Position numbers and translations under genes: made by a program. Below the pieces are notes generated by a model, which saw only the letters and a program-made list of their open reading frames with translations, was not told the DNA's origin and did no database searches. Below are positions 1-64,000 of a stretch of 64,000 nucleotides of DNA, piece by piece. How positions within the stretch are numbered: the first letter of the stretch is position 1; each line of letters starts with the position of its first letter. This stretch comes from Deltaproteobacteria bacterium (lineage in GTDB: Bacteria > Myxococcota_A > UBA9160 > SZUA-336), in NCBI GenBank assembly GCA_029261925.1, contig JAJDAJ010000091.1:62001-126000 (forward strand), read 5' to 3'.

Positions 1-1
1 C

Positions 2-235
2 CGCAAGGTGATCGCGCTGGGCCGTGTCTACGGCAAGGAGACACCGAAGGGTGTCACCCTGGAGATCCCGCTGGCGCAGCAGGAGATCGGCGAGCTGATC
101 GGCGCCACGCGCGAGAGCGTCAACAAGATCCTGCGCCGCTGGTCCGAGTCCGAGCTCGTCGAGGTCGACCAGAAGATCATCACGATCCGCGATCTCGACG
201 GCCTCCAGGACGTCGCCGACATGTACGTGGACTGA
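2..235 (+). CDS. Crp/Fnr-family transcriptional regulator, C-terminal HTH fragment (truncated by window start)
   Basis: Reading frame open from window edge; 'LAQQEIGELIGATRESVNKILRRW' is a Crp/Fnr winged-helix signature. Confidence 0.85.
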   Translation, partial: RKVIALGRVYGKETPKGVTLEIPLAQQEIGELIGATRESVNKILRRWSESELVEVDQKIITIRDLDGLQDVADMYVD

Positions 236-253
236 GGTCCGGCGAGCCCGGCA

Positions 254-643
254 CTACACCCGCTTGCTTGCGATCAGGTCGCGCAGCAGGAAGCGATGAC
301 ACTCCGAGGTGTCCTCGTCGCAGTGACACATCAGCGTGACGTTGCCGCTCGCCGCCAGGTGCTTGATCAGGCGCATGGTATGGAGCTGACCGCGGTTGCG
401 GATGGTGCGATTGTCGGCGTCCACGGCGCCGGGCGCGAACATCTCCTTGCGGTAGCGGCTCGCGAAGTCGCGCCAGGGGATGTCGCCGTCGAGGAAGGTG
501 CGTAGCAGCCGCTCGCTCGGGCCCAGGCTGGGCATCCAGACGTCGTAGCGGTCGGCGCGGCCCCGGCCGCGGAAGCGCGCGACCAGCAGGCGCAGGCCGT
601 CGTCGGGCGCTGCGGGAGTGGAGATGCTGGCGGTGCGGAGCAT
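254..643 (-). CDS. DUF488 family protein
   Basis: 'DVWMPSLGPSERLLR...VTLMCHCDEDTSECHRFLLRDLI' matches the DUF488 C-terminal Cys/His motif. Confidence 0.8.
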   Translation of the reverse strand: MLRTASISTPAAPDDGLRLLVARFRGRGRADRYDVWMPSLGPSERLLRTFLDGDIPWRDFASRYRKEMFAPGAVDADNRTIRNRGQLHTMRLIKHLAASGNVTLMCHCDEDTSECHRFLLRDLIASKRV

Positions 644-772
644 GGAAGCTGCCTCCCGTTCGCCGCTGGGATGCCGGGCCGGGCCCTCCGGGGTCGCCCG
701 GCCGGCGCGGCTCCGGCGCGCGGACCCTGTGCCATAATGGGCCGGTCATCCGCCACTCGCCAGGAGGGTTCC

Positions 773-1930
773 ATGAAGGTCGGGGCCATGTGCACCAGCT
801 ACAACCATCAGGACTGGGAGCGCCTGATGACGGAGGACTACGAGCGGTCCCCCGAGATCCCCGATCCCGTGATGATGGACAACGCCCTGCGCCTCGGCGA
901 TCAGATCGAGCCGCTGGGCTTCGACTCCCTGTGGACCACCGAGCACTACGGCTCGGCGTACTCCATGCAGCCCAACCCGCTGCAGTGGCTCGCCTACTGG
1001 GCCGGGCGAACGGAGCGCGTGGACCTGGGCACGGCGGTGGTGGTGGTGCCCTGGTGGAACCCGGTGCGCCTCGCTCACGAGATCTCGATGCTCGACATCC
1101 TGCTGCGCGGACGGCGCCTGCTGCTCGGCCTCGGCCGCGGCGTCTCCGAGCACGAGTACGCGTCGCTCGGCGTGCCCCGCGACCAGTCGCGCGACTACTT
1201 CTACGAGATCCTCGACGTGCTGCGCCTGGCCGACGAGAAGGAGCGCTTCTCGTACAAGGGCGAGATCTTCGAGCTGCCGCCGACCATGGTGCGCCCGCAG
1301 CCGCGGCACAAGGGCAAGCTGCTCGAGGGGGCGCGCTGCGCGTTCACCACGCGCGGCTCGGCCATCCGCGCCGCCGAGGCCGGCCTCGGCCAGCTCTTCG
1401 TGGCCGGTGAGCCGCTGAGCGAGATGGCCAAGCAGGTGGCGAGCTTCAACCAGATCCGCGCCGACCGCGGCCTGCCGCCGGACCAGCCGACCGCCATGCT
1501 CTGGATGTACTGCGCCGAGACCGAGGAGGAGGCGGAGATCGGCTACGAGTACTACCAGCGGCAGCAGCAGGATGCGCGCAATCACTACTTCGCCTGGAAC
1601 AGCGCGGGCTTCGAGGGCGTGAAGGGCTACGAGGAGTACCAGAAGGTCTTCGCCAACGCCGACTTCGGCGCCGCGAACCTCTGGGAGCAGCGCCACACGC
1701 AGCTGATCGGCACGCCCGACCAGATCCTCGAGAAGGCGAAGAACCTGCAGGAGGCCGTGAGCCTCGGCTACCTGGTCGTGCACGCTTCGTACGCCGACAT
1801 GCCGGTCGAGAGCGCGGAGGCGAGCCTGGGCCTGTTCTCGAAGGAGGTGCTGCCCGCTCTCCACGAGATGGCGACGCCGCTGCACGAGCACTCGCTCGGC
1901 ACCGCCGAACAGGCGGCCACCGCGGGCTGA
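773..1930 (+). CDS. LLM class flavin-dependent oxidoreductase (luciferase-like monooxygenase)
   Basis: ATG at 773 preceded by AGGAGGG; 'LGFDSLWTTEHYGSAYSMQPNPLQWLAYWAGRTERVDLGTAVVVVPWWNPVRLAHEISMLDILLRGRRLLLGLGRG'. Confidence 0.9.
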   Translation: MKVGAMCTSYNHQDWERLMTEDYERSPEIPDPVMMDNALRLGDQIEPLGFDSLWTTEHYGSAYSMQPNPLQWLAYWAGRTERVDLGTAVVVVPWWNPVRLAHEISMLDILLRGRRLLLGLGRGVSEHEYASLGVPRDQSRDYFYEILDVLRLADEKERFSYKGEIFELPPTMVRPQPRHKGKLLEGARCAFTTRGSAIRAAEAGLGQLFVAGEPLSEMAKQVASFNQIRADRGLPPDQPTAMLWMYCAETEEEAEIGYEYYQRQQQDARNHYFAWNSAGFEGVKGYEEYQKVFANADFGAANLWEQRHTQLIGTPDQILEKAKNLQEAVSLGYLVVHASYADMPVESAEASLGLFSKEVLPALHEMATPLHEHSLGTAEQAATAG

Positions 1931-1940
1931 GGGGGCGCCG

Positions 1941-3104
1941 GTGACTACGGCCCGGGAGCGGATGTCCACGCCCTGGCCGGTGGATCGCGTGATCCCCGCC
2001 GGGGACTGGCGGCCGCCTGCGGGCACCGTCGTGATCTCGGCCGACGATCACCTCATGGAGCCCGACCTCTGGGTCGAGCACATGCAGGGTGCGGATCGCG
2101 ATCGCGCGCCGCGCATCTCGCGCGACGCGTCGGGCTTCCACCTGACGGTCGAGGGGCGCTCCCTGGACACGCCCGGCTACAACAGCCTGATCGTCGAGGG
2201 GCGCGAGGGCATGGCGGACCAGGAGCGCCGCCTGGCCGACATGGACGCCGAGGGCGTCGATGCGAGCATCGTGTTCGCCGGCCGCACCATGGGCCTGTTC
2301 GCGCAGCTCGGCGACCGGGACTTCCTCTTCCGCTGTCTCGACGCGTACAACGAGTGGCTCGCCGGCTGGCAGGCGCGCTCGAATGGCCGGCTGTACGGCG
2401 TGGCCGTGCTGCCCACGATGTACCGGCCCGAGGCCACGCGCGACTACGTGCAAAAGCTCCGGGACCTGGGCTTCGTGACCCTGCAGCTGCCGTCGTTCCC
2501 GAAGGACGTGCGCTACAACGCGTCGTCGATGGAGCCGCTCTGGGATGCGGTCGAGGAGGGCGGCCTGCCGCTCTGCTTCCACGTGGGCGCGAGCAGCAGC
2601 CTGCGCGGCAAGGGCGCGCTGGGCACCTCGGTCACCGCGGCCCTGCAGCCGTTCCGCGAGCTCTGGTGCCTGCTCGCGTTCTCCGGAATCCTCGAGAGGC
2701 ATCCCGGGATGCAGGTGGTCTTCGCCGAGGGCGGCATCAGCTGGGTGCCCGCGGCGCTCTTCGACGCCGACAAGCAGTACCGCGCATACGCCACCGAGGT
2801 GCGGCCGAAGCTCGCGCGGCTGCCGAGCTACTACTGGCACCGCCAGTGCCACGCGACGTTCATGAACGACCCGGCCGGCATCAAGCTGACCGACGACATC
2901 GGCCACGAGCACATGCTCTGGTCCACTGACTACCCCCACCCCGAGGGCAATCTGGGCGAGAACGTGGCGGTGATGCGCTCGATCTTCGAGCAGCTCGACG
3001 AGCCGCGCGCGCGTGCGATCGTCGGGGGGAACGCCGCGCGCGTCTGGGGCCTGGACGTCGAGGCGATCCGCAGGTCCAGCGGCGCGTTCGCCACGCGGCA
3101 CTGA
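1941..3104 (+). CDS. Amidohydrolase family protein (amidohydrolase 2 type)
   Basis: 'VISADDHLMEPDLW', 'LCFHVGASSSL', 'LWSTDYPHPEG'; GTG start. Confidence 0.9.
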   Translation: MTTARERMSTPWPVDRVIPAGDWRPPAGTVVISADDHLMEPDLWVEHMQGADRDRAPRISRDASGFHLTVEGRSLDTPGYNSLIVEGREGMADQERRLADMDAEGVDASIVFAGRTMGLFAQLGDRDFLFRCLDAYNEWLAGWQARSNGRLYGVAVLPTMYRPEATRDYVQKLRDLGFVTLQLPSFPKDVRYNASSMEPLWDAVEEGGLPLCFHVGASSSLRGKGALGTSVTAALQPFRELWCLLAFSGILERHPGMQVVFAEGGISWVPAALFDADKQYRAYATEVRPKLARLPSYYWHRQCHATFMNDPAGIKLTDDIGHEHMLWSTDYPHPEGNLGENVAVMRSIFEQLDEPRARAIVGGNAARVWGLDVEAIRRSSGAFATRH

Positions 3105-3128
3105 GCGCGGCGCCGGCTGCCGCTGCCG

Positions 3129-6100
3129 TCAGCCGAGCCAGACCCGCGCATTGCGGAACAGGCGCAGCCAGGGGCCGTCGGGGCCCCAGTCGTCGGGGCA
3201 CCAGGAGTGCTGCACGCTCCGGAACACGCGCTCGGGGTGCGGCATCATGATCGTCACGCGGCCGTCGGGCGTGGTCAGACCGGTGATCCCGGCCGGCGAG
3301 CCGTTCGGGTTGGCCGGGTAGCTCGCGGCGGGCGCTCCGCCGGGCGCGACGTAGCGAAGCGCCACCAGGCCCGCGTCCTCGAGCGAGACGCGCCCGGCGT
3401 CGTCCAGCTCGGCCCGGCCCTCGCCGTGCGCGACGGCGATCGGGATGCGCGCGCCCGCCATGCCGCGCAGCAGGATCGAGGGGCTCTCGTCGACCTGCAC
3501 CAGCGACAGGCGTGCCTCGAACTGCTCCGAGCGATTGCGCACGAAGCGGGGCCAGTGCTCCGCACCGGGAATCAGCTCGCGCAGCGCGGCGAGCATCTGG
3601 CAGCCGTTGCAGACGCCGAGCGCGAACCGATCCGCACGCGCCAGGAACGCCTCGAGCTGGTCGCGCGCGCGTGCGTTGAACAGGATCGACTTGGCCCAGC
3701 CCTCGCCCGCACCCAGCACGTCGCCGTACGAGAAGCCGCCGCAGGCGACCAGGCCGTGGAAGGCCTCGAGCTCTCGGCGCCCCTCGATCAGGTCGCTCAT
3801 GTGCACGTCGACGCACTCGAAGCCGGCGCGATCGAAGGCCGCAGCCATCTCCACCTGTCCGTTCACGCCCTGCTCGCGGAGCACGGCCAGGCGGGGGCGG
3901 GCGCCGCGCGCGATCAGCGGCGCCGCGACGTCGTCGGCGGGATCGAAGGGCAGGGCGATCGCCTGCAGGCCCGGGTCGTCGGCAGCGCGCGCGGTGTGCT
4001 CCTCGTCGGCACAGGCCGGATCGTCGCGCAGTCGCTGCATCTGCCAGGTCGTGGTCGACCAGACCGCGCGCCAGTCGTGGCGCAGCGCGCCGAGCAGCTC
4101 GCGTCCGCCGCGTGTGAAGGCGATGCGGCCGTCGGCGCGGGGTGCGCCGATCAGGTGGGTGCAGTCGCCCAGGCCGTGGGCGTCGATCACGGCGCGCACG
4201 CGCTCGAGATCGGCGCGGCGCACCTGCAGCACCAGGCCTGGCTCCTCGCAGAACAGCGCCGCCGTGGCGTCGTCGCCCAGGGCATCGAGCGCGACCTCGA
4301 CGCCGCAGCCGCCGGCGAACGCCATCTCGGCGATCGTGGCCAGCAGGCCGCCGTCGGAGCGATCGTGGTACGCCAGCGCCAGGCCGTCGGCGCCCAGCTC
4401 CTGCACCGCCGCGAAGGCCGCGCGCAGGTCGGCGGGATCGTCGAGGTCGGGCGCCTCGTCGCCCAGCGCACCGTACGCCTGTGCCAGCGCCGAGCCGCCC
4501 AGGCGGCAGCGGCCGTGCCCGAGGTCGACCATCAGCAGCGCGCTCTCGCCGCGGTCGGTGCGCAGCTGCGGCGTGAGCGCGCGCCGCGCGTCGGTCACGG
4601 GCGCGAAGGCGGTCACGATCAGCGACAGCGGCGCGGTCACGCGGCGGGTCTCGCCGGCCTGCTCCCACACCGTGCTCATCGACATCGAGTCCTTGCCCAC
4701 CGGCACGGCCACGCCGAGCTGCGGGCAGAGCTCGAGCCCCACGGCGCGCACCGCGTCGTACAGGCGCGCGTCCTCCCCGGGGTGGCCCGCCGCCGCCATC
4801 CAGTTGCAGGAGAGCTTGACGGCGCCCAGCCGCCCGACCGGCGCCGAGGCGATGTTGAGCAGCGCCTCGGACACGGCCATGCGGGCCGATGCCGCGGCGT
4901 CGATCAGCGCGAGCGGGGTGCGCTCGCCCACGGCCATGGCCTCGCCCGCGAAGCCGTCGAATGCCGCGGTCGTCACGCAGGCGTCGGCCACGGGGACCTG
5001 CCAGGGGCCGACCATCTGGTCGCGCGCCACCAGGCCGGTGACCGTGCGGTCTCCGATGGTGATCAGGAAGGTCTTGTCGCCGACCGTGGGCAGCGCCAGC
5101 ACGCGGCGCGCGGCCTCGTCGAGGTCGAGCCCCGTGGTCTCGAAGCCCGGCTGCGCCACGCGCTCGCGCACGGCGTCGCGCTGCATTCGAGGCGCCTTGC
5201 CCAGCAGCACCTCGAGCGGCATGTCGATCGGGGTCGCACCCAGCCGGGCGTCGCTCACGACCAGCCTGCCGTCGTCGCTGGCGTGGCCGATCACGGCGTG
5301 CGGACAGCGCTCGCGCGCGCAGAGCGCCCCGAACTGCTCGAGCCGTCCGGGCGTGATCGTGAGCACGTAGCGCTCCTGCGACTCGTTGCACCAGATTCCC
5401 AGCGGCGACATCCCCGGATCGTCGCTGGGCACCTCGCGCAGCTCGATGCGTCCACCGCGGCCGCTCGCGTGCAGCAGCTCGGGCACCGCGTTCGAGAGCC
5501 CGCCCGCCCCGACGTCGTGGATCGAGAGCACCGGTGAGTCCGCGCCCAGCGCGTTGCAGGCGTCGATCACCTCCTGGCAGCGCCGCTCCATCTCCGGGTT
5601 CTCGCGCTGCACCGAGGCGAAGTCCAGGTCCTCGTCGCTCGCGCCCGTCGCCATGGAGGAGGCGGCGCCCCCGCCCAGCCCGATCAGCATCGCGGGCCCG
5701 CCGAGCACCACCACGGCGGTACCCACGGGTGCGTCCAGCTTGTCCACGTGCTCCGGCCGCACGTTGCCGAAGCCGCCGGCGATCATGATGGGCTTGTGGT
5801 AGCCGCGAACCTCGACGCCCCTCGGCCCGGCCACGCACTGCTCGAAGCTGCGGAAGTAGCCGCAGAGTCCGGGCCGGCCGAACTCGTTGTTGAACGCCGC
5901 GCCGCCCAGGGGTCCGTCGAGCATGATCTCGAGCGCCGAGGCGATGCGCTCGGGCCGGCCGTGGTCCTGCTCCCAGGGCTGCTCGGCTCCGGGGATGCGC
6001 AGCGCCGAGACCGAGAAGCCGACCAGGCCCGCGCGCGGCCGCGCGCCGCGCCCGGTCGCGCCCTCGTCGCGGATCTCGCCGCCCGAGCCGGTCGCGGCCC

Positions 6101-7013
6101 CGGGGTACGGCGCGATCGCGGTGGGGTGGTTGTGGGTCTCGACCTTGATCGCGACGTGCGCCGGCTCGCGGTGCGCGGCGTACACGCCCGTGAGCGCGTC
6201 GGGGAAGAAGCGTCCGACCTCGCTGCCGGCGATCACCGCGGCGTTGTCGTGGTAGGCCGAGAGCACGCCGTCGGGCGACTTGTCGGTCGTGTTGCGGATC
6301 ATGGCGAACAGCGACAGCGGCTGCGGCTCGCCGTCGATGCTCCAGCTGGCGTTGAAGACCTTGTGCCGGCAGTGCTCCGAGTTCGCCTGGGCGAACATCA
6401 TCAGCTCGACGTCGGTGGGGTCGCGGCCCAGGTCCGCGAAGGCGCTGGCCAGGTACTCGATCTCGTCGGGCGCGAGCGCCAGCCCGAGATCGGCGTCGGC
6501 GCGCTCGAGCGCGGCCCGCGGGTCCGACCCCAGCGGCACGTGCCGCAGCGGCGCCGGGTCGGTGTGGCGGAACAGCCCGGCGGCCGACGCCAGGTCCGGC
6601 AGCAGCGCCTGGGTCATGCGGTCGTGCAGCAGCGCGCCGGCGCGCTCGAGGTCCGCCGCGTCGAGGTCGCCGCGCAGCCACCAGGCGCTGCCGCGCTCGA
6701 TGCGCTCGACCGCGTCGAGACCGCAGATCCGCGCGATGTCGGTGGCCTTGGACGACCAGGGGGAGATCGTCCCCGGGCGCGGCACCACCAGGATCAGCTC
6801 GCCCCGGGGCTCGTCGGGCGCCGGTGCCGGGCCGTAGCGCAGCAGGCGTTCGAGAATCGCCCACTCGCCGGCGTCGAGCGCGCGCCGCGTCTGCACCAGG
6901 TGCATCCATGCGCTCTCCAGCTCGCGCAGCGCGGGCACGCGCTCGCGGATCCGCTCGAGCAGGCGCTGGCTTCGGTGGGCGGACAGCGCTGGCCCGCCGC
7001 GCAGGTGGAGCAT
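3129..7013 (-). CDS. purL: Phosphoribosylformylglycinamidine synthase, single-chain long form
   Basis: About 1294 aa; '[15 protein letters not shown]', C-terminal glutaminase '[20 protein letters not shown]' and '[10 protein letters not shown]'. Confidence 0.97.
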
Positions 7014-7148
7014 GCGATGAGACCCGGTGCAGGGGCGTGATCCCGGGGCCCGGGGGAGGGACGCGAGACGCCGGGGGATGACCTGACCCGCAGTGTATGG
7101 GCGCCGCGCAGGCGGCGCCACGCGCTGGTGAGGGGGCCCCGATCGGGT

Positions 7149-8510
7149 ATGTTCGCTCGCGCCGTGGCCGAACTCCGCCCCCTCGCCGTCGACGTGCCCG
7201 AGGTGCTGCTCCCGTCGCCGGGCGTCGACCTCGAGCGCTGGGCCGTGGTCGCCTGCGATCAGTACACGTCGCAGCGCGACTACTGGGACCGGGTCGCGGA
7301 GCACGTCGGGAACGCCCCCTCGACCCTGCACCTGGTGCTGCCCGAGGCCTACCTGGGCGACGGCGACGAGGCCGCACGCGTCGCGACCATCCACGCGCGC
7401 ATGCGCTCCTGTCTGACCGACGGCGTGTTTGCCCCGGCCCGTCGCGCGGCGCTGCTGGTCGACCGCGAGACGCCCTGCGTGCCGTCGCGCCGCGGCCTGC
7501 TGCTGGCGCTCGACCTCGAGGGCTACGACTACCGGCCGGGAGCCCGGACCCTGGCGCGCGCGACCGAGGCCACCGTCGAGGAGCGGCTACCGGCGCGCGT
7601 GCGCGTGCGCGACGGGGCGCCGCTCGAGCTGCCCCACGTGATGGTGCTGATCGACGATCCGGGGCGCACGGTGATCGAGCCGCTCGCGGAGGCACTCGCC
7701 GCCGCGCCCCCGCTGTACGACACGCCGCTCTGGCCCGACGCCGGGCGCGTGCGCGGCTGGGCCGTGGACGACCGGGTGGCGCTGGGACGGCTCGGGGACG
7801 CGCTGGCCGCCCTGGCTCGACCCGGGGCGTTCCGCAGCCGCTACGGCGTGGAGTCCGACGACGTGCTGCTCTTCGCGGTCGGCGATGGAAACCACTCCCT
7901 GGCGGCCGCCCGGCTGCTCTGGGAGCGCACGCGCGACGGGCTCGACGCCGCCGCGCGCGAGACGCATCCGGCGCGCTTCGCGCTCGTCGAGCTGGTCAAC
8001 GTGCACGACCCCGGCCTGGTCTTCGAGCCGATCCACCGCGTGGTCTTCGACGTGGATCCGGCGGCCCTGCTCGACGCCCTGCCGGGCTGGTTCGCCGAGC
8101 AGGGCGCGCGCTGCTCGCTCGAGCCCGCGCGGGACGACGCCGCCCTGCTGGAGCGTCTGCGCGCCCCGGCCCCCGGCACCCAGGTCGCGGCCTTCACGCA
8201 CACGGGGGGCGCGGGGCTGATCTCGATCGAGGACGCACCGGCGAACCTGCCCGTGGGCTCGCTGCAGGCCTTCCTCGACGCCCAGGTCGCCAAGCATCCG
8301 GACGCCTCGATCGACTACATCCACGGCGACGACGTCGTGCGGTCCCTCGCCAGCGGGCCGTCGCGCATCGGCTTCTACCTGCCGGTCCTGCCGAAGAGCG
8401 AGCTCTTCCGCACGGTGATCGTGGACGGGGCGCTGCCGCGGAAGACCTTCTCGATGGGCGAGGCCGCCGAGAAGCGCTTCTACCTGGAGGCGAGGCGGAT
8501 CCTGCCGTGA
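7149..8510 (+). CDS. DUF1015 family protein
   Basis: '[20 protein letters not shown]', '[11 protein letters not shown]', '[29 protein letters not shown]'; upstream in-frame start at 7128 also possible. Confidence 0.85.
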
Positions 8511-8522
8511 GCCCGGCGCACG

Positions 8523-9452
8523 TTGGCTGAGGCGATCGTCGAGCTTCGCGGTGTATCGAAGCGCTTCCGCGAGCGCCGCGCGGTCGTCGATCTCGACCTC
8601 GAGGTCCCGTACGGGAGCTGCTTCGGCATCCTCGGGCCGAACGGCGCCGGCAAGACCACCACGCTGCGCATGATCTACGGCGCGGCCGACCCGACGTCGG
8701 GCGAGATCCGCGTCTTCGGCACCGACGTGCGCGTCGATCCCCGGGCCGTGCGCGCGCGGCTCGGCGTCACGCTCCAGGACAACGTGCTGATCGAGGAGAT
8801 CTCGCCGGTAGACAACCTGCGCATCTTTGGCCGCTACCACCTGCTGCGCGAGCCCGAGCTCGGGCGCCGCATCGACGAGCTGCTCGACTTCCTGGAGCTC
8901 CGCTCGCACGCCGACGTGCCCGTCGAGGCGCTCTCCGGCGGCTTCCAGCGGCGCCTGTCGATCGCGATGTCGCTGATGAACCGTCCCGAGCTGCTGATCC
9001 TCGACGAGCCGACCACCGGCCTCGACCCGGCCGTGCGCCTGGCGCTCTGGGGCCGCGTTCGCGAGCTGCGCGCGGCCGGCACCACTGTGCTGCTCACCAC
9101 GCACTACATGGACGAGGCGCAGCGCCTCTGCGACGAGGTCGCGATCATGGCGGAGGGCCGCGTGGTCGCGCGCGGCGCGCCGCGCGCCCTGATCACCGCC
9201 CACCTCGCGCGCGAGGCGGTCGAGATCGACTGCGCGCCGGCCGAGGAGGTCGCCCTGCTCGACGGCATCGAGGTCGCGGCGCGGCTGCGCGTCGACGCGC
9301 GCCTGATGCTCTACGTGCACGACGCGACCTCGGTGGTCGAGCGCGTACACGAGCGGGACGAGGCCGAGGCGCGCGCGCTCGTCGTGCGCCCCGCAGACCT
9401 CGAGGACGTCTTCCTCGCGACCACCGGCACGCGTCTGGGTGAGACCGGATGA
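8523..9452 (+). CDS. ABC transporter ATP-binding protein (NodI/DrrA-like)
   Basis: Walker A 'GPNGAGKTT', 'LSGGFQRRLSIAMSL', Walker B 'LLILDEPTTGLDP'; TTG start. Confidence 0.93.
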   Translation: MAEAIVELRGVSKRFRERRAVVDLDLEVPYGSCFGILGPNGAGKTTTLRMIYGAADPTSGEIRVFGTDVRVDPRAVRARLGVTLQDNVLIEEISPVDNLRIFGRYHLLREPELGRRIDELLDFLELRSHADVPVEALSGGFQRRLSIAMSLMNRPELLILDEPTTGLDPAVRLALWGRVRELRAAGTTVLLTTHYMDEAQRLCDEVAIMAEGRVVARGAPRALITAHLAREAVEIDCAPAEEVALLDGIEVAARLRVDARLMLYVHDATSVVERVHERDEAEARALVVRPADLEDVFLATTGTRLGETG

Positions 9453-10216
9453 GCGTCTCCTGGCCGCACGCCCTCGCCGTCTGGTCCCGCAACGCCTCGA
9501 TGTACGCGCGCACCTGGCGCACGAACCTGCTCCCGAACTTCTTCGAGCCCGTCTTCTACCTGGCGGCCATCGGGATCGGCGTGGGTGCCTACATCGAGGA
9601 GATGGGAGGGACGTCGTACGTGCGCTTCCTGGCGCCGGGGCTCGTCTGCGTGGCCGCGATGAACGGCGCGAGCTTCGAGGTCACCTACAACATGTTCGTG
9701 CGCCTCAACATGCAGCGCACCTACGACGCCATGCTGACCGCGCCGCTCTCGCCCGACGACGTTCTCGCGGGCGAGGTGCTCTGGACGCTGACCCGCGTGG
9801 GCATCTACGGCGGCAGCTTCTTCGTGGTCACGATCCTGTTCGGCCTGGCTCCGCTGCCTGGCGCGCTGCTCGCGATTCCGATCATCCCGCTGGCGGGGCT
9901 GCTCTTCGCGGCGATCGGGATCGTCTTCACCCTGAGGATCCGGAACATCGATCTGTACAGCTTCTACTTCACGCTCTTCCTCACGCCGCTGTTCCTGTTC
10001 TCCGGGGTCTTCTTCCCGCTCGAGGAGCGGCTCAGCGCGGCGGGGCTCGTGGTGGCCGAGCTGCTGCCCCTGCTGCACCCGGTGCGCTTCGCGCGGGCGG
10101 CGTACGACGGCGCGCTCGGTCCGCTGCAGCTCTGGGACCTGGCGTACATTCTCGGCGTCTCCGCCGCGCTCCTGGCCGTGGCGCGGCGCGAGATCCGCGC
10201 CCGGCTGATCGGCTGA
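9449..10216 (+). CDS. ABC transporter permease (NodJ/ABC-2 type)
   Basis: ATGA overlap with the ATPase gene; multi-TM ABC-2 permease with 'FLFSGVFFPLEERL'. Confidence 0.9.
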   Translation: MSVSWPHALAVWSRNASMYARTWRTNLLPNFFEPVFYLAAIGIGVGAYIEEMGGTSYVRFLAPGLVCVAAMNGASFEVTYNMFVRLNMQRTYDAMLTAPLSPDDVLAGEVLWTLTRVGIYGGSFFVVTILFGLAPLPGALLAIPIIPLAGLLFAAIGIVFTLRIRNIDLYSFYFTLFLTPLFLFSGVFFPLEERLSAAGLVVAELLPLLHPVRFARAAYDGALGPLQLWDLAYILGVSAALLAVARREIRARLIG

Positions 10217-10218
10217 GC

Positions 10219-11100
10219 GTGCGCCCCGGACCGCTCGAATGGGCGCTGCTGGTGGCGCTCTCGCTGATGTGGGGCACCGCCTTCGGCTTCACGCGCGTCG
10301 CCGTGGAGACCCTGCCCCCGACGACGGTCGTCGCATCGAGGGTGCTGATCGCGGCGCTGTTGCTGACGCTGGTCGCGCGGGCGCTCGGCCTGCGGCTGCC
10401 GGACCGGTCGCTCTGGTCGCGCCTGGCCCTCCTCGCGGCGGCGGGCAACGCGCTGCCGTTCTTCCTGATCGCCTGGGGGCAGCAGCGCATCGACAGCGGC
10501 CTGGCGGGGATCCTGATGGCGGTGATGCCGCTGGCCACGCTGGGTCTCGCGCACGCCTTCGTGCCGGGCGAGCGGCTGACCGGCGCCAAGCTGACGGGCT
10601 TCGGGCTGGGCCTGGCGGGCGTCGCGGTGCTCGTGGGTCCCGCGGTCCTGCGCGACCTGGGGGGCGCCGAGTCGACCGCGCAGCTGGCGGTGCTCGGGGG
10701 CGCGCTCTCCTACGCGATCAACGCGATCCTGTCGCGCCGCCTGCCCGTGATGCACCCGATCGTGTCCAGTGCGGGCGTCATGTGGATGGCGACGCTGATC
10801 ATGCTCCCGATCGCGCTGCTCCGCGACCGCGCGGCGCTGGCGGACGGAGCGCTCGACTCCCTGCTCGCCACCCTGGCCCTCGGGCTGATCGCGACGGCCG
10901 CGGGCACGGTGACCTACTTCCGGCTGATCGTCTCCAGCGGGCCGACGTTCGTCTCGGGCACCAACTACCTGATCCCGCTGGTCGCCGTCGGGGTGGGCGT
11001 GCTGCTCCTCGGCGAGCAGCCCGGCTGGCGCGCCGTCGTCGCGCTCGCCATGATCCTCGGCGGCCTGGGACTGTCCCAGCTCGGGAGGACCCGGCAATGA
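10219..11100 (+). CDS. EamA/DMT family transporter
   Basis: 'LMWGTAFGFTRVAVETLPPTTVVASRVLIAA...' duplicated ~10-TM DMT pattern; GTG start. Confidence 0.88.
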   Translation: MRPGPLEWALLVALSLMWGTAFGFTRVAVETLPPTTVVASRVLIAALLLTLVARALGLRLPDRSLWSRLALLAAAGNALPFFLIAWGQQRIDSGLAGILMAVMPLATLGLAHAFVPGERLTGAKLTGFGLGLAGVAVLVGPAVLRDLGGAESTAQLAVLGGALSYAINAILSRRLPVMHPIVSSAGVMWMATLIMLPIALLRDRAALADGALDSLLATLALGLIATAAGTVTYFRLIVSSGPTFVSGTNYLIPLVAVGVGVLLLGEQPGWRAVVALAMILGGLGLSQLGRTRQ

Positions 11101-11522
11101 TCCCCCGCTCGATCGCCGCGCCCGCGGCCGCACTCGGCATGGTCGCGGCGCTCCTTGCACCCGACGTCACGGAGGCGGCAGATGTGGACTGGACCGCGAT
11201 ACAGCAGACGTCGGTCGTGGAGATCCTGACGATCGACCCCGACGGGGACCTGCGGGAGACCAAGATCTGGATCGTGGTGGTCGACGGCTCCGCGTGGGTG
11301 CGCACGAATCGCTCGCGCTGGCTCGCGAACATTCGCCGCGATCCCGAGGTGCGGCTGCGCGTGGGCGAGCGGATCTTCGAGCTTCGCGCCTCGGAGGTCA
11401 GCGACGCCGCCGCGCGCGAGAGCGCCGAGGCGGCGTTCAAGCAGAAGTACGGCTGGGTGCAGAGCGTGATGAGCTTCTTCCGCCTGCGCGAGCCCACCGT
11501 GCTGCGGCTCGAGCCGCGCTAG
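11097..11522 (+). CDS. Signal-peptide-bearing DUF2255/nitroreductase-like (split-barrel) protein
   Basis: ATGA overlap with upstream gene; 'VVVDGSAWVRTNRSRWLANIRRDPEVRLRVGERIFELRA' resembles F420/FMN split-barrel families. Confidence 0.6.
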   Translation: MIPRSIAAPAAALGMVAALLAPDVTEAADVDWTAIQQTSVVEILTIDPDGDLRETKIWIVVVDGSAWVRTNRSRWLANIRRDPEVRLRVGERIFELRASEVSDAAARESAEAAFKQKYGWVQSVMSFFRLREPTVLRLEPR

Positions 11523-11528
11523 CGCCGC

Positions 11529-12239
11529 TTGTTCGAGAGCAAGGCGGCGGCGCGCGAGGCGGTCTGGGAGCGGCTCTCGGCCTCGGGCGCCGCGCGCTTT
11601 CCGTTCCCGCCCCACGGGCGCATCCCGAACTTCGCGGGCGCGCGGGAGGCGGCCGAGCGGCTCCTCGAGCACCCTGTGCTCGCGTCCGCCCGGCGCGTCA
11701 AGGTGAATCCCGACGCGCCCCAGCTTCCGCTGCGCGTGGCGCTGCTGCGCCGCGGGGTCCGCGTGTACGTGCCCACGCCGCGGCTGCGCGCCGGCTTCCT
11801 CGAGCTCGATCCCGGGCGCATCGATGCCGGTGACCTGCGGCGCGCCGCCAGCATCGCGGGCGCGGCGCGCCACGGCCGGCCGGTCCCGCTGCGCGAGCTG
11901 CCCGCCATGGATGCGGTGGTCGCCGGCTCCGTCGCGGTCACCGCGGCGGGCGCCCGCTGCGGCAAGGGCCACGGCTATGCCGACATCGAGTACGCGATCC
12001 TGCGCGAGCTCGGACACCCGCCCGTGCCCGTGGCCAGCACCATTCACGAGCTGCAGCTGGTGGAGGGCTTCCCGGCCGATCCGCACGACCTGGCGCTGCG
12101 GCTGATCGCCACGCCGGAGCGTCTGATCGAGGTCGATGCACCGGAGGCCGGGCCGTCGGGAATCGACTGGGACCTGCTCGACGACGACGCCCTCGACGCG
12201 ATGCCCGTGCTGCGCGAGCTGCGCCGGGGACCGGTATGA
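11529..12239 (+). CDS. 5-formyltetrahydrofolate cyclo-ligase family protein
   Basis: 'SVAVTAAGARCGKGHGYADIEYAILRELG' cyclo-ligase-like C-terminal motif. Confidence 0.75.
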   Translation: MFESKAAAREAVWERLSASGAARFPFPPHGRIPNFAGAREAAERLLEHPVLASARRVKVNPDAPQLPLRVALLRRGVRVYVPTPRLRAGFLELDPGRIDAGDLRRAASIAGAARHGRPVPLRELPAMDAVVAGSVAVTAAGARCGKGHGYADIEYAILRELGHPPVPVASTIHELQLVEGFPADPHDLALRLIATPERLIEVDAPEAGPSGIDWDLLDDDALDAMPVLRELRRGPV

Positions 12240-12288
12240 TGCGACGCGCGACGCTCCCGGAGCGCCGGGCGTCGCCGGAGGACGCGCC

Positions 12289-13155
12289 ATGCCCATGCCC
12301 GGCGACATCCCGATCATCGATCTGATGCTCGGCATCCCGCAGCCGCGACAGAAGGGCAGCTACGACTTCATGCGCCCGCTGCTGCGCGACCGCGAGAGCC
12401 TGGAGCAGTTCGACTTCCCGCCGCAGTACATGTTCAAGGACTTCCCGAAGGTCCCCGAGCAGTCGGACTACGTGCGCTACACGCTCGACCTGATGGACCG
12501 CTTCAACATCGAGAAGGCGCTGATCGGCATCCGCCACGACACCGAGATCTCGCTGCGCGCCCTTCGAGAGCATCCCGACCGCTTCGTCGGCTCCCTCGAC
12601 GTCGACCCCAATCGCGGCATGGAGGGCGTCAGCGAGCTGGTCGAGATGTACGAGAAGTACGGCATCAAGGCGGCGACGGGGTTTCCGGCCGGAATGTTCC
12701 CGCAGGTCCCGATCGGCGACGCGCGCTGGTACCCGATCTTCGCCAAGTGCGTGGAGCTCGACATCCCGCTGTGCTGCTGCATGGGCATCCCGGGGCCGCG
12801 CATTCCGGGGCTCGCACAGCACGTGGAGCAGCTCGACGAGATCTGCTGGTTCTTCCCGGACCTCAAGCTCGTGATGCGCCACGGCGCCGAGCCGTGGCAG
12901 GACCTGGCCGTGAAGCTGATGCTCAAGTGGCCCAACCTCTACTACTCGACCAGCGCCTTCGCGCCCAAGCACTACCCGGAGGCGATCGTGCACTTCGCCA
13001 ACACGCGCGGTGCCGACAAGATCCTGTACGCGGGCTACTTCCCCTCCGGCCTCACGCTCGAGCGGATCTTCTCCGACATGCCCCACGTGCCGTTCCGCGA
13101 CCATGTCTGGCCGAGGTTCCTGCGCGAGAACGCGGTCCGGGTGTTCGGGCTCTAG
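12289..13155 (+). CDS. Amidohydrolase family protein
   Basis: 'IPIIDLMLGIPQPRQKGSYDFMRPLLRD', 'LVMRHGAEPWQDLAVKLMLKWPNLYY', 'DKILYAGYFPSG'. Confidence 0.85.
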   Translation: MPMPGDIPIIDLMLGIPQPRQKGSYDFMRPLLRDRESLEQFDFPPQYMFKDFPKVPEQSDYVRYTLDLMDRFNIEKALIGIRHDTEISLRALREHPDRFVGSLDVDPNRGMEGVSELVEMYEKYGIKAATGFPAGMFPQVPIGDARWYPIFAKCVELDIPLCCCMGIPGPRIPGLAQHVEQLDEICWFFPDLKLVMRHGAEPWQDLAVKLMLKWPNLYYSTSAFAPKHYPEAIVHFANTRGADKILYAGYFPSGLTLERIFSDMPHVPFRDHVWPRFLRENAVRVFGL

Positions 13156-13162
13156 GGCCCGC

Positions 13163-13735
13163 TCAGCGGCTACCGCTCGCGAGGGCGCGCTCGAGCAGCA
13201 CCTCGGCGGCCTGGCGCGCGCGCTTGGCCGCCGCGTCGCCCCCGCTGCGCCACGCCTCGGCGATGGCGCCCTCGACCAGCAGCGCCAGTGCACCGGCGAG
13301 CGCGCGCCAGGGCCGGGCGCCCGTGGCGGCGCTCAGCGCCTCGAGCCGCTCGTGCAGCCGTGCCTTGTGCGCCACGGCCAGCGCGTGCGCCGGGTGCTCC
13401 GGGTCCGGGAACTCGGAGACGGCCCGCTGGAACAGGCAGCCGGCGAAGCCCGGATCCGCGAACCACTGCCCGAGCGCGTCGAACACGCACAGAAGCCGGG
13501 CACGCGGGTCGGGGGCGGACTGTACTGATCGATCCATCCAGTCAAGCCAGCGGCGGTTCCGCAGCTCCAGTGCGGCCAGGATCAGGGCGTCCTTCGAGCC
13601 GAAGTGATTGTACAGCGACATCCGGGCGACCCCGGCCTCCGCGAGGATGGCCTCGATGCCCACCGCATGGAAGCCCCGGCGGCAGAACAGCCGGATCGCC
13701 GCCTCCAGGAGCCGTTCTCGCGCGGCGAGTGCCAT
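13163..13735 (-). CDS. TetR/AcrR family transcriptional regulator
   Basis: 'RERLLEAAIRLFCRRGFHAVGIEAILAEAGVARMSLYNHFGSKDALI'. Confidence 0.93.
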   Translation of the reverse strand: MALAARERLLEAAIRLFCRRGFHAVGIEAILAEAGVARMSLYNHFGSKDALILAALELRNRRWLDWMDRSVQSAPDPRARLLCVFDALGQWFADPGFAGCLFQRAVSEFPDPEHPAHALAVAHKARLHERLEALSAATGARPWRALAGALALLVEGAIAEAWRSGGDAAAKRARQAAEVLLERALASGSR

Positions 13736-13769
13736 CGCCCCCGATGATACGCGCGTTCTGGTGAACTGT

Positions 13770-14390
13770 CTAGACCGATCTGTACAGAGCCAGTCCCTCG
13801 TGCCAGGCCAGGTACACCAGCAGCCCCGCGATCACCGCCGTCGCCCAGGGGTCGATGCTCTCCGCCACGTCCAGGGGGACCTGGGTGGCCAGCGCCACGC
13901 CCGCGACGCTGCCGGCGGCCAGACCGGTGGCCCGACCGAGGGCGGTCCCGATCCCGTCGCTGCGGGCGAAGCGCAGGGCGATGGCCGCGCTCACCGGGAC
14001 CGCGTGGAGCGTCAGGGCCAGGAGCATGCCCGCGTGCTCCCCCGCCGGGTGGACCAGCCCGCCGTAGGTGCCGAGCAGCACCCCGTCGATCAGGCGGTGC
14101 ACCACCAGCGCGGCGTAGCCGATCTCGACGCCGATCGCGTCGCGTCCCGTGTCGGGGCTCGCCCAGGCCAGCCCGGCCGAGAGCACCAGCGGCAGCGCGA
14201 AGGCGGCCAGGGCGGGTGCACCCAGGCTGTGCAGCGCCTCGGGCAGCAGGTGGCCGAGCCCGACCACGGCCGCGGCCAGCAGGGCCAGCACCTGAGCGGC
14301 GCGCACGCTCCGGCTGCGCTCCGGCCGCAGCAGGCCGAGCGCGGTACCCAGGGCGATCGCCCCCAGCGCGAGGAGGAGAGGCAGGATCAC
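13770..14390 (-). CDS. ZIP-like metal transporter family membrane protein
   Basis: ~206-aa multi-TM protein with 'GLGHLLPEAL', 'VVHRLIDGVLLG', 'LTLHAVPVSAAIAL'; GTG start; divergent ZIP motifs. Confidence 0.6.
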   Translation of the reverse strand: MILPLLLALGAIALGTALGLLRPERSRSVRAAQVLALLAAAVVGLGHLLPEALHSLGAPALAAFALPLVLSAGLAWASPDTGRDAIGVEIGYAALVVHRLIDGVLLGTYGGLVHPAGEHAGMLLALTLHAVPVSAAIALRFARSDGIGTALGRATGLAAGSVAGVALATQVPLDVAESIDPWATAVIAGLLVYLAWHEGLALYRSV

Positions 14391-14437
14391 GGGCGCGGCA
14401 GGGTAGCCCGCGCCGCTCTCCCGTGCGCGGGCCCGGC

Positions 14438-15874
14438 TCAGCCGCGGCGCTCGGCCTCGACCGCCTCCTGCACGCGCGTCCCGTGGAAGAACTCCGGGTT
14501 GGCTCCCGCCCAGAGCCTGACCGGGTTGCCGAAGACGAAGTCGCGGAAGTCGGCGGTCGAGAACAGTCCCTCGTCCACCAGCTCCCGGGCCTCCTCGAGG
14601 ACCCCGCGCATGTCGGGCACGTCCCAGTGGCCGATGTCGGAGCTGAACACGGCGTTCAGGCGCAGGCCGTGCGGGTTGCGGCGCGTGTCGAAGGCCGTGG
14701 CGTTGGACGGGTCGTCGGCCTCGCAGCCGAAGAAGAAGCTCTCGCGGAACACCCGCGCCACGTCGTCGGGCGAGCGCACGCCGCAAGCGGCGAACTCGTC
14801 GATCGCGTCGAGCGGCTCGTCGGGATTGGAGAGCGTCTGCAGTGCGTAGTCCAGCCGGTCGAGGCTCTCGTTGAACGCCCGCGGTCCGTACTCCTTGATC
14901 AGCTGCTCCAGCAGCGCGCGGTCGAGGTTCGCGGGGTTGTAGTGCTGGATGTGCTCGACGTTGCGCTTCTCCCAGTGGCCCAGGATGTCCGAGTACAGCG
15001 TCGCAGCCCAGGCGACCCCGCCCTCGAGGAAGGCGCAGCGCAGCTCCGGGAAGCGGCGCGGCACGCCGCTGAGGAAGAGCGAGCGGCAGATCGCGTCGCC
15101 CGCCGCGGCGAAGTTCCCGATGTGGTTGAACACGTAGGAGTGGCTGGCCGCGCGGCTGCCCCAGCCCATTCCGCCCGAGTGGAAGCTCGGCGCGATCCCC
15201 AGCTCGACGCACCTCGCCCAGACCGGGTCATAGTCGTGCGCGCTGTCCACGCCGTACGTGTCCATCCAGGTCATCGGCCGCGGCGAGTCGCCGGCCATCT
15301 CCAGCGGACGGTGCACGAAGCTCGGGAGCATGGCGACCTTCAGCTCCAGCTCTCCCACCGCGTGCTCGAGCTCCTCGATCGCCTCCTGCGGGGTGTGCAT
15401 GGGAATCGTCGCGACCGGCGCGAGTCGGTCCTCGAGGCCCGCGTAGTGCTCGGAGGCGTAGCGGTTGAACGCGCGGCAGCCGGCGCGGCGCACCTCCTCG
15501 TCCTCGAAGTTCCCGGGCATCAGGCCGTACGTGGGGTAGAGCACCGCGAAGTCGAGGCCGAGCTCGTCGAGGCGTTCGTACATCAGGCGCGGCAGCATCG
15601 CGGTCGCGCGGTCGACCGTGTTGCGCGCCGGCAGTCCCCACCACGGCGGGCGCATGAAGCCGGCGGCTCGACGCTGCTCGGGGGTGAGCTTCTTCCAGCC
15701 GAGCATCCGGTCCACCTGCTGGCGAAAGCGCTCCTCGACGCCGGGTCCGGCCTCCTCGCGAACCAGGTCGCAGACCAGCGGCAGGTACTCGATCAGGTGG
15801 CCGTCCGAATCGATCACCGGGTGATCGATCTGCTCGCGGATGCGGGCGGCGCCGGGGTTCGGGTGCTGGAGCAT
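14438..15874 (-). CDS. Amidohydrolase family protein (amidohydrolase 2 type, ~478 aa)
   Basis: 'HPVIDSDGHLIEYLPLV', 'APSFHSGGMGWGSRAASHSYVFNHIGNF', 'VFSSDIGHWDVPDM'. Confidence 0.9.
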   Translation of the reverse strand: MLQHPNPGAARIREQIDHPVIDSDGHLIEYLPLVCDLVREEAGPGVEERFRQQVDRMLGWKKLTPEQRRAAGFMRPPWWGLPARNTVDRATAMLPRLMYERLDELGLDFAVLYPTYGLMPGNFEDEEVRRAGCRAFNRYASEHYAGLEDRLAPVATIPMHTPQEAIEELEHAVGELELKVAMLPSFVHRPLEMAGDSPRPMTWMDTYGVDSAHDYDPVWARCVELGIAPSFHSGGMGWGSRAASHSYVFNHIGNFAAAGDAICRSLFLSGVPRRFPELRCAFLEGGVAWAATLYSDILGHWEKRNVEHIQHYNPANLDRALLEQLIKEYGPRAFNESLDRLDYALQTLSNPDEPLDAIDEFAACGVRSPDDVARVFRESFFFGCEADDPSNATAFDTRRNPHGLRLNAVFSSDIGHWDVPDMRGVLEEARELVDEGLFSTADFRDFVFGNPVRLWAGANPEFFHGTRVQEAVEAERRG

Positions 15875-15969
15875 GGGTCCTCCTGGGCTGCGCAGGGGCA
15901 GTATACGGACCCGGGGGCCGCGGCCGCGGCGACGGGTTCCCCGGGGAGGCCTGCTAGAATTCGCGGCCC

Positions 15970-16623
15970 GTGAACTTCTTCGGCCACGCCTGGATCGCGT
16001 CGCGCAGCCGCGCCGACGCCGCGTACGTGCTCGGCGCCATGCTGCCCGACCTGGCGCAGATGGCGGGCACGCGGCTCGGCGAGCCGCGGCACGCCGCGCT
16101 GCGGGAGGGCGTGGCCCTGCACCGCCGCACCGACTCCGTGTTCCACGGCACTCCGACCTTCGTGGCGCTGTACGCCCGCGCCGCCCGCGAGCTGCGCGGG
16201 CTGGGCCTGGCGCGCGGGATGTCGCGCGGCGCCGCCCACGTGGCGGTGGAGCTGCTGATCGACGGCGCGCTCGTGCTCGATCCGCACGCCGCGCGCGCCT
16301 ACGGCGCCGCGCTCGACGCCGCTGCGGACCCCCGCATCGACGCCGCGATCGCGTGGCCGCGGGAGTCGAGGCGCGTCTGGCGGGCGCTGCGGGATCGCCT
16401 GCGCCGCGGCGGGCCGCCGCTGGCCTACCGCGATCCGGCGCAGGTGGCGACGCGGGTCGCACGAGCCCTCGCGGGGAGGCCGCGGCTGGCGCTCGACGGG
16501 CACTCCGAGCGCGTGCTGCTGCACGAGGTCGCGCGCCTGCGCCCGATGGTGCTGGCGGAGCTGCCGCGCCTGATGCGCGACCTGGAGTCGGGCCTGCGCG
16601 AGCGGGCACCGGAGGTCGCGTGA
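15970..16623 (+). CDS. Hypothetical protein, possibly ACP phosphodiesterase (AcpH)-like
   Basis: N-terminus 'MNFFGHAWIASRSRADAAYVLGAMLPDL' resembles AcpH-like family; weak. Confidence 0.5.
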   Translation: MNFFGHAWIASRSRADAAYVLGAMLPDLAQMAGTRLGEPRHAALREGVALHRRTDSVFHGTPTFVALYARAARELRGLGLARGMSRGAAHVAVELLIDGALVLDPHAARAYGAALDAAADPRIDAAIAWPRESRRVWRALRDRLRRGGPPLAYRDPAQVATRVARALAGRPRLALDGHSERVLLHEVARLRPMVLAELPRLMRDLESGLRERAPEVA

Positions 16624-17627
16624 AGGTCGACCAGGGGGTCCTGGGCACCGACCTGGCCTCGGTGCCGGAGCGAGCGCGCCAGATCGAGGCCGACGGCTAC
16701 GACGGCCTGATCAGCGCCGAGATCAACAGCGAGCCGTTCTTCCCGCTCGTCCTGGCCGCCGAGCACACCGAGCGCATCGACCTGATCACCTCGATCGCCG
16801 TGGCCTTCGCGCGCAATCCCATGACGCTGGCGCAGGTCGGCCACGACCTGAACGCGTTCTCGCGCGGGCGCTTCGTACTGGGGATCGGCTCGCAGATCCA
16901 GGCGCACGTCACCAAGCGTTTCAGCATGCCCTGGTCGCGTCCCGCGGCGCGAATGCGCGAGTTCATCGGCGCCATGCGCGCGATCTGGAGCAGCTGGTAC
17001 GGCGGCGAGAAGCTCGCCTTTCGCGGCGAGTTCTACCGCCACACGCTGATGACGCCGATGTTCACGCCGCCCGATCTGAGCCACGGACCGCCGCGCGTGC
17101 TGCTGGCGGCCGTGGGGCCGCGCATGACCGAGGTCGCGGCCGAGGTCGCCGACGGGCTGATCGTGCACGCCTTCACCACGGAGCGCTACCTGCGGCAGGT
17201 CACGTTGCCGGCGGTCGAGCGCGGTCTCGAGCGCGCCGGCAAGCGCCGCGAGGACTTCGAGATCGTCTGCCCGGTGTTCACGCGGCTGGCCACCGACGCG
17301 CAGGCCTTCGAGGTGCAGACGCGGGCGCTGCGCGAGCAGATCGCGTTCTACGGCTCGACGCCCGCCTACCGGCCCGTGCTCGAGGCGCACGGCTGGGGAG
17401 AGCTGCAGACCGAGCTCAACCGGCTGTCCAAGCGCGGCAAGTGGGTCGAGATGGGCCAGCTGATCGAGGAGGACGTGATCGACGCGTTCTGCATCAGCTG
17501 CGAGCCGAAGCGCTTCGCGGACGTGGTCGCGGAGCGCTTTGCTGGCGCGCTGGACCGGCTGCTCGGGGTCCGCATCGACGATTCTGACGTGCGCCGCGAC
17601 CAGCTCGCGAAGCTGCGCGGGATCTGA
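16620..17627 (+). CDS. LLM class F420/FMN-dependent oxidoreductase (TIGR03617-like)
   Basis: GTGA overlap with upstream gene; 'ITSIAVAFARNPMTLAQVGHDLNAFSRGRFVLGIGSQIQAHVTKRFSMPWSRPAARMREFIGAMRAIW'. Confidence 0.9.
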   Translation: MKVDQGVLGTDLASVPERARQIEADGYDGLISAEINSEPFFPLVLAAEHTERIDLITSIAVAFARNPMTLAQVGHDLNAFSRGRFVLGIGSQIQAHVTKRFSMPWSRPAARMREFIGAMRAIWSSWYGGEKLAFRGEFYRHTLMTPMFTPPDLSHGPPRVLLAAVGPRMTEVAAEVADGLIVHAFTTERYLRQVTLPAVERGLERAGKRREDFEIVCPVFTRLATDAQAFEVQTRALREQIAFYGSTPAYRPVLEAHGWGELQTELNRLSKRGKWVEMGQLIEEDVIDAFCISCEPKRFADVVAERFAGALDRLLGVRIDDSDVRRDQLAKLRGI

Positions 17628-17633
17628 GCGCGC

Positions 17634-18440
17634 TCACTCGCCGGTGAACACCGGCTCCCGCTTCTCCATGAACGCGCGCGGTCCCTCGCGCGCGTCGCGC
17701 GAGCGGGTGACGCGGCCGGAGCACTCGGCCTCGATCTCGAAGGCGCGCGCGAGCGGCTCTCCGCTGGAGCGCAGCGCGGTCTCCTTGACCGCCGCGACCG
17801 CGAGCGGGCCATTGCGCGCGATGCTCCGCGCGATCTCGAGGGCGCGCTCCAGCAGCCGCGCGGGCTCGACGATCTCGTTGATCAGGCCCATGCGCAGGGC
17901 CTGCTGCGCCGACACCGGCTCGGCGGTGAGCAACAGCTGCATGGCGCTGGCCCAGGGGATCTGACGCGGCAGGCGCGCCATCGATCCGCCGCCGGGAACG
18001 ATGCCGCTGCGCGGCTCGGGCAGGCCGAAGCTGGCGTGCGGCGCAGCCACGCGGATGTCGGTCGCCAGCACCAGCTCGGTGCCGCCGCCGAGGGCCAGGC
18101 CGTTGACCGCCGAGACGATCGGCTTGTAGACGTCGTGGTCCTTGAGCAGGGCCACGCCCATGCGGTCCCTGCTCGCCAGCAGCGCGCGGTCCCACTCGTC
18201 GGCGGGCTCGCGCGCGCCGGTGAACAGCGGGATGAGCCGGCCGAGGTCGCCGCCGGCGCTGAAGGCACGCTCGCCCGCGCCGGTCAGGATCGCGCAACGC
18301 AGCTCCGGGTCGGTCTCGTACTCCGTCCAGGCCCCGGCCAGCTGCAGCGCCATCTGCGGCGAGATCGCGTTGAGCCGCTCCGGGCGGTTCATGGTCAGGA
18401 TCGCGACGCCGTCGCGGCGCTCGAGCAGGAGGTCGGGCAA
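17634..18440 (-). CDS. Enoyl-CoA hydratase/isomerase family protein
   Basis: 'VAILTMNRPERLNAIS', 'FSAGGDLGRL', 'VSAVNGLALGGGTELVLATDIRVAAPHASFGLPE'. Confidence 0.93.
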   Translation of the reverse strand: MPDLLLERRDGVAILTMNRPERLNAISPQMALQLAGAWTEYETDPELRCAILTGAGERAFSAGGDLGRLIPLFTGAREPADEWDRALLASRDRMGVALLKDHDVYKPIVSAVNGLALGGGTELVLATDIRVAAPHASFGLPEPRSGIVPGGGSMARLPRQIPWASAMQLLLTAEPVSAQQALRMGLINEIVEPARLLERALEIARSIARNGPLAVAAVKETALRSSGEPLARAFEIEAECSGRVTRSRDAREGPRAFMEKREPVFTGE

Positions 18441-18446
18441 GGCGCC

Positions 18447-18713
18447 TCAGATTCCCATCTGCGCGAGCGCGTTGGTGATGCGGGCGATCATGCTGGAGAG
18501 CTGCGGGTGCTCGGCCTCGAAGCCCGCGGCGGCCTCGTTCAGCCGGTCGAGCACGTCGGGTGAGCTCTCGTCGGTGCTCTCGAGCAGCGTCTCGATGTCG
18601 TCCATCACCCGGCGCAGCGAGTCCCGCGTGGCCTCGTCCACGCTCCGCGTGCCGGAGAGTTGCTCGTGCAGGTCCCGGAGCCGGTCTCTGAGCTCGTCGT
18701 CTTGCATCGCCAT
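18447..18713 (-). CDS. DUF4404 family protein
   Basis: 'LRDRLRDLHEQLSGT...VDEATRDSLRRVMDDIETLL...FEAEHPQLSSMIARITNALAQMGI'. Confidence 0.75.
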   Translation of the reverse strand: MAMQDDELRDRLRDLHEQLSGTRSVDEATRDSLRRVMDDIETLLESTDESSPDVLDRLNEAAAGFEAEHPQLSSMIARITNALAQMGI

Positions 18714-18751
18714 CTGCGGGGTATAGCTCAGGCGGGTCCGCGCCGCAGACC

Positions 18752-21001
18752 TCAGGGCGCGGCGTCGTGCGCGGCCAGGGCCGGCGCCTGCCAGCGCACG
18801 AAGATCGGCGACGCCCAGGCGCGCTCGGCCACGTCGGCCAGGCAGTCGTCGTCGGGTGGGGTCCGCGGATCGGAGTAGCAGGGCCGCGCCTCGACACAGC
18901 TTCCGTCCGCGTCGCGTACGCAGCGCAGCCCGCCGCCGTTGACGGCCGGTGTCGGCTCCTGGAGCACGCGCGCGTAGTAGATCACCTCGCGCCCGCCGGC
19001 CGCGAAGCCCGGATCCTCGAACTCCAGCGTGCAGCCGTCCGGGTCGGGCGGGCAGTCGTGTGCCAGCCAGGGGTCCTCGATCAGGCCGGCGACGGGCTCG
19101 TCGGGGCGCAGCTGCGGACGGATGCGCACGATCTCGATGCGCTCGATGCGCTGCCGGCGGTCGCCCGGGTGGTAGCACTCGCCGCGGCAGAGGTACTCCA
19201 GGCGCCCGGGCTCGAGCGCGGCCTGCGCGTGCTCGGGACAGCCCGGTTTCTGGACGAAGGCGCCGGCGGCACGCACGCGGAAGCGCGGGGTGCCGGCCAG
19301 CGTGACCTCCGAGCCCATCGGATGCGCGGCGCGGCCGGGCCCGTCGAGCAGGTCGAACCAGAGCAGGATCCGCGGCCCGCTGGTCGCGTAGACCTCGCGC
19401 TGCTCGAGGGCCTCCCAGAGCGCATCGCGGTCGCGAGCGCGGGCGTGCGCGGCGACCAGACCGCCGGTCATGAAGAACGATCCACCGCGCTCCTTGTCGA
19501 AGAACGTCGTCTCGGGGAAGGCAACGCTGACCGCGGAGCGCGGCACGGGCTCGGGCGACGGCTCGCCGCGCACGTACATGCGCTCGATCCACTTCTGGTC
19601 GCGCGGACCCTTCGCCTCGGTCATCTTGATGCGCTCGTACTCCTTGTAGCCGGTGCCGGGCCGCGCGGTGTGGTTGTCGCTCGATCCGATGAAGCCGAAT
19701 CGGAAGCGGCGCGGTGCGGCATCGCCGGCGTCGTCGAAGCTCGACAGCGCGAGCGCGTACTGGGCCGTCTGCGCGGGCCGGTAGTGGAACGCGGGCAGGA
19801 AGCAGTCGCGGCACTGCCCGCAGTCGAGCCAGTCCTCGACGCTCTCGCCCGAGACGGCCAGGTGACCGCCGGGGCCGAGGTCCATGTGGTACTCGCGTGC
19901 GCGACGCACGCGGTCCTCGCACTCCGCCGAGCCGGGATCCTCACAGCGCTCGCGGATCAGCTCCCCGGCGCGCCAGCAGCACGGCGTGTAGTCCGCGGTC
20001 GGCTCAGGGCAGACCAGCTCGCCGCTGGGGCCATGCACGGCCGAGCGCCACGGGCGGTACTCCTCCGAGTTCCCGTGCCCCGAGTAGATCTCGAACAGGC
20101 CCTGGCTCTCCGGCCGGTTCCGTGCCTCGAGCTGGTGGTCGTAGCTCGATCCAGGCGGCGTGTACCAGCCCCAGGCCGTGCCGTGCGGGATGATCAGGTG
20201 GTCGAAGCCCCACTGCTCGAGCTTGTCGGCCAGCTCGCCGGGGTGCATCGCGACCTCGCGGCAGTCGGCGGGCAGCTCGCGGGTGTCCACGCCGTCGGGG
20301 CAGCGCTCGGGAGCGCCGAGCTCCCGCATCACGGCGATCGCATCGAGGTACGGGCCGACGTTGGCCAGGTCGAACAGCGGCATCTTCAGCTGCTCGACGA
20401 ACATGCCGCGGTAGTCCATCACGCCCTCGAACGCCCGCGCGCTCGAGGCCGCGATCGGGCGCGCCGGGAGCTCGTCGTCGGCCGTTCCCCGGAGCACCAC
20501 GTTCTTGTGCCCGTAGTGATCCTCGGAGGTTCGCCCCACCTGGGTCCACTCCCAGCCCACGAGGCTGATCAGGTCCGGGCTGTCCGGATCGCCCGCGCGC
20601 GCGTTGCACTGGCGGATGCTCTCGCGCGTCTCCGCCCAGGCGCGCGGGCTGATCGTGCCCGCGTGGTCGTTGATGCTCCAGAAGTCCAGGTCCGCGCAGT
20701 AGCGCGCGAAGTCGCAGGCGTCGGCCGCGGGGTGCAGGCCCTCGCCCTGCATCATCGGCAGGCTGTTCATGAACGCGTCGTACGACCAGCTCGTGTGCAC
20801 GTGGAGGTCGCCGAAGAGGATCTGGCCGGCGTGCACGTCGAGCTCCGCCGCGCGCTGCGCCGCCGGCGCTGCCTGGCGCTCGGCCCGCGCCCGGACCACG
20901 GCGTCGGGCACGGCGGCGCCCTCGATCTCGCCCGGTCCCGGCGGACTGCCGCAGGCCGCGATCCAGACCATCAGCGCGATCGCCAGCGGCGTGCGCAGCA
21001 T
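18752..21001 (-). CDS. DUF3604 domain-containing lipoprotein
   Basis: Lipobox-like 'MVWIAACGS'; 'ILFGDLHVHTSWSYDAFMNSLPMMQGEGLHPAADACDFARYCADLDFWSINDHA'. Confidence 0.88.
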   Translation of the reverse strand: MLRTPLAIALMVWIAACGSPPGPGEIEGAAVPDAVVRARAERQAAPAAQRAAELDVHAGQILFGDLHVHTSWSYDAFMNSLPMMQGEGLHPAADACDFARYCADLDFWSINDHAGTISPRAWAETRESIRQCNARAGDPDSPDLISLVGWEWTQVGRTSEDHYGHKNVVLRGTADDELPARPIAASSARAFEGVMDYRGMFVEQLKMPLFDLANVGPYLDAIAVMRELGAPERCPDGVDTRELPADCREVAMHPGELADKLEQWGFDHLIIPHGTAWGWYTPPGSSYDHQLEARNRPESQGLFEIYSGHGNSEEYRPWRSAVHGPSGELVCPEPTADYTPCCWRAGELIRERCEDPGSAECEDRVRRAREYHMDLGPGGHLAVSGESVEDWLDCGQCRDCFLPAFHYRPAQTAQYALALSSFDDAGDAAPRRFRFGFIGSSDNHTARPGTGYKEYERIKMTEAKGPRDQKWIERMYVRGEPSPEPVPRSAVSVAFPETTFFDKERGGSFFMTGGLVAAHARARDRDALWEALEQREVYATSGPRILLWFDLLDGPGRAAHPMGSEVTLAGTPRFRVRAAGAFVQKPGCPEHAQAALEPGRLEYLCRGECYHPGDRRQRIERIEIVRIRPQLRPDEPVAGLIEDPWLAHDCPPDPDGCTLEFEDPGFAAGGREVIYYARVLQEPTPAVNGGGLRCVRDADGSCVEARPCYSDPRTPPDDDCLADVAERAWASPIFVRWQAPALAAHDAAP

Positions 21002-21083
21002 CTCGCTCCTCCCCTCCGGGTTCGCGTAGAGTGTGGCCCAGCGGAGATCGACACGGGGATCGGGCTTGAGCGGACGTCTGCTG

Positions 21084-22547
21084 ATGGGACTCGACGTCGG
21101 CGGCGGCAGCGCGCGCTGCCTGCTCCTCGACCCCGACGGCGGCGCGGTGCACGCGGTCGCCGAGCCCTGGCAGCCGCCGCGCGACCCGGCCGATGGCGAG
21201 GCCGACACCGGCGTGATCTGGTCCACCCTGGCCAGGGCGTCCCGCGCCGCACTGGCCGCGGCGGGCGCGCGGGCGGAAGACGTTGCCGGCATCGCGGTGA
21301 CCGCGATGCGTCTGGGCGCGGTGGCGCTCGACGCCGCGGATCGTGTGCTCTACGCCGGCTGGAACGGCGACCTGCGCGCGCTCGAGATCGGACTCGAGCT
21401 GGCGGAGCGACACGGCGAGGTGTGGGGTCCGCGGGTCGGGCGCTGGCCGGCGCCCAACGGTCTGCCCGCGCGCCTGGTCTGGCTCGAGCGCGAGCATCCC
21501 GGGTTGCGCGCGCGCGTGGCGAGCCTGCTCGCGCTCAACGACCAGATCGCGCTGCGGCTCTGCGGCGAGCACGCGACCGATCTCTCGCAGGCGGGCGAGA
21601 CCATGCTGCTCGACGTGAAGACCGGGGACTGGGCCGCGGACTGCCTGGCGGAGATCGGCGCGGCGCGCGAGCTCTTCCCGGCGCCGCGCCCCTCGGGCAG
21701 CCGGCTCGGTGAGCTCCGCGCCGACGCGGCGCGAACGCTCGGTCTGGCTCCCGGAACGCCGGTGGCGGTCGGCGGCGGGGACACGCAGTGCGCGCTGCTG
21801 GGCGCTGGCGCGATCGAGCCCGGGAGCAGCTGCGTGGTCGGCGGCACGACCGCGCCCGTGCAGCGGGTTCTGGACCGGCCGCTGGTCGACCCGGAGCTGC
21901 GCCTGTGGACCGGCTGGCACGTGGTTCCGGGGCGCTGGGTGCTCGAGAGCAACGCGGGTCCGACGGGGCTGACGCTGGACTGGGCCGCGGCGCTGCTCTT
22001 TCCCGGCGTGCCCGATCCTGTGGCGCAGCTGCTCGCCGCGGCCGCGGCTGCCCCGCCCGGCGCCGACGGCATGCGCTCGACGCTCGGCGCGCACGTCTGG
22101 GACGCGCGCCGTCTGATCCCGGGCATGCGCAGCCTGTCGATGTCGAGCATGACCCTGGTGCGCGCCGGCGAGGGCTCGCGTGGGCTGATCGCGCGCGCGA
22201 TCATCGAGGGCCTGATCTGCGCGCTGCGCGCCAACTTCGAGCAGCTCGTCGTCTGTGCCGGCGAGCCCACCGGCGACGTGCGCCTGGCGGGCGGGCTCTC
22301 GCGCAGCCCGCTGCTCGCACGGCTGCTGGCCGACGCGCTCGATCGCCCGGTGGTGGCCGCGCGCACGCCCCAGACCAGTGCGCTGGGTGCGGCGCTCTGC
22401 GCGGGCGTCGGTGCCGGGATCCTCGACGATCTGGCCGCGGGCGCCGGGCTGGTGGGCGAGGGCGCTCGCGTCGAGCCCGAGCCCGCCGCGGTGCGCGCGC
22501 ACTCGGAGCTCTATGCCGCCTGGCGCGAGCACCTCGACGCGGAGTGA
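21084..22547 (+). CDS. FGGY-family carbohydrate kinase (xylulokinase-like)
   Basis: 'MGLDVGGGSARCLLLDPDGG', 'VAVGGGDTQCALLGAGAIEPGSSCVVGGTTAPV', 'LAGGLSRSPLLARLLADALDRPV'. Confidence 0.88.
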   Translation: MGLDVGGGSARCLLLDPDGGAVHAVAEPWQPPRDPADGEADTGVIWSTLARASRAALAAAGARAEDVAGIAVTAMRLGAVALDAADRVLYAGWNGDLRALEIGLELAERHGEVWGPRVGRWPAPNGLPARLVWLEREHPGLRARVASLLALNDQIALRLCGEHATDLSQAGETMLLDVKTGDWAADCLAEIGAARELFPAPRPSGSRLGELRADAARTLGLAPGTPVAVGGGDTQCALLGAGAIEPGSSCVVGGTTAPVQRVLDRPLVDPELRLWTGWHVVPGRWVLESNAGPTGLTLDWAAALLFPGVPDPVAQLLAAAAAAPPGADGMRSTLGAHVWDARRLIPGMRSLSMSSMTLVRAGEGSRGLIARAIIEGLICALRANFEQLVVCAGEPTGDVRLAGGLSRSPLLARLLADALDRPVVAARTPQTSALGAALCAGVGAGILDDLAAGAGLVGEGARVEPEPAAVRAHSELYAAWREHLDAE

Positions 22548-22557
22548 GCGGCCCGCC

Positions 22558-23658
22558 TCAGCAGCAGCCCGGGCTTCCGCCGCGCTCGTCGTCGTACGCG
22601 TCGTGCCAGTGGCGCCCGAGCATCCAGCCGCGCGCGGCCGCCAGGCGCAGCGCGCGCTGCGGCTCGATCACGCGCGGACCGTCGCGGAGCACCCGCAGCA
22701 CGGCTCGCTGCCCCGCTGCGAGCTCGCGCTCGCGGTCGCCGTCGAAGGCGAGCAGTCCGGGGCCGGTGACCTCGACGGGCTCGCCCAGCGACACCCGGCG
22801 GTGTCGCTCCACGCCGACCGGTCGGTACAGGCCCGGCGAGATCGGCGCGAGCAGGTCGCGGGCCCCCGTGCCCGGTGGTCGACACCATACGGCGACGCCG
22901 GCGTCGTCGTCGGCCCCGCAGGGCTCGAGCAGCCCGCCGATCGGCGACATGCCGACGGCGTCGGGCTCGGCGCGCGCCAGCACCACCAGGCGCAGGTTGG
23001 CGGGCTCGAAGGGCATCAGGTTCCCGCTGCGATCCCCGACCAGGAAGGCGGCGTCGATCAGGGCGAGATCGTCGGCCTCGCCCTCGATCTCGACCGCGAC
23101 GCGCTTGACCGGCGGCGCGACCTCGTCGAGCGCGACGGCGCGTGCGGCGACCAGCCCGGCCGCTGCGCCCGCGACCGTGGCCTCGACCATTCGCGGGAAG
23201 ACGTTGTTGGTCCCGGTGGACAGCGGCATCAGCGGCGCGTCGCTCCAGGTGCGCGCGACGATCCGGTTGGTGCCGTCGCCTCCGAGCACGACCAGCGCCC
23301 GGCAGCCGGCAGCGCGCATACGCTCCACCGCAGCGACCGTGTCGCGTGGCGACAGGCTGGCGCCGACGTCGAGCACGTCGAAGCGCGCGCGGATGCGCAG
23401 GTTCTCGACCGCGCCCGTGCCGATCGCGAACGGATCGCGCACCACCGAGAAGCGCCCCGCGCCCGCCGCGGCGGCGCCGATCACCGCGCGCGCGACGGTG
23501 TTGCGCTTGCTCTGCGGCGTGTCGGAGGCGGCGCGCGCCGCGAGCCGGCGCACGTCGCGTCCCGAGGCCGGGTTCACCACGATGCCGACGTGCGCCGCTG
23601 GATCCGGCGCGGGCTCGTGTTCGTGCGCTGCGCTCACCCGGGCATCATAGCCCCGCAA
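22558..23658 (-). CDS. ATP-NAD kinase / AcoX-like family protein
   Basis: 'VGIVVNPASGRDVRRL', 'ALVVLGGDGTNRIVARTWSDAPLMPLSTGTNNVFP'. Confidence 0.82.
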   Translation of the reverse strand: MRGYDARVSAAHEHEPAPDPAAHVGIVVNPASGRDVRRLAARAASDTPQSKRNTVARAVIGAAAAGAGRFSVVRDPFAIGTGAVENLRIRARFDVLDVGASLSPRDTVAAVERMRAAGCRALVVLGGDGTNRIVARTWSDAPLMPLSTGTNNVFPRMVEATVAGAAAGLVAARAVALDEVAPPVKRVAVEIEGEADDLALIDAAFLVGDRSGNLMPFEPANLRLVVLARAEPDAVGMSPIGGLLEPCGADDDAGVAVWCRPPGTGARDLLAPISPGLYRPVGVERHRRVSLGEPVEVTGPGLLAFDGDRERELAAGQRAVLRVLRDGPRVIEPQRALRLAAARGWMLGRHWHDAYDDERGGSPGCC

Positions 23659-24427
23659 CGAAGCGATCGACGTGCCGGGCCACCTCGTCCGGGGCGACCT
23701 CCTGCAGGAAGTGGCCGGCGCCCTCGATCGCCACGCGCTCCAGCCCCGGGCAGAGCGCGCGCAGCCGCGCGTCGTCCGCCATGGGCGTGGCCGAGTCGAT
23801 CAGCAGCGCCGGTACCCGGCAGCGGGCGGCGAGCGCGTCGGTATCGGACAGGAGCGCGCGGAACGCGGGGCCGCGCACGTGCGCGGGGCAGGCGCGGATC
23901 GCGGCAGTGAAGCGCTCGCGCAGCGCCGCGCCGTCCCGGGGCGGAACGCAGCCCGCGGCGAAGCGAGCGGCGGCCGTACCCGGATCCGCGCCGCCGAGCT
24001 CGGCGGCGTAGCCCGCCAGGTAGGCCCGGGTGCGCTCGCGCAGCACGATCGGTGCGTCGAGCAGGATCAGACCGCGCAGCGCCGCCGGCTCGCACGCCGC
24101 CAGCGCCAGACCGATCGCCCCGCCCAGGCTGTGCCCGAGCACCACCGGCCGCCCGAGCTCGAGGCGCTCGATCAGCCAGGCGGCGTCGTCCGCCCAGGTG
24201 CCGAGCCGGTAGCCCGTCGGCGGCGCGTCGCTGGCGCCGAAGCCCCGCAGGTCGGGCGCGACCACCCGGTGGCGCGCGGACAGCCGTTCCAGCAGCGGCT
24301 CGAGGCTGGAGTGATCGAGGCACCAGCCGTGCAGCGCCAGGATCGACGGCTCTCCCGTGCCGCGCTCGTGCCAGTGCAGACGCACGCCCTCGCGCGTGGC
24401 GGATCCCGGCTCGCTGGCGGCGCTCAT
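23645..24427 (-). CDS. Alpha/beta hydrolase
   Basis: 'ILALHGWCLDHSSLEPLL', 'LGHSLGGAIGLALA'. Confidence 0.9.
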   Translation of the reverse strand: MSAASEPGSATREGVRLHWHERGTGEPSILALHGWCLDHSSLEPLLERLSARHRVVAPDLRGFGASDAPPTGYRLGTWADDAAWLIERLELGRPVVLGHSLGGAIGLALAACEPAALRGLILLDAPIVLRERTRAYLAGYAAELGGADPGTAAARFAAGCVPPRDGAALRERFTAAIRACPAHVRGPAFRALLSDTDALAARCRVPALLIDSATPMADDARLRALCPGLERVAIEGAGHFLQEVAPDEVARHVDRFVAGL

Positions 24428-24492
24428 GCTCGCCGCAGGATAGCCGTGCCCGGTGGGGCCTTCGCGGGCTAGAATCTCGCGGGGAGGACGCC

Positions 24493-25665
24493 ATGGAGTA
24501 CACCCGCATCGACGTCGATGCCCACATCCAGGAGCCGCCCGACTGCTGGACGAGCCGGATGTCCAGCGCGAAGTGGGGCGACCGCATCCCGCACAGCGAG
24601 TGGTACCGCCCGGCCGACGAGTCCGGGGGCATGGACCTGCCCTACCTGGTGGAGCCGCACGAGCGCATGCAGCGCTGGGTCATCGACGGCACGCCGACCC
24701 TGCCGTTCCCGTCGGTCTGCCAGGCCGCGACCGCGGATCGGGAGACGCTTCCGTCGCGCTGGGAGGACGTGCCGCTCAGCGTGTACCGCGCCCCGGAGCG
24801 ACTCGAGGCCATGGACCGCGACGGGATCAGCGCGGCGGTGCTCTATCCCAACGTCACCGGACCGTCCGCCGACGCCTTCGCGGGCAAGGAGCCGGAGTAC
24901 GAGGCCGACTGCGTGCGCGCCTACAACGACTTCCTCACCGAGGAGATGATCGGGCACGATGCCGAGCGCCTGGTCGCGCTGACCGTGGTGCCGTACTCCG
25001 CCATCGAGCGGACGGTCGCCGAGGTCGTGCGCTGCCGGCAGCTCGGGCACCGTGGCGTGATCATGACCAGCGCGCCGCACCAGCGCGGCCTGCCGTACTT
25101 CAACGATCCGTACTGGGAACCGCTCTGGGAGACCTGCCAGGAGATGGACCACCCGGTGCACTTCCACGGCTCCGGCGGCGCGATGAAGATGCGGCTGGAC
25201 CTGATGCCGGGCACGGGGGCGCGGCGCGGTCGCGCGCTCATGGGCTCGGTCGGCTTCAACCTCCAGGGCCAGTACATGGCCAACTTCCTGTTCTCCGGCG
25301 TGTTCGAGCGCTTCCCGCGGCTGACCTTCGTGATCGCCGAGACGGGCCTGGGCTGGGTGCCCTACCTGCTCGAGGTCTGCGACCACGAGTGGGAGCGCAA
25401 CCAGCTCTGGCAGCACGGCTTCGAGCGCCGGCCCAGCGAGGTCTTCCGCGATCGCGTGTACGTGGACTTCTGGTACGAGCAGCAGGGGCTGCGCAACTGG
25501 GAGTTCATCGGCGCCGACCGCATCATGTGGGAGAGCGACTTCCCGCACCCCACCTCGCTCTGGCCCGACTCGAGCAAGTACGTGGAGCTCAGCCTCGACG
25601 GCGTCCCCGAGGCCGCACGCCGGAAGATCCTGGTCGACAATGCCCGCAGCGTCTACAAGCTCTGA
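24493..25665 (+). CDS. Amidohydrolase family protein (amidohydrolase 2 type)
   Basis: RBS GGGGAGG before ATG; 'RIDVDAHIQEPPDCWTSRM', 'HPVHFHGSGGAM', 'IMWESDFPHPTSLWPDS'. Confidence 0.92.
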   Translation: MEYTRIDVDAHIQEPPDCWTSRMSSAKWGDRIPHSEWYRPADESGGMDLPYLVEPHERMQRWVIDGTPTLPFPSVCQAATADRETLPSRWEDVPLSVYRAPERLEAMDRDGISAAVLYPNVTGPSADAFAGKEPEYEADCVRAYNDFLTEEMIGHDAERLVALTVVPYSAIERTVAEVVRCRQLGHRGVIMTSAPHQRGLPYFNDPYWEPLWETCQEMDHPVHFHGSGGAMKMRLDLMPGTGARRGRALMGSVGFNLQGQYMANFLFSGVFERFPRLTFVIAETGLGWVPYLLEVCDHEWERNQLWQHGFERRPSEVFRDRVYVDFWYEQQGLRNWEFIGADRIMWESDFPHPTSLWPDSSKYVELSLDGVPEAARRKILVDNARSVYKL

Positions 25666-26776
25666 CGTGGTGATCTCGGCGGCGGATCACGTCGTCGAGC
25701 CGCCCGACCTCTGGACCTCGCGGCTACCGCACGCGCGCTGGGGCGACCGGATCCCGCGGGTCGTCGAGCAGGACGACGGCGTCGAGCGCTGGGTGATCGA
25801 CGGCGTGGTGCAGGCCGACGCCCCGCTCGCGCGCATCGGCGCGCTGCTGCCCCGGCGCTTCGACGAGCCGCGAAGCTGGGCCGACGTGCCCGCCGCGGCG
25901 TACTCGCCCGCCGATCGCCTCGCCGCGATGGACGCCGACGGCGTCGGGATCTCCGTGCTCTATCCCGGCGCGGCGGGCTACGGCGGCCAGGCGCTGGCGG
26001 CCATCCCCGATCCGGAGCTCGAGGTCGCGTGCTGCCGCGCGTACAACGACTGGCTGGTCGAGACCTGGGGCGTGAGCGATCGCTTCGTGCCGCAGTGCGT
26101 GCTGCCCGTCTCGTCGGTGGAGGCGAGTCGCTCCGAGCTGGAGCGCGCCGCGGCGCTGGGCCACCGCGGTGCGATCATGCATCCGTTCCCCTGGCACCTC
26201 CGCTCGGACGTGCCCCACGTGCACGACGGCGCCTGGGATCCGCTCTGGGATGCCGCACAGGGTCTCGGCATGCCGCTGTGCTGGGAGTCGGGCGCCGGCT
26301 TCATGCTCGACGTGTATCCGGGCTTCGGGCCCGCGGCGCGCAGCGCCTACGCCGCCGCGCGGCGGCCGATCAGCGGAGCGGTCGCGGTCGCGTCCTTCGT
26401 GCTGGGCGGCATCGCCGAGCGCTTCCCGTCGCTGGAGGTCGTGTTCACCTCGAGCAGCGTCGACTGGATCGTCTTCCAGCTGGAGAACTCCGACTGGGAG
26501 TGGAAACAGTCGCAGCTGAACAAGGAGGGGATCCCGCTGCCGACCGAGGTCTTCCACCGCCAGTGCTACGTGACGACCTGGTTCGAGAAGGCGGGCCTGA
26601 AGCAGCGCGACTACATCGGCGTGGACAGGATCCTGTGGCAGGTCGGCTTCCCCCAGAGCAGCTCGACGTATCCCGGCACCGCCGCCGCCATCCGCGAGAA
26701 CCTGGGCGATCTGTCCGGTGACGAGCGCGCGCGGATCACGCACGGCAACGCCGCGAAGCTCTACCGGCTGGACTGA
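25640..26776 (+). CDS. Amidohydrolase family protein (amidohydrolase 2 type), tandem paralog
   Basis: 'VVISAADHVVEPPDLWTSRLPHARWGDRIPRV'; overlaps preceding gene by 26 nt, or starts at GTG 25667. Confidence 0.88.
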   Translation: MPAASTSSDVVISAADHVVEPPDLWTSRLPHARWGDRIPRVVEQDDGVERWVIDGVVQADAPLARIGALLPRRFDEPRSWADVPAAAYSPADRLAAMDADGVGISVLYPGAAGYGGQALAAIPDPELEVACCRAYNDWLVETWGVSDRFVPQCVLPVSSVEASRSELERAAALGHRGAIMHPFPWHLRSDVPHVHDGAWDPLWDAAQGLGMPLCWESGAGFMLDVYPGFGPAARSAYAAARRPISGAVAVASFVLGGIAERFPSLEVVFTSSSVDWIVFQLENSDWEWKQSQLNKEGIPLPTEVFHRQCYVTTWFEKAGLKQRDYIGVDRILWQVGFPQSSSTYPGTAAAIRENLGDLSGDERARITHGNAAKLYRLD

Positions 26777-26803
26777 GCCTCCGGACCGGGGAGCCGGCCG
26801 ACC

Positions 26804-27718
26804 TTGATCGTCCTCCGCATCTGCGCGCTCGGCGACCTGATCATCACCGGTCCGCTGCTGGAAGCGCTCGACGACCCGCTGCTGATCGCGCACGGCGAGC
26901 AGCTGGCGCTCGCGCGCGCCGCCGGCTGGGTGCGCGACGGCGTGGACGCCGACGCGCGCTCGCTGCACGGGCTCTACGCATCATCCTCTCTCCACGTGGA
27001 GCTGCCCGGTCCGCTGCGCGAGCGCCTGGCGCGAGGCCAGGGCGCGATCGCGATCGGCGGGCCCGGCCCCGCCCGCGACGCCCTGTGCGCGCGGCTGCGC
27101 GCGCTCGGTGCGGGCGAGGTACGCGCGCTCGATGCCCGGCCGCCCGAGGGCGTGCACGCCGTGGACCTGCTGCTGGGCACGTCGGGCCGGCGGACCGACC
27201 CGGTCTGTCCGCGCATCGAGCTGCCGGCCGCGGGCCGGGAGCGCGGCCGCGCGCTGCTGGCGCACGCCGGCGTCGATCCCGGGGCCGGCTGCGTGGCGCT
27301 GCACCCGGGGGCCGGGAGCGCGGCCAAGTGCTGGCCGGTGGGCCGCTGGATCGAGCTCGCCGCGAGCCTGCGCGTGCCTCTGGTCGCCGTCGAGGGGCCG
27401 GCCGACGCGGGACCCGTCGCCGCGCTGCGCGACGCGCTGGGCGTGCCCGCGCTCGCGGGTCTCGAGCTCGAGGATCTCGCCGCGGCGCTCTCGCAGACGT
27501 CCGGCCTGCTGGGCCACGACTCCGGCGTCTCGCACCTCGGCGCCGCGCTGGGTCTGCCGGTGCTCGCGCTCTTCGGGCCGACGGATGCGGCCTCCTGGGC
27601 GCCCCGGGGCCCCCGCGCTCGCGTGCTCGAGGCGCCCGGGGGCGCGCTCGAGGATCTCGCCGTCGAGCCGGTGCGCGACGCCGTCGAGGCGCTGCTTCAG
27701 TCGGCCTCGAGCCGGTAG
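26804..27718 (+). CDS. Glycosyltransferase family 9 (heptosyltransferase-like)
   Basis: 'IVLRICALGDLIITGPLLEAL', 'VALHPGAGSAAKCWPVGRWIELA', 'GHDSGVSHLGAALGLPVLALFGPTD'. Confidence 0.88.
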   Translation: MIVLRICALGDLIITGPLLEALDDPLLIAHGEQLALARAAGWVRDGVDADARSLHGLYASSSLHVELPGPLRERLARGQGAIAIGGPGPARDALCARLRALGAGEVRALDARPPEGVHAVDLLLGTSGRRTDPVCPRIELPAAGRERGRALLAHAGVDPGAGCVALHPGAGSAAKCWPVGRWIELAASLRVPLVAVEGPADAGPVAALRDALGVPALAGLELEDLAAALSQTSGLLGHDSGVSHLGAALGLPVLALFGPTDAASWAPRGPRARVLEAPGGALEDLAVEPVRDAVEALLQSASSR

Positions 27719-28395
27719 CCGAAGGCGCGCACGGAGTGCAGGTACTGCGGACGCCCCGGATCCGGCTCGATCAGCTTGCGCAGGCGCGAGATGAAGGTGT
27801 CGACCACGCGCGTGCGGGTCTCGGGGTGCAGGTCCCAGACCTCCTGCAGGATCTGCCCGCGGCTGACCGCGCGGCCGCGTCGCTCCCAGAGCAGCGCCAG
27901 CAGGTCGAGCTCGCGCGCGGTCAGGCTCGCGATCGCGCCGCCGCGCTCGATCTCGAAGCGATCCGGGTGGACGACCGTGTCGCCGATGCGGAAGGTCCGC
28001 CCGCTGCCGGCGGGACCGCCGCTGCGGCGCAGAAGCGTGCGCGCGCGTGCCAGCAGCACGGGCAGCGAGAAGGGCTTGGTCAGGTAGTCGTCCGCGCCCA
28101 GGTCGAGTCCGTGGATCACGTCGCGCTCGGCATCGCGCGCGGTCAGCATCAGCACCGGGGTGTCGATGCCGCGCTCCCGCACGCGCTCGAGCAGGTCGAG
28201 CCCGGAGATCCCCGGGAGCATGACGTCGAGCACGATCAGATCGACGTCCGGGCCCGCGGTCTCGCCGAGCAGCCGGGCCAGGGCGCTCTCGCCGCGCTCG
28301 TGAACCTCGACGGTGTAGCCCTCGGACTCGAAGTTGAAGGCGAGGCCGCGCGCGAGGTTCTGCTCGTCCTCAACGAGCAGGACGTGCGTGCTCAT
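27697..28395 (-). CDS. Response regulator transcription factor (OmpR/PhoB type)
   Basis: 'HVLLVEDEQNLARGL', 'LIVLDVMLPGISGLDLL', 'LGADDYLTKPFSLPVLLARARTLLRR', C-terminal trans-reg domain. Confidence 0.95.
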   Translation of the reverse strand: MSTHVLLVEDEQNLARGLAFNFESEGYTVEVHERGESALARLLGETAGPDVDLIVLDVMLPGISGLDLLERVRERGIDTPVLMLTARDAERDVIHGLDLGADDYLTKPFSLPVLLARARTLLRRSGGPAGSGRTFRIGDTVVHPDRFEIERGGAIASLTARELDLLALLWERRGRAVSRGQILQEVWDLHPETRTRVVDTFISRLRKLIEPDPGRPQYLHSVRAFGYRLEAD

Positions 28396-29302
28396 CCAGC
28401 TGTCCGGGCAGCGTCACGAGGAAGCGGCTCCCCCGGCCCTCGCCGTCGCTCTCCGCACGCACGCTGCCGCCGTGGGCGCGCACGACGTTGCGCACGATGA
28501 ACAGCCCCAGCCCCAGGCCACCGCTGCGCACGGCCTCGTGGGACAGGCGCTGGAAGCGCGAGAAGATGCTGGACTGCGCGTGCGCGGGGATGCCCACCCC
28601 GTGGTCGGCGACCTCGACCTGGAGCCGCCGGGAGCCGGCGGGTCGCACCTGCACGTCCACGTGTACCTCGTCGCGCGCGTAGCGGACCGCATTGTCGAGC
28701 AGGTTCCGGAAGGCCACGCGGAGCTGCTCGGCGTCGCCGCGCACGCGCGCGTTCGCGGGCACGTCGAGCGCCAGCGCACCGTCGGCGAGGCCGTGGCGCT
28801 CGCGCGCGTCGCGCGCGCACTCCTGGAGCAGCCGCGCCAGATCGATCCGCTGCCGCGTCGAGCGCCGCGTCTCGGTGTGCGCGGCGTCGAGCAGCTGGTC
28901 GATCGTGCCCTGGAGCCGCTCCAGGTCCTCGGACATGGTGTGCAGGAACTCGCTGCGGCGCTCGTCGTCGAGGTCGTGGCGTCGCAGTGTCTCGAGGTAC
29001 AGGCGCAGCGACGCCAGCGGCGTGTGCAGCTCGTGCGTGACCGCGTCGAGGAAGTTTCGCTGGCGCTGGTTCAGCCGGATCTCGCGCACCAGCCACGTCG
29101 CCTGGAGGATGGTCGCCGTGATGATCGCGGCAAAGAAGAGCGAGCCCAGGATCACCAGAAGCCAGTGCAGGGTCGTGAAGCCCTTGACCAGCGCCTCGAA
29201 CTCGCGGGCGACGAGGATCTGCCAGCCGACGGTCAGGGCGATCGTGATGGCGACGAGCCCCGCCGCCACGGCGATCGGAACGGAGACGCGACGCTCGCTC
29301 AC
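28370..29302 (-). CDS. Sensor histidine kinase (two-TM, HATPase)
   Basis: 'FLDAVTHELHTPLASLRLYLETL', 'NLLDNAVRYAR', 'GGLGLGLFIVRNVVRAHGG'; overlaps RR gene. Confidence 0.94.
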   Translation of the reverse strand: MSERRVSVPIAVAAGLVAITIALTVGWQILVAREFEALVKGFTTLHWLLVILGSLFFAAIITATILQATWLVREIRLNQRQRNFLDAVTHELHTPLASLRLYLETLRRHDLDDERRSEFLHTMSEDLERLQGTIDQLLDAAHTETRRSTRQRIDLARLLQECARDARERHGLADGALALDVPANARVRGDAEQLRVAFRNLLDNAVRYARDEVHVDVQVRPAGSRRLQVEVADHGVGIPAHAQSSIFSRFQRLSHEAVRSGGLGLGLFIVRNVVRAHGGSVRAESDGEGRGSRFLVTLPGQLDEHARPAR

Positions 29303-29386
29303 GCGACCGAGTCTAGCAGGCGGTCGGGACCCCCACCGAGCGCGGCCGCTGCGCCGCGCCCGGCGCGGGACGGCTATGATGCGCCG

Positions 29387-30706
29387 ATGCGCAGAAGGGG
29401 GGCGCGCACGCGGGCGACTGCCGGGCTCTGGCTCGCGCTGGCCCTCTGTGCGCACGCCGCGCCGTGGCGCGTGGCGCTCGCCGACGCAGACGCCGCGCTC
29501 GGCCCGGGGGAGCGCGCGCTGCGCGCCGGGATCGAGGCGCGCGCCGCCGAGCTCTGGGACACGCTCGGGCGCTGGGTCACCCTGAACACCGGCTCGCACA
29601 ACCTCGACGGGCTGGATGCGTTCGCGGATCAGCTGGGCGAGCGCCTGGCCGGCGTGGGCTTCGAGGTCGAGAAGCTCCCGGGTCCGGGGATCGAGTACCC
29701 CGACGGCGTGCAGGCGACCGGACCGCTGCTGCGGGCGCGCCGTCCGGGTCCCGCGGGCGCGCCGCGGCTGCTGCTCTCGGGCCACATGGACACGGTCTTC
29801 GAGCCGGCGTCCCCGTTCCAGATGCTGGGTCCGGTGGTCGAGGGCCGCGCCAGCGGCCCCGGCGCGGCCGACATGAAGGGCGGCCTGGTGGTGATGCTGG
29901 CGGCGCTCGAGGCGCTCGACCGCGCCGGCGAGCTCGGCGGAGCGGACTGGACGGTGCTGCTCGACTCCGACGAGGAGCTGGGCTCGCTGGCGTCCCGGCC
30001 GCTGATCGAGGAAGCCGCGCGCGCCGCCGATTACGGCTTCGTGTTCGAGAGCGCCCGCCCCGGCGGGGCCATGGTGCGCTCGCGGCGCGGGCTGGGGCAG
30101 CTGATCCTGACGGTCGAGGGCGTGGCGGCGCACGCCGGCAGCGACCACCGGCGCGGTCGCAGCGCGGTCGCCGAGCTGGCGCGGCAGATCGTCGCCATCG
30201 AGGCCCTGACCGACTACGAGCGCGGGGTCACCCTGAACGCGGGCGTGATCCGGGGTGGGACCAAGCGCAACGTGGTGCCCGAGCGCGCCCAGGCCTGGAT
30301 CGACCTGCGCTACGACCGGCCCGAGCTCGGCGCCGAGGTGATCGAGCGCATCGAGGCACTGGCGGCGGCGCCCCGGGTGCCGGGCACGCGGACGCGGGTC
30401 TGGGCGCGGCTGCACCGGCCGCCGAAGGCCGCCACCGCGGCCACGCTGGAGCTGCTGGAGCGCCACGCCGCCGTGGCGCGGGCCCTGGGGGCGCCGGCCG
30501 GACCCCCGGTCCACGCCGGCGGGGGCACGGATGGCTCCCTGATGGCGGCCGTGGGCCTGCCCACCCTCGACTCCATGGGGGTCCGGGGCGGGCGCGCGCA
30601 CACGGATCGCGAGTTCCTGGTCGCGGGGAGCCTCGTGGAGCGCGCCGCGCTGGCCGCGATCCTCTGGCGCCGGCTGATTCTGGATTCCGCGCCGGGCGGC
30701 CGGTAG
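29387..30706 (+). CDS. M20 family metallopeptidase (carboxypeptidase G2-like), exported
   Basis: 'LLLSGHMDTVFEPASPFQML...GPGAADMKGGLVVMLAALEAL', 'LLDSDEELGSLASRPLIEE', 'HAGGGTDGSLMAAVGLPTLDSMGVRGGRAHTDREFL'. Confidence 0.93.
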   Translation: MRRRGARTRATAGLWLALALCAHAAPWRVALADADAALGPGERALRAGIEARAAELWDTLGRWVTLNTGSHNLDGLDAFADQLGERLAGVGFEVEKLPGPGIEYPDGVQATGPLLRARRPGPAGAPRLLLSGHMDTVFEPASPFQMLGPVVEGRASGPGAADMKGGLVVMLAALEALDRAGELGGADWTVLLDSDEELGSLASRPLIEEAARAADYGFVFESARPGGAMVRSRRGLGQLILTVEGVAAHAGSDHRRGRSAVAELARQIVAIEALTDYERGVTLNAGVIRGGTKRNVVPERAQAWIDLRYDRPELGAEVIERIEALAAAPRVPGTRTRVWARLHRPPKAATAATLELLERHAAVARALGAPAGPPVHAGGGTDGSLMAAVGLPTLDSMGVRGGRAHTDREFLVAGSLVERAALAAILWRRLILDSAPGGR

Positions 30707-30727
30707 AGTGGGCCGGTCCGTCCTCGG

Positions 30728-30837
30728 CGGTGACCGCTGGGTCCCGGTCGGTGGAACGGTCGTGAACCCCGCCAGGTCCGGAAGGAAGCAACGGTAGCGG
30801 TTTGCTCCAGGTGACCGGATCGGCCCAGCGGTCACCG
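30728..30837 (+). ncRNA. ffs: Signal recognition particle RNA, bacterial small (4.5S) type
   Basis: Core 'CCGCCAGGTCCGGAAGGAAGCAACGGTAGCGG' with GGAA tetraloop; outer stem CGGTGACCGCTGGG/CCCAGCGGTCACCG; located just upstream of dnaX. Confidence 0.93.
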
Positions 30838-30877
30838 GCGCGGACGGACGCTTCGATCCCCCCATGACGACGATCGC

Positions 30878-32272
30878 ATGAGCTACGAGGTCCTGGCGCG
30901 CCGCTGGCGACCGCAGACGTTCGACGACGTCGTCGGACACGCCCACGCCGTGACGGCGCTGCGCAACGCGATCGAGCTCGGTCGCCTGCCGCACGCGCTG
31001 CTGCTCTGCGGGCCGCGCGGCGTCGGCAAGACCACGCTGGCGCGGATCATCGCGCGCGGGCTGAACTGCGAGCAGGGCCCGACGGCCTCGCCCTGCGGTA
31101 GCTGCGATCCGTGTCGCGAGATCGCCGCGGGCACCTCGCTCGACGTGCAGGAGGTCGACGCGGCCAGCAACACCGGCGTGGACAGCGTGCGCGAGATCCG
31201 CGAGAGCGTGCGCTACGCGGCCGCACCGGGCCGGCACCGGATCTTCATCATCGACGAGGTCCACATGCTGTCCACGGCGGCGTTCAACGCGCTCCTCAAG
31301 ACGCTCGAGGAGCCGCCGCCCCGCAGCCTCTTCGTGCTGGCGACGACCGATCCGCAGAAGATCCCCGCCACCGTGCTCTCGCGCGTGCAGCGCTTCGACC
31401 TCAAGACGCTGCCCGCAGCCGAGGTCCTCGGACGGCTGCTCGAGATCGCCAGGGCCGAGGAGCTCGAGATCCCCGAGTCGGTGCTGCGCGCCCTGGTCCG
31501 CGAGGGCGGGGGAAGCGTGCGCGACTCGCTGACCCTGCTGGACCGCCTCACCAGCGGTCTCGGCGCGAAGATCAGCGAGGCGGAGGCCGCCGCGGTCCTC
31601 GACCTGATCGACCGGCGCGTGGTGGTGGCGATCGTCGAGCCGGTGCTCGCGGGCGACCCCGGGCAGGCGCTGCTGGCCCTGCGCGCGGCCCTGGAGCGCG
31701 GCATCGAGCCATCGCGCCTGGCGGCGGACCTGCTGGCGGAGCTGCGCGACCTGCTCGTGGCGCGCCTGGTCGAGGATCCGGGCGCGCTGATCGACGCGGC
31801 TCCCGAGGAGGTCGAGGCGATCCGCGAGCGCGCCTCCGCGCACGCGCCCGAGACCCTCCAGCAGCTCTTCCGCGTGCTGCTCACGCGCAACCAGGATCTG
31901 GCGCACGCGCCGCGGCCCGATCACGTGCTCGAGATGGCCGTGGCGCGCCTGGCGAGCCTGCCCGGCGCCGAGGACATCGGCCGGCTGCTCGCGCGCCTCG
32001 ACGCGCTCGACGGCGGCGGCCCGTCCAGACCCGGCCCGGCCGGCGGTGGCGAGGGCGGTGGGCGCGCCCGCGGCGGGCGTGCGGCCGCCGGCACGGCGCG
32101 CGCCGGTGCGAGCGCTGGCCCGCCGGCCGCCCAGGCGCGGCGGCGCTCGCCCGAGGCCGAGGCGAAGCAGCGCAAGCAGGCGCGGGAGCACCCGAAGGTG
32201 CGCGAGGTGATCGAGGCGCTCGACGCCGAGCTCGTCGAGGTGCGCCTGCCGCGCGGCACGGAGGGCGCGTGA
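30878..32272 (+). CDS. dnaX: DNA polymerase III subunit gamma/tau (short form, 464 aa)
   Basis: 'SYEVLARRWRPQTFDDVVGHAHAVTALRNAI', 'LLCGPRGVGKTTLARI', 'IIDEVHMLSTAAFNALLKTLEEPPP'. Confidence 0.96.
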   Translation: MSYEVLARRWRPQTFDDVVGHAHAVTALRNAIELGRLPHALLLCGPRGVGKTTLARIIARGLNCEQGPTASPCGSCDPCREIAAGTSLDVQEVDAASNTGVDSVREIRESVRYAAAPGRHRIFIIDEVHMLSTAAFNALLKTLEEPPPRSLFVLATTDPQKIPATVLSRVQRFDLKTLPAAEVLGRLLEIARAEELEIPESVLRALVREGGGSVRDSLTLLDRLTSGLGAKISEAEAAAVLDLIDRRVVVAIVEPVLAGDPGQALLALRAALERGIEPSRLAADLLAELRDLLVARLVEDPGALIDAAPEEVEAIRERASAHAPETLQQLFRVLLTRNQDLAHAPRPDHVLEMAVARLASLPGAEDIGRLLARLDALDGGGPSRPGPAGGGEGGGRARGGRAAAGTARAGASAGPPAAQARRRSPEAEAKQRKQAREHPKVREVIEALDAELVEVRLPRGTEGA

Positions 32273-32634
32273 GCGACTTCGACCCGGGCAAGCTGCTGGG
32301 CGGCATGGGCATGTCGGGCCTTTTCGAGCACGCTCGCGAGCTGCAGGAGAAGCTGGCGCGCCTGCAGGAGGATCTGCGCCACCGCACGGTCGATGCCACG
32401 GTCGGCGGGGGGATGGTCGAGGTCACGGTGAACGGACGCGGCGATCTGGTCTCCGTGCGCATCGATCCGCAGGCGGTCGACCCGCGCGACGTCGAGATGC
32501 TCCAGGACCTGATCGTCGCGGCGGTCAACCAGGGGACCCAGCGCGCGCGCGAGCTTGCCGAGGAGGAGACGCGCCGCGTCACCGGCCTGCCGCTGGACCA
32601 GCTCCAGGGTCTGCTGGGCGGGAGCGGCTCGTGA
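32269..32634 (+). CDS. YbaB/EbfC family nucleoid-associated protein
   Basis: 'VDATVGGGMVEVTVNGRGDLVSVRIDPQAVDPRDVEMLQDLIVAAVNQ'; GTGA overlap with dnaX. Confidence 0.92.
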   Translation: MSDFDPGKLLGGMGMSGLFEHARELQEKLARLQEDLRHRTVDATVGGGMVEVTVNGRGDLVSVRIDPQAVDPRDVEMLQDLIVAAVNQGTQRARELAEEETRRVTGLPLDQLQGLLGGSGS

Positions 32635-33230
32635 GGCCCGAGCCGGTCGAACGACTGGTCCGGGCGCTGCGCCGCCTGCCCGGCGTGGGCGAGAAGACCG
32701 CCACGCGCCTGGCGTTCTTCCTGCTCTCGGCGCCCGAGTCGGTGGCGGCCGAGCTGGGCGACGCGGTGCTGCGCCTGCGCCGCGAGATCCGTCTGTGCGA
32801 GATCTGCTTCAACCTCACCTCCGAGTCTCCCTGCGCGATCTGCGACGATCCCGCGCGCGAGACGGGCGAGATCTGCGTGGTCGAGGAGCCCGCAGACCTG
32901 GCCTCGATCGAGGCCGCGGGCACGTACCGGGGCCGCTACCACGTGCTGGGGGGAACGCTGTCCCCGCTCGACGGGGTCGGCCCGGAGGCGCTGCGCGTCG
33001 AGCCCCTGGTCGAGCGGCTGCGCCGGGGTGGCGTCAAGGAGGTCATCCTCGCCACCAATCCCAACCCCGAGGGCGAGGCCACGGCGCTCTGGGTGGCGGA
33101 GCAGGTGGCACCGACGAGGGTGGCGGTCACCCGGATCGGCTACGGCATGCCGATCGGGGGCGACTTCGAGTACGTCGATGCGGTCACGGTGCGCCGCTCG
33201 CTGGAGAACCGGCGCCAGTTCGGCTCCTGA
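32631..33230 (+). CDS. recR: Recombination mediator RecR
   Basis: 'LRRLPGVGEKTATRLAFFLL', 'CEICFNLTSESPCAICDDPAR', Toprim 'EVILATNPNPEGEATALW'. Confidence 0.96.
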   Translation: MRPEPVERLVRALRRLPGVGEKTATRLAFFLLSAPESVAAELGDAVLRLRREIRLCEICFNLTSESPCAICDDPARETGEICVVEEPADLASIEAAGTYRGRYHVLGGTLSPLDGVGPEALRVEPLVERLRRGGVKEVILATNPNPEGEATALWVAEQVAPTRVAVTRIGYGMPIGGDFEYVDAVTVRRSLENRRQFGS

Positions 33231-33244
33231 GCGCCGGCGCGTGC

Positions 33245-33271
33245 CTCAAGATCCGACCCTGCACGCCGATG
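33245..33271 (+). promoter_or_regulatory. Putative sigma-28 (FliA)-like promoter upstream of mglB
   Basis: CTCAAG-N15-CCGATG, read directly (ctcaag atccgaccctgcacg ccgatg). Confidence 0.45.
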
Positions 33272-33410
33272 CGTGCTGGGACCGATTCTCGCTGTCCGGT
33301 CCGGCCCGTGCTAGCTTCTCGTCGGGAGATTCCCGTGGGAAATCGGCGGCTTGGGGTGGGCCGGCAGGGGTCTCGGCCTCCCCGTTGGCGGGTAGGGGGA
33401 TCGCACACGC

Positions 33411-33908
33411 ATGTCGCTGATGCCGCAGCTGGTCCTGTACGACGAGGACTCCAAGCAGCTGGTCGCCGTTGCCGAGCGCCTGGTGAGCGACGCCAATGCC
33501 AAGGCGGTCTTCCTGGTCGACAAGAACGGGCAGATGCTGACCGAGGCCGGTGAGCTGGTCGGCCTCGACACCACCTCGCTGGCCTCGCTGGTCGCCGGCA
33601 ACGTCGCGGCCACGGCGGGCCTGGCCAAGATCATCGGGGAGTCGGACTTCCCCATCCACTTCCACCAGGGCGAGCGCGACAACCTGCACATCACGCTGGT
33701 CGCGCAGCGCGTGATCCTGGTGGTGATCTTCGACGAGCGAAGCTCGCTCGGTCTCGTGCGGCTCCGCGTGAAGAAGGCGGGTCAGAAGCTCTCCGAGATC
33801 TTCGACAGGATCTTCAAGCGCGCGGAGGCCGAGCTGGAAGACAGCGGAGCGGACTCGCCCTTCGCCGAGATCAGCGACGAAGACATCGACAACCTCTTCG
33901 CGGACTGA
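33411..33908 (+). CDS. mglB: MglB-like roadblock/LC7 domain protein
   Basis: Roadblock-like 'AKAVFLVDKNGQMLTEAGE...ASLVAGNVAATAGLAKII'; immediately upstream of mglA. Confidence 0.88.
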   Translation: MSLMPQLVLYDEDSKQLVAVAERLVSDANAKAVFLVDKNGQMLTEAGELVGLDTTSLASLVAGNVAATAGLAKIIGESDFPIHFHQGERDNLHITLVAQRVILVVIFDERSSLGLVRLRVKKAGQKLSEIFDRIFKRAEAELEDSGADSPFAEISDEDIDNLFAD

Positions 33909-33911
33909 CCC

Positions 33912-34505
<594 letters not shown>

Positions 34506-34530
34506 CAGGCTGCTGAAGAACCTGGAGGCG

Positions 34531-35982
34531 TCAGGCCCCGGGCGGCGTGTCCCGTCGCTGGCCGACGCTGCGGCCCAGGTTGCGCAGCGTGAGCTCCACC
34601 AGCTCGCGGCGCGGGATGGGTTTGGTGGCGAAGTCGTCGCAGCCGGCCTCCAGGCAGCGCTCGCGCTCCTCGGCCATGGCGTGCGCCGTCAGCGCGACGA
34701 TCGGCGTCTGCACGCCGGCCTCGCGCAGCCGGCGCGTGGCCTCGTAGCCGTCCATGGTGGGCATCTGCATGTCCATCAGGATCAGGTCGAAGGCGTCGGC
34801 CGTGGCCTCGCGCTGGAGCACCGCGCGTACGCCCTCCGCGCCGTCCTCGGCGGCGGTCAGCAGGAACCCCGCCTTGCGCAGCGTGAGCCCGAAGAGCTTG
34901 CGGTTGTCCGGGCCGTCCTCGACCAGCAGGATGCGCACGGTGGGACCGTCGCGACGCACGCGCTCGACGAACTGCTGCGTCGACTCGCTGTCGCCGTCGA
35001 AGATCACGTCGGGAGCGAGCAGCTCCTCGGGGTCCGCGAGGTCCTCCGAGGCGACCTTGTCGACCGGCAGCACCAGCGAGAACGTGCTGCCCTGACCCTC
35101 GATGCTCTCGGCGTGCACCTCGCCCCCGAGCAGCCGCGCGAGCTCGCGGGAGATCGGCAGGCCCAGGCCGGTGCCGCCGGCGCGCCGCGTCGAGGACGTG
35201 TCGCCCTGAGAGAAGGGCTCGAAGACCTCCTCGAGCGTCGCCGGCGACATGCCGCAGCCGGTGTCGGAGACCACGAAGCGCATCTCGGCCCCGGTCTGGT
35301 GCTGGATCAGGTCCACGCGCAGGCGCACGCCACCGCGGTCGGTGAACTTGATCGCGTTCGAGACCAGGTTGATCAGGATCTGCCTGAGGCGCGTCGGGTC
35401 CGTCAGCAGGCTGCGCGGCAGGCGCTCCCCGAGCGACAGGTCGAAGGCCAGGCCCTTCTGGCGCGCCGGCGTGCCCATCATCGACTCGAAGTCCTGGAAG
35501 AGCTCGCCCAGCGAGGTCGGTGCGGACTCGATGGTGAGCTTGCCGGCCTCGATCTTGGCCAGGTCCAGGATCTCCGAGACGATGCGCGTCAGGTGCTGGC
35601 CGTTGCGCTTGAGAGCGCGCAGCAGCTCGAGACGCTCGACCGGGGCCCTCTCGATCTCGCCCTGGTCGATCAGCAGCTCGGTGCAGCCCAGGATCGCGGT
35701 CATGGGCGTGCGGAGCTCGTGGCTCATGTTCGCCAGGAAGCGGGTCTTGGCCTGCGCGGCCGCCTCCGCCTGGCGCATGGCCCTGCGCAGGGCGCTCACG
35801 TGCTCACCGGCCTGGCTCCGCCGCAGCTCCTCGACCTCGGCCCGGAGCGACTCGATCTCCGTGATCAGGGCGCTCCGGCTGCGTCCGCGATGCTCCGCCA
35901 TCGTGGTGAGAATCGACACAATGGGCCCCGACCTTGGGCCTCGTGGGCCCGGAACGGACCGGGACGTTCCGCCCCGTTCCAT
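34531..35982 (-). CDS. Hybrid sensor histidine kinase/response regulator
   Basis: 'FLANMSHELRTPMTAILGCTELL', 'GTGLGLPISRELARLLGG', C-terminal REC 'DLILMDMQMPTMDGYEATRRLREAG'; start may be an internal ATG. Confidence 0.93.
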   Translation of the reverse strand: MERGGTSRSVPGPRGPRSGPIVSILTTMAEHRGRSRSALITEIESLRAEVEELRRSQAGEHVSALRRAMRQAEAAAQAKTRFLANMSHELRTPMTAILGCTELLIDQGEIERAPVERLELLRALKRNGQHLTRIVSEILDLAKIEAGKLTIESAPTSLGELFQDFESMMGTPARQKGLAFDLSLGERLPRSLLTDPTRLRQILINLVSNAIKFTDRGGVRLRVDLIQHQTGAEMRFVVSDTGCGMSPATLEEVFEPFSQGDTSSTRRAGGTGLGLPISRELARLLGGEVHAESIEGQGSTFSLVLPVDKVASEDLADPEELLAPDVIFDGDSESTQQFVERVRRDGPTVRILLVEDGPDNRKLFGLTLRKAGFLLTAAEDGAEGVRAVLQREATADAFDLILMDMQMPTMDGYEATRRLREAGVQTPIVALTAHAMAEERERCLEAGCDDFATKPIPRRELVELTLRNLGRSVGQRRDTPPGA

Positions 35983-36015
35983 GACGGGCGCGCCGGCGCA
36001 CTACAATGCCGCCGC

Positions 36016-36852
36016 ATGCCGGTGTTCACGGATCGCGGTTTTCCCATCTACTACGAGCTCCACGGCGAGGGCGACGGGGATCCGCTGCTCTACATCACGG
36101 GCCCGGGTGCCAGCTGCCGCGGCTGGAAGTACGGCACGGTCCCCGAGCTGAGTCGCGAGCGACGCAACGTGATCTTCGATGGCCGCGGTGTCGGCGAGAC
36201 GGGGGATCCCGGCGGCGACTACAGCACCGTGGACATCGCGGAGGACGCGATCTCGGTCCTGGACCACCTGCGCATCGAGCGCGCCCACGTGGTGGGCACG
36301 TTCATGGCGGGGATGGCCGCCCAGGAGCTGGCGATTCGCTACCCGCACCGGGTTCGTAGCCTGATCCTGTCCGGGACCACGGCGCGCCTGACCAAGAAGC
36401 TCCGCCTGATCCTCGAGGTCTGGAAGGCGTCTCTCGAGCTCGGCCTGCCGCGCGAGCTGATCGTGCGCAACTGGATCGTCTGGCACATCGGCGACGTCGC
36501 GCTGGAGCAGCCGGGGCTGGTCGAGGAGGTGCTGGGCTTTCAGATGGAGCACGACATCCACATCGACCGCAAGGCGTTCGTCGCGCAGTGTGCGGCCTGC
36601 CTGACGCACGACGTGGGCGAGCGCGCCCGCGAGATCTCGGCCCCGGTCCTGATCTGCTGCGGGGATCGCGACATCCTCACGCCCGTCGAGCTGCACCGCG
36701 AGCTCGCCGGTCTGATCCCCGAGTCACGCCTGGTCGTGTTCCAGGGCGTGGGCCACGTGGCCGTCTTCGAGGTGGCCCAGCGCTTCAACCGCATGGCCCG
36801 TCGCTTCATGCTCGAGGTCGAGGGCGTCGATCCCGACAGCGTCGATCCATGA
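36016..36852 (+). CDS. Alpha/beta fold hydrolase
   Basis: 'IYYELHGEGDGDPLLYITGPGASCRGW...VIFDGRGVGETGDPGG'; serine-nucleophile position is non-canonical ('VVGTFMAGMAAQELA'). Confidence 0.85.
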   Translation: MPVFTDRGFPIYYELHGEGDGDPLLYITGPGASCRGWKYGTVPELSRERRNVIFDGRGVGETGDPGGDYSTVDIAEDAISVLDHLRIERAHVVGTFMAGMAAQELAIRYPHRVRSLILSGTTARLTKKLRLILEVWKASLELGLPRELIVRNWIVWHIGDVALEQPGLVEEVLGFQMEHDIHIDRKAFVAQCAACLTHDVGERAREISAPVLICCGDRDILTPVELHRELAGLIPESRLVVFQGVGHVAVFEVAQRFNRMARRFMLEVEGVDPDSVDP

Positions 36853-36900
36853 CGTCCCGCGGGGTGGCGGGGGCTCCGGGGCAGGAGTAGAAAGAGCGGC

Positions 36901-39351
36901 GTGCAGCAGCGTCGCGTCGTCGAGGTGGCGGTGCCGCTCCCCGTCGACGAGCCGCTGAGCTACGCCCTCGACGCCGCGGGTGCGGCGAGGATCGCGTGCG
37001 GAATGCGCGTGCTCGTACCCTGCGGCGGGCGCCGCGTCACCGGCGTGGTCGTGCGCGTGCGGGACGCGCGACCCGACGACGGCGAGCTGCGCGGCGTGGG
37101 GCGCGTGATCGACGAGACGCCCGCGCTGCCGGGCCGGCTGGTCGAGGTGATCCTCGAGGCCGCGCGCGAGGCGCTCTGTCCGCCCGGGATCGCGCTGGCC
37201 GCGGCGCTCCCCGCCGGCGCCTCGCCGCGCCCGATCCGCCGCCTTGCGCTCACCGATGCCGGCCGTCGCGCGCTCGAGCGCGGCGAGGCCCGGGGCCGTG
37301 CCGCCGAGCTGCTGGCCGCGCTGCTCGCGCGCTCGCTTGCGGAGTCGACGGTGCGCCAGCGCTTCTCCGACCTGGCGGGGGCGCTCGAGCGGCTGATCCG
37401 GGTGGGCTGGCTGGCGCGCAGCAGCGCCGACGAGCGCGCCAGCGTGCGCGAGAAGACGCGGCGCGTGTACCGCCTCGCCGGCGACGTCGACCTCGAGGCC
37501 GCGCGGGCCGCGCACGCACGCGCTCCGCGCCGGCTGGAGCTGCTCGAGCGGCTCGCACGTGAGCCGGCGGCCCTGCCCGCCAGCGCGCCCCTGCGCGCGC
37601 TGCTGGACGCCGGCCTGGTGAGCTTCTCCGACGAGCCCGTCGTGCGCGGCGGTCCGGGCGCGCCGATGACCGACGCCGGGGCGCCGCCGCGGCTCACGGC
37701 CCACCAGGCCGCGGCGGTCGAGGCGCTCGGGCAGGCGATCCGCAGCCGCAGTGGCCAGTCGTTCCTGCTCTACGGGGTGACGGGCAGCGGCAAGACGGAG
37801 GTCTACCTGCGCGCGGCGAAGATCGCCCTGGACGCCGGCCGCGGCGTGATCGCCCTGGTCCCGGAGATCTCGCTCACGCACCAGGTCGTCGATCGCTTCC
37901 GCGCGCGCTTCGGTGATCGCGTCGCCGTGCTGCACAGCGGACTCTCGCAAGGGGAGCGCTACGACCAGTGGCGGCGTCTGCGCAGTGGCGAGGTGCCGAT
38001 CGCGATCGGCGCGCGCTCGGCGATCTTCGCGCCGATCGAGGACCCGGGCCTGATCGTGGTCGACGAGGAGCACGACACCGCCTACAAGAGCGGCGACGCG
38101 TTCCGCTACCACGCCCGCGAGGTCGCGATGGCGCGCGCCCGTGCCTCGGGGGGCGCGCTGGTCATGGGCAGCGCCACGCCCGACGTCGAGACCGCGTGGC
38201 GCACGGGCCAGGGCGAGATCGGGCGCCTGGTGCTTCCCGAGCGCGTCGCCGACCGGCCCCTGCCGGAGGTCGAGATCGTCGACATGGACGCCGAGCGCCG
38301 GCGGCGCGGCCGCCGCTCGGTGATCTCGACCAGTCTGCGGCGGGCGCTGGCCGAGACCATCGCGGCCGGGCAGCAGGCGCTGCTGCTGCTCAACCGGCGC
38401 GGCTTCGCCACGCTCGCCTGCTGCTTTGCCTGCGGCCACGCGATCCGCTGCACGCACTGTGACATCTCGCTGGTCTACCACAGCACGGCCGCGGGTCGGA
38501 GCGGACGCCGCCGCCCCGACGACCCCCTGGAGGGTGAGCTGCGCTGCCACTACTGCGGTCATGCGCAGCGCCCGAGCGTCGAGTGCCCGGGCTGCGGCAG
38601 CACCGAGGGCGGGCTGCTGGGCTTCGGCACCGAGCGTCTGGCCGAGGACGTGGGCTCCATGTTCCCGCACGCGCGCGTCGGCCGGCTCGATCGCGACACC
38701 TCGGCGCGCAAGGGCGCCCAGCGCGAGATCCTCGCGGCCTTTCATCGCGGCGAGCTCGACGTGCTGGTCGGTACGCAGATGATCGCCAAGGGTCACGACG
38801 TGCCCAACGTGACCCTGGTGGGCGTGGTCGCGGCCGACCTGGGGCTGCACTTTCCGGACTTCCGCTCGGGCGAGCGCACGTTCCAGCTCCTGACGCAGGT
38901 CGCGGGTCGCGCGGGGCGCGGCGTCCAGCCCGGGCGGGTGGTGGTGCAGACCTTCCTGCCGGACCACTACGCCATCGCGCTGGCCCGGACGCACGACTTC
39001 CCCAGCTTCTACCGCGAGGAGCTGCGCCGCCGCGAGCCCCACGGGTACCCGCCCTTCCGCTCGCTGGTGCACGCGCTGCTGGTCGGGCGCGAGGAGCAGG
39101 CGGTCGAGGCCGCGGCGCACGAGCTGGTGCGCCTGTCGAAGGACGCCGGCGCCGATGCGCAGGGCGTGAGCATCCTGGGGCCCGCCCCGGCGCCACTCTC
39201 GCGCATCCGCGACGAGTTCCGCTGGCAGCTGCTGCTGCTCGGGGAGCGCTCGCGGGTGCGCGCGCTGGCGCGCGAGGTCGGCCGCGCGGCGCGCGGGAAG
39301 CTCCCGGGCGTGCGCCTCCGGCTGGATGCCAGCCCGCTCCAAATGCTATGA
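36901..39351 (+). CDS. priA: Primosomal replication protein N' (PriA helicase)
   Basis: 'FLLYGVTGSGKTEVYLRAA', 'VVDEEHDTAYKSGDAFRYHAREVA', Zn-binding cysteines 'CCFACGHAIRCTHCDISL', 'LRCHYCGHAQRPSVECPGCGS'. Confidence 0.95.
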   Translation: MQQRRVVEVAVPLPVDEPLSYALDAAGAARIACGMRVLVPCGGRRVTGVVVRVRDARPDDGELRGVGRVIDETPALPGRLVEVILEAAREALCPPGIALAAALPAGASPRPIRRLALTDAGRRALERGEARGRAAELLAALLARSLAESTVRQRFSDLAGALERLIRVGWLARSSADERASVREKTRRVYRLAGDVDLEAARAAHARAPRRLELLERLAREPAALPASAPLRALLDAGLVSFSDEPVVRGGPGAPMTDAGAPPRLTAHQAAAVEALGQAIRSRSGQSFLLYGVTGSGKTEVYLRAAKIALDAGRGVIALVPEISLTHQVVDRFRARFGDRVAVLHSGLSQGERYDQWRRLRSGEVPIAIGARSAIFAPIEDPGLIVVDEEHDTAYKSGDAFRYHAREVAMARARASGGALVMGSATPDVETAWRTGQGEIGRLVLPERVADRPLPEVEIVDMDAERRRRGRRSVISTSLRRALAETIAAGQQALLLLNRRGFATLACCFACGHAIRCTHCDISLVYHSTAAGRSGRRRPDDPLEGELRCHYCGHAQRPSVECPGCGSTEGGLLGFGTERLAEDVGSMFPHARVGRLDRDTSARKGAQREILAAFHRGELDVLVGTQMIAKGHDVPNVTLVGVVAADLGLHFPDFRSGERTFQLLTQVAGRAGRGVQPGRVVVQTFLPDHYAIALARTHDFPSFYREELRRREPHGYPPFRSLVHALLVGREEQAVEAAAHELVRLSKDAGADAQGVSILGPAPAPLSRIRDEFRWQLLLLGERSRVRALAREVGRAARGKLPGVRLRLDASPLQML

Positions 39352-39358
39352 GTTGCGG

Positions 39359-39904
39359 ATGCTCCTGGAGGTGCTCCAGTTCCCCGATCCGCGCCTGCGC
39401 GAGGTCGCGCGCCCCGTCGTTCCGGAAGACGTGAACGACGAGCTGCGCAAGCTCGCGGACGACATGCTCGAGACCATGTACGACGAGCCGGGGATCGGGC
39501 TCGCAGCGACACAGGTCGGTGTGGGGCTGCGCCTGGTCGTGATGGATCTCGACTGGAGCGACGACGGCGAGCGCAACCCGCGGGTGCTGCTCAATCCCGA
39601 GATCGTCCGCGCCGAGGGCCGGGCCACCTCGCCCGCCGAGGGCTGCCTGTCGGTTCCGGACTTCAACGCCGACGTTCCCCGCGCCGAGCGGGTGATCGTG
39701 CGCGCGCGCTCGCTGGACTGGGAGGAGCTCGACTTCGACGCCACCGAGCTCGAGTCCTTCTGCTTCCAGCACGAGATCGACCACCTCGACGGCAAGCTCT
39801 TCATCGATCGCATCAGCCGGCTCAAGCGGGACCTGTACATCCGGCGCCGCAAGAAGCAGCTCCGGGTCGAGGCCCGCGAGAGCAGCACGCCCTCGACGTA
39901 CTGA
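39359..39904 (+). CDS. def: Peptide deformylase
   Basis: 'GIGLAATQVGV', 'EGCLSVPDF', 'CFQHEIDHLDGKLFIDRIS'. Confidence 0.96.
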   Translation: MLLEVLQFPDPRLREVARPVVPEDVNDELRKLADDMLETMYDEPGIGLAATQVGVGLRLVVMDLDWSDDGERNPRVLLNPEIVRAEGRATSPAEGCLSVPDFNADVPRAERVIVRARSLDWEELDFDATELESFCFQHEIDHLDGKLFIDRISRLKRDLYIRRRKKQLRVEARESSTPSTY

Positions 39905-39905
39905 C

Positions 39906-40850
39906 GTGGCCGGGCTGCGGCTGCTCTACCTCGGTACCCCGGAGTTCGCGGTGCCCGCGCTCCGGGCGCTCGCGGCCTCGCGCCACGAGATCGTCGGCGT
40001 GATCTCGCAGCCCGACCGGCCCCGCGGGCGCGGCCGGCGCCTGGCCCCGACCCCCGTGCGCAGCGCCGCCGAGGAGCTCGGCATCGACGTGCTCCAGCCC
40101 GAGAAGGTCGGCAGCGAGCAGGCGCGCGCCTGGATGGAGGCGCTGCGCCCCGACCTGGGCGTGGTGGTGGCCTTCGGCCAGTTCGTACCCCGGAAGGTGC
40201 GCGAGCTGCCGCCCCACCGGATGATCAATGGTCACGCCAGCCTGCTGCCCCGCTGGCGCGGCGCCGCGCCGATCGAGTGGGCGATCGCCGGGGGCGATGC
40301 GCGCACGGGGATCTCGGTGATGCGGCTCGAGAAGGAGATGGACGCCGGCGACGTCTGCCTGGTGCGCCCGACGCGGATCGGTGCGGACGAGACGGCTGGC
40401 GAGCTCGCGGCGCGCCTGGCGCCGCTGGCCGGCGAGGCGCTCGTCGAGGCGACCGACGCGATCGCCGACGGTACCGCGCGCTTCCTGCCCCAGGATCCCG
40501 CCGGCGTCACCCTCGCTCCGAAGATCGACCGCGAGTTCGCGCGACTCGACTGGACGGCTTCGTGCGAGCGCGTGTACGCGCGCATCCGCGCCGCGACGCC
40601 GCGGCCCGGCGCCGACGTGACGCTCGAGCGTGCCAGCACCCGCCTGCGCATCGTGGAGTGCCGCCCCTGCGTGGAAACGCCGCCGGGCCCCCCCGGTGCG
40701 GTCCGGGCCGACGCGGGCCGGATGCGGGTCGCCGCGTCCGACGGCTGGATCGAGCTGCGGCGCGTGCAGGCGCCGGGCCGGCGCCCCGTGGGCGCGGCCG
40801 AGTACCTGCGCGGTGCTCCCCTCGAACAGGACGAGCGGGTGGCCCCGTGA
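39906..40850 (+). CDS. fmt: Methionyl-tRNA formyltransferase
   Basis: 'LLYLGTPEFAVPALRAL', 'NGHASLLPRWRGAAPIEWAIAGGDARTGISVM'; GTG start. Confidence 0.96.
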   Translation: MAGLRLLYLGTPEFAVPALRALAASRHEIVGVISQPDRPRGRGRRLAPTPVRSAAEELGIDVLQPEKVGSEQARAWMEALRPDLGVVVAFGQFVPRKVRELPPHRMINGHASLLPRWRGAAPIEWAIAGGDARTGISVMRLEKEMDAGDVCLVRPTRIGADETAGELAARLAPLAGEALVEATDAIADGTARFLPQDPAGVTLAPKIDREFARLDWTASCERVYARIRAATPRPGADVTLERASTRLRIVECRPCVETPPGPPGAVRADAGRMRVAASDGWIELRRVQAPGRRPVGAAEYLRGAPLEQDERVAP

Positions 40851-42193
40851 GCGCCAACGCCCGCGGCGTCGCCTGGGAGGTGCTGGAGCGCGTGGAGCGC
40901 GATCGCGCCTTCTCCGACCTGGCCCTGCACGCCGCGCTGCGAGATGGCGAGCTCGAGCGGCGCGATCGGGCCTTCGCGACGGAGCTCGTGTACGGCACGC
41001 TGCGCCTGCGCGGCCGGGTCGACGTGGCCCTGGCCCAGGTGCTGGACCGGCCGCTGGGCCGGCTCGAGCTGCGCCTGCGCCAGCTGCTCCGCCTCGGCGG
41101 CTACCAGCTGCTCGCGCTGCGCGACCTGCGTGCCGCCGCCGTCGTCGACGAGAGCGTGAAGCTTGCGCGCACGGGGGGGCTGGAGCGCGCGACGGGACTG
41201 GTGAACGCGGTGCTGCGCAGCCTGGCGCGCCGCGTGGAGCTCGACGACCTGGTCTACCCGTCGATGGCCGAGGACCCCGCCGCGCACCTCGAGCAGTGGT
41301 GCTCGCTGCCCGGCTGGCTGGCGGAGCGCTTCCTGACGCAGCTCGGGCCGGCCGAGGCGAAGGCGCTGGCCGACGTCTTCCTCGAGCCGCCGCCGCGCAC
41401 GCTGCGGGTGGCGGCGCGGTCCGACCGGGAGGCGCTGCGGGAGCGGCTCGGCGGCGAGCTCACGCGCCTTGCCCCGCACGGCCTGACGCACCTGCCCCGC
41501 GATCCGGTGCGCGATCCGGCCTTCGAGCGCGGCGAGATCTCGGTGCAGGACGAGGCGTCGCAGCTGGTGCCGCTGCTCCTGGGCGCGGGCGAGGGCGACA
41601 CGGTCGTGGACTGCTGCGCGGCCCCCGGCTCGAAGACCGCGCAGATCGCCGAGATCGTCGGCCCGCGCGGCGAGGTGATCGCCCTGGAGCTCCACGCCTC
41701 GCGGCTGGGCCTGATCCACCGCAGCCTGGCGCGAACGGGCTGGCGCAACGCGCGCGTGCTGCAGCGCGACGTGCGCCGCGGCTTCGATCTCCAGGGCCGG
41801 GCGCGTTATTCGCGCGTCCTCGTCGACGCGCCGTGTACCGGCCTGGGCACGCTGCGCCGGAATCCCGACGCTCGCTGGCGCCTGCGACCGGACGACGTCG
41901 CGCGCTGTGCGGAAACCGGGCTGTCGATCCTGGAGTCGGCGGCCCGCTACGTCGAGCCGGGCGGGGTGCTCGTGTACAGCGTGTGCACCTTCACGCCCGA
42001 GGAGACCGATCAGCTGATCGAGCGCTTCCTCGAGAGCCACGCTGGATTTCGCATCGACGATCCGCGACCGTATCTGCCCGGCGACGCCGCCAAGCTGGTG
42101 GACGACGGCGGCGCCGTCCGGACCTGGCCGCACCGGGACGGCTGCGACGCCTTCTTCGCAGTCCGCATGCTGGCACCGGAGAAGAACCGATGA
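40847..42193 (+). CDS. rsmB: 16S rRNA (cytosine(967)-C(5))-methyltransferase RsmB
   Basis: NusB-like N-terminus, 'VVDCCAAPGSKTAQIAEI', 'VLVDAPCTGLGTLRRNPDARWR', 'GVLVYSVCTFTPEE'. Confidence 0.95.
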   Translation: MSANARGVAWEVLERVERDRAFSDLALHAALRDGELERRDRAFATELVYGTLRLRGRVDVALAQVLDRPLGRLELRLRQLLRLGGYQLLALRDLRAAAVVDESVKLARTGGLERATGLVNAVLRSLARRVELDDLVYPSMAEDPAAHLEQWCSLPGWLAERFLTQLGPAEAKALADVFLEPPPRTLRVAARSDREALRERLGGELTRLAPHGLTHLPRDPVRDPAFERGEISVQDEASQLVPLLLGAGEGDTVVDCCAAPGSKTAQIAEIVGPRGEVIALELHASRLGLIHRSLARTGWRNARVLQRDVRRGFDLQGRARYSRVLVDAPCTGLGTLRRNPDARWRLRPDDVARCAETGLSILESAARYVEPGGVLVYSVCTFTPEETDQLIERFLESHAGFRIDDPRPYLPGDAAKLVDDGGAVRTWPHRDGCDAFFAVRMLAPEKNR

Positions 42194-42858
42194 GTCGCTT
42201 CCGCATCGCGCCCTCGATCCTGTCCGCCGACTTCGGCCGGCTCGCGGAGGAGGTGCGTGCGGCCGGCGAGGCCGGCGCGGACTGCATCCACCTCGACGTG
42301 ATGGACGGACACTTCGTGCCCAACCTCACGATCGGCCCCGACGTCGTGGCGGCGGTGACCGCGGCGACGTCGCTGCCCCGCGACGTGCACCTGATGGTCT
42401 CGCGGCCCGACGACCTGCTCGACGCGTTCGTCGAGGCCGGCGCGACGACGCTCGGCGTGCACGTCGAGGCCTGTCACCATCTGCACCGGACGCTCCAGCG
42501 GATTCGCGACGCCGGCGTGCGCGCCAGTGTGACGCTGAACCCGGCCACTCCGGCGGCGTCGATCGAGCACGTCCTGCCGCTGGTGGACCAGGTGCTGGTG
42601 ATGACCGTCAACCCGGGCTTCGGGGGCCAGGCGTTCATCCCCGAGGTCATGCCCAAGCTGCGCCAGGTCCGCTCGCTCGTCGACAAGAGCGGACGCGCGA
42701 TCGACGTGCAGGTCGACGGGGGCGTCGGGCTCGAGACGATCGAGGAGGTCGCGCTGCACGGCGCGAACGTGTTCGTGATGGGCAGCGCCTTCTTCCGCGC
42801 TGACGACTACGCGGACTTCGTGCGCCGCATCCGCGCGCGCCTCCAGCCCTACGAGTAG
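42190..42858 (+). CDS. rpe: Ribulose-phosphate 3-epimerase
   Basis: 'IAPSILSADFGRLAEEVRAAGEAGADCIHLDVMDGHFVPNLTIGPDVV', 'VMTVNPGFGGQAFIPEVMPK'. Confidence 0.97.
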   Translation: MSRFRIAPSILSADFGRLAEEVRAAGEAGADCIHLDVMDGHFVPNLTIGPDVVAAVTAATSLPRDVHLMVSRPDDLLDAFVEAGATTLGVHVEACHHLHRTLQRIRDAGVRASVTLNPATPAASIEHVLPLVDQVLVMTVNPGFGGQAFIPEVMPKLRQVRSLVDKSGRAIDVQVDGGVGLETIEEVALHGANVFVMGSAFFRADDYADFVRRIRARLQPYE

Positions 42859-42877
42859 GCGGGTCGGCCGCGACGGG

Positions 42878-42953
42878 TGGTGGGGCGGCCCGGACTCGAA
42901 CCGGGATCCAACGGCTTATGAGGCCGCTGCACTGACCTTTGTGCTACCGCCCC
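42878..42953 (-). tRNA. tRNA with CAT anticodon (elongator Met or Ile2), CCA encoded
   Basis: Folds by hand: acceptor GGGGCGG/CCGCCCC, D arm GCAC..GTGC, anticodon arm GCGGC-CTCATAA-GCCGT, T arm CCCGG-TTCGAGT-CCGGG, A73 plus CCA. Confidence 0.93.
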
Positions 42954-43011
42954 GCGCCGAGGATAGGCCGGAAGCTGGCGACGCGCCCGGCGCCTGATAC
43001 CTTCGGCCAGC

Positions 43012-44091
43012 GTGGGGGAGCAAGCGCACCCGCCGGTGCCGGCGGCGTCGGGGAGCTTTCCGCCGGCGGCGGCCTGGTGGAGTGACGCCCGGGGAGAGCT
43101 GATCGCGCTCTCGCCGCGCTGGGAGCAGCTCACCGGACGCAGCGTCGAGAAGGAGTGTGGCGGCGGCTGGCTGGCGCACGTGCCGCCCGACGACGTGCGC
43201 CGCTGGCACGAGGCGCGCAGCGCCGCCGTCCGCGCCGGCCGCGAGCTGCGCGTCGACCTGCGCGTTCGCGCGCGCGAGGGGGGCTGGCTCTGGCTGCGCA
43301 TGCACGGCCTTCCCGAGCAGGACGGTGCGGGAATGCTGACCGGCTTCGTGGGCTCGGCCACCGACGTGAGCGACCTGCGGCGCATGCAGGACGAGCTGAT
43401 CGGCGAGGTCCGGCGCCTCGCGCGCGCGGATCGCGAGCTGGATCAGCTCGTGCACGTCGGCGTTCACGATCTGCAGGCGCCGCTGCGCAACCTCGACTAC
43501 CTGCTCTCGGAGCTGGCCGCGGGCGAGCTCGACCCCGCGGCGGTGAAGCCGCTGAGGCGCCTGACGCGCTCGGCGCTCGACATCGCCGGCAACGTGCTCG
43601 ACTTCGCGCGCGTCGGGCGCCAGGAGCCCAGTGCCGAGCCGGTCGACGCGCGTCGCTCGCTGGACTGGGCGCTCGCGCACCTGGCGCCGGCCATCGAGCG
43701 CGCCCGGGCGTCGGTGGTGATCCGGCCGCTGCCGCGCGTCTATGCCGACCCCATCCACCTGGGCCGGATCTTCCAGAACCTGGTGAGCAACGCGCTGCGC
43801 TACGCCGGCGACGCGCCACCCCACGTGGAGATCTCCGCCTCGCGCGACGCGGACCAGGTGGTCTTTCGCGTCTCCGATCGTGGCGTCGGGGTGCCGCCTG
43901 ACCAGCGCGAGGAGGTCTTCGGCCTGTTCTCGCGCCTGCCCGGCGATCAGGACGTGCCCGGCACCGGCGCGGGCCTGGCGATCTGCCGCAAGCTCGTCGA
44001 GCTGCACGGCGGACGGATCTGGATCGAGCCGACGTCCGGACCCGGTGCGTCGTTCCTGTTCACCCTGCTGGCGATCGACGACGCGAGCTGA
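43012..44091 (+). CDS. PAS domain-containing sensor histidine kinase
   Basis: PAS-like N-terminus, 'LVHVGVHDLQAPLRNLDYLL', 'FQNLVSNALRYAGD', 'GTGAGLAICRKLVELHGGRIW'. Confidence 0.92.
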   Translation: MGEQAHPPVPAASGSFPPAAAWWSDARGELIALSPRWEQLTGRSVEKECGGGWLAHVPPDDVRRWHEARSAAVRAGRELRVDLRVRAREGGWLWLRMHGLPEQDGAGMLTGFVGSATDVSDLRRMQDELIGEVRRLARADRELDQLVHVGVHDLQAPLRNLDYLLSELAAGELDPAAVKPLRRLTRSALDIAGNVLDFARVGRQEPSAEPVDARRSLDWALAHLAPAIERARASVVIRPLPRVYADPIHLGRIFQNLVSNALRYAGDAPPHVEISASRDADQVVFRVSDRGVGVPPDQREEVFGLFSRLPGDQDVPGTGAGLAICRKLVELHGGRIWIEPTSGPGASFLFTLLAIDDAS

Positions 44092-44148
44092 GCCCGGCTG
44101 CGCGAGCCCGGCCCGGGGGCCGGGCCCGCGCAGGGAGAGCGGGCGGAC

Positions 44149-44541
44149 CTAGTGGTCGCAGCCGTGCCCGCGGCCATGGCCGCGATGGTGACGCTTGTGC
44201 CGGTAGTGATGCCGGTCGTGGCGGTAGTAATCGCGCTTGTGCCGGTAGTGATGCCGGTCGCCGCGATCGTAGTCATCGTAGTACCGCGCGCCGTGGCGGT
44301 AGTACGTGCGGTGATGGATCGGTCGCTGGTAGCCGTGACCGTATCCGCCGCCGCCGAGGAGCACCTCGGCGAGGATGTGGCGTCCGATCCCGAACGCCTC
44401 GTGCGCCGCCACGCGGCCCAGCTCGTCCTTGAAGCCGTTCTCGAAGTGGTCGCCGCCCGCGCGCGCGGCAGAGGGCGCCACGAGCGCCAGCCCGAGGCCC
44501 GCCGCGGCCACCAGCAGCAGTCCGCGCATCCGGATTCGCAT
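44149..44541 (-). CDS. Exported His/Tyr/Arg-rich low-complexity protein
   Basis: Signal peptide 'MRIRMRGLLLVAAAGLGLALVAPSAARA'; C-terminal half '..RHHYRHKRDYYRHDRHHYRHKRHHRGHGRGHGCDH'. Confidence 0.75.
   Translation of the reverse strand: MRIRMRGLLLVAAAGLGLALVAPSAARAGGDHFENGFKDELGRVAAHEAFGIGRHILAEVLLGGGGYGHGYQRPIHHRTYYRHGARYYDDYDRGDRHHYRHKRDYYRHDRHHYRHKRHHRGHGRGHGCDH
44192..44260. repeat. 27-nt direct repeat in two copies (42-nt period) within the His-rich gene
   Basis: 'cgcttgtgccggtagtgatgccggtcg' at 44192-44218 and 44234-44260. Confidence 0.9.
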
Positions 44542-44594
44542 GAGATCCTCCTTGCCCTGGGCCCGCAGACACGGGGCCCCTCACCCCTGTCCCC

Positions 44595-44622
44595 TGGCGT
44601 TTCATACCCCCATGAAACGCCA
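44595..44622. promoter_or_regulatory. Perfect 11-bp inverted repeat with 6-nt loop, between the polysaccharide operon end and the His-rich gene
   Basis: tggcgtttcat-accccc-atgaaacgcca; no T-tract on either side, so operator or hairpin rather than a classical terminator. Confidence 0.7.
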
Positions 44623-44636
44623 CGATCGGCGTGAAA

Positions 44637-45689
44637 TCAAGGACTTCCGGGGTCTGCTGCGAGCTCTGCCCAGATCCGGGCCGCGGGCTTCGGGCGGCCC
44701 CGGGCGTCGAGCAGGCCGAATCCGGTCTCCGCGGCTCCGAAGTATCCCGTGTGCTCCGGGTCGTCGCGGAGCTGGAACCAGATCGCGCCGAAGACGCCCG
44801 CCGCATGCAGCTCCGGCGCCCGCGCGACCAGGCTCGAGACCGCGTCGAGCTGCTCGGCCTCCCAGCCTCCGTGCGAGGAGATCGCCGCGTAGGCCAGCAG
44901 GACGGGCCGGTCGAACTCCCGCCGCAGGTAGCGCGCGTAGCTCAGGGCTGCGCCCCCCACGTCCAGGTAGCCCCGCGCGCGAGCGTCGCGGTCGCCCCTG
45001 GCGCGCATCTCCTGGAAGGCGATGAAGTCGAGCTTCGGCGCCACGGCGCCCACGGAAAGGCGCAGGTCGCGATCGGGCGAGAAGTCGCCCGCGCACACCC
45101 CGACGCGCGCATTCGGCGCGCGCTCGCGGAAGATGCGCAGCGCCGCCGCGAGCTCGTCGTTGAAGCCGCGCCAGCGCGTGATGGCGGTCTCGCCGGGCGG
45201 CGGGGCGTCGTTGAACTCCGGCGCGAGCACGACCAGCACCTGCGCCGGACCGCGCACCGCGTCGGCCACGCGGCGCAGGTGGCGGTGCCATGCGTCCCGC
45301 TGCGCGCGGACGCGCTGGCGCGAGATGCCGCGGTCGAAGAAGTACTCGACCACGACCGGCACGCTGCCGCTGTGCGCCAGGCGCGTCAGGTCGCGCGCCG
45401 GCACCCAGCTCTCCTTCCAGCCGCGCGGCAGCCAGATCTGCACGAGATCGGTCGGCAGCCCGGCGCGACGCGCCTGATCGGGCAGGAAGACGGGCGGCCG
45501 TCCTGGCTCCCACCACCAGAGCCGGTCGCCCACGCCCGCGAGCAGGCGGCCCGGGGTCGCGAGCTCCGGCGGACGGAACGCGGCGTCGGGGAGCGGTGGG
45601 TCGCCGGAGCACGCGACGAGGAGCAGGACGGCGAGGGCAGTGCCCGTTTGGTGCGCTCGGAGCGCCGCCCTCGACCGCCCTGCCGTCAC
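44637..45689 (-). CDS. Glycoside-hydrolase-like TIM-barrel lipoprotein (possible detached PgaB C-domain analogue)
   Basis: Lipobox-like 'VLLLVACSG'; 'VLVVLAPEFNDAPPPGETAITRWRGFNDELAAALR', 'GVFGAIWFQLRDDPEHTGYFGAAETGFGLLDARGRPKPAARIW'; TGA/GTG overlap with upstream gene. Confidence 0.65.
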   Translation of the reverse strand: MTAGRSRAALRAHQTGTALAVLLLVACSGDPPLPDAAFRPPELATPGRLLAGVGDRLWWWEPGRPPVFLPDQARRAGLPTDLVQIWLPRGWKESWVPARDLTRLAHSGSVPVVVEYFFDRGISRQRVRAQRDAWHRHLRRVADAVRGPAQVLVVLAPEFNDAPPPGETAITRWRGFNDELAAALRIFRERAPNARVGVCAGDFSPDRDLRLSVGAVAPKLDFIAFQEMRARGDRDARARGYLDVGGAALSYARYLRREFDRPVLLAYAAISSHGGWEAEQLDAVSSLVARAPELHAAGVFGAIWFQLRDDPEHTGYFGAAETGFGLLDARGRPKPAARIWAELAADPGSP

Positions 45690-47503
45690 TCGCCGGTCGC
45701 GGCCACCACGCCGCCCGCGTCGTAGTCGATGAAGAAGCCGCGGCTGGCGCCCGCGGGAATCTCGGGCAGCAGCAGGTCCGCGTGCTGCGCTCCCGGCTCG
45801 TGGCGCGACTGCACGCCGCCGCCGAGCCAGCGCGCGGCCAGCTCCTCGCCGATCCGCGTGCTCGACACGCGCAGCGAGCGCGTCGGGGCGTTGGTGTACA
45901 GGCGCAGGACCAGGCCGTGGATCGGTACCTCGCCGGTGTTGGTGATGCGCAGCTGCGCGCGGCTCGGACCCACGTCCTCGATCGTGGCGGCGACCGCGCT
46001 GCGGCGCCTCCACCAGCCGGCCAGCTCGCCCGCGCCCGCGAGCCAGGCGCCCCGCTCGCGCAGCTCGCGCGCGTGCGTGCGGAGCGCGGCGACGCGCGCC
46101 GCGTCACTGATGAACTGGGTGTGGAACGAGAAGTAGTGCAGCCCCCCGATCGCGCGCATGCGCTCCATCTCGCCGCGCAGTACGTCGAGCATCTGCTCCG
46201 CGGTCCGGATGCCGCGGCGCTCGAAGAGATCGTAGTCGTCGAGGATGGGCCTGGGGATCTGCACGAGGGGCCGCGTCGCGCCCTCGATCCGGACCAGCTG
46301 GGGTGCGGCGCTGACCAGCTCGAGATTGCCGAGCTGGTAGTCGAAGCCCAGCTCCGCGAGCGCACGCAGGGTCTCGGGGTCGTAGCTCTCGTACGGAGGG
46401 CGGAAGCCGCGTAGCGGCGGCGCGCCCAGCGCCTCGATCTCGCGGCGCGAGGTTGCCAGCCGCTCGCGCTGCGCATCCCGGTCGACATCCTTGAAGCCGT
46501 CGTGAACGTCGGCGTGACTGCCCACCTCGCCGGCGCTGGTGAGCTTGCGGACCACGCCGGGGTGCTCGCGGGCCAGCGAGCTGACCAGCAGGAAGGTGAC
46601 GGGGAAGGCGTCGGCCAGCGCGGCGTCGGCCACGGGGCCGGCGTTGGCGAAGCCGGTCTCCGTGTCCATCGCCAGCAGCCCCGCGAAGGGCGCGCCGTCG
46701 GGCCAGGCGTGGAGCTCGCCCACCGGCCGCCGCGAGGCCCAGGCCCAGGCGTTCGCGTAGACCCGCGCGAGCCACGCGCTTCCCGGCGAGCCGCTGGCGC
46801 GCACGGGATCGATGCCGATCCAGGCGATGCGCCCGCGGCCGGTCTCGATGCGCAGGGCCGCGGCCGACTGCGGGCCGGAGGGGCGCAGGTCCCAGGACGA
46901 CCAGAACAGCTCCGCCGCCGGATCGTCCACCGCCGGAGAGCGCTCGGCCGGGGCCAGGCCGATGCGCAGGCCCGGGTCGGTGCCGGCGTTCAGCGGGCCG
47001 CGTCGCCCCGCGGCCGCGAACCAGGCGCGGTCGCGCTCCAGGGCCGCGACCTCGCGACCGAGTGCCCGCTCCATCGCCGTGGCCGGACCGCTGCCGTCCC
47101 CCGCGATCCAGCCCGCGAGCAGGACCGAGCCGCCGCGCTGCGCGAACTCCAGCAGCGCGTCGAGCTCCGCGTCGTCGAGGGCGGCCGCATCGGAGACGAC
47201 CGCCAGCCCGGTCCGGCCCTCGAGGGATGCGGCCGGGGTCCGGGCGAGCCGGTCGAGGTCGGTCGGCAGCAGTTCGGCCCAGGCGCTGCGCAGCCGGTCG
47301 CGCTCCCAGGCCGAGCGCTCGATCGCCTGGCCGGGCTCGACCCAGAGCGCACCCACGGGCCCGCCCGCTACCTGGGGCAGCACCGCGAACGGACCGATCA
47401 GGGTGCGCAGCATGTAGATCAGCAGGACGGCGCCGGCGCCGAGGAACACGACCCCCAGCGACATGATCTTGCCGGCGTACCAGCGTCGGGCGGGAAGCTT
47501 CAC
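45686..47503 (-). CDS. Membrane-anchored polysaccharide deacetylase (NodB-like) family protein
   Basis: N-terminal TM; 'LLAMDTETGF', HxxxH 'GEVGSHADVHDG', 'FRPPYESYDPETLRALAELGFDY', 'LHYFSFHTQF'. Confidence 0.85.
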   Translation of the reverse strand: MKLPARRWYAGKIMSLGVVFLGAGAVLLIYMLRTLIGPFAVLPQVAGGPVGALWVEPGQAIERSAWERDRLRSAWAELLPTDLDRLARTPAASLEGRTGLAVVSDAAALDDAELDALLEFAQRGGSVLLAGWIAGDGSGPATAMERALGREVAALERDRAWFAAAGRRGPLNAGTDPGLRIGLAPAERSPAVDDPAAELFWSSWDLRPSGPQSAAALRIETGRGRIAWIGIDPVRASGSPGSAWLARVYANAWAWASRRPVGELHAWPDGAPFAGLLAMDTETGFANAGPVADAALADAFPVTFLLVSSLAREHPGVVRKLTSAGEVGSHADVHDGFKDVDRDAQRERLATSRREIEALGAPPLRGFRPPYESYDPETLRALAELGFDYQLGNLELVSAAPQLVRIEGATRPLVQIPRPILDDYDLFERRGIRTAEQMLDVLRGEMERMRAIGGLHYFSFHTQFISDAARVAALRTHARELRERGAWLAGAGELAGWWRRRSAVAATIEDVGPSRAQLRITNTGEVPIHGLVLRLYTNAPTRSLRVSSTRIGEELAARWLGGGVQSRHEPGAQHADLLLPEIPAGASRGFFIDYDAGGVVAATGE

Positions 47504-47688
47504 GACTCGTCTCCTCCGGAATCCGCCGGACGGGCCCCGTAGCGCTCGAAGTACACCGGTCGCTCCGTGCTGACCTTGGGCTTGCGGCCGTTGCGCACCT
47601 TGAAGGCGAGGTACGAGGCGAGGGCCAGCACGATCGTGACGATCGTCGCGATCAGGATCACCGCCGACAGATAGGGAACCAGGTCCAA
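47500..47688 (-). CDS. 62-aa single-TM membrane protein (PgaD-position small protein)
   Basis: 'MDLVPYLSAVILIATIVTIVLALASYLAFKVRNGRKPKVSTERPVYFERYG'; overlaps deacetylase start. Confidence 0.75.
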   Translation of the reverse strand: MDLVPYLSAVILIATIVTIVLALASYLAFKVRNGRKPKVSTERPVYFERYGARPADSGGDES

Positions 47689-47689
47689 T

Positions 47690-49000
47690 TCAGATCCTCC
47701 CGATCCGGTCGAGCTTTCCCCAGTCCATGTGCAGGTTGAGCATCTCCTCGAACGTGGCGAGCACCTTCGCCACGTCGATCACCAGGGAGAAGAACGCGCG
47801 GTACAGCACCGCGTAGGGCACCAGGCGCAGGCTCTCCTTCTCGAGCACCACGCAGTACAGCGCCGCGGCCAGGTCCAGCACCGTCAGCTGGGCCCACCAG
47901 ATCACCAGCGGCAGGGTCGTCCCGTACAGGAGCGCCACCAGGACGAAGAGCACGTTGGCGAAGACGTTGGTGACCGGCCAGAGGATGCCCTCGAAGATCA
48001 TGTACCAGAGCGAGAAGCTCAGGCTGCAGCTCGTGCGCGGATCGATCAGGCGGATGCGGTGCTTGCGGATCGCCTGCAGGATCCCGCGCGTCCAGCGGTA
48101 GCGCTGCTTGAGCAGGTCGAGCAGCTGCTCGGGTGCCTCGGTGTAGGCGATCGACGCGGGCTCGTAACAGATCTGCCAGCCGTCGGCGAGCAGACGCAGG
48201 GTCAGGTCGCAGTCCTCGGCGAAGGTGTCGGGCTCGTATCCGCCCATGCGCAGCAGGGCCGAGCGGCGGAACATCCCGATCGGGCCCGGAACGATGTTAA
48301 CCACGCGGAAGAACGCCTGCGCGTTGCGGACCATGTTCAGGCCCTCGATGTACTCCAGGGCCTGGAGCGTGCTCCAGACGTTGCCGCGGTTGACCACCTT
48401 GACGTTGCCCGCCACCGCGCCCACGGCCGGGTTGACGAAGTGGCGCACGGCGCGCCGCAGCGTGCCCGGAGCGAGGGCGGAGTCGCCGTCCATGCAGAGC
48501 ACCAGCGAGCCGCGCGCCGCCCGGATGCCGGTATTCAGAGCGTTGGCCTTGCCGCCGTTCTCCTTGTGGATCACGCGGACCTCGACGTCGCCGTGATTGC
48601 CCTCGTAGACGCGGGCGCGCCGGTAGGTGTCGTCACTTGATCCGTCGTCGATCACCAGGATCTCGTAGTTCGGATAGTCGAGCTCGAGCAGGGAGCGGAT
48701 CGAGCCCTCGATCACCGCGCCCTCGTTGTAGGCGGGAACCAGGACGCTCACGAGCGGGCAGCGGAAGCTCTCCTCGGGACCACCGTCGAGGAAGTTCAGG
48801 TAGGAGAACCACAGCAGCGCGAAGTAGCGCAGGATCAGCAGCAGCAGGAATCCGAACAGCCCGATCATCGAGACCTGCATGAAGCCGTCGTGGAGCTGGA
48901 AGTCGGCGTCCAGCACCAGCCGGTAGAGGCCGAGCGACGCGCCGATGATCCCGCTGAGGATCACCGCCACCCCGAGCGTGTAGCGCAGGCGGGGGATCAC
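47690..49000 (-). CDS. Processive family 2 glycosyltransferase (PgaC/HasA/cellulose-synthase-like)
   Basis: 'VSVLVPAYNEGAVIEGSIRSLLELDYPNYEILVIDDGSSDDT', DxD 'CMDGDSAL', 'FAEDCDLTLRL', 'QRYRW', multiple TMs. Confidence 0.93.
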   Translation of the reverse strand: MIPRLRYTLGVAVILSGIIGASLGLYRLVLDADFQLHDGFMQVSMIGLFGFLLLLILRYFALLWFSYLNFLDGGPEESFRCPLVSVLVPAYNEGAVIEGSIRSLLELDYPNYEILVIDDGSSDDTYRRARVYEGNHGDVEVRVIHKENGGKANALNTGIRAARGSLVLCMDGDSALAPGTLRRAVRHFVNPAVGAVAGNVKVVNRGNVWSTLQALEYIEGLNMVRNAQAFFRVVNIVPGPIGMFRRSALLRMGGYEPDTFAEDCDLTLRLLADGWQICYEPASIAYTEAPEQLLDLLKQRYRWTRGILQAIRKHRIRLIDPRTSCSLSFSLWYMIFEGILWPVTNVFANVLFVLVALLYGTTLPLVIWWAQLTVLDLAAALYCVVLEKESLRLVPYAVLYRAFFSLVIDVAKVLATFEEMLNLHMDWGKLDRIGRI

Positions 49001-50422
49001 TCAGAACCTCCGCTCGACGAGAAGGCGCGCCCTGCGTCCGCGGTACGGGTTGTCGCGGCGCGAGTACGCGAACTCTCCGCCGAGCTCGACCCGCCACTCG
49101 CGGCGCTCCCAGCCGAGCTTCATGCGGCCGAGCCCGACCATTCCCGACTCGGTGGACAGGCGCGTGTCGGTCGAGCCCCAGCCCAGGCTCGCGCCGTAGT
49201 CCAGGTGCAGGTCGTGCCCGAGCTCGAGTGCGTGCTCGCCCAGGAGGCCGACTCCCAGGTCGCGATCGGGGTCGTAGTAGAGCTCCGAGGGGTCCGCGTA
49301 GCGGGCGAGGCTGGCGTTCAGGCTGAGCTTGAGGTCGGGGTTCCGCTCCGGGACGAAGGTCAGCGAGCCGAGCACCTCGTCGTGCCGGTTGCCGTCGCTG
49401 AGGTCGAGCACGCGCAGGCGGCCCCAGAACGACCAGCGCGGGGCGAGCGCCTTCCAGGTCGTGAGCGCGTACGCGGTCGCGTCGACGTCGTGCTGCAGGG
49501 CCTCGAACGACTGGCTGTAGTCCAGGTGGCTGCGCTGCTCGATGCCGCCGGTGAGCAGGAAGGCCTCGGTCTGGTACTCGAGGCGCGCCGCCCCGTCGAG
49601 CGTGTCGTCCGCGCGACGCCACGCGCGCGCCCCGAGCTCGACGACGGTCTTGAAGCGCGGCCCCAGGCGACGGTCGAGCCAGAGACGCAGCTCGGAGGCG
49701 GAGTCGTCGTCGTGGCGGAGGCGAACGGGCAGCGCGACCTCGTCCTGGTCGTGCGCGACCCGGATGGTGCCCGCGGAGACGCGCAGCCGGGTCCCCAGAT
49801 CCAGGTAGGACTCGCCCTCGAGCAGCGCGTCGGTGCGCGAGAAGTCTCCGCCGTCCCAGAAGCTGTCCACGCGGAGCCGCGCGCGGGGCCGGTACGCGGC
49901 GCGGAGGTCGCGCCACTCGTCGCGCGCCTCGGCGTCGTCCTGCTCCTCGAGCGCGAGACGGTACAGGCGATCGGCCTCCTGGAGCTCCCCGGCCCAGCGC
50001 TCCGTGCGCGCCAGGCCGCGAAGCGCGCGCGCGTTCGCGGGATCGCGCTCGAGCACCCCGGAGAACCCGGCGCGGGCCCGGGCGTACTGCCCGCGCCAGG
50101 AGTGCACCTCGGCGCGCTCGACGCGGGCCTCGAGGTCGTCGGGATCGGCGTCGATCAGCCGGTCGTAGTGGTCGAGGGCGCGGTCATGCTCGCCGCGCCA
50201 GCTCAGCACGCGCGCCAGGTGCAGCCGCGCCCGACGTTCGCCCGGTGCGTCGGCCAGCACTGCCTCCAGCAGCTCGATCGCCTCGTCGTAGGTGGCCTCC
50301 GAGGCCAGTCGCTCGAGCGCCGCGTCCAGTCGCGGGTCGGCCGGAGGCTCCGCGGCAGCGGCCGGCGCGATCAGCAGGACGAGCAGCGCCGCGAGGCGCG
50401 CGATCCGATCGACGGACATCAT
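49001..50422 (-). CDS. TPR plus outer-membrane beta-barrel exopolysaccharide export protein (PgaA-like architecture)
   Basis: Signal peptide, TPR-like helices ('ALDHYDRLIDADPDDLEARVERAEVHSWRGQYARARAGFSGVLERDPANARAL'), alternating beta strands, C-terminal Phe. Confidence 0.78.
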   Translation of the reverse strand: MMSVDRIARLAALLVLLIAPAAAAEPPADPRLDAALERLASEATYDEAIELLEAVLADAPGERRARLHLARVLSWRGEHDRALDHYDRLIDADPDDLEARVERAEVHSWRGQYARARAGFSGVLERDPANARALRGLARTERWAGELQEADRLYRLALEEQDDAEARDEWRDLRAAYRPRARLRVDSFWDGGDFSRTDALLEGESYLDLGTRLRVSAGTIRVAHDQDEVALPVRLRHDDDSASELRLWLDRRLGPRFKTVVELGARAWRRADDTLDGAARLEYQTEAFLLTGGIEQRSHLDYSQSFEALQHDVDATAYALTTWKALAPRWSFWGRLRVLDLSDGNRHDEVLGSLTFVPERNPDLKLSLNASLARYADPSELYYDPDRDLGVGLLGEHALELGHDLHLDYGASLGWGSTDTRLSTESGMVGLGRMKLGWERREWRVELGGEFAYSRRDNPYRGRRARLLVERRF

Positions 50423-51969
50423 CTGGGTCTCCCCGTATCGCCGCCGAGCGGCCCGAACATCCAGTCCATCTCGAGCAGCTTCTCCTCGATCGAGACCAGC
50501 ACGCGCTCGAGGACCCGCTCCTCGAGCGCCTCCTTCGCGCTCGCGCGCGCGATCATCCGGGTCAGCACCGCGTCGGCCTGCTGGGGCTCCGCCGCGATCA
50601 GCAGCATCGCCAGGCTGGTCTCGTCGATGCGCAGCACCGCGTCCTCGGAGCGCAGCGTCTCCTGGGCCGCCGCGATCAGCAGGTCGAGCGCGTCCTCGTC
50701 CTCGCAGCGCACCCGGGCCAGCGTGCACGTGAGCTCGTAGGCGCTCCCGAACTCGACCGACGTCTCGAGCCGCCGCTGGAACTCCTCGAGATCGACCTCG
50801 CGGCTCGGGGACGAGGCGAGCTGGATCACGTCGGGGTCCTCGCCCGCGTCCTCGCGCAGCGTCGGCGGCAGCTGGATCAGCAGGTCGACCTTGCGCCTGA
50901 GCTCGAGGCGAGACGGGGGCTTGGAGATCACGTCGGCGGCGCCCAGGATCAGCGCGCGAACGCGATTGGCCGAGCGCGCCATGACCCGCGACACCGTCAG
51001 GATCGGCACCTGGACCGGCGCCTTGCGCAGCGCGACCAGCAGGTCGAAGCCCGAGACGTCGGGCACGATCGGATCGATCACGATCATGTCCGGCTGCTCG
51101 GAGAGCAGCGCGGAGAGCGCCGCGAAGCCGCTGCCGGCCTGGATGATCTCGTAGCTCTCCGCGATCCAGCCGGCGATCTGCTCGCGGTCGTCCCGATCCG
51201 CGTCCACGACCAGCACGCGTCGCCGCGCCTTGGTCGACGCCGGGGGCGGCGCCCGCCGTGGCGAGGGACGCTGCTCGAGCTCGGCGGCGGTCTCCTCGAC
51301 CGGTGCGCGCATCAGCACGCCGCCGGGCTGGATCGAGAAGCCCAGCTTCTCGGTGGTGGCTGCGCCGAAGCGCGACTTCTGCACCTCGAGGTAGCGGTGC
51401 CCGCGATCGTTGCGGCCCAGGTAGACCAGGGCCCCGCAGAGATCCGAGAGCGCGCGCGCCAGGGTCGGCTGGCTCTCGAGCACGCTGCTCTCGGCCGTCA
51501 CCACGATCTGCTGCTGGCCGTCCTCGCCCTCGAAGAGCGTCGAGAGCGCGATGCGCAGCGGCTGCTCGTCGAGGAACTCGGCCACCAGGGCATTGAGCGG
51601 ATCGAAGATCACCAGCGCGGCGTGCGGCGCCTGCTCGCGCAGGGCCTCGACGAAGCTCAGCGCGCCGTGCGAACGCAGTGAGACGCTGGCATCCGGCGTG
51701 AGCCGCAGCAGCACGAGCCGCTCGTCGTCGATCGCGTCCTGGAGATCGAGCTCGAGCGACTCCGCCTGACGCAGCAGCACGGCCGGCGGCTCGGTGGTCA
51801 CGAAGACCACGCGCTCGCCGCGCGAGACGGCCGCGTGTGCGAGCTGGACGGCCAGCACGGTGCGCCCACAGCCCATCGGGCCGCAGAGCACGAGCGGCAT
51901 GCCGAGCTCCATCTGGCCCAGCGCGGTATCGAGGATCGGGACTCCGGTCACTCCGGACCCCTCCCCCAT
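50419..51969 (-). CDS. KaiC-like ATPase - receiver (REC) - degenerate GGDEF-like fusion protein
   Basis: 'MPLVLCGPMGCGRTVLAVQLA', 'ALVIFDPLNAL', REC 'RRVLVVDADRDDREQI..MIVIDPIVPDVSGFDLL..ADVISKPPS', C-terminal 'ETLRSEDAVLRIDETSLAMLLIAAEPQQADAVLTRMI'. Confidence 0.8.
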   Translation of the reverse strand: MGEGSGVTGVPILDTALGQMELGMPLVLCGPMGCGRTVLAVQLAHAAVSRGERVVFVTTEPPAVLLRQAESLELDLQDAIDDERLVLLRLTPDASVSLRSHGALSFVEALREQAPHAALVIFDPLNALVAEFLDEQPLRIALSTLFEGEDGQQQIVVTAESSVLESQPTLARALSDLCGALVYLGRNDRGHRYLEVQKSRFGAATTEKLGFSIQPGGVLMRAPVEETAAELEQRPSPRRAPPPASTKARRRVLVVDADRDDREQIAGWIAESYEIIQAGSGFAALSALLSEQPDMIVIDPIVPDVSGFDLLVALRKAPVQVPILTVSRVMARSANRVRALILGAADVISKPPSRLELRRKVDLLIQLPPTLREDAGEDPDVIQLASSPSREVDLEEFQRRLETSVEFGSAYELTCTLARVRCEDEDALDLLIAAAQETLRSEDAVLRIDETSLAMLLIAAEPQQADAVLTRMIARASAKEALEERVLERVLVSIEEKLLEMDWMFGPLGGDTGRPR

Positions 51970-52000
51970 ACCCTGGGGGGAAAGCGCACCATGGGGGCTG

Positions 52001-52027
52001 TATCGGAGGCGCCGCCGGGCACGTTAG
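52001..52027 (-). promoter_or_regulatory. Putative sigma-28 (FliA)-like promoter upstream of the KaiC-REC/exopolysaccharide operon
   Basis: Minus strand: CTAACG-N15-CCGATA; -10 about 32 nt upstream of the ATG. Confidence 0.4.
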
Positions 52028-52297
52028 GCCTTCCTTGCACCTGTCCTGCGCGGGCACTGCGGACCGTGCGTGTCGCTCGCCGACCGCAAGGTGGAACGCG
52101 ACTACCCAGCCGGGCACGCCCGTCGCGCGGCCGACCCGGCGCCCGCAGCCGGTCCGCACCCGTAGCCGGATCGCCCGGCTGCGGGCCGGACTGCGCGCCG
52201 CGCGCGTCCGTCCTGCCGGTGCACGCGCTGGCAGGCCGCGGACGGCACGGCGTCTGCACCCTCGACCCCGGCTGCGGCGCGTGCCGCCGCGGCCCGG

Positions 52298-53341
52298 ATG
52301 AAGGAGCGCACCATGATCTTCCCCGACGATCTCGCCATCGACCTGGGCTCGACGCGCGCGCGCATGCACTGCGCGCGGCGCGGTGCCCTGCTCGACGTTC
52401 CCTCGGTCGTGGCGCTCGACCGCCTGACGCGGGAGCCGCTGGCCGTGGGAGACGCCGCCTTCGAGCGCGTGGGCCGCGTCGCCGATCACATCGAGCTGGT
52501 GTGGCCGGTGCGGGCAGGGCGCGTGGCGGACTTCGACACCGCCGAGGTTCTGCTCCGCTGCATGCTGCGCGCCGCGCGCAATCGCCTGGCCGTGACGCGG
52601 CCGCGGGTCGTGATGACCATGCCGGCGGAGCTCACGCCGCTGGAGAAGCGGGCGCTGCGCGAGGCCGCTCTCACGGCCGGTGCCGGCGAGGTCTTCCTGG
52701 TCGCCGCGCCGGTCGCCGCCGCCCTGGGCGCCGCGGCCCAGGCGCAGCGCGCCGCCGGACACGTGGTGCTGGACGTCGGGGCTGGCACGACCGAGCTCGC
52801 GATCCTCGGGCTCAGCGGCGCCGTCTACCAGCGCAGCGTTCCCCTCGGGGGCGGCCTGCTCGACGATGCTCTGGCGGAGCACCTGCGCAGTGCCCACGAC
52901 CTGATCGTCGGCGCGCACACGCTCGAGCGGGTCAAGTGCGCGCTGGTGCCCGGCGGACACGTGGTCGAGGTGCGGGGGCACGACCGCAACGAGGGCAGCC
53001 CGCGCTCGGTGGAGATCGCGGCCGCGGAGCTGCGCGAGTCGCTGGCGGCGCCGATCGAGCTGCTCGTCGGGGCGATCCGCTCGCTGATCGTCGAGGCGCC
53101 GCCCGAGCTCTGCGCGGAGGCGGCGAGCCACCGCGTGCTGCTCGCCGGTGGCGGTGGCCTGGTCGACGGCTTCGCCGGGCGGCTCGAGAAGTCGGTCTTC
53201 CTGCCGGTCGAGTGCCTGGCCGATCCGTGTCAGGTCGTGGTGCGCGGCTGCGCCGTTTGCCTGGAGGATCTCGACGCGCTCAGGGACCTGGTCCTGGAGC
53301 GCCCGCGCCCCGTCGGCGAGCTGCAGGCCGCGCTGATCTGA
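52298..53341 (+). CDS. MreB-like actin family protein (orphan paralog)
   Basis: 'DLAIDLGSTRARMHCARRGALLDVPSVVALD', 'RVADFDTAEVLLRCML', 'VVLDVGAGTTELAILGLSG', 'VLLAGGGGLVDGF'; start may be ATG 52313. Confidence 0.85.
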   Translation: MKERTMIFPDDLAIDLGSTRARMHCARRGALLDVPSVVALDRLTREPLAVGDAAFERVGRVADHIELVWPVRAGRVADFDTAEVLLRCMLRAARNRLAVTRPRVVMTMPAELTPLEKRALREAALTAGAGEVFLVAAPVAAALGAAAQAQRAAGHVVLDVGAGTTELAILGLSGAVYQRSVPLGGGLLDDALAEHLRSAHDLIVGAHTLERVKCALVPGGHVVEVRGHDRNEGSPRSVEIAAAELRESLAAPIELLVGAIRSLIVEAPPELCAEAASHRVLLAGGGGLVDGFAGRLEKSVFLPVECLADPCQVVVRGCAVCLEDLDALRDLVLERPRPVGELQAALI

Positions 53342-53357
53342 GGCGCCGCGCGCCGGC

Positions 53358-54383
53358 TCAGTCGCGCGGGGGGGCGGAGCGCTGACCGAGGTGCTCGGCC
53401 GGACTCGGCTCGGGACCGCTGCTCGAGGCCGGCAGCCCGTCGATGAAGCGCGTGACGATCGCGTCGCCCGTCTCGGCCTCGACCACTCCGCCGAGCGTGA
53501 GGCCCGCCCGCGCGGCCGCCTCGCCGGCGCGTCGCTCCTCGGGCGTGTCGGTCGCGCTCGAGCGGGCCTCGGGCTCGCCGCTGGTCGGCAGCGGTGCGGC
53601 CTGCGGCGCGACCGCGGCAGCGCGCTCGCCGTGCTCGGGCTCATCGCTCCGCTGCTCCTCGATGACGCTCTGCGCGAGCTCGGCGCCATCCGGCGTCGCG
53701 ATCTCCGGCACACTCGCGCCGGCGCGCTGCACGTCCGGCCTCTCGACCTCGCGCTCGAAGGGCCGCCGCGGCGCGGTCGTCTCGTCCACGCGCTGCTCCC
53801 GGCCCTCGCCCATCAGCGGCGGCATCTCGGCCGGGCGGGATCCGTCACCCATGAGCTCGACGTCGGCCGGGTCGCTCGAGCCGTCTCCCATCAGGTCCAC
53901 CTCGGGGGCTCCGGCCTCGTCGCCCCCATCGTCGGGCATGGCCATCACCGGCTCGAGGTCCAGGCTGACCAGGCGCGCGTGCTCGTTGAGGCTGTCGCGC
54001 AGGGCCTGGTCGGCGGCGTGGCCCACCGGATCCGCGACCGGAGCCGGGCCCGTTCTCACGGCCAGCGTGCTGTCGGGAACCAGGCTCGCCTGCTCGGCGC
54101 GGCGCTGCTCCAGCTGGGTCTCCTCGGCGCGCGCGCGCTCGACACGGCGCTCCTCCTCGAGCCGCATGCGCGCGTCACGTGCCTCGCGCTCCGCGGGGCT
54201 CGGGGCGCGCCGTGCGCGCTCGCTGGCGGCACGCGCGGCCAGGTCCTCCGCCCGGGAGGATCGCGTGCCTCCGGTGGCCTCCACGCCGTCTCGCTCCGGA
54301 GTGGATCCGGCCGCGGCCGCACGCGCGGCCTCGCGCGAGAGCGCGGCTCCCTGATTCGTTCGCGTCGGGCTGGTGATGTCCAT
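53358..54383 (-). CDS. Hypothetical low-complexity protein with LMGDG/LMGEG repeats
   Basis: Long ORF rich in A/E/R/P; 'VDLMGDGSSDPADVELMGDGSRPAEMPPLMGEGRE'. Confidence 0.65.
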   Translation of the reverse strand: MDITSPTRTNQGAALSREAARAAAAGSTPERDGVEATGGTRSSRAEDLAARAASERARRAPSPAEREARDARMRLEEERRVERARAEETQLEQRRAEQASLVPDSTLAVRTGPAPVADPVGHAADQALRDSLNEHARLVSLDLEPVMAMPDDGGDEAGAPEVDLMGDGSSDPADVELMGDGSRPAEMPPLMGEGREQRVDETTAPRRPFEREVERPDVQRAGASVPEIATPDGAELAQSVIEEQRSDEPEHGERAAAVAPQAAPLPTSGEPEARSSATDTPEERRAGEAAARAGLTLGGVVEAETGDAIVTRFIDGLPASSSGPEPSPAEHLGQRSAPPRD

Positions 54384-54567
54384 GTTCTGCTCTCCGCGCC
54401 TGCTCCGGTCCCACCGATTCCGGCGCGTCGGGGGATCTCTTCGACCGGACTGGAGGCGACCTTGAGGACTCCACGCGCCAGCCGGGTCGCTGCGGGTCGC
54501 CCGCGCCAGCGCTGCACCCCGGCTGCCGCCTGCGCCCGCCCGCCGGCGTCAGCAGGCGACACGTCGC

Positions 54568-54595
54568 TCAAGTGATGCACGGGCGCGTCCGATGC
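54568..54595 (+). promoter_or_regulatory. Putative sigma-28 (FliA)-like promoter upstream of flagellar rod-like gene
   Basis: CTCAAG-N16-CCGATG; -10 about 30 nt upstream of ATG 54625. Confidence 0.5.
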
Positions 54596-54624
54596 GGATC
54601 CGCGGCAGGGAGTGGAGACGGAGC

Positions 54625-54930
54625 ATGAAGCTGGACGGACTGGGCATCGGCCTGTCGGGCATCCGCGCGGCCGGCACGCGTCTGCGCTCCTCCGCGCACA
54701 ACGTGGCCAACCTGCTGACCGGGAGCTTCCACCCCGAGCGCGTCGTCCAGCAGGAGCGCGCCACGGGCGGCGTGACCGCGCAGGTGCAGCGCTCGGCGCA
54801 GCCGCAGCCGGTGGACCTGGCGGGGGAGCTGGTCGACCAGCAGATGGCGTCGCTGCAGGGCAAGGCCTCGATGCGCGCGATCGACGCGCGGCTCGACATG
54901 CTCGGGAGCCTGCTCGACATCCGCGGCTGA
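54625..54930 (+). CDS. Short flagellar basal-body rod/hook-like protein
   Basis: 'GIGLSGIRAAGTRLRSSAHNVANLLTGSFHPERVVQQERATGGVTAQVQ...VDLAGELVDQQMASLQGKASMRAIDARLDMLGSLLDIRG' has both N- and C-terminal flagellar rod family signatures. Confidence 0.82.
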   Translation: MKLDGLGIGLSGIRAAGTRLRSSAHNVANLLTGSFHPERVVQQERATGGVTAQVQRSAQPQPVDLAGELVDQQMASLQGKASMRAIDARLDMLGSLLDIRG

Positions 54931-54977
54931 CGCGGCCCCCGCTGCAGCCGGGTCCCCGACTCGTATAGACTCGCGCC

Positions 54978-56303
54978 ATGCCGGGTGGGTGGAGGTCGCT
55001 TCTCGCAGCCGTGTGCGCGCTCTGCGTCTCGTGCGCGCTCCCTCCCGGTGCGCCGCCCGCGCCTCCGGTGGATCCCGCGCCGGCGCCCGTCGCATCCGCC
55101 CTGGTGATCCGGGGCGCGAGCGTGATGACCGCGGCCGGGCCGAGCCTTCCGCGGGCCGACGTGCTGGTGCGCGGCGAGCGCATCGAGGCGGTCGGCACCG
55201 ACGTGGTCGCGCCCTCCGGGGCGACGGTCATCGACGCGGCCGGTCGCTGGCTGACGCCGGGCCTGATCGATCCGCACTCCCACATTGGCGTGTACGCGGT
55301 GCCGATGGTCGAGGCGCATGCCGATGGCAACGAGATGTCCGCGCCGTTCACGCCCGGGGTTCGCGCCGTGGACTCCTTCTGGCCGCAGGACCCGGCCATC
55401 GAGCGGGCCCTGGCGGGCGGGGTGACCACGATCCACGTGCTTCCCGGCTCCGCGAACCTGGTCGGCGGGCAGGGCGTGACGCTGCGCCTGGTGCCGGCGC
55501 TGGCGGCGGAGCAGATGCGTCTTCCCGGTGCGCCCGACAGCATGAAGCTGGCCTGTGGCGAGAATCCCAAGCGGGTGTACGGCGGGCGCGGCGCGGGGCC
55601 GCAGACGCGCATGGCCGAGGTCGCCCTGCTGCGCCAGGAGCTGGAGAAGGCCCGGGCGCACGAGCCCGGCGAGGGCGATGCGGTGGACCACGCGAAGCAG
55701 GCGCTCGGTCGCGTGATCGCCGGCGAGCTGCTGGTGCAGAACCACTGCTACCGCGCCGACGAGATGCTCCTCCGCCTCGAGCTCTTCGACGAGTTCGACT
55801 TTCGCCCGCGCGCCTTCCACCACGCCGTCGAGGCCTACAAGATCGCCGACGAGCTCGCCGGGGCCGGTGTGGGTGCGGTCGTCTGGGCCGACTGGTGGGG
55901 CGTGAAGATGGAGCTCCTCGACGCGGTCTTCGCCGGCGCAGCGCTGCTCGATCGCGCCGGAGTGCGCGTGGCGCTCCACTCCGACTCACCCTTCGACGTG
56001 CAGCGCATGAACCAGCAGGCGGCGTTCGCGCTGGCCGCGGGCCGGCGCGCGGGGATCGATGTGGATCCCGACCGGGCGATCCGCTGGATCACCGCCAACG
56101 CGGCCTGGGTGCTGGGCGTGGAGGACGAGATCGGGACGATCGAGCCGGGCAAGCGCGCCGACCTTGTGCTCTGGTCGGCCGACCCGCTCAGCGTGTACGC
56201 GCGCGCCGAGCGCGTCTGGATCGACGGGCAGGCGGTGTGGACACGCCACGCCGACGTGCCGCCACGCTCGGACTTCGAGCTCGGCCGCGAGGTCCCCCGA
56301 TGA
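54978..56303 (+). CDS. Amidohydrolase (imidazolonepropionase-like), lipoprotein/exported
   Basis: 'VIDAAGRWLTPGLIDPHSHIGVYAVP', 'RAIRWITANAAWVLGVEDEIGTIEPGKRADLVLW'; lipobox-like 'CALCVSC'. Confidence 0.9.
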   Translation: MPGGWRSLLAAVCALCVSCALPPGAPPAPPVDPAPAPVASALVIRGASVMTAAGPSLPRADVLVRGERIEAVGTDVVAPSGATVIDAAGRWLTPGLIDPHSHIGVYAVPMVEAHADGNEMSAPFTPGVRAVDSFWPQDPAIERALAGGVTTIHVLPGSANLVGGQGVTLRLVPALAAEQMRLPGAPDSMKLACGENPKRVYGGRGAGPQTRMAEVALLRQELEKARAHEPGEGDAVDHAKQALGRVIAGELLVQNHCYRADEMLLRLELFDEFDFRPRAFHHAVEAYKIADELAGAGVGAVVWADWWGVKMELLDAVFAGAALLDRAGVRVALHSDSPFDVQRMNQQAAFALAAGRRAGIDVDPDRAIRWITANAAWVLGVEDEIGTIEPGKRADLVLWSADPLSVYARAERVWIDGQAVWTRHADVPPRSDFELGREVPR

Positions 56304-57502
56304 TCCGCACGCTGGCGCTGGCGCTCGCGCTCAGCGGCGCCACCGTGTACACGGGCGACGGCCCGCCGCTCGCGGACGCGACGATCCTGATCGAGGGTGA
56401 GCGCATCGTCGCCGTGGGGCGCGACGTCGCGATTCCCGCGGGCGCCGAGCGGCTCGATCTGCGCGGTCGCCGTGTCACGCCCGGGCTGGTGGACGCGGTC
56501 TCGAGGCTCGGTCTGGTCGAGGTCTCGGCCGAGCCCTCGACCGTGGGCGCGACCCTGGGTCCGGATGCCGACCCGGTCCGCGCCGCGCTGCGCGTCGAGG
56601 ACAGCTTCGACCCGCGCAGCGAGACCCTGGCGGTCGCGCGCACGGGAGGCCTGACGTCGGCGGTCGCGGTGCCCGTGGGCGGGCTCGTCTCCGGGCTGTC
56701 CGCGGCGATCGAGCTCGGCGCGTCGCCGCGCGTGGCGCACGCGCCCGTGGCCCTGCACGTGCGCATCGGCGCGGGCGAGCCCGGGGCACGCAGCGCGGCC
56801 TTCCTGCGCCTGCGCGAGCTCCTCGGCGACGCGCGCCTGTACCGGGGGAATCGCGGCTCGTTCATCTCGCGCCGCCTGCGCGAGCTCTCCGCGGGGCCCC
56901 TCGACCTGCCCGTGCTCGCGCGCGCGACCTCGGGCGAGCTTCCGGTGGTCTTCCACGTGGACCGCGCTGCAGACATCTCGACCGTGCTGCGGATCGCCGG
57001 CGACGGCAAGCTACGCGCGATCATCGCGGGCGGGGCCGAGGCCTGGATGGTCGCCGCAGAGCTCGCGGCCGCCGGCGTGCCGGTGGTCCTCGACCCGCTC
57101 GCCAACCTTCCGGTGGACTTCGACGCCCTGCACTCCACCTCGCGCAGCGCCGCGCTGCTGCGTGAACGCGGCGTGCGCGTGGCCCTGTCCACGCTCGGCG
57201 AAGCGCACCGCGCCCACCGGCTGCGTCTTGCGGCGGGCAACGCGGTCGCTGCGGGCCTCGATCGCGACGCGGCGCTCGCGGCGATCACGCGCGTGCCAGC
57301 CGAGATTCTCGGCCTCGACGGCATCGGCGTGCTGCGACCCGGAGCCCGCGCGGATCTCGTGATCTGGAACGGCGATCCGCTCGAGCCGGGAACCTGGGCC
57401 GAGCAGGTCCTGGTGCGCGGCGAGCCGGTCTCTCTGAGGACCCGCCAGGACGCGCTGGTGGAGCGCTACGGCACGGCGGCTCCCCTGACTACTCCTCCGT
57501 GA
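56300..57502 (+). CDS. Amidohydrolase-like protein, exported
   Basis: ATGA overlap with upstream amidohydrolase; 'GATVYTGDGPPLADATILIEGERIVAVGRDV', 'VTPGLVDAVSRLGLVEVS', 'RPGARADLVIWNGDPLE'. Confidence 0.85.
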   Translation: MIRTLALALALSGATVYTGDGPPLADATILIEGERIVAVGRDVAIPAGAERLDLRGRRVTPGLVDAVSRLGLVEVSAEPSTVGATLGPDADPVRAALRVEDSFDPRSETLAVARTGGLTSAVAVPVGGLVSGLSAAIELGASPRVAHAPVALHVRIGAGEPGARSAAFLRLRELLGDARLYRGNRGSFISRRLRELSAGPLDLPVLARATSGELPVVFHVDRAADISTVLRIAGDGKLRAIIAGGAEAWMVAAELAAAGVPVVLDPLANLPVDFDALHSTSRSAALLRERGVRVALSTLGEAHRAHRLRLAAGNAVAAGLDRDAALAAITRVPAEILGLDGIGVLRPGARADLVIWNGDPLEPGTWAEQVLVRGEPVSLRTRQDALVERYGTAAPLTTPP

Positions 57503-58037
57503 ACAGCATGAGCTGACGCCGGGGCTCTCCGGTCGCGCCCGGGTACTCCGCGCGGAACGCCGCCACCGCGGCGTCATGATCGTCGACGATGCTCTTCGAG
57601 ATCTTCTCGTCCTCGAGGACCTGGACGCGCAGCGTGCCGATGTACAGCACCGAGGGCTCGGGCGGCACCGTGAACGCGGCACCGAGCTTCGCCTCGTACG
57701 ACTTGTGCTGCGAGGCGACGATCAGGCTCACGGTCCGGTCCTCGCGGTAGTGCATGATCGCGTAGCGGCCCGGCGGCAGATGCCAGTAGAACGGCTCGAT
57801 CTCCGCGACGGCGATCTCCTCGTCGCGATCCAGGCTCCAGATGCTGATCGACTCGCTGCCCGACGCGATCAGCGGCGTCTTGGCCAGCAGCTCGCCCTCG
57901 ACCTCCACGCTACCGAAGACGATCGACTCGCCCGGGGGTGCGGCACCCGCCGCGGACAGCTCGATGCCGCCCGCGGCACAGCCCAGCAGCAGCGCGGCCA
58001 GCGCCAGCGCAGCCCGTCCCGTTCCCGTCGCGGCCAT
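57489..58037 (-). CDS. Hypothetical lipoprotein
   Basis: Lipobox 'LALAALLLGCAAG'; conserved-looking beta-rich domain 'SVEVEGELLAKTPLIASGSESISIW'; convergent with 56300-57502. Confidence 0.7.
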   Translation of the reverse strand: MAATGTGRAALALAALLLGCAAGGIELSAAGAAPPGESIVFGSVEVEGELLAKTPLIASGSESISIWSLDRDEEIAVAEIEPFYWHLPPGRYAIMHYREDRTVSLIVASQHKSYEAKLGAAFTVPPEPSVLYIGTLRVQVLEDEKISKSIVDDHDAAVAAFRAEYPGATGEPRRQLMLFTEE

Positions 58038-58136
58038 CGTCGCTCCCGATCCCCGGCGAGGCGCCAGGGTACCACGGTGCTCCGGGCCGGGAGGGCCGCC
58101 CGGGCGTACAATCCGGGCCAGCACGAGGAGCGCGCC

Positions 58137-59018
58137 ATGACCTGGAGCATCGATCCCGGGCTGCTCGGACTCGAGGACAGCGTCGCGATCGTCACCGGGG
58201 GCGGCGGTCCCGGGATGGGCGGACAGCACTGCCGGCTGCTCGCGCGCGCCGGCTGCGACGTCGTGGTCGCCGACATCGACGAGCACGGAGGGCGCGACAC
58301 GGTCAAGGCGGTCGAGGAGATCGGCCGCCGCGCGGTCTTCGTCCACACCGATGTTCGCGACGAGGACGCCGTCGCCCGCATGGTCCGCGCCGCGTACGAG
58401 CGGCTGGGCCGGCTCGACGTCGCGATCAATCACGTGGGCAACGCCCCCGAGGGCACGGAGATGCTCGTCCCCTTCCTCGATTACACCCGCGAGGCCTGGG
58501 ACCGGATGATCGACCAGAACCTGGGCAGCACCTTCCTCTGCTGCCGCGCCGAGGCGCTGGCGATGATCGAGCACGAGACGCCGGGACGCATCGTCAACGT
58601 GGCCTCGTCGAGCGGCGTCGTGGGCGCCGAGAGCATCGCGGCCTACGGCGCGGCGAAGGCGGGGGTCATCCACCTGACGCGGACGCTGGCCCAGGAGCTC
58701 GGCCGCTACGGCATCCGCGTGAACTGCATCGTCCCGGGCACGCACAGCAATCCGCGGCAGGAGGCACAGCTGCGCGACCCCGACGTGCCCGAGTCGCGCA
58801 AGGAGTTCTTCCGCCGCGCGAACGCCGCGCCGCCGCTGGGGCGCCTGGGCGAGCCGTGGGAGACCGCCGGGCTGGCGGTGTTCTTTGCCTCGCGGCTGTC
58901 GAGCTACGTGTCGGGTCAGGCGCTCCTCTCCGACGGCGCGCTCACGGCGACGACTGCGCGGCCGCCGGTCCTGCTCGGCGCCGAGGCGGCGGCGGTGCGC
59001 CGGCTGCGGGACGGCTGA
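58137..59018 (+). CDS. SDR family NAD(P)-dependent oxidoreductase
   Basis: 'VAIVTGGGGPGMGGQHCRLLARAG', 'VASSSGVVGAESIAAYGAAKAGVIHLTRTLAQELGRYGIRVNCIVPG'. Confidence 0.94.
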   Translation: MTWSIDPGLLGLEDSVAIVTGGGGPGMGGQHCRLLARAGCDVVVADIDEHGGRDTVKAVEEIGRRAVFVHTDVRDEDAVARMVRAAYERLGRLDVAINHVGNAPEGTEMLVPFLDYTREAWDRMIDQNLGSTFLCCRAEALAMIEHETPGRIVNVASSSGVVGAESIAAYGAAKAGVIHLTRTLAQELGRYGIRVNCIVPGTHSNPRQEAQLRDPDVPESRKEFFRRANAAPPLGRLGEPWETAGLAVFFASRLSSYVSGQALLSDGALTATTARPPVLLGAEAAAVRRLRDG

Positions 59019-59024
59019 TCCCGG

Positions 59025-59285
59025 CTAGCGACCCCCGGAGAGCGCCTGGAGGATCTGGACCTCGTCGTCGCGCGCGAGCGGGGTGTCGATCCCGGCCACG
59101 CGCTCGCGATTGACGAAGATGCGGATGTGCTCCCGGATCGCGTCCTGCTCGTCGATCATGCGGAAGCGGATGCCGGGGTAGCATCGCTCGAGATCCTCGA
59201 GCAGCTCACGCACGCTGCCGCCCTGCGCCTCGACCTGGGCCGCGGTGGTGTAGGAGCGAAGCGGGGTCGGGATCGAGACCTTCAC
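59025..59285 (-). CDS. MoaD/ThiS family (ubiquitin-like) protein
   Basis: 'VKVSIPTPLRSYT...GSVRELLEDLERCYPGIRFRM...IRIFVNRERVAGIDTPLARDDEVQILQALSGG' with GG near C-terminus. Confidence 0.85.
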   Translation of the reverse strand: MKVSIPTPLRSYTTAAQVEAQGGSVRELLEDLERCYPGIRFRMIDEQDAIREHIRIFVNRERVAGIDTPLARDDEVQILQALSGGR

Positions 59286-60439
59286 GGATCGAGCTCCGCG
59301 ACCTCGACCGAGAACACGTGGGGCAGGTTGTCGAGCAGGCGCGACCAGCTCTCGCCCTCGTCGACGCTGCCCCAGATCTGACCGGTGGTCGTGCCGAGGT
59401 ACACGCCGACGGGATCGCGCGCGTCGGTGGCCATGGCCTGGCGCAGCACGGTCAGCCAGGCCTGCCCGGGTGGCAGGCCCGAGTCGAGGCGCTGCCAGCT
59501 GCGTCCCGCGTCGCGCGTGCGATACACCGCGGGTCGTCCATCGGGGCTGGTGCGCGGCCAGACGTCCGTGCCGTCCATGGGGAGGACCCAGGCGGTGTCC
59601 GGATCGCGAGGGTGCAGCTCGATCGGGAAGCCGATGTCGCCCACGTCGGCCGGCATCTGCTCGCCCACGCGCTCCCAGCGCTCGCCGGGTCGCTCCAGGC
59701 GATAGATGCCGCAGTGGCTCTGCTGCCAGAGCACGTCCGGTGCCCGGGGGTGCAGGCGCACGCAGTGCGGGTCCTGGCCGAACTCCGGCGTCGGGTCGGG
59801 CCTGAAGAGCGCCAGGCAGCCGCCGTTCAGCGGCCGCCAGTCGCGCCCTGCGTCGACGCTCTCGAACACGCCGCCGCCCGAGACGCCGATGTACAGGTGC
59901 TGCGGGTCGCGCGGATCGACGTTGATCGAGTGCAGCAGCGAGCCGTCGGGCGTGCCGTTGTTGCCGTCCTCGGTCCACGTCGCCCAGAGCGGGTGCTCGT
60001 TCCAGCCCGACACGGGTGCCCAGCTGCGGCCCGCGTCCTCGCTGCGGAACAGCGCCGGCGGCGAGGTGCCCGCGTACCAGACCCCGGGCTCGTCGGCGTG
60101 GCCGGGGGTCAGCCAGAGCACGTGGTGCACGCTCCGGCCCGCCTCTCCGTCCGCGGTCTTCGGGAACGCGGGTGGCGCGGTCGCCTCTTCCCAGCTGCGC
60201 CCCAGGTCGAGCGAGCGGAACACGGTCGGACCCAGATGACCGGCCCGCGTCGCGACCAGCAGCGTGCGCCGGTCGCGCGGATCCAGGACCGCGTGATACG
60301 CCAGGTGCCCGAGGAAGTGCGGCCCCTCGAGCTGCCAGGTGGAGCGGCTCGCGTCGCCGTGGAGCACGAAGACGCCCTTGCGGGTGCCGATCAGCAGCGC
60401 GAGCGGGCCGCCGGGCGGCCGGGTCGTGTCCGACGCCAT
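59282..60439 (-). CDS. BNR/WD40/YVTN sialidase-like beta-propeller protein
   Basis: Repeated Asp-box-like motifs 'FRSLDLGRSWEE', 'FRSEDAGRSWAPV', 'FESVDAGRDWRPL', 'YRTRDAGRSWQRL'. Confidence 0.88.
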   Translation of the reverse strand: MASDTTRPPGGPLALLIGTRKGVFVLHGDASRSTWQLEGPHFLGHLAYHAVLDPRDRRTLLVATRAGHLGPTVFRSLDLGRSWEEATAPPAFPKTADGEAGRSVHHVLWLTPGHADEPGVWYAGTSPPALFRSEDAGRSWAPVSGWNEHPLWATWTEDGNNGTPDGSLLHSINVDPRDPQHLYIGVSGGGVFESVDAGRDWRPLNGGCLALFRPDPTPEFGQDPHCVRLHPRAPDVLWQQSHCGIYRLERPGERWERVGEQMPADVGDIGFPIELHPRDPDTAWVLPMDGTDVWPRTSPDGRPAVYRTRDAGRSWQRLDSGLPPGQAWLTVLRQAMATDARDPVGVYLGTTTGQIWGSVDEGESWSRLLDNLPHVFSVEVAELDP

Positions 60440-60518
60440 CTCGAGTTCCTCCAGCGGGTGAGGCGGCAGCATACCGTCGCCGGCCGCAACCCGCGCCCGC
60501 CCGCCCGGTTCCACCCGG

Positions 60519-62372
60519 GTGATCCGATCCCTCCCTCTCGCGATCGCGCTGCTGCTGGCGGGCGCAGCCGCGCCCCCGGCCGTCGCGCAGGGCTGTCCCG
60601 GTGCCGATCCGCTGCGTCAGCCCTTCTTCGGCGACCTGCACGTCCACACCTCCTACTCGTTCGACGCCTACCTCTTCGAGACGCGCAACGACCCGCGCGA
60701 CGCCTACGGCTTCGCGCGCGGAGCCAGCGTGGGCCTGCCGCCACTCGACGCGAACGGCCTGCCCACGCGCAGCCTGCAGCTCGCGCGCGCGCTGGACTTC
60801 GCGGCGGTCACCGATCATGCGGAGCTGATCGGAGAGACGTCGATCTGCCTCTCTCCCGCGCATCCGCAGTACGGGTCCCAGGCCTGCCAGATCTACCGGG
60901 ACGGACCGCAGCAGACCGCGTTCTTCCTGTTCGGCTCCCCGCTGGCCCGGGCCGATCCGCAGCGCCTGCCCTTCTGCGGCACCGACGGGATCGTCTGCCT
61001 GCTGCAGGCGGCCCCGGTCTGGGCGGACCTGGTCGCGGCCGCCGCCGAGCACGACGATCCGTGCAGCTTCTCCACGTTCAATGCCTACGAGTGGACCGGC
61101 TCCCCGGAGTCGAGCACGCTGCACCGCAACGTGGTCTTCGCCGGCGCCAGCGTGCCCGCGCTGCCGCTGTCGTACTTCGAGGTACCCGACCCGGCCGGGC
61201 TGCGCGCGGCGCTGCTCTCCCAGTGCCAGACGGCGGGCGGGGACTGCGACGTGATCGCGATTCCCCACAACACCAACCAGAGCAACGGCCTGGCCTTCGA
61301 CCCGCCCGGCAGCGTCAGCGCCGCTGACGCCGCCCTGCGCGCCGCGGTCGAGCCCCTGGTCGAGATCGTCCAGCACAAGGGCGAGTCGGAGTGTCGCACG
61401 GGCGTCGACAGCAGCGACGAGCTCTGCGGGTTCGAGAAGACTGCGACCGGACCCCCCGCGGCGGACGCGCCGCTGTCCTACGTGCGCAACGCCCTGCGCG
61501 CGGGGCTGGAGATCGGCGCCGCGGTCGGCGTCAACCCGTACGCGATGGGCTTCGTCGGCGCCACCGACACCCACAACGGCACGCCCGGCGCGACGGAGGA
61601 GGCCGCCTACGTGGGCCACGCGGGCAACCTCGAGGCCGCACCCGCGGATCGCCTGTCCGGCGGCTCGCCGCGCAACAGCCCGGGCGGACTCACGGTGCTC
61701 TGGGCCGAGGCGAACACGCGCGCCGCGCTCTTCGCGGCCATGCGTCGGCGCGAGGCCTACGCCACCAGCGGCACACGTCCCTCGGTGCGCTTCTTCGGTG
61801 GCTTCGCGTACCCCGCCGATCTCTGCGACGAGCCCGACCTGGTCGCGCGCGGCTATGCGCAGGGCGTCCCCATGGGCGGCGAGATCGGCCCGTCGTCCGG
61901 CGCGGCGCCGCGCTTCGCCGTCTGGGCGCAGCAGGATCCGGGCACGGCCGGCGCCCCCGGTACGCCCCTGCAGCGCATCCAGATCATCAAGGGCTGGCTC
62001 GACGCCGAGGGCGTCACGCACGAGCGCGTGCACGACGTCGCGGGAGACGCCGCCGGCGGCGCCAGCGTCGATCCGCAGACCTGCCAGATCGACGGCGCCG
62101 ACTTCGCGTCGCTGTGCAGCGTCTGGGAGGATCCGGAATTCGATCCCGGCGAGTCCGCGTTCTACTACGCGCGCGTTCTCGAGAGCCCGAGCTGCCGCTG
62201 GTCCACCCTGGAGTGTCGCGCCGCCGGGGTCGACTGCTCCGCCGCGCCGCCGGCCGGATTCGAGACCTGCTGCGACGGCTCGCTGCCCCTGACCATCCAG
62301 GAGCGCGCCTGGACCTCGCCGATCTGGTACCGGCCCGCCGCAGCGCGTGCGGTGCCGGCCTTCCCCTACTGA
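60519..62372 (+). CDS. DUF3604 domain-containing exported protein
   Basis: Signal peptide; 'FFGDLHVHTSYSFDAYLFETRNDPRDAYGFARG', 'FAAVTDHAELIGE'; 'IQERAWTSPIWYRP' C-terminus. Confidence 0.9.
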   Translation: MIRSLPLAIALLLAGAAAPPAVAQGCPGADPLRQPFFGDLHVHTSYSFDAYLFETRNDPRDAYGFARGASVGLPPLDANGLPTRSLQLARALDFAAVTDHAELIGETSICLSPAHPQYGSQACQIYRDGPQQTAFFLFGSPLARADPQRLPFCGTDGIVCLLQAAPVWADLVAAAAEHDDPCSFSTFNAYEWTGSPESSTLHRNVVFAGASVPALPLSYFEVPDPAGLRAALLSQCQTAGGDCDVIAIPHNTNQSNGLAFDPPGSVSAADAALRAAVEPLVEIVQHKGESECRTGVDSSDELCGFEKTATGPPAADAPLSYVRNALRAGLEIGAAVGVNPYAMGFVGATDTHNGTPGATEEAAYVGHAGNLEAAPADRLSGGSPRNSPGGLTVLWAEANTRAALFAAMRRREAYATSGTRPSVRFFGGFAYPADLCDEPDLVARGYAQGVPMGGEIGPSSGAAPRFAVWAQQDPGTAGAPGTPLQRIQIIKGWLDAEGVTHERVHDVAGDAAGGASVDPQTCQIDGADFASLCSVWEDPEFDPGESAFYYARVLESPSCRWSTLECRAAGVDCSAAPPAGFETCCDGSLPLTIQERAWTSPIWYRPAAARAVPAFPY

Positions 62373-62431
62373 GCGAGCTCCCGGTGCGGCTGCGGCAGGC
62401 GAGTGCGCCGCGGCAGGTGTAGCATCGCCCC

Positions 62432-63307
62432 GTGAGCGACCCGATCGGCATCGTCATCACCGTGCATCGCGGCGAGTGCGAGGTGGTGCACGACGACCGG
62501 CTCCTGAGCCTCAAGCTCATCGGCCGGCAGGCACACCGCGGCCAGGAGCTGGTCGTCGGCGATGAGGTGCGCTTCGATCCGGAGGGCCTGGTCGTGCTCG
62601 ACGTGGAGCCGCGCCGCACTCGCCTGGCGCGCAGACGCCCGCGTGCGCGGCACCGCGAGCAGGTGATCGCCGCCAACATCGACCAGCTCGCGATCGTCGC
62701 CTCCGTGGACGAGCCGCCGTTCCGCTCGGGCGCTGTCGATCGCTTCATGCTCGCGGCCCTGGCGGGCGGTCTGCGGCCACTGCTGGTCGTGAACAAGCTC
62801 GACCTGCTCGAGACCCCGGATCTGCCGGACGCGATCGCCGGCTACGCCGACGTGCTGCCACTGCACGGAGTGTGTGCACACAGCGGGGCCGGGCTGGAGG
62901 GGCTGCGCGAGAGCCTGGCGGGTGCGCGCACCGTGCTCGCGGGTCACAGCGGCGTGGGCAAGTCCTCGCTGCTCAACGCGCTCAAGCCGGAGCTGCGCCT
63001 GGAGACCGGCGACGTCGCGCGTCACGGGCGCGGCCGCCACACCACCACGCGCTCGGTCTGGATGCGCCTGGGCCCCGATACGGTGGTGATCGACACGCCC
63101 GGCGTGCGCGAGATCGCCACCGGTCCCGTCGAGCTCGAGCTGCTGGATCGCGTGTATCCCGACATCGCGGAGCGGGCAGGGGAGTGCCGCTTCCGCGACT
63201 GCGCTCACGATCGAGAGCCGGGCTGTGCGGTGGGCGACGCGATCGAGTCGGGCACGCTGCGCCAGGCCAGGCTCGAGGGTTACCGCCGCCTGCTCGCCGA
63301 TCCGTGA
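62432..63307 (+). CDS. rsgA: Ribosome small subunit-dependent GTPase A
   Basis: 'VLAGHSGVGKSSLLNALKPELRLETGDVARHGRGRHTTTRS', 'VIDTPGVREI', Zn motif 'CRFRDCAHDREPGCAV'. Confidence 0.93.
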   Translation: MSDPIGIVITVHRGECEVVHDDRLLSLKLIGRQAHRGQELVVGDEVRFDPEGLVVLDVEPRRTRLARRRPRARHREQVIAANIDQLAIVASVDEPPFRSGAVDRFMLAALAGGLRPLLVVNKLDLLETPDLPDAIAGYADVLPLHGVCAHSGAGLEGLRESLAGARTVLAGHSGVGKSSLLNALKPELRLETGDVARHGRGRHTTTRSVWMRLGPDTVVIDTPGVREIATGPVELELLDRVYPDIAERAGECRFRDCAHDREPGCAVGDAIESGTLRQARLEGYRRLLADP

Positions 63308-64000
63308 GCGCGCTGGCGCTGGTGGGCCTGCGGGTCTGGGACGGCGACGGCACGGACTGCCTCGCCGGCGTCGATGCCCTGCGCGTCGAGGACGGGAAGA
63401 TCAGCGCCGTCGGTCGCTCGGGCGAGCTCGCCGCGGGGGCGACGGTACGCCGGGTCGACGGCGCCACCGCGCTGCCGGGGCTGATCGACGCGCACGTTCA
63501 CCTCTGCGTGGATCCCGCACTGCGCACGCCCGCGGAGCAGGAGCGGGTCGAGCCCGAGGTCCTCGAGCGCGCGCTGCGCCAGCGCGCGCGGGCCATGCTC
63601 CGCGCCGGCATCACCACCGCGCGTGACCTCGGGGGGCCGCGCTGGCATGAGGTCGCGCTCCGCGATGCGATCGCGCGCGACGAGCTGCCGGGGCCCCGCC
63701 TGCTCTGCGCGGGTCAGCCCGTGACCACGCCCGGCGGCCACTGCTGGTTCTGGGGCGGCGAGGCGGCCGACGTCGACGAGATCCGCGCGGTGGTCCGGCG
63801 CCAGCTGGAGCACGGCGTGGACTGGATCAAGCTGATCGCCACGGGCGGGCGCGCCACCCCCGGTAGCAGTCCGCTCGACGCGCAGCTCGACGCTGCGCAG
63901 ATCTCGGCAGCGGTCGGCGAGGCCGCCGCGGCCGGACGCCGCGTGGCTGCTCACTGTCACGGCACGGCCGGGATCCGCAATGCGGCGCGCGGAGGGGTGC
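63304..64000 (+). CDS. Amidohydrolase (imidazolonepropionase-like), truncated by window end
   Basis: GTGA overlap with rsgA; 'ATALPGLIDAHVHLCVDP', 'GITTARDLGGPRWHEVALRDAI', 'HGVDWIKLIATGG'. Confidence 0.9.
   Translation, partial: MSALALVGLRVWDGDGTDCLAGVDALRVEDGKISAVGRSGELAAGATVRRVDGATALPGLIDAHVHLCVDPALRTPAEQERVEPEVLERALRQRARAMLRAGITTARDLGGPRWHEVALRDAIARDELPGPRLLCAGQPVTTPGGHCWFWGGEAADVDEIRAVVRRQLEHGVDWIKLIATGGRATPGSSPLDAQLDAAQISAAVGEAAAAGRRVAAHCHGTAGIRNAARGGV

Follow-up and report, generated by a model that had tools for sequence, protein, structure and literature searches.

A predicted exopolysaccharide operon with a putative BcsE-family regulator in Myxococcota and some Gammaproteobacteria

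Gene content and conservation of the operon

Does a run of six genes that resembles a shuffled pga operon encode a divergent Pga machinery, or a system of its own? The genes lie at 44637-51969 in the window, a stretch of 64,000 nucleotides of contig JAJDAJ010000091.1 from a Deltaproteobacteria bacterium (Myxococcota_A), whose genome (G000) comprises 5.5 Mb in 111 contigs. A preliminary description took them for a rearranged Pga-type operon in which the two functions of PgaB are carried by separate proteins. It reported six co-directional, tightly coupled genes, and this was borne out. All six ORFs are on the minus strand; they overlap by 4 nt at 50419/50422, 47500/47503 and 45686/45689, abut at 49000/49001 and leave a single base at 47688/47690. 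GGAG or GGAGG runs resembling Shine-Dalgarno sequences precede the starts of the outer-membrane protein (OMP), GT2, 62-aa protein and CE4 deacetylase genes; a clear run of this kind was looked for at the starts of the KaiC regulator and glycosidase (GH) genes and not found. The domains above their Pfam cut-offs are KaiC, REC, TPR, GT2 and polysaccharide deacetylase.

Three neighbouring genes were also inspected. Immediately downstream, 44149-44541 (minus strand) encodes a secreted-looking protein of 130 aa with a repetitive His/Arg/Tyr/Asp-rich C-terminus and no Pfam match. Near the 3' end of the operon, on the opposite strand, a sensor kinase with PAS and HATPase domains (43012-44091, plus strand) is a possible, unproven phosphodonor for the receiver domain of the regulator; it is absent from the relatives' neighbourhoods that we examined. 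An MreB-like actin homologue (52298-53341, plus strand; PF06723, 267 bits) is divergent from the regulator gene.

The gene-neighbourhood search that had been proposed as a check recovered the order regulator-OMP-GT2-small TM protein-deacetylase-glycosidase in f42, a different family from this phylum (L061, L062 and L068, the last with its regulator and glycosidase genes truncated by contig ends), and in two gammaproteobacteria, a Cellvibrionales MAG (L034, GC 0.49) and L172 (GC 0.43). The operon genes are also present in relatives of the same class (L025, L031, L021, L035, L133, L134, and L023 with L024, a pair of copies from a single genome), where the glycosidase gene often sits beside the operon but in a different orientation or position. 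In families f19 and f27 the first five genes occur without a match to the glycosidase, and a search for plasmid-borne copies of the glycosidase gene found none. Since the order recurs in another family and in such distant genomes, it must reflect more than chance, and we regard the locus as a conserved system and not as a scrambled pga operon. To call it "rearranged" is therefore misleading, as this is the order that the system normally has. One variant is a tandem pair of KaiC-type regulators upstream of the OMP gene (L133 3598-6966, minus strand, genome G024).

Synthase and export porin

The third gene (47690..49000, minus strand) encodes a processive GT2 synthase of 436 aa. Its DxD, ED and QxxRW motifs had been described as intact, and all of them were found (DDGSSDDT at 118, CMDGDS at 169, AED at 261-263, QRYRW at 299-303). 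The best named NCBIfam model is PgaC_IcaA (TIGR03937), with 208 bits against a cut-off of 422, and hhalign aligns the enzyme with PgaC at E 9e-37. It is the only strong PgaC-like synthase of G000, the next one scoring 68 bits. In a tree of 46 GT2s, however, the enzymes of this system form their own clade (99/98), while PgaC and an IcaA-like sequence form a separate one (100/97), so the equation of this GT2 with PgaC was not upheld. PgaC exceeded its curated cut-off in none of the 331 genomes of the phylum, and in one control genome.

Next to the system clade, and nearer to it than PgaC (branch 96/98, in a midpoint-rooted tree with long NodC and BcsA branches), is a group with GH18-CE4-GT2 synthases from Bacteroidota, Deinococcota, Alphaproteobacteria and Myxococcota. 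Such three-domain fusions join synthase, deacetylase and glycosidase; among the sequences here, a single member, with two domains, carries an annotation of this kind. They differ from our system in being single polypeptides and a separate clade, and neither a BcsE-type sensor nor a TPR porin is annotated beside those examined. NodC adjoins the system clade, but we did not use this position because its branch is long (length 5) and its support weak (88/77). Other Myxococcota families (L118-L130) have long GT2 fusions that group with the GH18-CE4-GT2 synthases, several in frames of >1,100 aa.

The second gene (49001..50422, minus strand) encodes the putative export porin, a protein of 473 aa with a signal peptide, a TPR region (~40-175) and a predicted beta-barrel (~178-473). 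Several TPR models are above their Pfam cut-offs. The best NCBIfam match is PgaA, within the TPR part (53.6 bits against a cut-off of 366.7). PgaA combines TPRs with a 16-strand barrel, and the barrel part here, ~296 aa, compares with 297 aa in E. coli PgaA. The best 60 matches listed for the OMP profile against solved structures are all helical-repeat proteins, TPR or similar; the barrel assignment thus rests on length, amphipathic strands and the C-terminal Phe. Judged by these features and the TPR models, the protein does look like the TPR plus beta-barrel OMP ending in Phe that had been proposed.

Deacetylase and glycosidase-like lipoprotein

The fifth gene (45686..47503, minus strand) encodes the membrane-anchored NodB-type deacetylase of the preliminary description, and this identification stands. 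The protein, 605 aa long, matches PF01522 with 45 bits, above the cut-off, and has intact CE4 motifs (D280-x-E282, H330xxxH334, R368PPYE, H461). In the AlphaFold2 model (mean pLDDT 87), a TM helix (3-35) is followed by a Rossmann-like domain (51-265), the CE4 barrel (274-500) and a beta-sandwich (503-597). By fold it resembles CE4 enzymes (3rxz, TM 0.73 by target) and, in matches that span more than one domain, PelA (9cgy) and the human heparan sulfate N-deacetylase NDST1; PgaB is not among the best 50 matches. With the NodB fold and the catalytic motifs, the protein is a member of CE4. We also considered an assignment to CE18, the family of Agd3. Agd3 has the same three-domain plan, but with >120 residues between motifs 1 and 2 (PMC7229062); we rejected this assignment, as the distance from D280 to H330 is 50 residues and CE4-like. 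A Rossmann/amidotransferase-like domain precedes the deacetylase here as in Agd3, PelA and NDST, and Agd3 also has the beta-sandwich behind it. What separates our protein from these three is its CE4 identity by Pfam cut-off and motif spacing, its TM anchor and its association with a GT2.

The members with an intact domain, those of the window, L034, L061, L068 and L172, all share the variant form D-x-E of motif 1. Elsewhere the fused CE4 domain has lost its metal histidines (L021, L022, L031, L062, L138, L140) or its core (L023, L024, L025, L035, L134). Of the 12 genomes whose fused CE4 is broken, 8 encode a stand-alone deacetylase with another type of N-domain; none of the 4 in which it is intact does so (Fisher two-sided p 0.077, with small numbers and genomes counted without regard to kinship). 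This weak association suggests that deacetylation is kept by switching carriers. The window's family also has a paralogue of the three-domain protein, with its CE4 decayed, in another conserved neighbourhood (G000:C39:75978-77219; L026, L028, L030). From our impression of the sequences, its neighbours are presumably a probable M3-type peptidase and electron-transfer-flavoprotein-like genes.

The last gene (44637..45689, minus strand) encodes a glycosidase-like protein of 350 aa with the lipobox LLVAC. It has no Pfam match above cut-off and no convincing sequence match in the PDB. The fold check that had been suggested for it favours the earlier reading as a glycosidase-like lipoprotein, since the AlphaFold2 model (mean pLDDT 86) predicts eight beta-strands in TIM-barrel order, a (beta/alpha)8 barrel. 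The best solved fold relatives are GH53, GH39 (PslG), GH10 and GH5 enzymes. PgaB is absent from the best 50 fold matches and hhalign to PgaB was negative; nor does the family match solved GH114 or GH166 structures in sequence. Conserved residues are E158, N160, Q226, D309 and D310. All rows of a twelve-row alignment have E158 at the end of beta-4, and all but one (L061, with Ala) have E227 at the end of beta-6. Clan GH-A enzymes have their acids at beta-4 and beta-7. Although PslG and other members of this clan are the best structural matches, sequence identity to them is 13-18%, and the barrel, with E158 at beta-4, has no acid at the end of beta-7. The lipoprotein may belong to a glycosidase family that has yet to be named, or its barrel may serve to bind the polymer; of the two, we consider a hydrolase more likely. 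A distant relative of the barrel (24%) is part of a 780-aa protein in a Campylobacteraceae MAG (L040 8732-11074, plus strand), followed by a REC-like protein and with no synthase nearby.

The regulator and its kinship with BcsE

The first gene (50419..51969, minus strand) encodes a protein of 516 aa that had been described as a KaiC-REC regulator. The KaiC ATPase (residues 8-219; PF06745, 52 bits) and the receiver (252-361, with D299 and K350; PF00072, 56 bits) are indeed both above cut-off, but a third domain, a degenerate GGDEF at ~390-480, had been missed. Of all the components, it is this regulator that says most about the nature of the system. Pfam detects GGDEF above cut-off in L061; the matches in L021, L023, L025 and L031 are weak or PelD-like, with weak PelD_GGDEF matches in L023 and L025. 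There are 13 GGDEF matches in G000. The Walker A motif of the window's protein is GPMGCGRT, with Arg replacing Lys, and it is lost in four orthologues.

The same order, NTPase*-REC*-GGDEF*, is found in BcsE, which binds c-di-GMP through an RxxD motif (PMC7439463, PMC11470070). An hhalign comparison between a profile of 13 regulator orthologues and one of nine BcsE sequences gave a score of 79.9 (E 2.7e-9) over 426 collinear columns. The controls were negative: 60 column shuffles reached at most 22.4, the reversed profile 16.4 and a KaiC-only profile 16.9. The match held without the gammaproteobacterial member (E 8e-9) and with only families from outside the window's class (E 7.5e-10), and the class alone gave E 5e-5. 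With plain HMMER, the profile reached E 8.5e-6 and 3.2e-4 for the best two BcsE sequences, and E. coli BcsE was not significant. As few BcsE sequences are found well in this way, the relation must be remote. The Pfam family of BcsE, PF10995, is absent among the regulator's matches at E<=1, so we do not file the protein as a BcsE orthologue; by profile comparison, it is a remote homologue within the BcsE family, collinear over all three domains.

Across 14 orthologues, no columns of the last domain other than R440, D443 and R471 are invariant. These three form a predicted c-di-GMP I-site, with the RxxD (R440-S-E-D443) encoded at 50641..50652 and the third ligand, R471, at 50557-50559, both on the minus strand. 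Their spacing, 3 and 31, is the same as that of R359, D362 and R390 in the I-site of PleD (PMC7288161), and in all 14 orthologues the predicted RxxD is in register with R415TGD of E. coli BcsE. For L172 this rests on the alignment, because its regulator alone matches neither the orthologue family nor BcsE. The GGDEF active-site motif has been lost (DETSL in the window) and is found in no aligned orthologue. The second RxxD of BcsE, on the REC side, reads RSAN in the window and is RxxD in L023, L025, L034, L138 and L140.

The fourth gene (47500..47688, minus strand) was thought to encode a counterpart of PgaD. It does encode a small membrane protein, of 62 aa, but PgaD is a two-TM subunit; with its single TM segment, no PgaD match at E<=1 in Pfam or NCBIfam and a negative hhalign comparison, we rejected that identification. 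Besides the TM segment it has a basic juxtamembrane region and a conserved, predicted cytoplasmic tail, RPVYFERY, with conserved P44 and F47; the tail of BcsF reads KPRYVKP. BcsF (63 aa, one TM helix) recruits BcsE to the membrane, and its tail adds a strand to the N-domain of BcsE (PMC7439463, PMC11470070). Sequence homology with BcsF was rejected (E 0.18), and we retain BcsF only as an analogy, according to which the 62-aa protein possibly docks the BcsE-type sensor at the synthase. At L172 (10169-10388, plus strand), the small TM frame has 43 aa only, with tail-like sequence in another frame, perhaps through a sequencing frameshift.

The resemblance to the BcsE/BcsF pair of E. coli type II cellulose thus includes the domain order, the RxxD in register, the collinear profile match and, encoded in the same operon, a single-TM partner of ~62 aa whose tail is of the Pro-x-aromatic type. 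There are clear differences as well. In cellulose synthesis, BcsE acts on BcsA through BcsR and BcsQ. The synthase here is not BcsA, and the operon lacks BcsB, Q, R and G; neither bcsQ nor bcsA was found in it. The regulator partly keeps the Walker A of KaiC and the REC phosphoacceptor.

Alternative interpretations

A divergent Pga operon, with a GT2 that makes beta-1,6-GlcNAc and a deacetylase and glycosidase that are the two halves of PgaB, would share much of this inventory: one operon with a TPR-barrel porin, a GT2, a small membrane protein and predicted deacetylase and glycosidase-like activities, as in PgaABCD and IcaADBC. Both the synthase and the OMP, in its TPR part, find their best NCBIfam matches among Pga models, and the synthase aligns well with PgaC. 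Yet none of the proteins attains the cut-off of PgaA, PgaB, PgaC or PgaD, and the GT2 falls into another clade. PgaB is a CE4 deacetylase fused to GH153 (PF14883). The glycosidase-like, deacetylase and 62-aa proteins have no match to PgaB, GH153 or PgaD at E<=1, their hhalign comparisons with PgaB and PgaD were negative, and neither the CE4 model nor the GH model has PgaB among its best 50 fold matches. A BcsE-type sensor also takes the place of c-di-GMP binding by PgaC/D. The core of the preliminary description, a Pga system whose PgaB is divided between two proteins, is hence improbable. Its broader frame remains sound: the locus is of the synthase-dependent exopolysaccharide type and combines a GT2 and a small membrane protein with a deacetylase, a glycosidase-like protein and a TPR-barrel for export.

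We give just as little credence to a cationic, GalNAc-rich polymer of the Pel or galactosaminogalactan type, in which the deacetylase would correspond to PelA or Agd3 and the glycosidase to the hydrolase domain of PelA. The domain order shared with Agd3 (PMC7229062) and the multi-domain fold matches to PelA (9cgy) and NDST1 would fit it, but the spacing of the CE4 motifs and the lack of a GH114 or GH166 sequence match do not. The synthase, too, is a membrane GT2, whereas Agd3-type operons all have a cytosolic GT, as does Pel with PelF. A further possibility concerns the regulator alone, which might be an ordinary KaiC/REC signalling protein unlinked to c-di-GMP, its GGDEF-like tail a structural relic. 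Its N-domain does match true KaiC strongly (hhalign E 2.8e-16), the GGDEF motif is absent and the phosphoacceptor Asp is present in the window. On the other hand, the I-site triad is all that the tail conserves without exception, even as residues of Walker A and REC erode; the collinearity with BcsE extends over the full length, and in more than one phylum the gene has remained part of the operon. We regard this possibility as unlikely, if slightly less so than the other two.

Proposed mechanism and significance

Our preferred interpretation, which we consider probable, is a c-di-GMP-gated, synthase-dependent amino-sugar exopolysaccharide system with a BcsE-family sensor that is possibly docked by the 62-aa protein. 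The inner-membrane GT2 would polymerise and extrude a beta-linked N-acetylhexosamine polymer, most likely of GlcNAc, and the anchored CE4 protein would deacetylate it in part in the periplasm, so that the predicted product is a partly deacetylated N-acetylhexosamine chain. The TIM-barrel lipoprotein may trim or release chains, and the TPR-barrel porin would export the polymer. Gating would proceed through the BcsE-family sensor and not through PgaD or PilZ: c-di-GMP would bind the KaiC-REC-GGDEF* protein at the predicted site R440/D443/R471, and the 62-aa protein would hold this regulator at the GT2 much as BcsF docks BcsE. Phosphorylation of REC and, where Walker A survives, ATP may provide extra inputs.

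The individual parts are of known kinds. In the literature that we searched, we found no description of their combination, a BcsE-family sensor with a synthase other than BcsA. The main text of a survey of operons of this type from 2020 briefly mentions pga-like loci of environmental origin in which pgaC has moved and neither pgaB nor pgaD is detectable (PMC7112194); these may represent the same system. We see about an even chance that the operon stands for a new class of synthase-dependent exopolysaccharide system, with members in Myxococcota and in some Gammaproteobacteria. In such a class, a non-cellulose GT2 would be driven by a c-di-GMP sensor module like BcsE/BcsF, and the KaiC-REC-GGDEF* regulator would connect KaiC-type ATPases with the degenerate cellulose regulator BcsE in evolution.

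In the literature consulted, BcsE is a component of cellulose systems, and its N-domain is merely modelled on KaiC. A family that keeps KaiC, REC and the I-site in the operon of another polymer would, if our interpretation is true, give BcsE an origin, and the sensor module would be portable between synthases. The deacetylase shows how such a component can change among fused, decayed and stand-alone forms. For uncultured Myxococcota, with PgaC over its cut-off in 0 of 331 genomes, the regulator is a candidate point of c-di-GMP control over exopolysaccharide.
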